Assembly: GCA_030529135.1 (NCBI GenBank)
Contig: JAUMXO010000001.1
Span: 79,335 to 115,425, forward strand
Source: Candidatus Saccharimonadota bacterium
GTDB taxonomy: Bacteria; Patescibacteriota; Saccharimonadia; Saccharimonadales; Saccharimonadaceae
DNA: 36,091 nucleotides
Reading direction: 5' to 3'
The notes under the pieces were generated by a model. That model searched no databases, was not told where the DNA came from, and saw nothing but the letters and a program-made list of their open reading frames with translations. Positions within the stretch are counted from its first letter, which is position 1, and each line of letters starts with the position of its first letter. The translations under genes were made by a program, and so were the position numbers. This document shows, in pieces, positions 1-36,091 of the stretch.

Positions 1-1
1 A

Positions 2-364
2 GTCAACGGCATGATTGCTGCAGACCACCTACTTTTACCGGTTCAAACCGAATTCTATGCGCTTGAAGGTGTGGCTCAATTGCTCGAGACGATGAAGCTA
101 GTCAAAAAACAGGCCAACCCAAATCTTACCCTTCTCGGTGTGCTCGCTACTATGTATGATAAGCGTACCAGTTTGTCCGCCCAAGTTTTTACCGAAATTA
201 AAAAATATTTCAAAGAGTTAACTTTTAAGACTACTATTCCTAGAAACGTTCGCGTAGCCGAAGCTCCATCTCACGGTGTGCCAGTCGGTGATTATGATAA
301 ATTTTCGCGTGGTGCCAAAGCTTATAAAGGCTTCGCTAGGGAAGTGGAGGAACGTACCAAATGA
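2..364 (+). CDS. parA: ParA/Soj chromosome-partitioning ATPase, C-terminal part (5' end outside window)
   Basis: This is the last ~120 codons of a ParA/Soj-type ATPase, which moves or positions origin regions together with ParB. The frame is open back to the window edge, so the Walker A part is missing and the Met at position 11 is internal. What is visible is the typical ParA end: a hydrophobic strand with LLLPVQTEFYALEG, then a TMYDKRTSLS segment (ParA family: T.yd.R..ls), then TTIPRNVRVAEAPSHGVPV, the hallmark of Soj proteins. It overlaps parB by ATGA, so the two are one operon and probably translationally coupled. Confidence 0.93.
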   Translation, partial: VNGMIAADHLLLPVQTEFYALEGVAQLLETMKLVKKQANPNLTLLGVLATMYDKRTSLSAQVFTEIKKYFKELTFKTTIPRNVRVAEAPSHGVPVGDYDKFSRGAKAYKGFAREVEERTK

Positions 365-1206
365 GCACAAAAGGTTTAGGTCGCGGGTTCGATGCTTTAA
401 TTCCTACAGATTTAGTAGATGAGGAATTTGATCTCACTGCCACAGAAGATAAGAAAGAATCCGAGCTAAAGAAGCTCAAAGTTTCCGAGATTTTCCCAGA
501 CGAAAATCAGCCTCGTCGTGATTTCGCGCCCGAGGCACTCGATGCACTTGCCGCCTCCATCAAAGAACATGGAGTACTCCAGCCTATCGTAGTTACAAAA
601 GAAGAAGGTAAGTATAAGATCGTTGCCGGTGAAAGACGCTGGCGCGCTTCCAAAATCGCTGGCCTAGATAAAATCCCTGCTATCATCAGGAGTCTAGACT
701 CTCAAAATCGTCTAGAATTGTCCATTATCGAAAATGCTCAGAGGGAAGATTTGAATCCTATCGAGCTTGCTACTGCCTATGCCAAGCTCAAAAATCAATT
801 TAATCTTTCGGATGAAGACATCGCCGCTAAAGTTGGCAAGTCCGAAGCTACCATTCAAAATACCTTAAGACTTCTAAATCTACCAGAAGATGTCAAACAT
901 GTCATGGTTAAAGAAAAACTCACCGAAGGTGTGATGCGCCCACTAGTTAGTAGAGATGAAAAAACCATTAGAAAAATCCTGCCTAAAATAGTTGAAGAAG
1001 GCTGGACCGCTAGAAAAGTGGAACGTTATTTTCAAGATCATAAGAAAAAATCTTCCACCGCCTTAATCAAACGCGATCAATATCATAAAGAAGAAGACGT
1101 ACTTTCTGCCAAATATAATACCGTAGTAAAAATTTCAGGCAAGAGCCTTACTTTTAAATGTAAGAATATAAGCGATTTACAAAATCTTATCAATAAATTA
1201 AAATAA
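361..1206 (+). CDS. parB: ParB/Spo0J partition protein
   Basis: ParB-type CTPase clamp that binds parS sites and works with ParA. The 281-residue length is normal. Visible in order: a short basic start (KGLGRGFDALIP) typical of the ParA-interacting N-terminus; the N-domain at ~38-110 with DENQPRRDF and the CTP-binding VAGERRWRAS box; ENAQREDLNPIE (ParB ENIQR box) at ~123; the helix-turn-helix at ~140-175 (VGKSEATIQNTLRLLNLP); and a C-terminal dimerisation segment ending in LINKLK. The start overlaps the parA stop. I see no perfect parS 16-mer nearby, but I did not search the window systematically. Confidence 0.95.
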   Translation: MSTKGLGRGFDALIPTDLVDEEFDLTATEDKKESELKKLKVSEIFPDENQPRRDFAPEALDALAASIKEHGVLQPIVVTKEEGKYKIVAGERRWRASKIAGLDKIPAIIRSLDSQNRLELSIIENAQREDLNPIELATAYAKLKNQFNLSDEDIAAKVGKSEATIQNTLRLLNLPEDVKHVMVKEKLTEGVMRPLVSRDEKTIRKILPKIVEEGWTARKVERYFQDHKKKSSTALIKRDQYHKEEDVLSAKYNTVVKISGKSLTFKCKNISDLQNLINKLK

Positions 1207-1210
1207 AATT

Positions 1211-2647
1211 ATGAAAAGAGACTCGGATAGAGTTAAAAAAGCTGTGGCGATAGCTACCAAAGCTCACGAGGGTCAATTCCGAAAAACTGGCGAGCCATAC
1301 ATTGTTCATCCCTTGGCAGTCAAAAAAATCCTCGAAGATTGGGGAATGGATGAAGATACCATTATAGCCGGCATTCTTCACGATACCGTAGAAGACACGG
1401 AACTTACTTTAAAAGACATCGAACAGGAATTTGGCGAATCTGTCGCTTTTCTCGTAGATGGGGTGACCAAACTTTCTGTAGCTAGAAACGGTATGCGCGA
1501 TCTAGATACTTATCTACCGCAAACCAAAGACAATTTTTTAAGACTAATGGTGGCATTGGGTGATGATATTAGGGTTTTAATAATTAAGCTAGCCGATCGG
1601 CTCCATAATCTCAGGACCCTGAGTGCCCTCCCACCCGATAAACAGAAAAAAATCGCCAAAGAATCCCTCGATGTTTTCGCCCCTCTGGCTGATCGACTTA
1701 ATATGGGACTTCTTCGTGTAGAGATGTCGGACCTAGCTTTTAAATACGTAGACCCCAAACGATATGCATATCTCAAAGATTTAATCGAAAAATACAACAA
1801 ACAGGCTGCTCGTTCACTCAAAAAAATCGAAACGGAAATTTCTAGCGCCCTCAAAAAAGAAAAAATCAAATTTATCCTCTCTGGTCGCGTGAAGTCAGTT
1901 TATTCACTTCACAAAAAACTTGCCAAACACGACCAAAATATTAATGAAATCTATGACCTTACAGCGCTCAGAGTTATCGTAGAAGACATCACTGACTGCT
2001 ATCTTACTCTCGGTATCATTCACTCACTATATACGCCGATGAATGGCCGCATCAAAGATTATATCGCCATGCCAAAGCAGAATGGCTACCAGTCTCTACA
2101 TACTACCGTTATCACTAAAGATAAGCATATCGTTGAATTTCAAATCAGAACAAAAGAAATGCATGAGTTCGCGGAACATGGTCTTGCTGCTAGTTTTTAT
2201 TATAATGAGCAAAAATTAACTGAAAATTACAAAAAAGGCAAAATTGAACATTTACCTACCAATCTACTCTGGATTACCGAACTTCAAATGACTGCCGCAA
2301 AGCTCAGGGAAGGAAAGAAAGTGGATTTGAAAAAGTTAAAACTCAATCTTTTTGCCGATCGCATTTTTGTCTATACTCCCAAAGGTGATATTTTAGATTT
2401 GCCTCAGGGTGCCCTGCCTCTAGACTTCGCGTATCGTTTGCACTCGGAGATTGGTGATCATGTAGTAGGCGTTAAAATTAACGGCAAAATGGCTAATTTG
2501 AATAAAAAATTAGAACATGGCGATGTGGTGGAGATTTTAACCTCTAAAAATCAGCTCCCCAAGACTTCTTGGCTCGATAAAATTATCACTTCTCATGCTC
2601 GCTCTAAAATTCTCCACAGCCTTAACAGTAATAACAAAAAACTATAA
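1211..2647 (+). CDS. RelA/SpoT-family (p)ppGpp synthetase/hydrolase, short form
   Basis: RSH enzyme of the stringent response. Residues ~20-190 are an HD hydrolase domain with HDTVEDT and LADRLHNLRTL. Residues ~215-330 are the synthetase domain with SGRVKSVYSLHKK, YDLTALRVIV, AMPKQNGYQSLHTTV and EFQIRTKEMHEFAEHG. Residues ~395-455 are a TGS domain. Both active sites look intact, so a bifunctional enzyme is likely. At 478 aa it ends right after TGS, without the helical, zinc-finger and ACT domains of the ~740-aa full-length forms, so ribosome sensing must differ. It starts 5 nt after parB with no clear Shine-Dalgarno, suggesting coupled translation. relA and spoT cannot be told apart here. Confidence 0.93.
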   Translation: MKRDSDRVKKAVAIATKAHEGQFRKTGEPYIVHPLAVKKILEDWGMDEDTIIAGILHDTVEDTELTLKDIEQEFGESVAFLVDGVTKLSVARNGMRDLDTYLPQTKDNFLRLMVALGDDIRVLIIKLADRLHNLRTLSALPPDKQKKIAKESLDVFAPLADRLNMGLLRVEMSDLAFKYVDPKRYAYLKDLIEKYNKQAARSLKKIETEISSALKKEKIKFILSGRVKSVYSLHKKLAKHDQNINEIYDLTALRVIVEDITDCYLTLGIIHSLYTPMNGRIKDYIAMPKQNGYQSLHTTVITKDKHIVEFQIRTKEMHEFAEHGLAASFYYNEQKLTENYKKGKIEHLPTNLLWITELQMTAAKLREGKKVDLKKLKLNLFADRIFVYTPKGDILDLPQGALPLDFAYRLHSEIGDHVVGVKINGKMANLNKKLEHGDVVEILTSKNQLPKTSWLDKIITSHARSKILHSLNSNNKKL

Positions 2648-2662
2648 ATCTTAGAACATCAA

Positions 2663-2685
2663 GTAAAAAATCTTTGATTTTTTAC
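2663..2685. terminator. A/T-rich hairpin after the RSH gene
   Basis: Perfect 10-bp inverted repeat: GTAAAAAATC (2663-2672), loop TTT, GATTTTTTAC (2676-2685), 15 nt after the RSH stop. The T-run is inside the 3' arm, so it could act as a weak terminator in either direction. There is no G+C core, hence low confidence. Confidence 0.35.
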
Positions 2686-2698
2686 GCGCGGAGGTGGA

Positions 2699-2731
2699 GC
2701 ATCGTGATATAATCGAAGATTATCACGATGC
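2699..2731. promoter_or_regulatory. 11-bp palindrome containing an extended -10
   Basis: GCATCGTGATA (2699-2709) and TATCACGATGC (2721-2731) are perfectly complementary. An inner ATC/GAT pair around GAA lengthens the stem. The left arm and loop contain TGATATAAT (-10 at 2708-2713), the promoter form used repeatedly in this window. It could be an operator over a promoter, or a transcribed hairpin. No gene other than the tRNA region follows directly. Confidence 0.45.
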
Positions 2732-2759
2732 GAAACTTCTAAGATTTATGGTTTTATGG

Positions 2760-2765
2760 TATAAT
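2760..2765 (+). promoter_or_regulatory. Extended -10 promoter for the tRNA-Thr region
   Basis: TGGTATAAT gives a consensus TATAAT with the TGN extension. The expected start point is about 2772, exactly where the broken tRNA-Thr half-copy begins, so the half-copy would form the 5' leader of the tRNA-Thr precursor. Confidence 0.6.
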
Positions 2766-2771
2766 TACTGC

Positions 2772-2833
2772 TAACCAGTATGCCGATGTAGCTCCTCAGT
2801 CATGACAGTAGAGCAGCTCATTCGACGAATGCA
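2772..2833 (+). pseudogene. Partial, interrupted duplicate of tRNA-Thr 5' half
   Basis: Positions 2772-2794 are identical to 2848-2870, which cover the 9 nt before tRNA-Thr and its first 13 nt. After a 13-nt unrelated stretch, 2808-2824 are identical to 2876-2892 (D-arm end through the first half of the anticodon arm). The copy then breaks inside the anticodon loop and runs into CATTCGACGAATG, a near-perfect small palindrome. There is no 3' half, so it cannot be a functional tRNA. It lies in the predicted leader of the real gene. Confidence 0.75.
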
Positions 2834-2857
2834 CCTTAGGCCAGATTTAACCAGTAT

Positions 2858-2933
2858 GCCGATGTAGCTCAGTTGGTAGAGCAGCTCATTCGTAACGAGC
2901 AGGTCACAGGTTCGATCCCTGCCATCGGCTCCA
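2858..2933 (+). tRNA. tRNA-Thr(CGT)
   Basis: A complete 76-nt cloverleaf. The acceptor stem is GCCGATG with CATCGGC, discriminator T, CCA encoded. The D-arm is AGCTCAGTTGGTAGAGC. The anticodon loop is TTCGTAA with anticodon CGT, reading ACG (Thr). The T-arm carries GGTTCGATCCC. The base pair closing the anticodon loop is A-C rather than Watson-Crick. A T7 run follows directly and may end transcription. Confidence 0.96.
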
Positions 2934-2950
2934 TTTTTTTGTAAGTATGA

Positions 2951-2956
2951 TATAAT
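2951..2956 (+). promoter_or_regulatory. Extended -10 promoter of the envelope operon
   Basis: TGA-TATAAT just after the tRNA-Thr T-run, 26 nt before the ATG at 2983. The short leader carries an AAAGGAG Shine-Dalgarno. Confidence 0.6.
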
Positions 2957-2982
2957 GGTTATAATAAATTAAAGGAGTTCGT

Positions 2983-3618
2983 ATGGCAAAACCAAAGGCA
3001 GAAGTTATCAAACGCCCAGTAGAGCAGGTTGGCGGCAATCTTAAAAAAGTCGCCTGGAGCTCAATCATAGAGTCACTAGCACTGATAATTTTGGGCATAT
3101 TATTTATCGTTTGGCCAAGCACCACGATTAAAATTTTAGCCTATTTCATTGGTGTATTCTTTATCGTCAAGGGTGGTTTTCAGGTTATTATGTATTATTA
3201 CGAAAAAGGACAATACGACTTTTTCAATAACGGCCTTCTATTTGGCGTAATTTCTATCTTACTCGGCGTCGCCGCACTTGTTATCGGCGAAGATATCGCC
3301 GCCATTTTCCGTGTCGTCATTGGTGTTATTATCATTTACGAATCTCTTGTTCGTATTAATACTGCTATAAAGCTATCAAGTATTGGCGTAAAAAGTTGGA
3401 TCTATGTCGTCATCCTTGCTCTTATTATGATGGCACTTGGTATCATCATCATCTGCAACAAAGGCGCAGTTGTCGAAATGATTGGTGGCTTTATGATCGC
3501 TACTGGTATTATCGGCATCGTTGGCGATTTTATGTTCATTCAGCATGTCAATACGGTAGTAGACAAAATTGCCGATATCGAAAAAGTAGCTACTGCTTCC
3601 AAAAAGGACAATAAATAA
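2983..3618 (+). CDS. DUF308/HdeD-like membrane protein
   Basis: Polytopic inner-membrane protein of 211 aa. After a basic cytoplasmic start (~28 residues) there are about six hydrophobic segments in pairs (~30-46, 50-72, 85-103, 107-125, 138-157, 163-185), the repeated-hairpin plan of the HdeD/DUF308 family. The C-terminus is charged and Lys-rich. HdeD is linked to acid resistance in enterobacteria, but family members elsewhere have no settled role. The start has a good AAAGGAG at 8-9 nt and its own extended -10. It is the first gene of a run leading to a glycosyltransferase, so an envelope role is likely by context only. Confidence 0.75.
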   Translation: MAKPKAEVIKRPVEQVGGNLKKVAWSSIIESLALIILGILFIVWPSTTIKILAYFIGVFFIVKGGFQVIMYYYEKGQYDFFNNGLLFGVISILLGVAALVIGEDIAAIFRVVIGVIIIYESLVRINTAIKLSSIGVKSWIYVVILALIMMALGIIIICNKGAVVEMIGGFMIATGIIGIVGDFMFIQHVNTVVDKIADIEKVATASKKDNK

Positions 3619-3627
3619 ACTATCACC

Positions 3628-3993
3628 ATGAAAGATTACAAAGCCGATCTTAAAAAAATATATCAAACCGAGCGTTTAATGTTAGTTTTGATGATTATAA
3701 ATTTTCTTGCGAGTCTGGCTTTAGCAATCTTTAGTTTAGTGAAATTGAATCCAGCCAGTTCGGTTATTAAAGTTGGCTATGGTGACATCGGTGGCTATCG
3801 TGATGGTTCCTGGACTGAATTTATTGCTTTTCCGCTCCTCGCAATTCTTTTTGGAATTTTGCATAATTTTATTGCCGTCCGCATTTTTCATAAGCGCGGC
3901 GCCGGCATCACTAAGTTTTTCCTTATCACTACCAGCACGTTAATTGTAGGCACATTCATCGTTCTCGTGCGGTTAGTTTCTCAGGAGGGTTAA
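3628..3993 (+). CDS. Small membrane protein, unrecognised family
   Basis: 121 residues with three hydrophobic segments (about 15-36, 67-87 and 97-117). A soluble loop between the first two is Gly/Tyr/Ser-rich (VGYGDIGGYRDGS). The start is basic (MKDYKADLKKIYQTERLM). I do not recognise a family. It lies 9 nt after the DUF308 gene and 8 nt before the glycosyltransferase. No clear Shine-Dalgarno precedes the ATG, so translation is probably coupled to the upstream gene. By position it may be an accessory membrane subunit for the glycosyltransferase, which is inference. Confidence 0.6.
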   Translation: MKDYKADLKKIYQTERLMLVLMIINFLASLALAIFSLVKLNPASSVIKVGYGDIGGYRDGSWTEFIAFPLLAILFGILHNFIAVRIFHKRGAGITKFFLITTSTLIVGTFIVLVRLVSQEG

Positions 3994-4001
3994 AAGGCGG
4001 G

Positions 4002-5627
4002 ATGCGTAAAAATCTAGAAATCCCCAGAGGTAAAAGGACTATCAAATACCGATTTTTTGAAATTTTGCCAGGGTTCATTTCTTATCTAGCCGTCATTTTA
4101 TTGTTTGTGCTATCAGTAATTGAACCAGTACTAGGTGCGATTTATCTTTTTGTTATCATTGCCTCTACGCTCGTAAAAGCGGTTTCCGTAGCTTATCGTA
4201 CTATTCAGGGTTATGAAGTTATCAAGCGTGCCGAACGAGTAGACTGGCACAGCCGTTTGAAAGACCTGTCTGATCCTCACGCAGCATTTGAACGTCTTCG
4301 GGGCAACAATTCTAAAAGTTATCATTTTGACGAGCATCTTGAGAATCTTAAATTTATGGCCGCCATGCCAGGTGAATATCCCAATCCCGCCAAAACCCTG
4401 CATGTCGTCATCGTTACCGCCTATGATGAGTCCATTGACGTCTTGCGCCCGTCTATTAATGCAATCAAAAAATCTACTTTTTCAAACAATCGTATTATTT
4501 TGGCGCTCGCTTACGAAGCACGTGGCGGGGAAGCGATGGAAAAAACCGCCAAAACTCTTCAGAAAGAATTTAAAGATGTTTTCAAAGATTTTCTTTTAAT
4601 CAAGCATCCAGACAACCTTCCAGATGAAGTTATCGGTAAAGGTCCCAATCTTACTTATGCTGGCCATCGAATTTCTGAATATTTTAAAGAGAAGCATCTC
4701 CCAGTGGATAATACAATCGTCACTTCGCTCGATAGCGACAATCATGTTCATGCTAAATATTTGGATAGTGTAGCTTATGAATTTATTACCCATCCCAATC
4801 GTCAGCGCCTTAGCTATCAACCAGTCTCTCTATTTATGAATAATATTTGGGATGCGCCAGCTCCTACGCGGGTTATAGCGGTATCAAACTCATTCTTCAA
4901 CGTAATTTCTACTATGCGCCCACATGTTATCAGGAATTTTGCTAGCCACTCACAACCATTGCAGGCACTTATTGCGATGGATTTTTGGAGTAAACGCACT
5001 ATTGTCGAAGACGGGCATCAATATTGGCGGAGTCTATTCTTCTTTGACGGAGACTATTCTGTCTTGCCAATCAGAATTCCTATTTATCAAGATGCGGTTA
5101 TAGACGAAACCTTCTTAAAAACCATTAAGGCTCAGTTTATCCAGGTGCGTCGTTGGTATTATGGCGCATCGGACGTAGCATACGTGGGCGTGAGATTATT
5201 TACCAAAAAGTCTGAACGTCGAGTACCATTTTGGCAGTTATTTCCTAAATTTTGGCGTCTTTTAGATGGTCACGTCACTCTCGCGATTATGGCGCCGCTA
5301 ATTACTTTTGGCGCCTGGGTACCGATGATTATGAACATGTCTGCGCATACTATGGTAGGATATAATCTCCCTAATATTGTTAGCGTCATTGAAACTTTTG
5401 CTATGATTGGTCTAGTTGCTACGGTCTTAATTTCTTTTCGAATGCTCCCACCACGTCCTGCTAAATATCGTAAAGGCAAAGGAATCTTTATGCTTCTTCA
5501 ATGGATTCTAATGCCAATCACCTCTATTTTGTATCAGTCAATTGCGGCTTATTATGCTCAGACCAGGCTGATGATAGGGAAGTACATGGAAAAGTTTGAT
5601 GTCACTAAAAAAGTTATTAAAAAATAA
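4002..5627 (+). CDS. Membrane glycosyltransferase, GT2 family, processive type
   Basis: A 541-aa inverting family-2 glycosyltransferase embedded in the membrane. Two N-terminal hydrophobic segments (~22-60) precede a cytoplasmic GT-A domain (~125-400), and two or three further segments lie at ~425-520. Catalytic landmarks are visible: VVIVTAYDE at the nucleotide-binding start, LDSDNH (DxD metal site) near 245, VEDGHQYW (ED acceptor/base motif) near 335 and QVRRWYYG near 381. The last is the QxxRW signature of cellulose- and hyaluronan-synthase-like enzymes. It therefore probably makes or exports a surface polysaccharide or glycolipid; the sugar cannot be read from sequence. The upstream AGGAGGG is a strong ribosome-binding site. 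Confidence 0.85.
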   Translation: MRKNLEIPRGKRTIKYRFFEILPGFISYLAVILLFVLSVIEPVLGAIYLFVIIASTLVKAVSVAYRTIQGYEVIKRAERVDWHSRLKDLSDPHAAFERLRGNNSKSYHFDEHLENLKFMAAMPGEYPNPAKTLHVVIVTAYDESIDVLRPSINAIKKSTFSNNRIILALAYEARGGEAMEKTAKTLQKEFKDVFKDFLLIKHPDNLPDEVIGKGPNLTYAGHRISEYFKEKHLPVDNTIVTSLDSDNHVHAKYLDSVAYEFITHPNRQRLSYQPVSLFMNNIWDAPAPTRVIAVSNSFFNVISTMRPHVIRNFASHSQPLQALIAMDFWSKRTIVEDGHQYWRSLFFFDGDYSVLPIRIPIYQDAVIDETFLKTIKAQFIQVRRWYYGASDVAYVGVRLFTKKSERRVPFWQLFPKFWRLLDGHVTLAIMAPLITFGAWVPMIMNMSAHTMVGYNLPNIVSVIETFAMIGLVATVLISFRMLPPRPAKYRKGKGIFMLLQWILMPITSILYQSIAAYYAQTRLMIGKYMEKFDVTKKVIKK

Positions 5628-5638
5628 AAGGAGTATCT

Positions 5639-6538
5639 ATGACAAAATCAAAAGTATTTTTTACCAAAGAAATTACGCCAAAAGGACTAGAAAAAATTTA
5701 TCAAGCATTAGGCGTAGATATCACTAATAATGGACAAAACAAAGTTGGCGTTAAAGTTTCCACCGGTGAAGACGGTGCAAAAGGATATTTAAAACCCGAG
5801 CTCATTGGCCCGTTTGTAAAAAGTTTAAATGGCGTAATTATTGAATGTAATACTGCCTACCCTGGCGCACGTAATAGCGCTAAAGACCACATTAAAGTAG
5901 CCCAAAAACACGGGTTTACTACCTATGCTGATGTAGATATTATGGATGCCGAAGGTGATTTCGAAATTCCAGTAAGAAACGGGAAGCATTTGAAGTACGA
6001 TTTAATTGGTAAGAATTTTGCAAATTACGACGCTATTATCAATCTAGCTCATGGCAAAGGTCATGTCATGGGTGGCTTTGGTGCTAATCTCAAAAATCAG
6101 TCTATCGGCATCGCTTCCAGAAATGGCAAAGCCTACATTCATTCTTGCGGCAAAACCAAAAGCCCTAAACTTTGTTGGGTTCTCAAACACAAGCAGATAG
6201 ATTTTATCGAATCCATGGCCGAGGCAGCAACGGCTGTAGCAGATTATCTGAGGGAAGGAAACAAGCCAATTATCTATATCACGGTAGCAAATGCCCTGTC
6301 GCTTGATTGTGATTGTGCTGCCGACCAAGGTGATCCAGTAATGAACGACATCGGTATTTTCGGCTCTTTAGATCCGGTAGCAAACGACCAAGCCTTTATT
6401 GACGCCATTTGGGCTTCTAAGGATCCTGGCGCTAAAGATTTAATGGAGCGTATTGACAGCAGAGAAGGTCGTGCAATTTTGCCTTACGCGGAATCTCTCG
6501 GTCTCGGTTCTACTGATTATGAATTAATCGAAATATAA
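5639..6538 (+). CDS. DUF362-family protein
   Basis: 299 residues resembling the DUF362 family, in which many members carry a ferredoxin-type 4Fe-4S module. Family-like stretches include the start (SKVFFTKEITPKG), IIECNTAYPGARNSAKDH, INLAHGKGHVMGGFGANLKN and LDCDCAADQGDPVMNDIGI. The usual C-x2-C-x2-C-x3-C ferredoxin motif is absent. The remaining Cys (SCGKTKSPKLC and CDC) are few and could at most bind a single metal site. An AAAGGAG precedes the ATG. It follows the glycosyltransferase by 11 nt and probably ends that operon. The physiological substrate is unknown. Confidence 0.75.
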   Translation: MTKSKVFFTKEITPKGLEKIYQALGVDITNNGQNKVGVKVSTGEDGAKGYLKPELIGPFVKSLNGVIIECNTAYPGARNSAKDHIKVAQKHGFTTYADVDIMDAEGDFEIPVRNGKHLKYDLIGKNFANYDAIINLAHGKGHVMGGFGANLKNQSIGIASRNGKAYIHSCGKTKSPKLCWVLKHKQIDFIESMAEAATAVADYLREGNKPIIYITVANALSLDCDCAADQGDPVMNDIGIFGSLDPVANDQAFIDAIWASKDPGAKDLMERIDSREGRAILPYAESLGLGSTDYELIEI

Positions 6539-6563
6539 AAAATAGAGGCCCGTCCGGGCCCCT
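6536..6563 (-). terminator. Rho-independent terminator of the wall-hydrolase gene
   Basis: On the minus strand, AGGGGCCC and GGGCCTCT form an 8-bp stem (one G-U) around GGAC, followed by ATTTTTT. The T-tract lies opposite the stop codon of the convergent DUF362 gene, so the two genes end back to back. The plus strand has no T-run. Confidence 0.85.
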
Positions 6564-6582
6564 TAATGTAGGGTTTAGTGTG

Positions 6583-7362
6583 TTAGAATAATTTAGGCAA
6601 TTTGTAATATTGTCCATGATAATCGTGGAAACTATTTTTCTTTCCGTTCCCATGGAAAAATAAAAACTGACTCGGCAGAATAGAATAAGATGTGCCGTTT
6701 TCCCAAGCCTCCATTGCATATTCCGCCGCCCTAGCATTCTCCTCCAGGACGTCGCCTTGAGCGAGGTCTGCGTACTGCGAAGGCTCGTTGATTGTTTCTT
6801 CTATAGTGTCAGGGAAATCTGGGTTGTCCACTCTATGTAGTACGGTAAGCGCTACACAAACTTTGTCCTCAAAGGCATAACCTCCTTCCGTTTGGATTAA
6901 TCTACTCAGTGTTTCTACATCTTGTGATCGCTTAGCTAGCCGTTGAAATTCCAACTCAGCTAGCTTTGTCTCTTCGTCATTAGTTACTAAAGCAGGATCC
7001 GCCAAGGCAGGATCAGGCAAGTTCAGATCTGTTGGTGCAAGGTTTGGTAGTGCAGCGTCTGGTAAAGTGGGATTTAGTAGAACAGAGTTTAATAGTTCTG
7101 AATCTACTATACTAGGATCAATTGAACTAGTTTCAACCAATATGGAATCAATTGTCGGCGACACCAAAATAATCTCAGGTACTTCTATGTTACTCGCAGT
7201 ATCTATAGTATCTATAGCTCCCGCAACCATCATAGCTTCCGTAGCTTTTGTGGTTTTTGCAATTTCTTCGGCTTTTATATCTAAAACGGATGTGTGCATA
7301 TACCCGACCAAAATAGCAAAACACAAAAACAGCCTGGCGCTGAGGTTTTTAAGACAGTCCAT
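6583..7362 (-). CDS. Secreted SleB-type cell wall hydrolase
   Basis: 259 residues with an N-terminal signal (basic MDCLKNLSARLF, hydrophobic core to ~26). Then comes a ~100-residue acidic, Pro/Leu/Asp-rich spacer with degenerate repeats (LPDAALPNLAP, LPDPALADPAL). The C-terminal domain (~148-259) is of the Hydrolase_2/SleB family: LSRLIQTEGGYAFEDK carries the conserved Glu and VALTVLHRV follows. Such enzymes cleave peptidoglycan (lytic transglycosylase or amidase activity). It may serve wall growth or, in an epibiont, host-wall contact, which is inference. The ATG has GGGAGG 8-9 nt upstream, a consensus-like promoter and a terminator, so it is monocistronic. Confidence 0.85.
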   Translation of the reverse strand: MDCLKNLSARLFLCFAILVGYMHTSVLDIKAEEIAKTTKATEAMMVAGAIDTIDTASNIEVPEIILVSPTIDSILVETSSIDPSIVDSELLNSVLLNPTLPDAALPNLAPTDLNLPDPALADPALVTNDEETKLAELEFQRLAKRSQDVETLSRLIQTEGGYAFEDKVCVALTVLHRVDNPDFPDTIEETINEPSQYADLAQGDVLEENARAAEYAMEAWENGTSYSILPSQFLFFHGNGKKNSFHDYHGQYYKLPKLF

Positions 7363-7431
7363 GAATTTTACCTCCCTAATAAGATTTTAAGTTACTTTTT
7401 ACTTTTTCAGTAAAACATACCCTACCTAACC

Positions 7432-7460
7432 ATTGTATAACAAATTATACAAAAAGTCAA
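7432..7460 (-). promoter_or_regulatory. Sigma-70 type promoter of the wall hydrolase gene
   Basis: On the minus strand, TTGACT (7460-7455), a 17-bp spacer and TACAAT (7437-7432). The leader to the ATG at 7362 is ~63 nt. It lies just past the stop of the upstream minus-strand gene, giving the hydrolase its own start. Confidence 0.8.
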
Positions 7461-7471
7461 CGAATGGCAAG

Positions 7472-8137
7472 TTAATGGGCTCTTTTTCCGGTGCCACCAC
7501 GAATTTTAAGGGTTTTGCCAACTTCAGTAATAGCGTCCTGAAAACTATCGTGAATTTTGATATTTTTTCCAAGAATTCGTCTCAAATTCGGAAGAATATC
7601 ATTAAATTGGCTACAAACCAAAATAATCTCAGCAGGTTTATAATGATATTTATGATAAAAATTATTAAATTCAGCATCAATAAGTTGATCAGTTAATTCG
7701 CCATCATCAATCAACGCCGGCCAGGCGTCCAGGCAGATAGTATTTGTTTTGCGCTTTAAACGAAAAATATAGTTACGATAATTTATGGTATGCGCAAGTG
7801 CTTTGGTAGTGAGGATGGCGGTTGGACGATTCATGAAAGTACTGGGCTCTGGCAGGTTTAGTCCCATGAATTTTTGGTCTTTATATTTGCGACGAAAATA
7901 TTTGAGACTCGTAACGGTTAGAAGGTGATTTGCAAAAACGATTAGATCGGCCCGATTTATATATGGTTTTAAAGCTAGCAAGGCTGCCCGTCTGGCAGTT
8001 TTTGGGCTTTTTTGAATCTTATCTGCATTTCGCCAATCTATTACTCTAATAATATCGGCTACCGGTAGCTCCTCTTCTAATCTATCGGCGAAAAGCTCGC
8101 CACCGTACCCACTATCAAATACTACAATTTTTAACAT
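7472..8137 (-). CDS. Glutamate racemase-like (MurI/Asp-Glu racemase family) protein, first catalytic Cys absent
   Basis: 221 residues that begin like MurI: VVFDSGYGGELFADRLEEELP (family FDSGvGGlsv...lP). The second half has ILVCSQFNDILPNLRRIL, matching the LxCTHYPll region that holds the second catalytic Cys. In the first active-site stretch, where MurI has V.ACNTA, this protein reads DLIVFANHLLTV with no Cys. At 221 aa it is also shorter than the usual ~265. A two-base racemase mechanism is therefore unlikely. It may be inactive, a regulator, or act on another substrate. A SD-like GGAGGAGAAAGG precedes the ATG. Its neighbour is a wall hydrolase, so a peptidoglycan connection is plausible. 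Confidence 0.65.
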   Translation of the reverse strand: MLKIVVFDSGYGGELFADRLEEELPVADIIRVIDWRNADKIQKSPKTARRAALLALKPYINRADLIVFANHLLTVTSLKYFRRKYKDQKFMGLNLPEPSTFMNRPTAILTTKALAHTINYRNYIFRLKRKTNTICLDAWPALIDDGELTDQLIDAEFNNFYHKYHYKPAEIILVCSQFNDILPNLRRILGKNIKIHDSFQDAITEVGKTLKIRGGTGKRAH

Positions 8138-8174
8138 TTAAAAATCCTTTCTCCTCCAATGCACCGATGTCACG

Positions 8175-8180
8175 ATTCTA
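8175..8180 (-). promoter_or_regulatory. Extended -10 promoter of the MurI-like gene
   Basis: On the minus strand TATGCTAGAAT gives a TGC extension plus TAGAAT. The predicted start is near 8168, leaving a ~30-nt leader with the Shine-Dalgarno. Confidence 0.5.
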
Positions 8181-8285
8181 GCATAAAAATAGGGAAGTGG
8201 CAGAATAGATACGGAATCTAGCAGACAGATGTCTATCCATTAGGCTTTGATTTCGCTTATGGTGTTAAAAATTGTTCAGGTATGA

Positions 8286-8291
8286 TATAAT
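8286..8291 (+). promoter_or_regulatory. Extended -10 promoter of tRNA-Val
   Basis: TATGATATAAT gives TGA plus TATAAT, 9 nt before the mature tRNA 5' end. The precursor would have a leader of only a few nucleotides. Confidence 0.7.
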
Positions 8292-8300
8292 ATAAAAAAC

Positions 8301-8377
8301 GGGTGATTAGCTCAGTTGGCTAGAGCGTCTCGTTTACACCGAGAAGGTCGGGGGTTCGAGCCCCTCATCACCCACCA
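8301..8377 (+). tRNA. tRNA-Val(TAC)
   Basis: A 77-nt cloverleaf. The acceptor stem is GGGTGAT with ATCACCC, discriminator A, CCA encoded. The D-arm is AGCTCAGTTGGCTAGAGC. The anticodon stem TCTCG/CGAGA encloses TTTACAC (anticodon TAC, reading GTA). The T-arm is GGGGGTTCGAGCCCC. A terminator follows 11 nt later. Copies of its 3' end lie downstream at 8476-8494 and, as a 15-mer, at 13401-13415. Confidence 0.97.
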
Positions 8378-8386
8378 GAAAATAAA
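8372..8386 (+). repeat. 15-nt direct repeat covering the tRNA-Val 3' end (left copy)
   Basis: CCACCAGAAAATAAA spans the last bases of tRNA-Val and the adjacent flank. The same 15 nt recur at 13401-13415. The two copies bracket the trpS-to-IMPase block, the arrangement of attL/attR left by tRNA-targeted integration. Part of the match (CCACCA) is generic to tRNA ends. Confidence 0.5.
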
Positions 8387-8388
8387 AG

Positions 8389-8413
8389 AAGCCCTTTAGG
8401 GCTTGTTTTATTT
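8389..8413 (+). terminator. tRNA-Val terminator
   Basis: AAGCCC (8389-8394), loop TTTA, GGGCTT (8399-8404), then GTTTTATTT. Confidence 0.8.
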
Positions 8414-8423
8414 CTGCTAGATT

Positions 8424-8494
8424 CTGGGCTCGAGCCCAGGGTTCGAATGGAGCGAGCTTTAGCGAGCGACATCCCCGCCCCTCATCACCCACCA
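8424..8494 (+). repeat. Palindrome plus interrupted tRNA-Val 3' copy
   Basis: 8424-8439 is a perfect 16-nt palindrome, CTGGGCTCGAGCCCAG. Next comes GGGTTCGA (T-arm start of tRNA-Val), then ~30 foreign nt holding AGCGAGC twice (8451-8457, 8461-8467). Then 8476-8494 repeat the last 19 nt of tRNA-Val plus its following G. This reads as a broken second tRNA-Val 3' end with a small element inserted at the T-loop. The AGCGAGC pair also occurs inside gyrA (32069-32096). Confidence 0.6.
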
Positions 8495-8581
8495 GCACTA
8501 CTACTATGGACAGTTTTAGTATAATGTGACATAATATAAATAGAAAGTGTTTTTGTGGTGCTTTTGCAGCTTAAAATGGTG

Positions 8582-8587
8582 TATAAT
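8582..8587 (+). promoter_or_regulatory. -10 of trpS
   Basis: TATAAT 17 nt before the ATG. The predicted leader is ~11 nt and consists of little more than the AAGGAGA ribosome-binding site. No T-box or leader peptide is visible. Confidence 0.6.
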
Positions 8588-8604
8588 AATAAGAAGGAGA
8601 TAAA

Positions 8605-9642
8605 ATGGGAAACATAATACTTACAGGTGATAGACCGACAGGGAAGCTCCACATAGGACATTATGTAGGAAGCTTGAAGGCTCGCGTTGAAATGCAAAAT
8701 CAAGGTAACTATGACAATTTCTTTGTAATGATAGCGGATGCTCAGGCTCTTACGGATAACGCAGATAATCCTGATAAAATTTGCGAGAGCGTAAGGGAAG
8801 TAATGTTGGACTATTTAGCTGTAGGTTTGGACCCAAAGAAAGTTACTTTCTTTATCCAGTCTATGGTCCCTGCTCTTCCCGAGCTCACGATGTATTATAT
8901 GAATCTAGTTTCATATAATCGCGTACTTCGCAATCCAACCGTCAAGGCTGAGACTAGTGCAAAGAATTTTGGTAAGGGCGTACCGATTGGATTCATTAAT
9001 TATCCAGTGTCCCAAGCTGCCGATATCACTGCTTTTAAAGCTAATCTGGTTCCGGTTGGCGAAGATCAAGAACCAATGCTTGAGCAGACACGCGAAATAG
9101 TCCGCTCATTTAATCGTATTTACAAAACTAATGCTTTGGTTGAATGTAAGGCTATACTCCCTGGCAATGAAGCTTGTCTTCGCTTGCCTGGTACAGACGG
9201 CAACGAAAAAATGAGCAAATCAATTGGTAATTGTATTTATCTTTCTGATGATGAAAAAACCATTAAGAAGAAGATCAACAGCATTGTTTCTTTTCCTAGA
9301 GAAATCAATGAGCCTGGAATTCTTGAAAACAACGTGTTTTTCACTTACCTTGACGCTTTTGCGACGAACGAATCGTTTAGGGAATTCTTCCCAGAATTTC
9401 AGAATCTTGACGAGCTTAAAACCGCTTACAAGAAAGGTGGAATTGGCGATGGCCGAGTAAAGAAATTCTTGTTTGATGTAATTAATAAGGAACTTACCCC
9501 GATTCGCGAGCGCAGAGAAGAATTTGCTAAGACAACGGATTTGATGGAGATTCTAAGAAAGGGGACAATCGTTGCAAACAAAGTAGCGGAAAGTACCCTT
9601 TCGGAAGTCAAAAAAGCAATGAAGATCAATTATTTTAGTTAA
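8605..9642 (+). CDS. trpS: Tryptophanyl-tRNA synthetase
   Basis: Class I aminoacyl-tRNA synthetase charging tRNA-Trp. The length of 345 aa is normal for a bacterial TrpRS. The N-terminal GDRPTGKLHIGHYVGSL holds the HIGH ATP-binding motif, NLVPVGEDQEPMLEQTREI is the Trp/adenylate region, and EKMSKSIGNCIYLSDDEKT holds KMSKS near residue 200. The C-terminal helices (ELTPIRERREEF) bind the anticodon. AAGGAG precedes the ATG and a strong terminator follows. A second, divergent TrpRS-like protein is encoded 500 bp downstream, but only this copy has both signature motifs in canonical form. Confidence 0.97.
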   Translation: MGNIILTGDRPTGKLHIGHYVGSLKARVEMQNQGNYDNFFVMIADAQALTDNADNPDKICESVREVMLDYLAVGLDPKKVTFFIQSMVPALPELTMYYMNLVSYNRVLRNPTVKAETSAKNFGKGVPIGFINYPVSQAADITAFKANLVPVGEDQEPMLEQTREIVRSFNRIYKTNALVECKAILPGNEACLRLPGTDGNEKMSKSIGNCIYLSDDEKTIKKKINSIVSFPREINEPGILENNVFFTYLDAFATNESFREFFPEFQNLDELKTAYKKGGIGDGRVKKFLFDVINKELTPIRERREEFAKTTDLMEILRKGTIVANKVAESTLSEVKKAMKINYFS

Positions 9643-9660
9643 ACACCACTAACGCACTTA

Positions 9661-9690
9661 AACCCCACTTTTTTAAGTGGGGTTTTGTTT
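9661..9690. terminator. Shared terminator between trpS and the Nudix gene
   Basis: AACCCCACTT (9661-9670), loop TTTT, AAGTGGGGTT (9675-9684), then TTGTTTTAG. It is a 10-bp perfect stem. The minus-strand Nudix ORF ends inside it (stop at 9673-9675), so it can serve both convergent genes. Confidence 0.85.
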
Positions 9691-10107
9691 TAGGAAATCG
9701 ATTGCAGATAGAATATAATTATCGGTTAACTGTGACAAATCGATATTTTTTATTTGGTTTACTGGGATCATTTCAAATGATTTGTGCTCGCTGCTCAATT
9801 TAATATTCGAGCTATCTAGCGAATCAACATTTACGAAATACAGATAATAGTTTATTGTTTCGTTTGAGATAAGAATTTTTTTATAAAATAATAAAGTAGG
9901 GATTGAATCTATGACGAGACCAGTTTCTTCCTTTAATTCTCTGGTTGCAGTTTCAATGGGGTTTTCGTTTTTTTCCGATAACCCACCTGGTAAATCAAGT
10001 TGTCCTTTATATAAAGGATGCACGCCGCTTCTTCTTAGAAAAAAGATTTTCTCAGCGGCATTTTTTACAACTATCTTTACTATAGTTTTCTCTAGCGATA
10101 TATGCAT
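9673..10107 (-). CDS. Nudix hydrolase
   Basis: 144 residues with a complete Nudix box: GGLSEKNENPIE, then TATRELKEETGL, fitting G-x5-E-x7-REUxEExGU, so the metal-binding Glu residues are present. Upstream LRRSGVHPLYKGQLDLPGG is the usual approach strand. Nudix enzymes cleave nucleoside diphosphates linked to another moiety (NTPs, ADP-ribose, NADH, caps); the substrate is not readable here. The start is MHISLEKT. An upstream ATG in another frame stops within eight codons. A TATACT -10 lies 11 nt upstream, so the mRNA has at most ~5 nt of leader. It is divergent from the TrpRS-like gene across only 36 bp. Confidence 0.88.
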   Translation of the reverse strand: MHISLEKTIVKIVVKNAAEKIFFLRRSGVHPLYKGQLDLPGGLSEKNENPIETATRELKEETGLVIDSIPTLLFYKKILISNETINYYLYFVNVDSLDSSNIKLSSEHKSFEMIPVNQIKNIDLSQLTDNYILSAIDFLKQNPT

Positions 10108-10118
10108 ATTGCCATTTT

Positions 10119-10137
10119 AGTATAAATATGATATAAC
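10119..10137. promoter_or_regulatory. Back-to-back divergent -10 elements
   Basis: TATACT on the minus strand (10124-10119, Nudix gene) and TGA-TATAAC on the plus strand (10132-10137, TrpRS-like gene) are only 7 bp apart. The two polymerase footprints must overlap, so the promoters should compete. The plus -10 ends exactly 6 nt before the ATG at 10144, predicting a leaderless transcript. Confidence 0.55.
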
Positions 10138-10143
10138 TTCAAT

Positions 10144-11265
10144 ATGAAAAAGAGTGACATCAGTTTTAGACATCTCTTGAATGAGCTAGTCAAGATGAAA
10201 CGCGGAATTTCGGATACCATAAGACGAAATGGCTATGTTAAGTTTCCGAACGACTTCATCTTTTTTGGTTATGGTAAAAATAACGAGCTAAATGACAAAT
10301 TTCTATGTTATACTCCAAACCTAAAAAAGATTACTAAACTAGAAAAGAGCGATATCGTGATAGTGAGTGGTGTGGGTGCCACGAACCCACCAACAATGGG
10401 TACGATGTCCGAAATTCTAAAATTGCTTGATTTGCAAAAGAAAACCCATATTTACCTGCATTTCATCGTGAATGATTTAGGTTCGATAAACGCACGAAAC
10501 ATTTCTGTAGAAAAGGTTTTGAATCTCGCCGAGCAATATGTAAATTTTATGAAGAAACTTGGTTTTGATGAAAAATACGGCGAAATCGTAACTCATAACG
10601 ATCTGGATCATCAAAGGATTTTTTCTTTGGTGGCTAGGGTAGTAGGTTTATCGGATTTTAATAATAATACCGAAGTGACGGATGAGACATATGACCGTCT
10701 GGAGCTTAGAGGAAGAGATTTTCCTGTGCTGGTCGACCATGTGTTCACAGCGACCGATGTGCTATATCCGATTATTAAGTACAAAAAACGTGGCGTAGTA
10801 GTGGTTAGCGGGTTGGACGAATTTTATCACGCAAATATCGGTGGGATTGCGCTCGAAAGAATGAAGAAAGACAAAGATCTAAAAAATTTGATTCCGCAAA
10901 ATGTTCAGGTAGGCGCTATTTATAGTAGGATTATTAGAGGTATATATCCGTACTTTAAACAATCAAAAAGTATTCCAAGCTCTTCGGTTAATCTTGGTCA
11001 ATCTGAGCAACAAATTAAAAAGCGTATTATGAATTGCAAAGAAGAAGATGAGGGAATGATTTTGGAAATGATCGAGCTCTCTTCTCCTTGGGATAGAGAG
11101 AAAATTTTAGATGCCAAAAATAAATACAAAAATCGTCGCATGAAAAATAATGAATGGCGAGAGATAAAGAAGGCATATCTAAGCGAAGTGCTCCGTTTTA
11201 AAGAAATGTGGGATAGTTCGGCAGTGAACGAAAAAGACGTTAGAGTGCTACTTTTCCATAAGTAA
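10144..11265 (+). CDS. Class I aaRS-fold protein, divergent TrpRS-like paralogue
   Basis: 373 residues, not annotatable as a normal synthetase, but TrpRS/TyrRS-like landmarks occur in order. NPPTMGTMSEIL sits where TrpRS has PTGxxHxGH, so the HIGH motif is altered (TMSE). VVVVSGLDEFYHANIG corresponds to the GxDQ region, and KQSKSIPSSSVNLGQSEQ matches KMSKS followed by NSSIFL in archaeal/eukaryotic TrpRS. The C-terminal helices (AYLSEVLRFKEMW) also resemble TrpRS. The N-terminal ~60 residues look extra. It could be a synthetase with changed specificity, or a nucleotide- or amino-acid-binding enzyme not acting on tRNA. No Shine-Dalgarno is seen; a -10 placed 6 nt before the ATG predicts a leaderless mRNA. 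Its 3' end overlaps the convergent gene by 26 bp. Confidence 0.6.
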   Translation: MKKSDISFRHLLNELVKMKRGISDTIRRNGYVKFPNDFIFFGYGKNNELNDKFLCYTPNLKKITKLEKSDIVIVSGVGATNPPTMGTMSEILKLLDLQKKTHIYLHFIVNDLGSINARNISVEKVLNLAEQYVNFMKKLGFDEKYGEIVTHNDLDHQRIFSLVARVVGLSDFNNNTEVTDETYDRLELRGRDFPVLVDHVFTATDVLYPIIKYKKRGVVVVSGLDEFYHANIGGIALERMKKDKDLKNLIPQNVQVGAIYSRIIRGIYPYFKQSKSIPSSSVNLGQSEQQIKKRIMNCKEEDEGMILEMIELSSPWDREKILDAKNKYKNRRMKNNEWREIKKAYLSEVLRFKEMWDSSAVNEKDVRVLLFHK

Positions 11266-12313
11266 GCTCTAACTTTTCAAGGTTGCCACCGGCTGTTTTT
11301 TCAAAAAAACAGACGTCGGTGTTTATCGGTATTCCGATTTCTGGTTTTAATGAGGCGCAGTTTATAATCAGATTGATGTGATTTTCTTTGCGGTACTCGT
11401 TTAGATATGAGTTAAACTCGCTTAACAGAAAGGCTAAGTCTTTCTCCTTCAGAATGTCCTTTAAGAACTGTCCAGCGAAATGCTTTTTGATGTCGCCTTT
11501 TTTGGCTAGTTTTTTGATGATGGCGTTAAAATTATCTATTGTGTAATTTATGATTTTTTTGGAGTTAGTTTCTATGCCATAATGTTCTTCTAATCTTATT
11601 AGCAGTTTTTCTAGCTCTTTCTGGTTCGGACAAAAGAAAGATGTATCGAATCTACTACTTGATATACCCGAGAATTCTTTAACAATATTATAATAACAGT
11701 CTGCGTTGAACTCGCCGCGATTTAGCAGTTGTTTGGTTTTTTCATCTTCTGCTGAAAGCATAACAACCTGCGATAATGATTCGTAGTACATGTATGAAAA
11801 GAAAGGATGCTTTTTTGCTAAAATGGAGATTTCATCGATATTTTTAATTATGCTAATTTCTTTCGACAATTTTCTTGACAACTGTAGTGCTTTTTGAAAT
11901 TCCGGCGTGGTTTTTAAGTAAGAATTACCTGCAATTTCAAATAATGACTGGCCGGCGAGCAAATAATTCATGCCGTAGAGTTTTAGTTTTTTAGTGTTTA
12001 GTTTTACGACCAACTCTTTTGTTTTATTTTTTTGATGAGATAACACTAAATTAAAAAAATTGTCATGGAATACGGCTCCGCCATAAACATATATAGGCGT
12101 AGTGTATAGAACTTCGCCTAGGCAGCCCCAGCCAGGATTTACCATTCCTGAAGATTTTATCTGTTCAATCCTACTAGTTTGATGAGATAAAAATAATCTA
12201 TTATCTCTTATTGCGCGAAATAGTGCATTTTGTTTTAGTAGAATACTATTTGGTAGATTATCGCAAATTGTGTCGTAATAAAAACCGATGCTAGGGTCTA
12301 TTTTGGTATGCAT
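11240..12313 (-). CDS. Unrecognised protein with faint ADP-ribosyltransferase-like motif
   Basis: 357 residues from the ATG at 12313. A TTG at 12346 would add 11 residues but overlap the upstream gene. I recognise no family with confidence. Residues ~40-75 read LFLSHQTSRIEQIKSSGM, then a Gly-containing turn, then GEVLYTTPIYVYGG. This resembles the H-x-T-s ... I..sG ... G..lY start of ADP-ribosyltransferase folds (PARP, DarT and KptA type). The rest is mostly helical and Lys-rich and ends with a beta-rich stretch (LIINCASLKPEIG). A catalytic Glu cannot be placed. It follows the IMPase-like gene by 13 nt with no clear SD, so it is probably co-transcribed. It is A/T-richer than thrS or gyrA. Confidence 0.4.
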   Translation of the reverse strand: MHTKIDPSIGFYYDTICDNLPNSILLKQNALFRAIRDNRLFLSHQTSRIEQIKSSGMVNPGWGCLGEVLYTTPIYVYGGAVFHDNFFNLVLSHQKNKTKELVVKLNTKKLKLYGMNYLLAGQSLFEIAGNSYLKTTPEFQKALQLSRKLSKEISIIKNIDEISILAKKHPFFSYMYYESLSQVVMLSAEDEKTKQLLNRGEFNADCYYNIVKEFSGISSSRFDTSFFCPNQKELEKLLIRLEEHYGIETNSKKIINYTIDNFNAIIKKLAKKGDIKKHFAGQFLKDILKEKDLAFLLSEFNSYLNEYRKENHINLIINCASLKPEIGIPINTDVCFFEKTAGGNLEKLELTYGKVAL

Positions 12314-12326
12314 GATTTGCAATGAT

Positions 12327-13136
12327 TCAAACAATTGGGGTCTCAAGATATTTTTTTACACTTTCTAATATTTGGGGGTGCGATTCGATGGTGGAAATAA
12401 TAAAGCCATGCATTGCGCCCTTAAAGCCGATATTTTTGCCAGTGAGGTCGGTATATTTTCCGCCAGCCTCTTTCATTAGTAGCATCACGGCGGCGGCTTC
12501 GTGATTTTTTCCGACTAATCTACCACCAAATAGCGTTGCCGTGAGTTTGCCTTCGGCAATCAGGCATGCAGAATATACTACTGAGCCAAAGTGTAAAGGA
12601 TACATACGATAATCTCTTGCTATATTATGAACCACGTGGTCTATATCGTAGTATGCGTCTGGCCACCATTCTTCTTCGATGCAGCCAAATTCTTTTAATT
12701 CGTCATGACTAACGTGAATTCTTTGGCCATTTTTGTATACTCCATTATTTTGGGCGGCAGTATAAAAATCTTTAGTAAATGGTTGGTAGATAACTGCAAT
12801 AATTGGTTCGCCATTGTGGACTAATGTCATAGAAATAACGCAGGATGTAAATCCTTTTGAATAAATAAATGCTCCGTCTAGTGGATCGCATATCCATTCG
12901 TATTCTACGTCGCCGACATCTCTGCTACCTTTAGTAAACAAAGAGTGAGTAGGAAAGACGTTGTCGATTCTTTTTTGAATGAATTCGTTTACGCATTTTG
13001 CAACGTACTCATTCAAATACAGAGTTTTGTCTGGGCTTTCTTTTTCGTACCACTTTAAGATTATATCACTACAGCCCAATAAGGTTTCTTTAGCGAACTG
13101 TATAAATTTTTCGTTTTCATCAAAAGATTTTTCCAT
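12327..13136 (-). CDS. Inositol monophosphatase-family (Mg-dependent) phosphatase
   Basis: 269 residues from the ATG at 13136. An earlier in-frame ATG at 13211 is rejected because the promoter lies between the two. EWICDPLDGAFIYSKGF is the DPxDGT metal-binding motif, with Ala for Thr. GKNHEAAAVMLLMKEAGG is the second signature (family W-D-x-A-A-G...eAGG), with Glu replacing the usual Asp. The first Glu-rich motif (GEE) is not evident (FTKGSRDVGD). The family includes IMPase, FBPase and CysQ-type PAP/nucleotide phosphatases. The motif changes fit a divergent substrate. The -10 TATAAT ends 6 nt before the ATG, predicting a leaderless mRNA. Confidence 0.75.
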   Translation of the reverse strand: MEKSFDENEKFIQFAKETLLGCSDIILKWYEKESPDKTLYLNEYVAKCVNEFIQKRIDNVFPTHSLFTKGSRDVGDVEYEWICDPLDGAFIYSKGFTSCVISMTLVHNGEPIIAVIYQPFTKDFYTAAQNNGVYKNGQRIHVSHDELKEFGCIEEEWWPDAYYDIDHVVHNIARDYRMYPLHFGSVVYSACLIAEGKLTATLFGGRLVGKNHEAAAVMLLMKEAGGKYTDLTGKNIGFKGAMHGFIISTIESHPQILESVKKYLETPIV

Positions 13137-13142
13137 AACAAT

Positions 13143-13148
13143 ATTATA
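13143..13148 (-). promoter_or_regulatory. Leaderless-type promoter of the IMPase-like gene
   Basis: On the minus strand TATGGTATAAT gives TGG plus TATAAT, then 6 nt (ATTGTT), then ATG. Transcription should start at the A of the start codon. This fixes the start of the phosphatase gene. Confidence 0.65.
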
Positions 13149-13400
13149 CCATATTTCACAAATTGTGTCATTTTGTAAATCTTGCAAAATGTTTTGTGCT
13201 ATAATGTACACGCGAGATAATCAGTTACTTTTCGTATATATAGTACTATGAATATAGGACATTGATACAATTGGAATGACCCTATACAAAAATAGTAACG
13301 AGTTTACTATTTGAAAGAAAAAGGTTGATAACAGAATATTATATTCTTTCCAGCCAATATATCTTCCTTGTATGTAGGTTCGGACTTCTTGTATCGTAGT

Positions 13401-13415
13401 CCACCAGAAAATAAA
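13401..13415 (+). repeat. 15-nt direct repeat of the tRNA-Val 3' end (right copy)
   Basis: Identical to 8372-8386. It is followed by GAAAGAG and a terminator hairpin, as the left copy is followed by AGAAGCCC and a terminator. It is a candidate right attachment site or the scar of a lost tRNA copy. Confidence 0.45.
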
Positions 13416-13416
13416 G

Positions 13417-13442
13417 AAAGAGTCGCAGGCTCTTTATTTTTT
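13417..13442 (+). terminator. Intrinsic terminator before thrS
   Basis: AAAGAG, loop TCGCAGG, CTCTTT, then ATTTTTT. It lies within a larger inverted pair CCAGAAAA/TTTTCTGG. No gene ends here on the plus strand, so it may be left over from a removed transcription unit. Confidence 0.6.
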
Positions 13443-13488
13443 CTGGCAAATCCACTGCCTCCATCACCCACTATTCCCATATCTGTGC

Positions 13489-13494
13489 TATAAT
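13489..13494 (+). promoter_or_regulatory. Extended -10 promoter of the thrS operon
   Basis: TGTGCTATAAT gives TGC plus TATAAT, 27 nt before the ATG. The leader carries AGAAAGG. It is too short for a T-box or ThrRS operator. Confidence 0.6.
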
Positions 13495-13521
13495 ATATAT
13501 AAGAGTAAGAGAAAGGCAAAA

Positions 13522-15273
13522 ATGAAATCATCAGTAGATCTTGAATCGATGCGTCATACTTTGAGCCACGTGCTTGCAGCCGCCGTACAAGAATTGTACA
13601 AAGATGCCAAATTTGGTATCGGCCCAGCTGTAGACGATGGTTTTTATTACGATATTGACTTTAGTAAAGCCAAGGTTACAGATCAAGATCTCGCCAAAAT
13701 CGAAAAAAGAATGCACGAAATCGTAGCCAAGAATTTGCCTATGGAGAAGCGCCTGTCTACCAAAACCGAAGCACTCGATTGGGCCAGAGACAACAAACAA
13801 GATTACAAGATTGAACTAATTGAGGAATTGCCAGAGAAGGAGGAGATCAGTTTTTATGACCTAGGTGATATTTTTACCGATCTCTGCAAAGGCCCGCACG
13901 TCAAAAACACCAACGACATCGGCGCCTTCAAACTTACTCGCATCGCTGGTGCTTACTGGCGTGGCGACGAGAAACGTAATATGCTTACTCGCATCTATGG
14001 TGTAGCTTTCCCGACCGAAGAAGAGCTAAATGATTATCTGAAGCGCCAGGAAGAGGCCAAAGAACGCGATCACCGCAAGTTAGGCAAAGAGCTGGATTTG
14101 TTCTGTTTCTCAGATTTGGTTGGCGCTGGACTTCCGCTCTTCACTCCGCGTGGCACTGAACTAAGGGAATTAATGGCTAATTACTCATTAAGCCTAAGAG
14201 GTAGGGAAGGATTCAAGAAAGTTTGGACTCCGCACATCACCAAGACCGACCTCTACAAGACTTCAGGCCACTATGCTAAATTCGGCGACGAGCTCTTTAT
14301 GGTTCACTCTCAGGTTAATGGCGAAGATTTTGCCATGAAACCAATGAACTGTCCTCACCATGCTCAGATTTTTGCCTCTCGGCCACGCACTTACAAAGAG
14401 ATGCCAGTTCGCTATATGGAGGCTACTACCGACTACCGCGATGAAAAGACCGGCGAGCTCGGTGGGCTTTCTCGTGTTCGCTCACTTACTCAGGATGATA
14501 GTCACGTCTTCTGTATGAATTCCCAGATCAAAGATGAAGTCAAGCGTTTAGTTGCTATCGTCAAAGAGCTTTATACTACCATGGGCATGCAAAAACTCCG
14601 CGCCCGTTTGAGTTATCGCTCCGACGAAGATAAATATCTCGGCGACAAGAAGCTCTGGGAGATGGCTCAGGACCAAATCAAGCAAGCTGCGATCGACAAT
14701 GGTCTTGATTTCTTCGAGCAAGAGGGGGAGGCTGCCTTCTATGGTCCAAAAATCGACTTTATGGCTGAGGACGCTATCGGCCGCGAGCATCAGCTAGCTA
14801 CTATTCAGTTAGATTTCGTTCAACCAGAGCGCTTTGGGCTAGAATTTGTCAACAAAGAAGGGAAGAAAGAACGCCCAGTAATGATTCACCACGCTACGCT
14901 TGGTTCCATCGAGCGATTCCTGTCGGTATTTATCGAACACACTGGTGGCTGGTTCCCATTCTGGTGTGCTCCTGAGCAGGTCCGCGTCCTGACTATTAAT
15001 GATAAGATTGGCGACTACGTAGCCAAAATTACCGGTATTTTAGATGAGGTCATATTAGACAAACCACTTAAATATAACGAACTAAGATACACCATAGATG
15101 AATCCGCTGACTCTCTAGGCAAGAAGATCAAGCGCGCTACTGACATGAAAATCCCAGCGATATTAATCGTCGGTCCGAAGGACGCAGAGGCCGGAGAAGT
15201 CTCCGTCCGTCTCCGCGACAAAGAAGAAAAGGTCAAACTCACCAAGCTCGCTAGCTACCTGAAGGCCTTATGA
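13522..15273 (+). CDS. thrS: Threonyl-tRNA synthetase lacking the N-terminal TGS domain
   Basis: Class II synthetase for tRNA-Thr, 583 aa against ~640 in E. coli. The protein begins directly in the editing domain: HTLSHVLAAAVQEL (HxxxH) and DLCKGPHV (CxxxH) are the editing-site metal/water ligands. The missing part is the TGS (N1) domain. The catalytic core has NCPHHAQIF and HHATLGSIERF, which carry the zinc and motif 3 residues, and the motif 2 region YRDEKTGELGGLSRVR. The C-terminal ~95 residues are the anticodon-binding domain (VRVLTINDKIGDYV...ILIVGPKDAEAGEVSVR). It is the first gene of a five-gene operon and overlaps miaA by ATGA. Confidence 0.96.
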   Translation: MKSSVDLESMRHTLSHVLAAAVQELYKDAKFGIGPAVDDGFYYDIDFSKAKVTDQDLAKIEKRMHEIVAKNLPMEKRLSTKTEALDWARDNKQDYKIELIEELPEKEEISFYDLGDIFTDLCKGPHVKNTNDIGAFKLTRIAGAYWRGDEKRNMLTRIYGVAFPTEEELNDYLKRQEEAKERDHRKLGKELDLFCFSDLVGAGLPLFTPRGTELRELMANYSLSLRGREGFKKVWTPHITKTDLYKTSGHYAKFGDELFMVHSQVNGEDFAMKPMNCPHHAQIFASRPRTYKEMPVRYMEATTDYRDEKTGELGGLSRVRSLTQDDSHVFCMNSQIKDEVKRLVAIVKELYTTMGMQKLRARLSYRSDEDKYLGDKKLWEMAQDQIKQAAIDNGLDFFEQEGEAAFYGPKIDFMAEDAIGREHQLATIQLDFVQPERFGLEFVNKEGKKERPVMIHHATLGSIERFLSVFIEHTGGWFPFWCAPEQVRVLTINDKIGDYVAKITGILDEVILDKPLKYNELRYTIDESADSLGKKIKRATDMKIPAILIVGPKDAEAGEVSVRLRDKEEKVKLTKLASYLKAL

Positions 15274-16022
15274 ACCTAACAACTTTGATTATTCTAGGTC
15301 CTACAGGCTCTGGCAAGACTGGTGTATCTATCGAGCTAGCCAAAAAGCTCGGTGGCGAAATCATCTCGGCCGATTCTCGTGCCATTTATAAAGGCATGGA
15401 TATCGGTACCGCCAAGCCATCAAAAGAAGAGAGGCAGGGTATTGCTCATTTTGGTCTAGATTTGGTAGAGCCCGGCGAAAGATTTACGGTGGCCGATTGG
15501 AAAGCTTATGCTGAGGTCAAAATCAAAGAAATCAAAGGCCGCGGCCATTTGCCGATTATTGTTGGCGGCACGGGGCTTTACATTGACGCGCTTGTCTACG
15601 ACTATCACTTCAAAGGCCCGACTGGACAAAAAATCGGCGACTTTGAACAAAAAAGTTGTTCAGATAGAACAGAGATAAAAGGAGTATATAACATTATCGG
15701 CATCAAATGGAAACCAGAGGAGTTAAGAGAGAGGCTAAAAAAACGTATTGATCAGATGTTCTCACCAGAATTATACAGTGAAGTTAAAAAACTTGTTCAA
15801 AAATACGGTTGGGGTAGCGGCGCCATGAAAAGTGATATATATGAATATGCATATAAATATTTGCAAGGCGAGCTAACTTTAGAGCAAGCTAAAGAGCAAT
15901 GTTTTTATGAAGACTGGCATCTAGCTAAACGCCAGCTCACCTGGTTTAAAAGAAACCCTAACATTATTTGGCTTCCACTTGAACAAATTGAAGAATTTGT
16001 GGTAGAATTATATACAGAATGA
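15270..16022 (+). CDS. miaA: tRNA dimethylallyltransferase, shortened
   Basis: Adds the isopentenyl group to A37 of tRNAs reading UNN codons. LGPTGSGKTGVSIELAKKL is the P-loop, GGEIISADSRAIYKGMDIG and GTAKPSKEE are the tRNA/substrate motifs, PIIVGGTGLYIDALVYDY follows, and KRQLTWFKRNPNIIW is the C-terminal signature. At 250 aa it is ~60 shorter than typical. The loss falls after YDYHF, where most MiaA proteins have the helical insertion domain with the DPxxAxxxHPxDxxRxxRALE block. The active-site motifs remain, so function is likely. Overlaps join it to thrS (ATGA) and the next gene (ATGA). Confidence 0.93.
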   Translation: MNLTTLIILGPTGSGKTGVSIELAKKLGGEIISADSRAIYKGMDIGTAKPSKEERQGIAHFGLDLVEPGERFTVADWKAYAEVKIKEIKGRGHLPIIVGGTGLYIDALVYDYHFKGPTGQKIGDFEQKSCSDRTEIKGVYNIIGIKWKPEELRERLKKRIDQMFSPELYSEVKKLVQKYGWGSGAMKSDIYEYAYKYLQGELTLEQAKEQCFYEDWHLAKRQLTWFKRNPNIIWLPLEQIEEFVVELYTE

Positions 16023-16630
16023 GTAAGGAAAATAGTGCGCCAATAGAAAAATTATTTGGTTCCAAAACTAGAGCCAAACTCTTGCAGTTATTCTTTAGTA
16101 ATCCGACTAAATCTTTTTATATTCGCGAGATGACCAGAGTGATAGATGAACAGATTAACTCAGTCAGGCGTGAGCTAGGAAACCTCGAAAGTATTGGTGT
16201 AATTAAAAATGAATCTTTTGACAATAAAGTTTATTATTCAGCCAATAGTAAACACCCATTCTATCGTCCTATGGTTGAAATTTTTTCGAAAAAAATTGAT
16301 ACAACTCGTGATCATGATATCAAAGAAAGCACCTGGACTGAATATTGCCGTCCAGTCCAAAAGTATCTTGTCGGTCTGATTGTCACCAATCGGTTGCCTG
16401 GCCAAGATGGCCTAGATCTCCTAATCATCGGGAACGACCGCACCAAGAAACTCACCCGTTGGGCTGAGGTAGTAGAGAAGAAACAGGGTAAAATGATTAA
16501 TTATGCCATCATGTCGCCAGAAGATTTTGCCTACAGAAAAAGTGTACACGATCGTTTCATCGAAGACGTTTTAGAAATGGAAATCACCGAAATTATCGAC
16601 CCAGATAATATTATTAAAGATAAAAAATAG
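16019..16630 (+). CDS. Winged-helix DNA-binding protein with C-terminal nucleotidyltransferase-like region
   Basis: 203 residues. Residues ~10-80 form a winged helix: SKTRAKLLQLFFSNP, FYIREMTRVIDEQINSVRRE (recognition helix) and LGNLESIGVIKNE. The C-terminal half (~115-195) has hydrophobic strands LVGLIVTNR and DGLDLLIIGN like the core of MNT-type nucleotidyltransferases, but the catalytic GSxxxG...DxD pattern is missing. This suggests a non-catalytic sensor or regulatory fold. Such two-part proteins are common in candidate-phylum genomes without known targets. Placement between miaA and an MBL-like gene suggests it could regulate its own operon, which is inference. Confidence 0.65.
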   Translation: MSKENSAPIEKLFGSKTRAKLLQLFFSNPTKSFYIREMTRVIDEQINSVRRELGNLESIGVIKNESFDNKVYYSANSKHPFYRPMVEIFSKKIDTTRDHDIKESTWTEYCRPVQKYLVGLIVTNRLPGQDGLDLLIIGNDRTKKLTRWAEVVEKKQGKMINYAIMSPEDFAYRKSVHDRFIEDVLEMEITEIIDPDNIIKDKK

Positions 16631-16638
16631 GAGGAAAG

Positions 16639-17085
16639 ATGTTCGAACTAGAGAGTAAAAATCAAGACCAAATCTCTGTTATTACGAAAAAAACTGCTAT
16701 CAACTTTAACGTCGCCGAAGCAACAATCGATGCCAATTTACCAGTAGGAAAAATTACCGGGCCAGGTGAATTTGAAATTGGCGACGCTACCATTAGAGGA
16801 ATTGCCACCGAATCTGGTAGAACTATCTATGATGTCGAAGTCGGCGGCGTTCATATTGGTATTATTGGCGACATCGAAGAGAATCTTGACGATTTAGTTG
16901 CTGACGTTCTTTGTACTTCATCAGTTCGCGCTGTGCGTGAATTAGAACCAAAATTAATCATCGCCATGGGTAATGTTGACGGCATGGTTACGGATTTAAA
17001 ACTTACCGCTAGGACCGAAAAGAAACTCAAGGTAAAATCTCTAGATTCGTTGCCGGCCACTAAAGAAGTGGTGGTTTTGTCGTAA
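16639..17085 (+). CDS. Short metallo-beta-lactamase-fold-like protein without metal ligands
   Basis: 148 residues. TGPGEFEIGDATIRGIATES resembles the GPGEYEv..i.Gi stretch of UlaG-like MBL-fold proteins found in candidate-phylum bacteria. Alternating beta strands (VGGVHIGIIGDI, PKLIIAMGNV) fit the fold. The HxHxDH motif and the later His/Asp ligands are absent, and the length is about half of an active MBL hydrolase. It is therefore probably non-enzymatic or a degenerate relative. AGGAGGAAAG precedes the ATG. The stop overlaps the next start (TAATG). Confidence 0.5.
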   Translation: MFELESKNQDQISVITKKTAINFNVAEATIDANLPVGKITGPGEFEIGDATIRGIATESGRTIYDVEVGGVHIGIIGDIEENLDDLVADVLCTSSVRAVRELEPKLIIAMGNVDGMVTDLKLTARTEKKLKVKSLDSLPATKEVVVLS

Positions 17086-17732
17086 TGAATTCCGATCCAC
17101 TCAGGATTGTCATAGTACTCATTATCGCTGTTTTTTCGGTGATTTTACATGAACTTGCACATGGTGTAGCAGCATATTGGCTTGGTGATAGGACCGCCAA
17201 AGACGCCGGCCGGCTTACGCTTAATCCACTTAAACATATAGATCCTTTTATGTCTATCTTAGTCCCAGTAATATTATATATTATGAAGGCGCCAGTCTTT
17301 GGCGGCGCTAAACCCGTGCCAGTAAATTACCGCAATCTTAAAGGAAGGGAATGGGGTATGGCACTCGTAGCCATTGCTGGCCCGCTAACTAATTTCCTTA
17401 TCGCACTCATTGCTTTTTTGATTGGGTATTTTTCTGGCGCTTTGCGGCATGACCCTACCGGTGTCTCATATTTTATTTTTGCAGAATTAGTCTATCTTAA
17501 TCTTGGTTTTATGCTTTTCAATCTTATTCCAATCCCACCACTTGATGGTTCCAGGGTGTTATATGCTATCGCTCCGGACTCAGTTCGCGAAATTATGAAT
17601 AAAATGGAAGTTTATGGCTTTATTATCGTATATGCTCTCATCTTGATTTTCGGCAACGTTTTCTCCAGCCTTATGCTCAATGGCATGGAGGGAATTATCA
17701 ATTTCTTCTATCTTCTAGTAGGGCAACAGTGA
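17085..17732 (+). CDS. Site-2 protease family (M50) membrane metalloprotease
   Basis: 215 residues, four or five membrane segments. HELAHGVAAYWLGD carries the HExxH zinc motif in the first membrane helix. NPLKHIDP, GGAKPVPVNYRNLKG and GPLTNFLIALIAF are conserved family stretches, and NLIPIPPLDGSRVL is the (N/L)xPxxxLDG motif with the third zinc ligand Asp. The compact form lacks a PDZ domain, so it is closer to the small YwhC/SpoIVFB-type proteins than to RseP. Its substrate is unknown; such proteases cut membrane-tethered factors. It is the last gene of the thrS operon. A downstream promoter -10 overlaps its stop codon. Confidence 0.9.
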   Translation: MNSDPLRIVIVLIIAVFSVILHELAHGVAAYWLGDRTAKDAGRLTLNPLKHIDPFMSILVPVILYIMKAPVFGGAKPVPVNYRNLKGREWGMALVAIAGPLTNFLIALIAFLIGYFSGALRHDPTGVSYFIFAELVYLNLGFMLFNLIPIPPLDGSRVLYAIAPDSVREIMNKMEVYGFIIVYALILIFGNVFSSLMLNGMEGIINFFYLLVGQQ

Positions 17733-17790
17733 TATAATTACAATAGCGCACTAGAATTAGATTACTACTATCGCACTTCTGTGATATAAT
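17733..17790 (+). promoter_or_regulatory. Tandem TGATATAAT promoters
   Basis: Two TGATATAATTA elements lie 52 bp apart (-10 hexamers 17733-17738 and 17785-17790), both with the TGA extension. The first overlaps the stop codon of the M50 gene. The second predicts a start at 17797, the first base of a long-range stem (see the structured RNA feature). Confidence 0.65.
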
Positions 17791-17796
17791 TAAGTT

Positions 17797-17927
17797 AAGC
17801 CTTACTGGCGGCATGATTTTCCTGAATAATCATGTTTAAGGGATTTCGTGGCAATAGACCGTGGTCTATTCGCATAAGATTTTACCCACCTTGTATATAT
17901 TACGGGGAAAACAGGTCAGTAGGGCTT
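17797..17927 (+). ncRNA. Structured leader RNA or candidate riboswitch/ncRNA
   Basis: AAGCCTTACTG (17797-17807) pairs over 11 bp (one U-G) with CAGTAGGGCTT (17917-17927), enclosing 109 nt. Inside are two clean hairpins: CATGATT/AATCATG (17812-17818, 17828-17834) and AATAGAC/GTCTATT (17853-17859, 17864-17870, loop CGTG). The stem begins exactly at the predicted transcription start. The RNA ends 21 nt before the ATG of the Nudix/RNase HI gene. I cannot match it to a known riboswitch, 6S or SRP RNA. A short CCACC/GGTGG match (17886-17890, 17942-17946) could mask the translation start region. Confidence 0.5.
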
Positions 17928-17948
17928 TTAAGATTAAAATGGGTGGAT

Positions 17949-18791
17949 ATGAAACAAAGAATTCGCGTAACTGCTATCATCAGAGACGGTGACAAGATCT
18001 TAGTTTTGAAGCGTAACCGGGGCCGCGCTGAAGCGCCGGTTTTTTGGGAGCTTCCTACTGGCAAAATTCAATTTGGCGAACAGCCCGAAGAAGCCATCAA
18101 CCATATACTCATGGAATATACGGGGCTTACTGTTACTTCTATCAGATTAAAAGACGTGATTACTTTTACCGCTCTAGAGGGCGCCAGTCGTCTTTACAAT
18201 CTTTATGTCGTGTATGAAATTTCTGTATCTGGTAAACTTGATCCAAAAATTCGCTATTCGGCCTATAAATATGTTTCAGATTTTAATAATGCAGGCATTC
18301 ATTTAGATAGTGCCACCGCTGCTGTGCTTGAGATAGAAAATGGCGGAGTTCTTAGTAGTCACTCATCTTATCGTGACACAGCTTCTTCTAGTGTAATTTT
18401 TGTAGACGGAGCTAGTCGCGGTAATCCTGGTCCATCTGGCATCGGATATTGCGTTAAAGATTCATCAGGGAAGATTATTAAAAAAGGTGGAGAATTTATC
18501 GGATTCACTACCTCAAGAAGCGCTGAATATTTCGCTATGAAAAAAGGTATAGAAATTGCTATATCTTTCGGCTTTAAAACTGCCAGGTTCATCTCTGATA
18601 GCTTGATGGTGGTAAATCAGTTAAATGGCGTTATGAAGCCTAAAAATCAAGACATTATTCCTATTTATAACTCTATCCAAGAGCTTCTTCAAAATTTCGA
18701 GTCAGTCTCTTTTATGCATGTACCACGTGAAGAGAATACATTAGCGGATGCAGAGGCTAACCACGCCATAGACAACATTTTGAAGTCATGA
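17949..18791 (+). CDS. Nudix-like domain fused to RNase HI
   Basis: 280 residues from the ATG at 17949. The frame is open further up, but that stretch is the structured leader. Residues ~1-130 are Nudix-like (RVTAIIRDGDKILVLKR, FWELPTGKIQFGEQPEEA). The box ends HILMEYTGL where REUxEExGU is expected, so key metal-binding residues are changed and catalysis is doubtful. Residues ~148-280 are RNase HI with all four acidic residues in place: FVDGASRGNPGPSG (Asp), SAEYFAMKKGIE (Glu), ISDSLMVVNQLNG (Asp) and HVPREENTLADAEAN (final Asp). It should cleave RNA in RNA-DNA hybrids. The weak SD (GGGTGG) lies next to the leader RNA. The rnpB promoter overlaps its stop codon. Confidence 0.85.
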   Translation: MKQRIRVTAIIRDGDKILVLKRNRGRAEAPVFWELPTGKIQFGEQPEEAINHILMEYTGLTVTSIRLKDVITFTALEGASRLYNLYVVYEISVSGKLDPKIRYSAYKYVSDFNNAGIHLDSATAAVLEIENGGVLSSHSSYRDTASSSVIFVDGASRGNPGPSGIGYCVKDSSGKIIKKGGEFIGFTTSRSAEYFAMKKGIEIAISFGFKTARFISDSLMVVNQLNGVMKPKNQDIIPIYNSIQELLQNFESVSFMHVPREENTLADAEANHAIDNILKS

Positions 18792-18797
18792 TATAAT
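18792..18797 (+). promoter_or_regulatory. Extended -10 promoter of rnpB
   Basis: CATGATATAAT gives TGA plus TATAAT, with the start predicted 7 nt later at the first base of RNase P RNA. The TGA is also the stop codon of the upstream gene. Confidence 0.75.
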
Positions 18798-18803
18798 CAC
18801 GAT

Positions 18804-19144
18804 GAGCCTGAAAGATGGCCGCCTGGTTTTCAGGAGGAAAGTCCGGGCAACAGAGAGCATGGTAGTCGCTAACAGCGACCGTCCGTAAGGATAGGGAAAG
18901 TACCACAGAAACTAAACTGCCCACCGATTATCAAGGGCGATGGTGAAAAGAGTGAGGTAAGAGCTCACGGTATACTATAGCGATGTAGTATAGAGGCAAA
19001 CCCTACTTGTTGCAAGGAGTACTATCAACCTCTGCTCGAGGATGTACGCTTACCGCTTGAGCATTATAGCAATGTAATGTCTAGATAGATGGTCATCAAC
19101 TATATATTATATATAGTTACAGAACCCGGCTTATAGAAGGCTCG
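18804..19144 (+). ncRNA. rnpB: RNase P RNA, bacterial type A
   Basis: Catalytic RNA that matures tRNA 5' ends. P1 is GAGCCT at the start with AGGCTC at the end. The universally conserved GAGGAAAGTCCGGGC lies near 18834-18848, and ACAGAACCCGGCTTATAG (19119-19136) is the conserved 3' block. The internal stretch GGCAAACCC...GCAAGG corresponds to the P15-L15 region that pairs with the tRNA CCA end, with GGC where E. coli has GGU. The length of ~341 nt is usual for type A. It has its own extended -10 and terminator. Confidence 0.95.
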
Positions 19145-19150
19145 ATTATT

Positions 19151-19178
19151 AAAAAACCACCCGAGAGGGTGGCTTTTT
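19151..19178 (+). terminator. rnpB terminator (copy 1 of a duplicated terminator)
   Basis: CCACCC, GAGA, GGGTGG flanked by an A-run before and CTTTTTG after. A 30-nt identical copy lies at 20154-20183, so the pair flank the XRE/DUF4097 gene. Confidence 0.9.
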
Positions 19179-19254
19179 GATCTTTTTTATCTCTGTTGCT
19201 ACGGAAAGTAGCCATAAAATTTAAAAATGTAAACGAGAATTGCTGGTAAAGGCG

Positions 19255-19260
19255 TATAAT
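19255..19260 (+). promoter_or_regulatory. -10 of the XRE/DUF4097 regulator gene
   Basis: TATAAT 42 nt before the ATG. The leader carries AAGGAG. GCTAC/GTAGC forms a small hairpin upstream (19197-19211). Confidence 0.5.
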
Positions 19261-19302
19261 AATAGGTAAAATAGCCTTGTAATTAAAAAATAAGGAGAAA
19301 CT

Positions 19303-20136
19303 ATGTTGTTTAATGACAAGCTCAAAAAAATAAGAGGAGAATATAATTTAACTCAAGAAGAGTTAGCTGAAAAATTAGATGTTTCTAGGCAGGCAATTAC
19401 AAAATGGGAAAGTGGAGAAGGGATGCCAGACGTTGAAAATCTCAAACAGCTCGCAATTCTCTTTAATACCACCCTAGACGAACTCATTATGGAAGATAAA
19501 AAAGTTTTAATTCCAGAGAAACGTTATAAATATATAGAAGAGATGGAAATTGACCATTCTAAGCATTTTGATGTTAAGCTAAATAAAATCGGAGCAATCT
19601 CTATTTTTAAAAATTCAGAAGAAAAAGTAAAATTAGAAATTTTATCTGATACTGCCAAACCAGAAGAATCGCTTAAAATCAAATTTGATAACCGGTATGA
19701 CCGTATGGATATAGAAGTTAAGAACAAGCAGCCTGCGATGGACGTGGCTCTAAATCTTTATTTACCAGAAAAATATATCGATGAGATTGAATTAGCTTCT
19801 GATTCTCGCACTATAAATATTACAGATCTAGACATTAAAAAAATAGAATACGATGGCGATCTCAAATATTTAAACGTAAAAGGGGAAGTAAAAGGTAAAA
19901 TTATCCTTAATACTACTAAGTGCGATATTGAAGCTAACTACGATAAATTTGACGGAGCGCTAGAGGTGAACACCATTAACTCCACCGCAAGAGTAACCAT
20001 ACCAATGGGTACTACCTATCAAACTGTCTTGAAGGGTATCAAAAATCATTTTGTAGATGCTATAAACACCGCAAATTCTAACAACGTCATTGAGCTAAAT
20101 GGCATCGGGAGTAAGCTCATTGTTATAGAAAAATAA
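19303..20136 (+). CDS. XRE-family regulator with C-terminal DUF4097-like domain
   Basis: 277 residues. Residues ~5-60 are a Cro/C1-type helix-turn-helix (IRGEYNLTQEELAEKLDVS, RQAITKWESGEGMPD). After a linker at ~65-90, the C-terminal ~190 residues are repeating short beta strands (INITDLDIKKIEYDGDLKYL, LNVKGEVKGKIILNT), the DUF4097-type beta-helix. This architecture is familiar from Firmicutes transcription factors that sense an unknown signal. It has its own promoter and ribosome-binding site, and identical terminators lie on both sides. It is richer in AAA/ATA codons than neighbouring genes. Transfer is possible but not shown. Confidence 0.8.
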   Translation: MLFNDKLKKIRGEYNLTQEELAEKLDVSRQAITKWESGEGMPDVENLKQLAILFNTTLDELIMEDKKVLIPEKRYKYIEEMEIDHSKHFDVKLNKIGAISIFKNSEEKVKLEILSDTAKPEESLKIKFDNRYDRMDIEVKNKQPAMDVALNLYLPEKYIDEIELASDSRTINITDLDIKKIEYDGDLKYLNVKGEVKGKIILNTTKCDIEANYDKFDGALEVNTINSTARVTIPMGTTYQTVLKGIKNHFVDAINTANSNNVIELNGIGSKLIVIEK

Positions 20137-20153
20137 TTTATTCGGCTTTAATC

Positions 20154-20183
20154 AAAAAACCACCCGAGAGGGTGGCTTTTTGA
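20154..20183. terminator. Bidirectional terminator (copy 2)
   Basis: The same hairpin and flanks as at 19151-19180. A-run and T-run on opposite sides allow it to end both the regulator gene and the convergent ribosomal-protein operon, whose last stop is at 20191. Confidence 0.85.
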
Positions 20184-20190
20184 GTATTCT

Positions 20191-20406
20191 TTAAGCTTTT
20201 TTAGCATCCTTTGGACTGGTGATTAGTCCCTTCTTCTTAAGGGTTCTTAAAGCTGAGGCAGAAACGTTACATTTTACCTTCTGACCATTAATAATAATGG
20301 TGCGTTTAGATACGTTTGGCTTAAAGACTTTGCGTGTATGTCTCTGAGAGAAGGACACATTGTGACCATACATCTTGCCTTTACCTGAAATTTCACAAAT
20401 CGCCAT
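20191..20406 (-). CDS. rpmB: 50S ribosomal protein L28
   Basis: 71 residues beginning MAICEISGKGKMYGHNVSFS, the L28 start (C..tGk....GN..SHs), then RKVFKPNVSKRTI and the VSASALRTLKKKG helix. It sits one nucleotide after rplT (TAAAATG), as the last gene of the infC operon. In many bacteria rpmB is paired with rpmG or stands alone, so this placement is a lineage trait worth noting. Its ribosome-binding site, GGAG, lies inside the end of rplT. Confidence 0.92.
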   Translation of the reverse strand: MAICEISGKGKMYGHNVSFSQRHTRKVFKPNVSKRTIIINGQKVKCNVSASALRTLKKKGLITSPKDAKKA

Positions 20407-20407
20407 T

Positions 20408-20755
20408 TTATTTCTCCTTCACTGCGTTAACAATTGCTTTGAATGCGTCTGGGTTGTTTACGGCGAGATCAGATAGAATCTTGCGATCTACGGTAATGTT
20501 TTTGGCTTTCATGCCAGCAATTAGCTGGGAATAGGAAATACCATTTTCTCTAGAAGCGTTGTTGATTCTAGTAATCCAAAGAGCACGTAAATCGCGTTTT
20601 TTATTGCGACGATCTCTATAACTGTAACGGAGAGCTTTAATTACACCCTGCTTACCCAAACGGAAACTACGAGTGCGATAATGTTGCATCCCGCGAGCGC
20701 TGTTCAAAATTTTCTTATGTTTAGCATGTGCTGCTACACCTCTTTTTACTCTCAT
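20408..20755 (-). CDS. rplT: 50S ribosomal protein L20
   Basis: 115 residues, typical length. MRVKRGVAAHAKHKKILN is the L20 start. The rest shows family features: YRTRSFRLGKQGVIKALRYS, YRDRRNKKRDLRALWITRIN, and the C-terminal NNPDAFKAIV helix. L20 nucleates 23S rRNA assembly and in E. coli and Bacillus represses this operon by binding its own mRNA. No obvious rRNA-like mimic was identified here. It is one nucleotide after rpmI. Confidence 0.97.
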   Translation of the reverse strand: MRVKRGVAAHAKHKKILNSARGMQHYRTRSFRLGKQGVIKALRYSYRDRRNKKRDLRALWITRINNASRENGISYSQLIAGMKAKNITVDRKILSDLAVNNPDAFKAIVNAVKEK

Positions 20756-20756
20756 A

Positions 20757-20951
20757 CTAAACTCCTAATGCTGTCTTAATGTTTTTCTTGATTTTGCCAC
20801 TTACTACCGCATCAGTTTTCATGTTGCGTTTCCTGGCTTTAGATTTTTTGGCTAATATATGATTGCCAAATGCCCGTTCTCGGACAATTTTGCCAGAGCC
20901 GGTAATCTTCACTCGCTTGGCAGTACCCTTATGCGTCTTTAATTTCGGCAT
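20757..20951 (-). CDS. rpmI: 50S ribosomal protein L35
   Basis: 64 residues: MPKLKTHKGTAKRVKITGSG, then KIVRERAFGNHIL and AKKSKARKRNM, the whole L35 signature. Standard length, highly basic. It lies between infC (83 nt gap) and rplT (1 nt). Confidence 0.97.
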   Translation of the reverse strand: MPKLKTHKGTAKRVKITGSGKIVRERAFGNHILAKKSKARKRNMKTDAVVSGKIKKNIKTALGV

Positions 20952-21034
20952 AATGTATTCCTTTCGTTTAAGTTGATATTAAGGGGAACTGGAATCCCGA
21001 AAAGTACGTATCAGTAGCCTAAGGGAAGTAGGAA

Positions 21035-21559
21035 TTACTTCCTTCGTACCTGCACTGATAAGTTGCGTCCATTCATTTGCGGGTTACCTTCCATGGTGGC
21101 GTCTTCGCCAAGCAAAGCTACAACCTTGTCGAGCAATTCTTTGCCGATTTCCTTATGAGCCATTTCGCGTCCCTTAAAGACAATCATTACTTTGACTCTG
21201 TCGCCATCATCGAGAAAACCTCGCATTTTACGGACTTTGATGTTAAGGTCGTTTTCAGAAATTTTGAGACCAATCTTCATTTGTTTCAACTCGGATTGTT
21301 TTTCGCGAGCTTTTTTACGATTTTTAGCCTCTTCTTTCATCTTTTGATACTGGAATTTACCCCAGTCAATAATCTTAACGACCGGCGGATTAGCATTAGC
21401 GGCAATCTCCACTAAATCTACTCCCTGTTCCTTCGCAAGCATTTGAGCCTCACGACTCGACATAATGCCGAGCTGCTCACCACTGCTACCTATCACACGT
21501 ACCTCTGGATAACGAATTTCCCCATTGATACGAATATGCTTTGTTGGTGAGTTTTTGAT
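21035..21559 (-). CDS. infC: Translation initiation factor IF-3, probable ATC start
   Basis: IF-3 of 174 aa if started at the ATC at 21559-21557. The first ordinary start in this frame is a GTG at 21496, but beginning there would cut off INGEIRYPEVRVIG, the most conserved part of the N-domain. Upstream of that the frame has no ATG, GTG or TTG before a TAA. AGAAAGG sits exactly 6 nt before the ATC. infC is the classic gene with a rare start (AUU in E. coli), through which IF-3 represses its own synthesis. The N-domain runs to ~75, the Lys-rich linker to ~90, and the C-domain (MKIGLKISENDLNIKVRK, FKGREMAHKEIG) to the end. Confidence 0.93.
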   Translation of the reverse strand: MKNSPTKHIRINGEIRYPEVRVIGSSGEQLGIMSSREAQMLAKEQGVDLVEIAANANPPVVKIIDWGKFQYQKMKEEAKNRKKAREKQSELKQMKIGLKISENDLNIKVRKMRGFLDDGDRVKVMIVFKGREMAHKEIGKELLDKVVALLGEDATMEGNPQMNGRNLSVQVRRK

Positions 21560-21594
21560 GAGATTCCTTTCTACTCTTGAATTAACCTGTTACC

Positions 21595-21600
21595 ATTATA
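21595..21600 (-). promoter_or_regulatory. -10 of the infC operon
   Basis: On the minus strand GTTATAATGG. The start is expected near 21588, giving a ~29-nt leader that ends with AGAAAGG and the ATC start codon. Confidence 0.6.
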
Positions 21601-21658
21601 ACAAAAACCCTTAAGAATTGCAAGGGGGGAAGAGGCTTGTATTTGACCTAAGCTATGA

Positions 21659-21664
21659 TACAAT
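21659..21664 (+). promoter_or_regulatory. Extended -10 promoter of the 185-aa membrane protein gene
   Basis: TATGATACAAT gives TGA plus TACAAT, 37 nt before the ATG. It is divergent from the infC promoter. A small hairpin CCCTT/AAGGG lies between them at ~21608-21626. Confidence 0.5.
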
Positions 21665-21701
21665 AAACGTAAGCATTAGCAATAAATAAACAGGGAAACA
21701 G

Positions 21702-22259
21702 ATGAAAAATTCAAAGTCCGGACAACAAAGTAAAAAAATCATCCAAACCGCAGGAACAAGTGGTATGATTGCGTCAGGCATAGTGTTTGGGGCGCTAGTC
21801 TGTGTAGGAGTCCCCACTATTGCTCTTTATGGTGCTGGTATCATTCCGCTGCCTATCAGTCTTCTATTGGTCCCTTCATTAATGTCTAACTACAGATTAA
21901 TGAAACTACCCAACGCACTTATACCATTTGAAGTTGGTTCATACTTGGCAGTTTCTTTAATATTCAGTCTAGCATGTATTAGTTTTTCTGTATGGAAGAG
22001 TAACGATCTGCTATCAACGATTGCTCATTACAATCGTTCAGATAGCGATAGCGGAATATTCTACTTCTTTCTATTTTGCCTCATTATAGTATGTGGGTTG
22101 TACTTAGTTCACGCAATCTGTCTAATTAGGGGATTGTTCAGTTTAGGTGATTATAAAAAATGGTGGTACGCAGAAAACGGTTATACGACCACTTCGTCGC
22201 CGCCACCGAATGAAAGAAAAAGCTCCCCTACTGATAACTATTACGACGACAGATCATAA
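21702..22259 (+). CDS. Membrane protein of unknown function
   Basis: 185 residues with four hydrophobic segments (about 20-41, 45-60, 78-98 and 122-146). A basic, polar N-terminus and a polar C-terminal tail rich in Ser, Pro, Asn and Asp end the protein. No family is recognised. The spacing to the extended -10 and a weak AGGGAAA ribosome-binding site support the start. The last six bases overlap the convergent comM stop. Confidence 0.6.
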   Translation: MKNSKSGQQSKKIIQTAGTSGMIASGIVFGALVCVGVPTIALYGAGIIPLPISLLLVPSLMSNYRLMKLPNALIPFEVGSYLAVSLIFSLACISFSVWKSNDLLSTIAHYNRSDSDSGIFYFFLFCLIIVCGLYLVHAICLIRGLFSLGDYKKWWYAENGYTTTSSPPPNERKSSPTDNYYDDRS

Positions 22260-23837
22260 TCTTTCATTGCGTCGTCTTCTGTACGTCAGCGCTTCAGCAA
22301 TATGAGGAGCTCCAATTAGTTCGGCGCCTTCCAGGTCTGCGATTGTGCGGGCAACTTTAATAGTTTTAAAATACGCTCGAGCGGAAAGCTGCAATTTATC
22401 AGAAGCACTAGAGAGTAGATCTTCTGCCTCCGGTTTCATTTTAAGAAGTTTAGTTACCTCATAAGAGGTGAGGGAAGCATTGTAAACTCCATTTTTGCCG
22501 TACCTCTGTTTCTGCCGTTCTATCGCCTCTGTAATAGTATTTTTTACAACAGCATGAGCCGAAGAGGTAGTTTTGCCTTCATGACGAGACTCTGCCTTAT
22601 CATACGCAGCGATATCCTTATTTATTCCAGTAGGATCTTTCCTGAGATCTTGATTTTCCACTCGTTCCACCGTCACACACATATCAATCCTATCAAGTAA
22701 AGGCCCTGAAAGCTTTTTCTGGTAATTCTGAATCTGCACTTCGGTGCACCTACATTCATGCGTCGGATCTCCTAGATAGCCACAGGGACAATGATTCATC
22801 GTGGCGATCAGCATAAAATCTGCCGGGTAGGTAGTTTTCTGATTTACCCTAGAAATAGTTATCTGTTTATCTTCCAAAGGCTGTCTCAAAGCTTCTAAGA
22901 CCGGCCTCTGAAACTCTGGCATTTCATCCAAAAAAAGCACTCCCTTATGCGCTAGAGAAATCTCGCCCGGCATCGCTCCAGCTCCACCACCGATGATCGA
23001 ACTCGCGCTCGCCGTATGGTGCGGGCATCTAAACGGCCGCATCTCCATAACTTCATCTTTTAAAATTCCAGCCAGGGAATAAATTTTAGTGATATCAACC
23101 ATCTCTTCAGGTGTTAAATTTGGCAGCAAATTTGCCGCTGCCTTAGCGAGTAAAGTCTTGCCAGCCCCCGGCGGCCCAGATATAAGGATATTGTGGTGTC
23201 CGGCAATTGCTACTGCCATAGCGCGCTTAGCGACACTTTGTCCACGAATATGGTCCAGAAACGGCCCAGAAAGGCCACCAGCGGCGCGTGTAATAGGTTC
23301 TAAATCGTTTATGCTAGGAAGGACTGTTTGATTTTTGAGGTGCAAAAATAGCGCCTTTAAACTTTCTACACCATAAACTGTGATGTCAGAGATTAATGCG
23401 GCCTGAGAGATGTTTTTAAGTGGCACAAATACCTCTTTTACGCCGAGCTTTTTCGCCTCTTCTACGATGTTGATAATGCCTTTCACTGCTCGTACCTCGC
23501 CATCCAGAGATAATTCGCCCACAAACAACCGGCCCATTACATCTGTTTTAAGTAGTTGTTTTGATAGTACTAGCACCGATAAAGCTATTGATAAATCTAG
23601 GTACGACCCGTCTTTATTGAGATCTGCCGGCGCTAGATTAATCGTCACTTTCTTGTCAGGGAACGAAAAACCCGAATTTACAAGCGCGCTTCTCACCCTA
23701 TCCCTAGCTTCGCTGATGGTCTTATTGGCCATGCCAACGATATTAAACGCTGGCAACCCTCTGTTCATGTCCCCTTCCACCTCCACTATCTTTCCTTCGA
23801 ACCCATAAGGTATTGCTGAATATATTTTACTAATCAT
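22254..23837 (-). CDS. comM: YifB/ComM family Mg-chelatase-like AAA+ helicase
   Basis: 527 residues from the ATG at 23837 (MISKIYSAIPYGFEG), which matches the family start; the longer frame from 23885 adds a sequence the family lacks. Residues ~1-165 are the ChlI-like N-domain (RGLPAFNIVGMANK, LAPADLNKDGSYLDL). The AAA+ core has ISGPPGAGKTLLAKAAA (Walker A), VLFLDEMPEF (Walker B) and the Cys cluster CPCGYLGDPTHECRC. The C-terminal lid has SARAYFKTIKVARTIADLEG. ComM drives branch migration during natural transformation, so competence is plausible. TATGCTAAAAG 7 nt before the ATG could be a leaderless promoter, but it is weak. Confidence 0.92.
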   Translation of the reverse strand: MISKIYSAIPYGFEGKIVEVEGDMNRGLPAFNIVGMANKTISEARDRVRSALVNSGFSFPDKKVTINLAPADLNKDGSYLDLSIALSVLVLSKQLLKTDVMGRLFVGELSLDGEVRAVKGIINIVEEAKKLGVKEVFVPLKNISQAALISDITVYGVESLKALFLHLKNQTVLPSINDLEPITRAAGGLSGPFLDHIRGQSVAKRAMAVAIAGHHNILISGPPGAGKTLLAKAAANLLPNLTPEEMVDITKIYSLAGILKDEVMEMRPFRCPHHTASASSIIGGGAGAMPGEISLAHKGVLFLDEMPEFQRPVLEALRQPLEDKQITISRVNQKTTYPADFMLIATMNHCPCGYLGDPTHECRCTEVQIQNYQKKLSGPLLDRIDMCVTVERVENQDLRKDPTGINKDIAAYDKAESRHEGKTTSSAHAVVKNTITEAIERQKQRYGKNGVYNASLTSYEVTKLLKMKPEAEDLLSSASDKLQLSARAYFKTIKVARTIADLEGAELIGAPHIAEALTYRRRRNERL

Positions 23838-23983
23838 GTCGCATCTTTTAGCATACCTAATATGCGAAATCAACCCCCTACCCATTGCTTATGGTATTTT
23901 TTTGTGTCAATAATACAAAAATATCGTCAAAATGCTTGTGGAAAACTCGACTAAAAAATACAAAAAAATTATTCAAAAATGTA
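23838..23983. other. A/T-rich intergenic region upstream of comM
   Basis: No gene is seen. AAAAAAATTATTCAAAA at 23962-23978 sits just before the -35 of the next promoter and recurs at 24030-24046 inside the transcribed hairpin. The complement of the 10-mer TTATTCAAAA also starts the hairpin. The three copies could be protein-binding sites. Confidence 0.5.
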
Positions 23984-24012
23984 TTGACATTAGCATTTTT
24001 TAACGATATAAT
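23984..24012 (+). promoter_or_regulatory. Perfect consensus sigma-70 promoter
   Basis: TTGACA (23984-23989), 17-bp spacer, TATAAT (24007-24012). Both hexamers match the consensus exactly, the only such case found in the window, and no ORF of any length follows. The predicted start is near 24019. Confidence 0.85.
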
Positions 24013-24018
24013 AGAGGT

Positions 24019-24132
24019 AGCTTTTGAATAAAAAAATTATTCAAAAGTAAAAAACAAAAATATAGCCAAAATAACTCCACACTCTACTTACAGAAGGTCG
24101 GTTTCCTCGCAGTTAGCCGACCTTCTTCTTTT
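24019..24132 (+). ncRNA. Candidate small RNA (promoter, hairpin, terminator)
   Basis: After the perfect promoter comes an 11-bp hairpin (CTTTTGAATAA 24021-24031, TTATTCAAAAG 24037-24047), then ~44 unpaired A/C-rich bases. A strong terminator follows: AGAAGGTCGG (24092-24101), 15-nt loop, CCGACCTTCT (24117-24126), then TCTTTT. No start codon with a ribosome-binding site occurs inside, so a ~114-nt non-coding transcript is predicted. The terminator loop has TTTCCTCGC, which could pair with GAGGAAA-type ribosome-binding sites. Targets are unknown. Confidence 0.65.
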
Positions 24133-24160
24133 GTCTGTTGTAATCTATAAGCGTTCATGC

Positions 24161-24166
24161 TATAAT
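24161..24166 (+). promoter_or_regulatory. Extended -10 promoter of tmRNA
   Basis: CATGCTATAAT gives TGC plus TATAAT, 10 nt before the mature tmRNA 5' end. Confidence 0.7.
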
Positions 24167-24176
24167 AAAGGCAGTT

Positions 24177-24530
24177 GGGGCTGACAAAGCTTAGACGGAC
24201 TGTTAACAGATTTGATGCGTGCCGATTAAATACCGTAAGTATTGAATAAGTGCTAAAAACACTAAAGCTATGCATGTTGCATACATGCCAGCTTATGCTT
24301 AAGATATTTTAAGCTGGTCTTTGTGTGAGGTTCCATAGCATAAAGATTATCATATTATGGGAATAAGGTTATTTTAGTGGCGAAAAATAACCCGAAAACT
24401 AGCCTGCGCATTTATCAGTTTCGTTTTCTGCAGCTGATGATATTTGCTAAGACAAAACAGGAAACTATACACGTAGATTCAGATCCCAGTGATAGCTCGG
24501 ACCCGGAGGCAGTATCCGGCAGCTCCACCA
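24177..24530 (+). ncRNA. ssrA: tmRNA (transfer-messenger RNA), unusual T-loop
   Basis: Rescues stalled ribosomes with SmpB. The 5' GGGGCTG pairs with 3' CAGCTCC (one G-U), then A and encoded CCA. GACGG and GATGCGTGCCGA match the conserved 5' blocks. The tag frame reads from a GCT resume codon (24252), preceded by TAAGT with A at -4: AKNTKAMHVAYMPAYA, then TAA (24300-24302). The stop lies in the loop side of helix 5 (CCAGCTTA/TAAGCTGG). The T-arm has a perfect CCGGA/TCCGG stem, but its 7-nt loop is GGCAGTA instead of the TTCRANY form (E. coli tmRNA TTCAACT). A 53-codon ORF crossing the 3' half is incidental. Confidence 0.9.
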
Positions 24531-24564
24531 TAGAGTAATATTTAGGATAAAACATGATCACAAG

Positions 24565-24590
24565 AAATAAGCCGCAAGGCTTATTTTTAG
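24565..24590 (+). terminator. tmRNA terminator
   Basis: AAATAAGCC (24565-24573), GCAA, GGCTTATTT (24578-24586), then TTAG. A 9-bp stem with a GNRA loop. Confidence 0.75.
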
Positions 24591-24635
24591 TTTATTTCGA
24601 ATCCGAACTCAGATAAATTTATTTATCTGAGGAGG

Positions 24636-24893
24636 ATGATGAAAAAAACTAAAAACAACTTTGTTGTTTCTTGTGATTATGTTCTAGAAAAGAACGATAG
24701 TGGACGACTTTGCGTCAGCAAACGTCGACTACACTACAAGCATCCGACTTTTTGCAAAGCAAAAATGTCGCCTGCTACAAAAACCACATCACAAAATCAA
24801 TTAGTACCAAATTATTCGCAAAAACACCCCATTTCACCACGTATCGTTGTAAAAAATACAACACAAAACCCAAAATCACAAAACAGGGGATAA
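24636..24893 (+). CDS. Doubtful small ORF after tmRNA
   Basis: 85 codons starting MMKKTKNNFVVSCDYVL, basic and Asn/Gln/Thr-rich towards the end, no family recognised. In its favour, GAGGAGG stands directly before two in-frame ATGs (24636, 24639), and a perfect hairpin (CAGATAAA/TTTATCTG, 24610-24629) leads into it. Against it, spacing to the ATG is too short, the 3' half is simple CA-rich sequence, and another frame is also open. An internal inverted repeat (TTTTTGC/GCAAAAA near 24748-24764) interrupts it. It may be a decayed gene. Confidence 0.25.
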   Translation: MMKKTKNNFVVSCDYVLEKNDSGRLCVSKRRLHYKHPTFCKAKMSPATKTTSQNQLVPNYSQKHPISPRIVVKNTTQNPKSQNRG

Positions 24894-24928
24894 ACCCTAT
24901 ATATGCTGTAAAAAACACAACACAAAAA
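24850..24928 (+). repeat. Imperfect direct repeat, ~21 nt
   Basis: Two copies of TGTAAAAAAtACAACACAAAA (24850- and 24908-, one difference, T or C) lie 58 nt apart. The second ends shortly before the promoter of the structured RNA, so they could be upstream protein-binding sites or simple-sequence drift. Confidence 0.45.
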
Positions 24929-24941
24929 ATGCCAAAACCCC

Positions 24942-24970
24942 TTGCATTTTTATTTCGCTTGTGCTATAGT
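24942..24970 (+). promoter_or_regulatory. Promoter of the structured RNA
   Basis: TTGCAT (24942-24947), 17-bp spacer, TATAGT (24965-24970), with the start near 24977. The gyrB promoter has the same -35 and spacing. Confidence 0.7.
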
Positions 24971-24976
24971 GAAAAT

Positions 24977-25370
24977 AGTCGTGATGACTAAAATAAAAAT
25001 AATAAATAAAAAAGGAAAATCGCATGAAAAATCATGCCAATCATCAAAAAGAACCATAAAAAAACGTCCTTGGCGGACCAAAAGGTAATTTCTAGCCATA
25101 AATTACATTCTAGGAATTACCTAGAGCTCCGCTAAGTGAAGCGAAAGCTTCAAGAAGCGTCGAGCGCGTTAGCAAATCTTTCGTTAGCACCTTATAAATC
25201 CATAAACCAGAGCGAAAGAAAAAACTAGCAAGGACCTATGCTTCACCTCTGCGTGAAGCGGTCAAACGGAGAAAGTGGCAAGGTTGCGGCCAATAGTTAA
25301 GATTTAGGCGCCGGATAACCTTCCACTTTTCCCCATATAAAATGTAACCTCACACACATTTTATAAGGGG
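24977..25370 (+). ncRNA. Large structured RNA of unknown class
   Basis: About 390 nt with many perfect helices. Long-range: GTCCTTG 25066-25072 with CAAGGAC 25229-25235, and GCGGA 25073-25077 with TCCGC 25128-25132. Local: 25084-25095/25110-25121 (12 bp, one U-G); TGAAGC-GAAA-GCTTCA 25137-25152; TCTTTCG/CGAAAGA 25177-25183, 25213-25219; GCTTCAC/GTGAAGC 25240-25246, 25253-25259; 25271-25278/25323-25330 continuing as AAGGTT/AACCTT 25280-25285, 25317-25322; and 25331-25344/25357-25370 (13 of 14 pairs). It has its own promoter. It matches none of the classes I can recall (RNase P, tmRNA, SRP, 6S, group I or II introns). Only an 11-codon ORF precedes it. The next gene has a separate promoter, so this is probably not a leader. 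Confidence 0.6.
25024..25059 (+). CDS. 11-codon ORF at the 5' end of the structured RNA
   Basis: MKNHANHQKEP then TAA. AAAGGA lies 7 nt before the ATG, an ideal distance, and the ATG is in a small hairpin (GCATGA-AAAA-TCATGC, 25022-25037). It ends 6 nt before the first long-range helix. It could be a leader peptide whose translation controls folding of the RNA. No run of identical codons suggests amino-acid attenuation. Confidence 0.4.
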   Translation: MKNHANHQKEP

Positions 25371-25407
25371 ATGGCACTTGGGGGATTGTACTAGTAATAA
25401 AATATGA

Positions 25408-25413
25408 TACAAT
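25408..25413 (+). promoter_or_regulatory. Leaderless-type promoter
   Basis: TATGATACAAT gives TGA plus TACAAT, then 6 nt (AAGCTT), then the ATG at 25420. Confidence 0.6.
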
Positions 25414-25419
25414 AAGCTT

Positions 25420-25773
25420 ATGTCAAGTAGCTTTGTTGTGAAAATAGCAGGAATCCTGAGTCTCGCAGCTCTTATTCTCATGCTTACGCTAACATCACCT
25501 ATGGAGATTGGCCCGTTAGGTGTTTTAGTTTTTTTTACAACACTATATATTACCATCTTTAGCGCAGTTTCACTCATCTGGCAGGCTTTTACGCGGCTTG
25601 CTTTCAAAAAAGAAGCTATGCGTCGTCGAGACTATCTCTGTTCTGCGGTGCTAGCTTTTGGCCCAATTATGATTATTTTGGCGCGTTCCTTTGGTGCAAT
25701 CAACCTCTGGACACTCTCGCTGATTGCTCTTTTTTTAATTTTGACCGAATTTTTAGTTTACAAAAAAGCCTAA
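25420..25773 (+). CDS. Small membrane protein of unknown function
   Basis: 117 residues with four hydrophobic segments (about 6-24, 29-50, 71-88 and 92-112). A basic loop between the second and third (RLAFKKEAMRRRDY) should be cytoplasmic. No family recognised. There is no Shine-Dalgarno; the -10 spacing predicts that the mRNA begins at the ATG. It precedes the low-complexity and TraD-like pair by 50 nt. Confidence 0.6.
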   Translation: MSSSFVVKIAGILSLAALILMLTLTSPMEIGPLGVLVFFTTLYITIFSAVSLIWQAFTRLAFKKEAMRRRDYLCSAVLAFGPIMIILARSFGAINLWTLSLIALFLILTEFLVYKKA

Positions 25774-25811
25774 AAACTCAAAAATTTTTGCCCAAAATCA
25801 TGATAGTATGC

Positions 25812-25817
25812 TAAAAT
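25812..25817 (+). promoter_or_regulatory. Leaderless-type promoter
   Basis: TATGCTAAAAT gives TGC plus TAAAAT, then 6 nt (AAGCAT), then the ATG at 25824. Confidence 0.55.
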
Positions 25818-25823
25818 AAGCAT

Positions 25824-26462
25824 ATGGATAATGGTCATCCAAGTAATAGTGGTAAAACAGCAGGGATTTTTTCTGGTCCGGATCGCTTTTTCCAGACTCA
25901 ACCTCAAGACGCTGCTGAAAACCCCTATTTTACTGCTGGCGCAGGGGACGCTTCTCCAGAGATAAACAATGATCCAGAAAATAGTCTAGATGAAGAAGTC
26001 TGGCAGAAATCTCTAGATGTTTCTGTTCCTACAGATTTACCAACTCCCGAAAAGCCTCTAAGCATACCCGAAAGAGAAACTTCAAAAACAGAGTCCTCAA
26101 AAATACCATCTCCAGATACAGAGTCTCGAAGCGCTGAGTCTTTGCCGCTATCTGCTAATCCCTTTGAACTTGGGCAGATCGCCCCTACAACGCCTAAAAC
26201 TATCACTACTCCAGCTCAGCCTGTAAATCAGTCTCATAGATACAACCCCGCCCATATCAAAACTACCGGTGACCATCTCGAAAAAACTACTATCCCAGAG
26301 GTAGATAATGTTATTGAAGAGCTGAGTCAAACCGGCGATCTTCGTAATTTTTACGACGAAATTAGAGGTACAGACGAGAAGCCAGGCATGGTAGAAGCAA
26401 ATTTGCATAATTCTTTCAACCGTAGGTTAGGGGAAGACAAAAATAAGGAGGAGGGCAAATAA
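25824..26462 (+). CDS. Low-complexity Pro/Ser/Thr-rich protein upstream of the TraD-like ATPase
   Basis: 212 residues, mostly disordered by composition: Pro, Ser, Thr, Glu and Asp dominate residues 30-145 (DLPTPEKPLSIPERE, PTTPKTITTPAQP). A short, possibly folded C-terminal part at ~150-212 (IPEVDNVIEELSQTG, LRNFYDEIRG) is charged. No signal peptide or membrane segment. The stop overlaps the ATPase start (TAATG), so the two are translationally coupled and the protein may be a partner or adaptor of the ATPase. The start is set by the -10 located 6 nt upstream; there is no SD. Confidence 0.55.
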   Translation: MDNGHPSNSGKTAGIFSGPDRFFQTQPQDAAENPYFTAGAGDASPEINNDPENSLDEEVWQKSLDVSVPTDLPTPEKPLSIPERETSKTESSKIPSPDTESRSAESLPLSANPFELGQIAPTTPKTITTPAQPVNQSHRYNPAHIKTTGDHLEKTTIPEVDNVIEELSQTGDLRNFYDEIRGTDEKPGMVEANLHNSFNRRLGEDKNKEEGK

Positions 26463-29092
26463 TGCCTGCCTGGGTGGTCATCTTAATTATTGTCGTTGCG
26501 GCTATCATTTTAGCGGCTACTATCTTTAGCAGCCAGATTAGCAGGCTCAGGAAGTCTAAGCGTTATGAACGTGGTCTTAAGATGGTTCCGCTGCTGATTC
26601 ATCTGCCGCCCTCCACGGACGATATTGAAGGCGGCGGTAGAGATAAACGTGATATTGCTCTTGAGGCTATTTCTAAGGCTCAAGTGACGTATTCTATTTT
26701 AGCTTCCACCATTACCAAGGGTTTCAAGGCTAAATTATATGGGCAGCGTCACTTTTCTTTCGAAATTATTTCAAAAGATGGTTTTATTAAGTATTACGCC
26801 GTCGTCCCAGCTGTTTTAACAGAGACAGTAAGACAAGCCGTACAATCCGCTTATCCTACGGCTAGAATCGAAGAAAAAAGGGAAGAAAATATCTTTGCTC
26901 CCAGAGGCACAGTGGATACTATCGCTGGCGCCGAGCTCGTCTTAAACAAAGAGTCTTATCTTCCAATTACCACCTATGAAGACGCCAAGCGTGACGCTTC
27001 AATGGCGATTCTAAATGCATTAGGCGCGGTGAAACAAGACGAAGGCGCGTCTGTACAAATTCTTTTTCGCCCTGCACACAAAAAATGGGCGGAGAAAACC
27101 AAACAACATATTGAAGACATGCAAAAAGGCAAGACAACCAAAAAGACCGTGGGTGCGGGAATTGGTCAATTTGCCATGGATGTAATTAGGGCTCCATGGG
27201 AAGTACCCGATGAACATGAAAAGACCGAAACGACCGAACAGATTACACCAATCAAACAAGATGAAATTACCGCTATTACTAACAAAATGCGATATCCGGT
27301 CTTTGAAACTCTGATACGAGTAGTAGCAAGCTCAGATACTAAACCTCGCTCAGAAGCGATTCTAGATGGTATCCTGAGTGCTTTCTCTCAGTTTAACTCG
27401 CCAGAACTCAATGGTTTTAAAGTTAATACCATGAAAGAGCCGAAGAAACTCGCTATAGACTACACCTTTCGTTTCTTTCCGTTAAGGATTACAAATAGCG
27501 TCTTAAACAGCGTAGAACTTGCTTCTATCTACCATCTCCCAGAGCAAGATGCTATTCCGTCCTCAAGCGTAGAAAGGCAACTTACCAAACAGGTTGACGG
27601 CCCAGCCAAACTGATGGACAAAGGGCTATTTCTCGGTACTAATGAATTTAGAGGCGTGAAAAAACCCATTTATCTTGGCGAAAAAGACCGTCGTCGTCAT
27701 ATGTATGTAATCGGTCAAACCGGTATGGGTAAATCCGTATTTCTTGAGAATCTAGCTTTTCAGGATATGTGTGATGGTAAAGGATTCGCCTTTATTGATC
27801 CGCACGGCGATGCTGCTGAAGCTCTCTTAAAACGCGTCCCAGAAGAGAGAATCGACGATGTAATTTACTTTGATCCTGCCGATATTGAGCATCCCGTCGG
27901 TATGAATATGTTTGAGTTTACTTCTGAAGACCAAAAAGACTTCATTGTCCAAGAGGGAATTTCCATGCTCCAATCTCTCTTCGACCCACAAAATCAAGGT
28001 TTCTTTGGGCCGCGTGGCCAACATATGTTTAGGAATGCCGCGCTCCTTCTCATGAGCGATCCAAAAGGTGCTACTTTTATTGATATTCCTCAGTGCTTTA
28101 CCGATCCAGAGTTCGTAAAATCCAAGCTCAAATATGTGACAGATAAAGCCGTCTATGATTACTGGACCAAAGAATTTCCAGCTTCGCAAAAGTCATCTGA
28201 TGCCGGTGAAGTCATTACTTGGTTCTCGAGCAAATGGGGGCCATTTCTCGCTAATACTATTATGAGAAACACTCTTGGCCAGATTAAATCCGGCTTTAAT
28301 ATCCGTGAAATTATGGATAACAAAAAGATTTTCCTCGTCAATCTTTCTAAGGGACGCCTCGGTGATATTAATGCTAACCTTCTCGGTATGATTTTTGTAA
28401 TGAAATTCCAACAGGCCGCCATGAGTCGTCAGGATATCCCAGAGGACGAGCGTCAAGACTTTTGTCTTTATGTAGATGAGTTCCAGAATTTTGCTACAGA
28501 TAGCTTTGAATCTATCTTATCAGAGGCTAGAAAATATCGCCTTAACCTCATTGTAGCGAACCAATTTATGACTCAGCTTACGGATAAAATCAGGGAAGCG
28601 CTCCTTGGTAACGCTGGTACTATCATTTGCGGGCGTATCGGCGTAACCGATGCCGAACTGATGGTAAAAGCATTTACTCCTACCTTTACCGCCGAAGACC
28701 TTACTAAAACACCCAACTTTGCAGCAGTAGCTAAGGTGATGATGTTCGATATGCCATCTGCACCATTCACGATTAATTTGCCTCCACCGATGGGTCAGCC
28801 AAACGATGAACTAATGGAAAATCTTAAACTCCTCTCTGCCACTAAATATGCTAAGACTCGAAAAGAGGTAGAGAAAGAAATCCAGGATCGCTGGAATGCC
28901 GTAAACACCGAGAAAGCCGCCACATCTGCTCAAATTGCTACATCTACCCCGTCAGCTACACCAGCCTTACAAACTGCACCAGCCCCACAACCACAAGCGG
29001 AAACACCCGCTGAGACGCCCGTAAAGGCCTCTAACAGCGCTTCTGATGACCAAAGTGGGTTCTTGGATGGTTGGCTAAATAAAACCACTTAA
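26462..29092 (+). CDS. VirD4/TraD-like membrane-anchored DNA-translocase ATPase
   Basis: 876 residues. One N-terminal membrane helix (~4-22) is followed by a long region without recognised motifs (~30-400). The RecA-like motor then begins with MYVIGQTGMGKSVFLENL (Walker A, ~residue 420) and AFIDPHGDAAEALL. LYVDEFQNFATDSFE (Walker B, ~668) and LNLIVANQFMTQL (motif III) follow. The C-terminal ~60 residues are Ala/Pro/Thr/Gln-rich. The fold is that of type IV coupling proteins, which deliver DNA or protein to a secretion channel. In Patescibacteria such genes sit with pili or T4SS-like parts; no other T4SS gene is in this window. An AAGGAGGAG ribosome-binding site lies inside the upstream gene. 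Confidence 0.8.
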   Translation: MPAWVVILIIVVAAIILAATIFSSQISRLRKSKRYERGLKMVPLLIHLPPSTDDIEGGGRDKRDIALEAISKAQVTYSILASTITKGFKAKLYGQRHFSFEIISKDGFIKYYAVVPAVLTETVRQAVQSAYPTARIEEKREENIFAPRGTVDTIAGAELVLNKESYLPITTYEDAKRDASMAILNALGAVKQDEGASVQILFRPAHKKWAEKTKQHIEDMQKGKTTKKTVGAGIGQFAMDVIRAPWEVPDEHEKTETTEQITPIKQDEITAITNKMRYPVFETLIRVVASSDTKPRSEAILDGILSAFSQFNSPELNGFKVNTMKEPKKLAIDYTFRFFPLRITNSVLNSVELASIYHLPEQDAIPSSSVERQLTKQVDGPAKLMDKGLFLGTNEFRGVKKPIYLGEKDRRRHMYVIGQTGMGKSVFLENLAFQDMCDGKGFAFIDPHGDAAEALLKRVPEERIDDVIYFDPADIEHPVGMNMFEFTSEDQKDFIVQEGISMLQSLFDPQNQGFFGPRGQHMFRNAALLLMSDPKGATFIDIPQCFTDPEFVKSKLKYVTDKAVYDYWTKEFPASQKSSDAGEVITWFSSKWGPFLANTIMRNTLGQIKSGFNIREIMDNKKIFLVNLSKGRLGDINANLLGMIFVMKFQQAAMSRQDIPEDERQDFCLYVDEFQNFATDSFESILSEARKYRLNLIVANQFMTQLTDKIREALLGNAGTIICGRIGVTDAELMVKAFTPTFTAEDLTKTPNFAAVAKVMMFDMPSAPFTINLPPPMGQPNDELMENLKLLSATKYAKTRKEVEKEIQDRWNAVNTEKAATSAQIATSTPSATPALQTAPAPQPQAETPAETPVKASNSASDDQSGFLDGWLNKTT

Positions 29093-29108
29093 AATAGCAA
29101 AAAATTGC

Positions 29109-29114
29109 TATAAT
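29109..29114 (+). promoter_or_regulatory. Leaderless-type promoter
   Basis: TTGCTATAAT gives TGC plus TATAAT, then 6 nt (CAAAAT), then the ATG at 29121. Confidence 0.6.
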
Positions 29115-29120
29115 CAAAAT

Positions 29121-29864
29121 ATGAACGATAACAATTTTGAAAATTATCCAGGTAGCAAACATAATCAAGAGCCTTCCGAGGCAGACCTAGCCCGTGCGGA
29201 CGAATGGGAAAATGCCATGTCGTCTGACGACGTGCCCAAATACTCTGGCGAGGCTTCAGCATTGTCAGATCCAGAATTGTCAGAAATGGCTGTAGCGGCA
29301 GAAGAGGGGCTAGCAGAGGAAACTCAAGATAATGATGGCCTATCTAACGCTGCCGCTATTATTTACTACGGACTTAATACCGCCGCTAGACAATATGGAG
29401 TAGAAACAGTTATCCAGGCAATCAAAGGATTTAATAGTTTTGGCTCTGAGAATCCTGTTAAAGATTTATTCGATCAGCTGGGTATAGATACTCCGGAAGA
29501 GTTCAAAGATAATAATATGGAGGCACAGGCTATCGGATACCAGGAAAATGAATTCTTATCGAGTAGCCCAAGTTCTCCTGGGCCAAAAAATCGTTCCAAA
29601 GAAGGAACCCTCAAGGCCATCCAGGATATTAAGGAACTTATTTCAGAAGTAGAAGGTGCAGATCCACGTTACGAACAATTGAGGCGTGAAGCCAAGGCTG
29701 CCGGTAAAGGCTATTTCGAATATGCTGTCGGTAGCAGTGTTAATCGTGGACTCACCGACCTCTTTGACGCTCTCGCCGCCGAGCCAAAAAAAGAGAAATC
29801 TATAGACCAAACGTCCGAAGAACAGGAGACCTTAAATCCTGAGATTCTCGAAATCAAAATGTAA
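29121..29864 (+). CDS. Acidic soluble protein of unknown function
   Basis: 247 residues, strongly acidic, without signal peptide or membrane segment. The N-terminal ~75 residues look disordered. Residues ~80-125 are probably helical (AAAIIYYGLNTAARQYGVET), and ~165-225 has a second helical part (LKAIQDIKELISEVEG, YFEYAVGSSVNRGLTDLF). No family recognised. It is 28 nt after the TraD-like gene but has its own leaderless-type promoter. It could be a substrate or accessory protein of the ATPase, by position only. Confidence 0.5.
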   Translation: MNDNNFENYPGSKHNQEPSEADLARADEWENAMSSDDVPKYSGEASALSDPELSEMAVAAEEGLAEETQDNDGLSNAAAIIYYGLNTAARQYGVETVIQAIKGFNSFGSENPVKDLFDQLGIDTPEEFKDNNMEAQAIGYQENEFLSSSPSSPGPKNRSKEGTLKAIQDIKELISEVEGADPRYEQLRREAKAAGKGYFEYAVGSSVNRGLTDLFDALAAEPKKEKSIDQTSEEQETLNPEILEIKM

Positions 29865-29930
29865 GGCTAACTAAACCATTATTGAAAATTATCAGTAAGA
29901 ATACAATGTCCAACCACTGCTTCTTATCTC

Positions 29931-29959
29931 TTGCATTTTTTATTTTTTAGATGTACAAT
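29931..29959 (+). promoter_or_regulatory. gyrB promoter with overlapping inverted repeat
   Basis: TTGCAT (29931-29936), 17-bp spacer, TACAAT (29954-29959). AGATGT (29949-29954) and ACATCT (29968-29973) form an inverted repeat across the -10 and start point, a possible operator. The leader then has AAGAGG before the ATG. Confidence 0.65.
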
Positions 29960-29991
29960 AGATAAAGACATCTAAGAAGAGGTACAATAAA

Positions 29992-31974
29992 ATGGCGGCA
30001 AAAGAAGCCTATGATTCATCTGAGATTCGCGTGCTCGAAGGTCTAGAACCAGTCCGTTTACGTCCTGGTATGTACATCGGTTCCACCGGTTATGACGGTC
30101 TTCATCACCTGATTAAAGAGATCGCAGACAACTCTATCGACGAAGCTATCGCCGGCTTCGCCAACAAGATAGATATTACTATTTTAGAAGATGGCGGTGT
30201 CAGGGTAGAAGACAATGGTCGTGGTATCCCTGTAGATATTCACCCTAAGACCAAGAAATCCACCCTCGAGACTGTGCTTACCGTTCTTCACGCCGGTGGT
30301 AAATTTGGCGATGGTGGCTACAAGGTCTCCTCCGGTCTCCACGGTGTAGGTTCGTCAGTAGTAAATGCTCTCTCGACCCACATGGTAGCCGAAGTCTACC
30401 GAGATGGCAAGACTCACCACATCGAGTTTGACGTTGGTAAACCAACCATGGAATTAAAAGTCACCCAAGGCTCTCCAAAAGAGCACGGTACCTCTATTAC
30501 TTTTTATCCAGACCCTTCTATCTTTAAAGAAACCACCACTTTTGACTACAAGTGGGTTTCATCTTATGCTCGTCACCAGGCGTATCTTACCAAAGGTATC
30601 TTAATTACTGTAAGAGATGAGCGTACTGGCGAGTCTGAATCTTTCTATTTTGAAGGCGGCATTAAAAGTTACGTCAAACGTCTCAATCAAGGGAAAGAAC
30701 TTCTTTCAGACGATATATTCTATGTAGAAAAACAGATGAACGAAGCTATGATCGAAATCGCGCTTCAATATAACGATACCTTTGCCGAAATCATGAAGCC
30801 ATTTGCTAATAACGTGTTGACCCCAGATGGCGGTATGCACGTGGTAGGCTTCCGTACCGGTCTCAATCGTACTATTAATGATTATGCCAGGAAAAACGGC
30901 TTACTCAAAGAAAAAGAGGAAAACCTCACCGGTGACGATATTAAAGAAGGTCTCACTGCTGTAATCTTAGTCAAACTCCCAGATCCACAATTCGAAGGTC
31001 AGACCAAGAACAAACTTGGCAATCCAGAAATCAGAGGTTACGTAGATAAGGTAATGAGCGAGTACTTCGGTTACTATCTAGAAGAAAATCCAGCCATTGC
31101 CAAGAAAATTGTCGGAAAAGCTACCTTAGCTGCTAGAGCTAGAAAAGCCGCTCGCGCTGCTCGCGACAACGTCATTAGAAAGGGCGCCTTTGAAGGCCTT
31201 AATCTTCCAAGTAAATTAGCTGATTGTTCTTCCAGAAACAGGGAAGACTGCGAGCTCTTCATCGTAGAGGGTAACTCCGCAGCCGGTTCCGCCAAAGAAG
31301 GTAGAAATCCGCAGATTCAAGCCATTTTGCCATTAAGAGGTAAAGTTTTAAACACCGAGCGTGCCAGATTAGACAAAATGCTTGCCAACCAAGAACTCGT
31401 CTCTCTGATTAAGGGTCTAGGAGTTGGCATTGGCGACCAATTCAATCTAGACGGACTTAGATATGATAAGATTATCTTTATGACTGATGCCGACGTCGAT
31501 GGTCTTCATATCGCTACACTTCTGATGACCTTCTTCTTCCGTTACATGCCAGATGTGATTGAGGCTGGCCATGTTTATTTGGCGAAGCCACCTCTATTTG
31601 GTCTCATCAAAGGCACCGGCCAAACTCGCAAGATTGATTATCTCTATGATGAAGTTGCCCTCGAGAATAAACTGACCGAAAAGATTGAAGAGAGAAGAAA
31701 AGCCGGTACTAAGATTGACGAGTCTCAAGAGAGATTCAAGCAGGCTGGCTACACTGCACAGCAACGTTTCAAAGGTCTTGGCGAAATGGATGCCAAGCAA
31801 CTCTGGGAAACCACTATGGATCCAGAAAACCGTGTCTTAGTGCAGGTTCATGTAGAAGACGCCGAAAAAGCCGACGCTGTATTTACGAAGTTAATGGGTG
31901 ACCAGGTCGACCTTCGTAAAAACTTTATTCAAGCCGGCGCCGCCTCAGTTAATTTAGACGATTTGGACTTTTAG
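29992..31974 (+). CDS. gyrB: DNA gyrase subunit B
   Basis: ATPase subunit of gyrase, 660 aa. The GHKL ATP site is complete: EIADNSIDEA (Asn for Mg), VEDNGRGIPVD and GLHGVGSSVVNALS. The transducer domain follows to ~395. The TOPRIM domain has LFIVEGNSAAGSAKEGR (catalytic Glu; Asn and Ala at positions usually Asp and Gly) and FMTDADVDGLHIATLL (DxD). The end QRFKGLGEMDAKQLWETT is the usual GyrB tail. The length fits the Gram-positive-like form without the ~165-residue E. coli insertion. gyrA follows after 13 nt, so the holoenzyme is made from one operon. Confidence 0.97.
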   Translation: MAAKEAYDSSEIRVLEGLEPVRLRPGMYIGSTGYDGLHHLIKEIADNSIDEAIAGFANKIDITILEDGGVRVEDNGRGIPVDIHPKTKKSTLETVLTVLHAGGKFGDGGYKVSSGLHGVGSSVVNALSTHMVAEVYRDGKTHHIEFDVGKPTMELKVTQGSPKEHGTSITFYPDPSIFKETTTFDYKWVSSYARHQAYLTKGILITVRDERTGESESFYFEGGIKSYVKRLNQGKELLSDDIFYVEKQMNEAMIEIALQYNDTFAEIMKPFANNVLTPDGGMHVVGFRTGLNRTINDYARKNGLLKEKEENLTGDDIKEGLTAVILVKLPDPQFEGQTKNKLGNPEIRGYVDKVMSEYFGYYLEENPAIAKKIVGKATLAARARKAARAARDNVIRKGAFEGLNLPSKLADCSSRNREDCELFIVEGNSAAGSAKEGRNPQIQAILPLRGKVLNTERARLDKMLANQELVSLIKGLGVGIGDQFNLDGLRYDKIIFMTDADVDGLHIATLLMTFFFRYMPDVIEAGHVYLAKPPLFGLIKGTGQTRKIDYLYDEVALENKLTEKIEERRKAGTKIDESQERFKQAGYTAQQRFKGLGEMDAKQLWETTMDPENRVLVQVHVEDAEKADAVFTKLMGDQVDLRKNFIQAGAASVNLDDLDF

Positions 31975-31987
31975 AAAGGAGTGAAAG

Positions 31988-34600
31988 ATGGCTACAGATG
32001 ATATAAATAAAGACCCGAAAGAAAACCCTTCTGAGGAACCTCTTGCGACAACGGGAGCAAGAAGAGCAAGCGAGCCCCGTAACGACGGGAGCGAGCGAAG
32101 CGTTTCCGAAGAAGGTGTTTCTGAGGGTCTTGAACTTAGACCAGTCGAATCCACCATGGAAGACTACTTCCTCAAGTACTCCATGTCTGTAATTATCGAC
32201 CGTGCTCTCCCTGACGTTCGCGACGGTTTGAAGCCAGTCAACCGCCGTATATTATACGCGATGAACAAAAACGGTTGGAAGGCTCCGCATCCTACCGTTA
32301 AATCCGCTCGTATCGTCGGTGAAGTCATGGGTAAGTATCATCCACACGGTGATTCTTCGATTTACGATGCGATGGTTAACCTCGCTCAGCCGTGGAAAAT
32401 GCGTTACACTCTCGTAGAAGGTCAAGGTAACTTTGGTTCTGCCGATGGCGATGAACCAGCCGCCTCCCGTTATACCGAGGCTAGAATGGACAAAGTTGGC
32501 GCCGAGCTGCTTGCCGATATCGAAAAAGACACGGTAGATTTTCGCGATAACTTTGACGGTACCGAGAAGGAACCAGTGGTTCTTCCAGCCGCCCTCCCAA
32601 ATATTCTCTTGAATGGTCAGATGGGTATTGCTGTAGGTATGGCTACTAATATTCCGCCACACAATCTTGGGGAACTAGTCGATGCTACCGTCGCTCTGAT
32701 TGATGACCCAGAAATCGGTCTAGAAGGCCTCATGCAACACGTCAAAGGCCCAGATTTTCCAACCGGCGCTGAAGTCTATGGTGGCGCACCGATGAAAGAA
32801 GCCTATGCCACCGGTAAAGGCTCCGTTACTATAAGAGGTGTTGCTAATATCGAAGAACGTAAAAACGGCCGTTACAATATCGTCATTGCTGAGATGCCAT
32901 ACGGTGTATCAAAAGAAGGTCTTATCGAAAAAATTCGTGACCTCGCTCTTGCTAAAAAACTAGATCATATCGCCGACGCTAGAAACGAATCCGCCCGCGG
33001 CAAAACTAGAGTAGTCATTGAACTTAAAAAAGACGCCTTCCCGAAGAAAATTTTGAATCAGTTGTACAAATTAACGGATCTTCAGACTAATTTTCACTAC
33101 AACGTTTTGGCGCTCGTAGACGGCATTCAGCCACGCGTCCTTGGCCTCAAGGAAATTCTCTCTGAGTTTATCAAGCATCGTCAGGTAGTCATCCGAAGAA
33201 GAACCGAATTTGACTTAAAGAAAGCTAAAGAACGTGCTCATATCTTGGAAGGCTTAAAAATTGCTCTTGATAACATTGACGAAGTCATCAAAGTTATTCG
33301 CGCCTCTTATGATGATGCCGACAAACAGCTTATGTCCAGATTTGGTCTTTCTGAGATTCAGGCTAATGCTATTTTGCAGATGCAACTTCGTCGTCTCCAA
33401 GGCCTAGAAAGAGACAAGATCGAAGAAGAATTGAAAGAACTTCACGAACTTATCAAGAAGTTAGAAGCGATTCTAGCTTCCGAACAAGAAATCTTAAGAG
33501 TAGTAAAAGAAGAGCTCCTAGCCCTTAAGGATAAATACGGTGATGAGCGCCGCAGCAAGATTATTAATCACGAAATTGGCAAATTCTCCGAAGAAGAACT
33601 TATCCCAGAAGAAGAAAGCGTGATTCTTCTTACTACCGAGAACTACATTAAGCGTGTACCTCAGAACGATTTCCGCCGCCAGAACAGAGGTGGTAAAGGT
33701 AAACGGGGTATGACTACTAAAGAAGAGGACGTAATCGCTCAGATTGTTACTACTAACTCTCACGACTACCTCTTATTCTTCACTAATCAAGGCAGGTTGT
33801 TTAGATTAAAGGCTTACGAAGTTCCACAGGCTTCTCTTTCTGCTAAAGGTACTGCCGCGGTCAACCTCTTAAATATGCATCCAGAAGAAAAAATTACAGC
33901 CATTATCAAACAGGGTGAAACTGGTGGCGAAGGTTATCTCTTTATGGCCACCAAGAAGGGAACCATTAAAAAATCCGCTATCAAAGACTTCTTCAATGTT
34001 AGAAGTAACGGTCTAATTGCTATCAAATTGGATGGAAGCGACGAGCTTAGATGGGTCAAAGAGACCACTGGCGAAAACGATATCGTCATTAGTACCTCTG
34101 CTGGTCAGGCTACCAGATTTAACGAAAAAGAAGTGCGCGCTATGGGTCGTGCTGCTATGGGTGTAAGAGGCATGCGCCTCCGTCCAAAAGACGAAATCGT
34201 TGGCATGGATGTAATCACCGATGCCGGGCAGAAACTAATTGCTGTTTCTGCTAATGGCTACGGCAAGCTCTGTCTAGTGGCTAACTTCCCACCACATAAG
34301 CGTGGCGGTGTAGGTATTAAGGTGGCTTCAGTTACAGAGAAGACTGGTCCAATTGTGGCCGTCCACACCTTAGACCCGAATGCTAAAGAAGTAATTATGG
34401 CTTCTACCAAAGGTCAAGCTATCAGGGTAGCGGTCAAAGAAATCCCAACCCTTGGCCGTGCTACTCAAGGTGTTCGCATTATGAAAATGAGTGAAGGTGA
34501 TACCGTAGCTTCCATCGGTATCGTTCTTCCAGAGGAGGAAAACGAGGAAGGCGATGCAAAAGCCGATGCCGCCAAGGTATCACCAGCCGAAACCAAATAA
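31988..34600 (+). CDS. gyrA: DNA gyrase subunit A with N-terminal extension
   Basis: Cleavage-rejoining subunit, 870 aa. The usual start ([20 protein letters not shown]) appears only at residue ~57. The first ~55 residues are a charged, Ser/Glu/Arg-rich extra segment encoded in part by repeat DNA (see 32045-32100). [14 protein letters not shown] is the quinolone-resistance region, with Ser and Asp at the positions corresponding to E. coli 83 and 87, so no common resistance change is seen. ASRYTEARM holds the catalytic Tyr. [10 protein letters not shown] matches the GyrA box that allows DNA wrapping and marks gyrase rather than topoisomerase IV. The six-bladed C-terminal domain follows, with a short acidic tail. 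AAAGGAG precedes the ATG. Confidence 0.96.
32045..32100 (+). repeat. Repeat-like insertion inside the gyrA 5' end
   Basis: Unlike the rest of gyrA, this stretch is a set of short repeats and hairpins: CTTGC/GCAAG; AGCGAGC at 32069-32075 and again at 32090-32096; and between them CCCGT/ACGGG around AACG. The AGCGAGC pair also occurs at 8451-8467 next to the broken tRNA-Val copy. It reads in frame through gyrA as [14 protein letters not shown]. This looks like a small palindromic element that became part of the protein. Confidence 0.5.
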
Positions 34601-34620
34601 CCAACCCTAAATTAACACAA

Positions 34621-34650
34621 AATCCGCCACTTTAGTGGCGGATTTTTGTT
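34621..34650 (+). terminator. gyrBA terminator
   Basis: AATCCGCCAC (34621-34630), TTTA, GTGGCGGATT (34635-34644), then TTTGTT. It lies 20 nt after the gyrA stop. Confidence 0.9.
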
Positions 34651-34954
34651 CTCTTCAAACCGTTATTGCTTGGCTTTACCAGAAGCACTAAGCCCAAAAT
34701 AACAGAGGAAAAAACTCTTATGCTCACTAATTTAAGAGGTAGGGGGTTGATTTTTTATTTTTACCATGCTAGCCTGTCGTCGTGGTTGGTGTAACTTTTG
34801 TTCTGAAGAGTAGTAGGTTCTGGGTAGGTGGGCCGTGAAGGCGCATAGGTCTCTCAACGGGAATCTGCAACTCGGGGTATGTTCTAGGTAAATATTTTGG
34901 TTCTCGTTTTCCCGTTAGTAATTTGTGAAAACAAAAAGCGAAAGGAGACTACGT
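34651..34954 (+). other. Structured gene-free leader region
   Basis: No ORF of note. GTTATT...AATAAC enclosing GGCTT...AAGCC (34662-34702) forms a composite hairpin. CTCTTA/TAAGAG with a T-run is readable on the minus strand (34714-34737), although no minus-strand gene ends here. TTGATT (34747), 17 bp, TAGCCT (34770) is a weak promoter. The G-rich stretch 34818-34880 has only short pairings (such as CCGT/ACGG). It probably forms the long 5' leader of the small ORF that follows. Confidence 0.4.
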
Positions 34955-35035
34955 ATGGAAATAGAGTTCTACTTTAAATTCAAACGTAAACCTAAGAACA
35001 AAAAAGTTACTGTTGTTCTAGAAGAACAGCAGTAA
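34955..35035 (+). CDS. 26-codon ORF in the leader of the secreted-protein gene
   Basis: MEIEFYFKFKRKPKNKKVTV followed by VLEEQQ and TAA: a basic middle and acidic end. AAAGGAG lies 7 nt before the ATG, among the best ribosome-binding sites in the window. Its last nine codons including the stop are the hairpin 35007-35035, so ribosomes finishing this ORF must open that stem. Either a leader peptide controlling the next gene, or a small protein in its own right. No family recognised. Confidence 0.5.
   Translation: MEIEFYFKFKRKPKNKKVTVVLEEQQ
35007..35035 (+). promoter_or_regulatory. 13-bp hairpin covering the small ORF's stop
   Basis: 35007-35019 pairs with 35023-35035 over 13 bp (one G-U), loop AGA. 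There is no T-run after it, so it is not a plain terminator. It may control ribosome passage or RNA stability. Confidence 0.6.
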
Positions 35036-35047
35036 CGCATAACCACA

Positions 35048-35140
35048 GGCAACTTCCTAGATGGTTGCCACCTATGTTCATTTTATCGTAGATTGTGGAG
35101 CTCGTCAAGGCATAAGCAGATTATCTAAAATGGCATAGGT
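35048..35140 (+). promoter_or_regulatory. Two further leader hairpins before the secreted-protein gene
   Basis: GGCAAC/GTTGCC (35048-35053, 35064-35069) is directly followed by a long stem: ACCTATG (35070-35076) with CATAGGT (35134-35140) and CATTTTA (35079-35085) with TAAAATG (35126-35132), separated by a 2x1 internal loop. Only 16 nt separate the stem from the ribosome-binding site of the gene at 35170. This could be a mRNA control element or a stabiliser. Confidence 0.55.
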
Positions 35141-35169
35141 CCCATATCAATCAACAAAAAGGAGCATTT

Positions 35170-36091
35170 ATGCTAAAGAAGTTTACTCTAATATCAACTC
35201 TAATCGGGCTAAGCATTAGCACTTTAGGTGGCTTAGTGCCAACTTTCGCCGATAACAGCGGTGAGGGCTATTATTACGCACCAGAATTGGCTGCTCTCCA
35301 CACTAAATATGCCGCGAGCATGGCAGAATGCGGCGAATATAGCAGTAGCTACGAATATCAATCTTGCTATGATCGTATCACCTCTTTTTACCGTGAAAAA
35401 TATGGTGGTAAATTTGAATCCATGTATCAGTTGGATTTCAATGGCCGTATGATAGTAACAGGGATAAATCCTACTGCTGGCACCGTGAGATTCTATGCGG
35501 ATGAGACTAAAGCTTTCAGAGGTGAGTCTTTTGAGTTCCAAAATCTATTTGTCTTCTGGACAGATAGAAGTGTTGTGCCTACACCGTCTTGGGATGATGA
35601 TATTGCATGGAACTTTGTAGATAACCTACTAGCAACTGGTGAGGTTTTGCCAGGTTATCACTTACTTTACCAGGGGAAAAAGGATACAAAAGATTGGATT
35701 ACTATTAACGCCGAAAACCGCATTGTGCACGAAGACAAAGGTGATGCTGTTGGAGATAACCAGTTTAGTCATATTTTTGTGCTTGGCTATGATACAGAGG
35801 GAAATAAACATTTCGAAAAACAGGATTATGCCGCTTGTATCAGAGGTGGCTACACCGAAGGGAACGAATGTCGTCTGCAATATCATTACAATGGCAGATA
35901 TGCCGAAATGTCTTATATTCAGACCACACCTACCCCAGAAGACAAAGTACTTATTGATCTTAAAAATGCAATCAAAGAGGCTAAGGCTGCCGAAGCAGCC
36001 GCTAGAGAAGCTGAAGCAGTAGCCAGAGAGGCTGAGACAGCCGCTAGAGAGGCCAGAACCACCGCAGACGCAGCCGAAGCTGCTGCAAGAG
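35170..36091 (+). CDS. Secreted surface protein with coiled-coil region (3' end outside window)
   Basis: The frame is open from the ATG at 35170 to the window end (307 codons). AAAAAGGAG lies 6-7 nt upstream. A signal peptide is clear: MLKKFTLISTLIGLSIS, hydrophobic to ~24, cleavage probably after TFA (27). The mature part (~28-255) has no recognised domain; it is rich in Tyr and acidic residues and has four Cys, as two pairs (CGEYSSSYEYQSC; CIRGGYTEGNEC), which could form disulfides outside the cell. From ~258 it becomes an Ala/Glu/Arg repeat (AAREAEAVAREAETAAREAR), a long helix or coiled coil. A cell-surface stalk or adhesin is plausible. Confidence 0.8.
   Translation, partial: MLKKFTLISTLIGLSISTLGGLVPTFADNSGEGYYYAPELAALHTKYAASMAECGEYSSSYEYQSCYDRITSFYREKYGGKFESMYQLDFNGRMIVTGINPTAGTVRFYADETKAFRGESFEFQNLFVFWTDRSVVPTPSWDDDIAWNFVDNLLATGEVLPGYHLLYQGKKDTKDWITINAENRIVHEDKGDAVGDNQFSHIFVLGYDTEGNKHFEKQDYAACIRGGYTEGNECRLQYHYNGRYAEMSYIQTTPTPEDKVLIDLKNAIKEAKAAEAAAREAEAVAREAETAAREARTTADAAEAAAR

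Follow-up and report, generated by a model that had tools for sequence, protein, structure and literature searches.

Housekeeping RNAs conserved throughout a class are few, and most were thought to be known. Other large structured RNAs, such as OLE, GOLLD, ROOL and raiA, have functions that are unknown or only partly known. For Parcubacteria, the absence of both ffh and ffs has been reported (PMC4508563). Saccharibacteria can be grown with hosts and are transformable (PMC10633639). We analysed a window of 36,091 nucleotides from a Candidatus Saccharimonadota bacterium, that is, the whole stretch of DNA presented above, to which all positions refer. An initial annotation had proposed that it encodes a large structured RNA, free and transcribed from its own promoter, that belongs to no recognised class. 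This proposal is supported by the comparative analysis reported here, the free state being deduced from sequence and not from RNA-seq.

Position, promoter and identity of the RNA gene

The structured non-coding RNA gene lies on the forward strand at 24977..25385, its 3' end being approximate, and is defined by its fold stability, by homologues in the genus and by syntenic equivalents across the order. It is flanked by the tmRNA gene (24177-24530) and by a forward-strand gene for a 117-aa membrane protein without Pfam family (25420..25773), which was used as a syntenic marker. Other genera, as well as another order of the class, likewise have a comparable small membrane protein gene behind the RNA. 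The promoter (24942..24970, forward strand) consists of TTGCAT at 24942-24947, a 17-nt spacer and TATAGT at 24965-24970, with an extended -10 TGC. From the promoter sequence, transcription is expected to start near 24977. The predicted folding energy of 24977-25385 is -123.7 kcal/mol, compared to -84.1 +/- 6.3 kcal/mol for 100 dinucleotide shuffles (z -6.3), none of which (0/100) reached the stability of the natural sequence.

The 3' end is not fixed by the sequence; the CCCCA..ACUUGGGGGA element of the relatives extends to about 25385. A strict scan for U-tract terminators behind the RNA in the window's family found only 1/20, which leaves the 3' end, and how far the RNA is independent of the downstream gene, less clear there than elsewhere. 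The downstream gene has a separate promoter on the forward strand (TTGTAC-16-TACAAT, 25386..25413). Its -10 element TACAAT (25408-25413) ends six nucleotides ahead of the ATG at 25420, and this promoter is therefore of the leaderless type. Both the TTGCAT-17-TATAGT promoter and the separate leaderless-type promoter of the initial annotation thus held.

Searches with all 4227 families of Rfam 15 gave no match to the RNA at the gathering threshold and none that was credible at E<=5, and its divergent relatives gave no match either. No group I or group II intron, nor any other Rfam covariance model, matched the RNA. The tmRNA model (RF00023) did not match 24977-25385, cmscan placing tmRNA solely at 24177-24530. 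Class A RNase P RNA (RF00010) was located at 18803-19148 and gave no match in the RNA. No 6S RNA (RF00013) model match was obtained at E<=2 in permissive scans, and bacterial SRP RNA (RF00169) gave no covariance match. The earlier view that the RNA is not RNase P, tmRNA, 6S, SRP or an intron is therefore upheld by the Rfam covariance scans. Near 24550-24690 and 25322-25373, cmscan returned weak miRNA-family matches, which arise from long inverted repeats and were discarded as chance. No published description of the RNA was found in the literature searched, though the supplementary tables of a human-microbiome study (PMC8040213) might list it unnamed.

SRP RNA was not detected over cut-off in any of 60 genomes of the order or 116 of the phylum. 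The Ffh M domain (PF02978) was found in 0/31 genomes of the order and in 14/14 controls. In the window's own genome, a search for the SRP S-domain pattern returned 10 matches compared to 7 in a reversed control, which corresponds to chance. Since neither the Ffh M domain nor SRP RNA is detected in the order, in agreement with the report on Parcubacteria, we conclude that the RNA is not an SRP RNA.

The neighbouring tmRNA (24177-24530, RF00023; tag AMHVAYMPAYA-stop from 24267) was detected by Rfam and missed by ARAGORN. Directly behind it, at 24541-24690, is a very stable nested inverted repeat of 150 nt (-60 kcal/mol), in which a long outer stem encloses three others. Its first stem could be the tmRNA terminator, and the repeat as a whole may resemble a small repeat of the mobile-element type; both suggestions are tentative.

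Anatomy and covariation of the RNA

Within the genus, blastn with the RNA stretch gave a match in 34/36 genomes, the window's own counted. Thirty-three were clear, and one weak match came from a genome that is only 59% complete (G008). At the same sensitivity, only 1/25 genomes from other families of the order was matched, weakly. Thirty genus loci were aligned. They share a promoter, a small 5' hairpin, an A-rich linker, usually a Shine-Dalgarno sequence with an ORF of 4-12 codons, a P1/P2 domain, a multibranch helix, two core hairpins (H1, and H2 with its outer helix) and the CCCCA..ACUUGGGGGA element. A TTGNNN-16..18-TANNNT promoter is present upstream in 30/30 of these homologues, and the spacing between the parts differs among loci. 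In two genus members (L027 and L028), insertions of about 300-500 nt separate the 5' domain from H1.

All parts lie on the forward strand. The 5' hairpin AGUCGUGAUGACU (24977..24989) is followed by an A-rich single-stranded linker and is kept among the genus relatives; a 5' hairpin with an A/C-rich loop (GUAAG..AAAACAAAAA..CUUAC) is found again in other families. A genus-specific mini-ORF, MKNHANHQKEP-stop, stands behind an AAAAGG Shine-Dalgarno sequence (25024..25059). In the 5' domain (25070..25135), defined by the genus alignment, helix P1 (25070-25076 with 25129-25135) covaries and encloses P2 and a nearly invariant loop, CCAUAAAUUACA. P2 (25084-25095 with 25110-25121) is itself nearly invariant, with one compensatory change. 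The long-range multibranch helix (25168-25172 with 25225-25229) shows compensatory changes in 5/5 pairs, and the helix inside it (25177-25185 with 25211-25219) in 5/9 pairs.

The core hairpin H1 (25233..25265; GAC / GCUUCAC ... GUGAAGC / GGUCAA) has compensatory changes, and its counterpart in other families is CGCUC...GAGCGGUCAGUCA. The core hairpin H2 (25271..25330), whose topology recurs across the order and in held-out sequences, comprises an outer helix (25271-25278 with 25323-25330) and a stem (25281-25290 with 25310-25321) with compensatory changes in 7/10 pairs. A constant G.U pair adjoins a 2-nt GA bulge (25314-25315). The 3' element CCCCA ... ACUUGGGGGA (25331..25385) is overlaid in the window by a private long hairpin (25331-25370). 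The CCCA/UUGGGG element is present in most genus relatives, from which the long hairpin is absent.

The consensus of 20 relatives backs about ten helices, including the helix that closes the 5' domain and the long-range multibranch helix, in line with the earlier count of at least eight helices, two of them long-range. Two stems that had also been listed, the GAAA-capped one (25138-25151) and the long terminal one (25331-25345 with 25356-25370), are not conserved in the relatives; they are private to the window's genome and were rejected as conserved elements. Two further pairings were examined and set aside. A pairing of the P2 5' strand with AAUUACA of the P2 loop was rejected because in L024 the outer P2 pair is altered on both sides together (GGC/GCC) while the loop stays the same. 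A CACCUU-AAGG pseudoknot and a GGUCA-UGAC kissing interaction, inspected by eye, were inconsistent across relatives.

Covariation was assessed in MAFFT alignments built without structure, by counting against shuffles and slid controls and not by tree-based R-scape. The shuffle control leaves relatedness in. The slid control keeps relatedness and agrees with it. In the full genus alignment (20 sequences, 69 pairs), 91.3% of the cells are paired, compared to 38-47% when slid. Thirty-two pairs are changed on both sides, with 115 doubly changed cells versus 40 +/- 5 shuffled. The genus 3' core (23 sequences) is 98.7% paired and has 48 doubly changed cells versus 12. Corresponding values are 27 versus 9 for an alignment of the order, and 19 versus 6 for a held-out alignment restricted to sequences that had no part in the model R2 (see below). 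Across the alignments, 91-99% of the cells are paired, and under 54% when slid. Thus all four alignments, including the held-out one, yield covariation in favour of the structure, and the signal is strongly positive in the genus, order and held-out sets.

Distribution in the order, the class and beyond

A covariance model of the genus 3' core, R1, found the RNA in other genera of the window's family. E-values of our home-made models are rough. The downstream 876-aa HerA/VirD4-like ATPase is present in 144/148 genomes of the order. Because the ATPase is universal in the order, its upstream region was taken from 40 genomes of many families. R1 matched 20/40 of these loci, all on the correct strand and about 1.0-1.6 kb upstream of the ATPase. 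The motif GCGGTCA[GA] occurs at the syntenic site in 38/40 genomes. In the two genomes without it (L063 and L069), the RNA was located at the syntenic site by R2, in whose training neither had been included. An equivalent RNA is therefore present at the same place in practically all 40 genomes of the order, as well as in two from another order of the class. This class-wide conservation goes beyond the initial annotation, some of whose helices are at the same time private to one genome.

Outside the window's family the RNA takes a compact form, made of a promoter, a 5' hairpin with an A/C-rich loop, H1 (CGCUC..GAGCGGUCAGUCA) and H2 (GGUAAG-CGCU..AGCG-GA-UUUACC). The topology of H2 is alike in the large and compact forms, with the constant G.U pair, the 2-nt bulge and a C-G pair. 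Under strict filters, R2 matched 35/117 genomes of the class, five of them from families outside the order. R2 misses the window's own genus, which R1 finds, and alone it scores the window's family weakly. The link between the window's family and the compact form thus rests on synteny, on the topology of H1 and H2 and on R1 and R2 matches across the divide, many of which are weak (E 0.003-0.03).

Among the five genomes from outside the order, L129, L130 and L133 belong to another order of the class. In L129 and L133 the RNA lies directly upstream of the same type of membrane protein; the similar RNA of L130 was not seen to be followed by such a gene. In L131 and L132, H2 is present in a different neighbourhood. 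The RNA occurs as one copy per genome, at a fixed position upstream of the small membrane protein and the HerA/VirD4-like ATPase. A search with the exact pattern of the compact core in 84,980 prokaryote species, one genome per species, returned 52 records with a single match each. All informative record titles name Saccharibacteria, Saccharimonas or Patescibacteria, the others reading only 'bacterium'.

Applied to 380 genomes of the phylum, R2 matched eight from the order, one from the class and, weakly, six from elsewhere. Five genomes outside the class (L092, L093, L097, L099 and L100, the last two from a further search) possess an intergenic, A-rich RNA that is flanked by a promoter and a terminator and carries an H2-like hairpin at its 3' end. 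Those of L093, L097, L099 and L100 are plainly related to one another. Homology of these outside RNAs to the Saccharibacteria RNA is conceivable, H2 being the only part in common. Other matches (L095, L096, L101 and L102), located in or beside either coding sequence or unrelated terminators, were dismissed as chance. L093, L097, L099 and L100, which belong to family f81 of another class, carry a conserved elaborate RNA of about 400 nt with A-rich linkers and its own promoter and terminator; in at least three of the four, a DksA-like gene follows. L093 and L097 did not match any Rfam family, and the f81 RNA is a candidate RNA class of its own.

Reading of the RNA and comparison with known systems

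The RNA is likely a free, independently transcribed gene, an inference made from sequence alone without transcript data. A promoter of consensus type (TTGAC[AT]-17-TANNNT) is found within 190 nt upstream of H1 in 48/52 exact-pattern loci, compared to 0.05 expected from dinucleotide shuffles. Strict intrinsic terminators occur within 80 nt behind H2 in 6/17 loci of other families (0.05 expected). A loose terminator scan was uninformative, 29/54 shuffles being positive, and was replaced by the strict one. The downstream gene has its own -10 element just before the ATG in the window and, by inspection, in most relatives. It is this combination of consensus promoter, terminators behind the core in other families and a separate downstream promoter that supports a free RNA.

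We favour, at a probability of about 0.62, the reading that this is a vertically inherited, free structured non-coding RNA of the Saccharibacteria class with a trans-acting housekeeping role. That role is inferred from sequence; no transcript has been seen, and no protein partner or target is known. A conserved H1/H2 core, maintained by compensatory changes, would be combined with a variable 5' domain that is large in the window's family. The RNA would act in trans and would most probably serve to scaffold an RNA-protein particle, although no partner is known. What suggests a scaffold is that unpaired or irregular positions hold the constant letters, namely GCGGUCA[GA], an AAUAGU-like loop and, in H2, the G.U pair with the GA bulge; such a pattern fits a protein-binding or tertiary core. 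If the best-cultivated branch of the Candidate Phyla Radiation possesses a single-copy RNA of this kind, with a consensus promoter and no entry in Rfam, its minimal genomes would keep an undescribed RNA machine.

Contact with the translation machinery may also be envisaged, on weaker grounds: the genus has added a ribosome-binding site and mini-ORF, and several relatives carry GCACCUU or an anti-Shine-Dalgarno sequence in the 5' domain. In 25/30 genus homologues, compared to 2.06 expected from dinucleotide shuffles, the RNA has in its 5' part a Shine-Dalgarno sequence with ATG and short ORF. GCACCTT (GCACCUU) is found in 11/20 family members, with 0.57 expected, and in only 1/18 compact members. 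Both kinds of motif are lineage-specific, and therefore we regard them as additions and not as the core function. As separate observations, the mini-ORF peptides of the window and L002-L036 (MKYK-stop, MKxxKARNKP-stop and similar) often end in Lys-Pro-stop, with synonymous differences among the MKYK copies, and a perfect anti-Shine-Dalgarno sequence, ACCUCCUUU, is present in the RNA 5' domain of L129, L130 and L133. In a bolder version, which remains speculative, the RNA would belong to a Patescibacteria-wide housekeeping class, the H2 module of L092, L093, L097, L099 and L100 marking one ancient translation-contacting particle where SRP is undetected.

Four alternatives were considered. The RNA could be a base-pairing sRNA whose single-stranded GCACCUU or ACCUCCUU loops block the Shine-Dalgarno sequence of target mRNAs. 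The frequency of GCACCTT in the family (11/20 versus 0.57) and the occurrence of ACCTCCTTT in three class-level relatives speak for it. However, the motif is missing from most compact members despite their conserved core, and a structural core constant throughout the class is unusual for such sRNAs, which makes this reading unlikely.

Somewhat less unlikely is a cis-regulatory leader, a riboswitch or attenuator of the small membrane protein gene in which the terminator acts as the switch. In its favour, this gene is usually the one immediately behind the RNA, with an intervening terminator in several families, which is how an attenuation riboswitch is laid out. However, in the window and, by inspection, in most relatives the gene has its own promoter, with a -10 element six to nine nucleotides before the ATG, the use of which has not been measured. 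Moreover, the gene behind the RNA is further off or different in L038, L040 and L131, and no conserved alternative anti-terminator pairing was found.

We consider it very unlikely that the RNA is a messenger or leader for the mini-ORF peptide (MKxxKARNKP-stop and the like), its structure being merely untranslated region. The mini-ORF in 25/30 genus members would agree with this, but a sister genus (g32, L037-L040) retains the structure without such an ATG mini-ORF, and peptide length ranges from 4 to 12 residues. Finally, a divergent SRP 4.5S or 6S RNA missed by the covariance models, which would fill a role left unaccounted for by the lack of SRP RNA over cut-off in the order and phylum, is very improbable and largely refuted, since the Ffh M domain itself is undetected and there is no S-domain motif, 6S match or 6S-like rod.

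The favoured free housekeeping RNA can be compared with known systems. Like tmRNA, it is a large structured RNA with its own promoter and, in the window's genus, a short internal reading frame; however, it has no tRNA-like domain or CCA end, and the reading frame starts at an ordinary SD-AUG. With 6S RNA it shares the character of a free housekeeping-type RNA with its own promoter, and its compact members are of similar size, but its core is formed by two separate hairpins, whereas 6S RNA is a single long rod whose central bubble is open. Bacterial SRP RNA would be expected as a small housekeeping RNA; unlike it, the RNA lacks the Ffh-binding motif (CAGG..GGAA..AGCAG S-domain). OLE, GOLLD, ROOL and raiA differ from it in lineage, size and architecture and in that it has no Rfam match, but like them it was discovered by comparative genomics and possesses an elaborate conserved fold.
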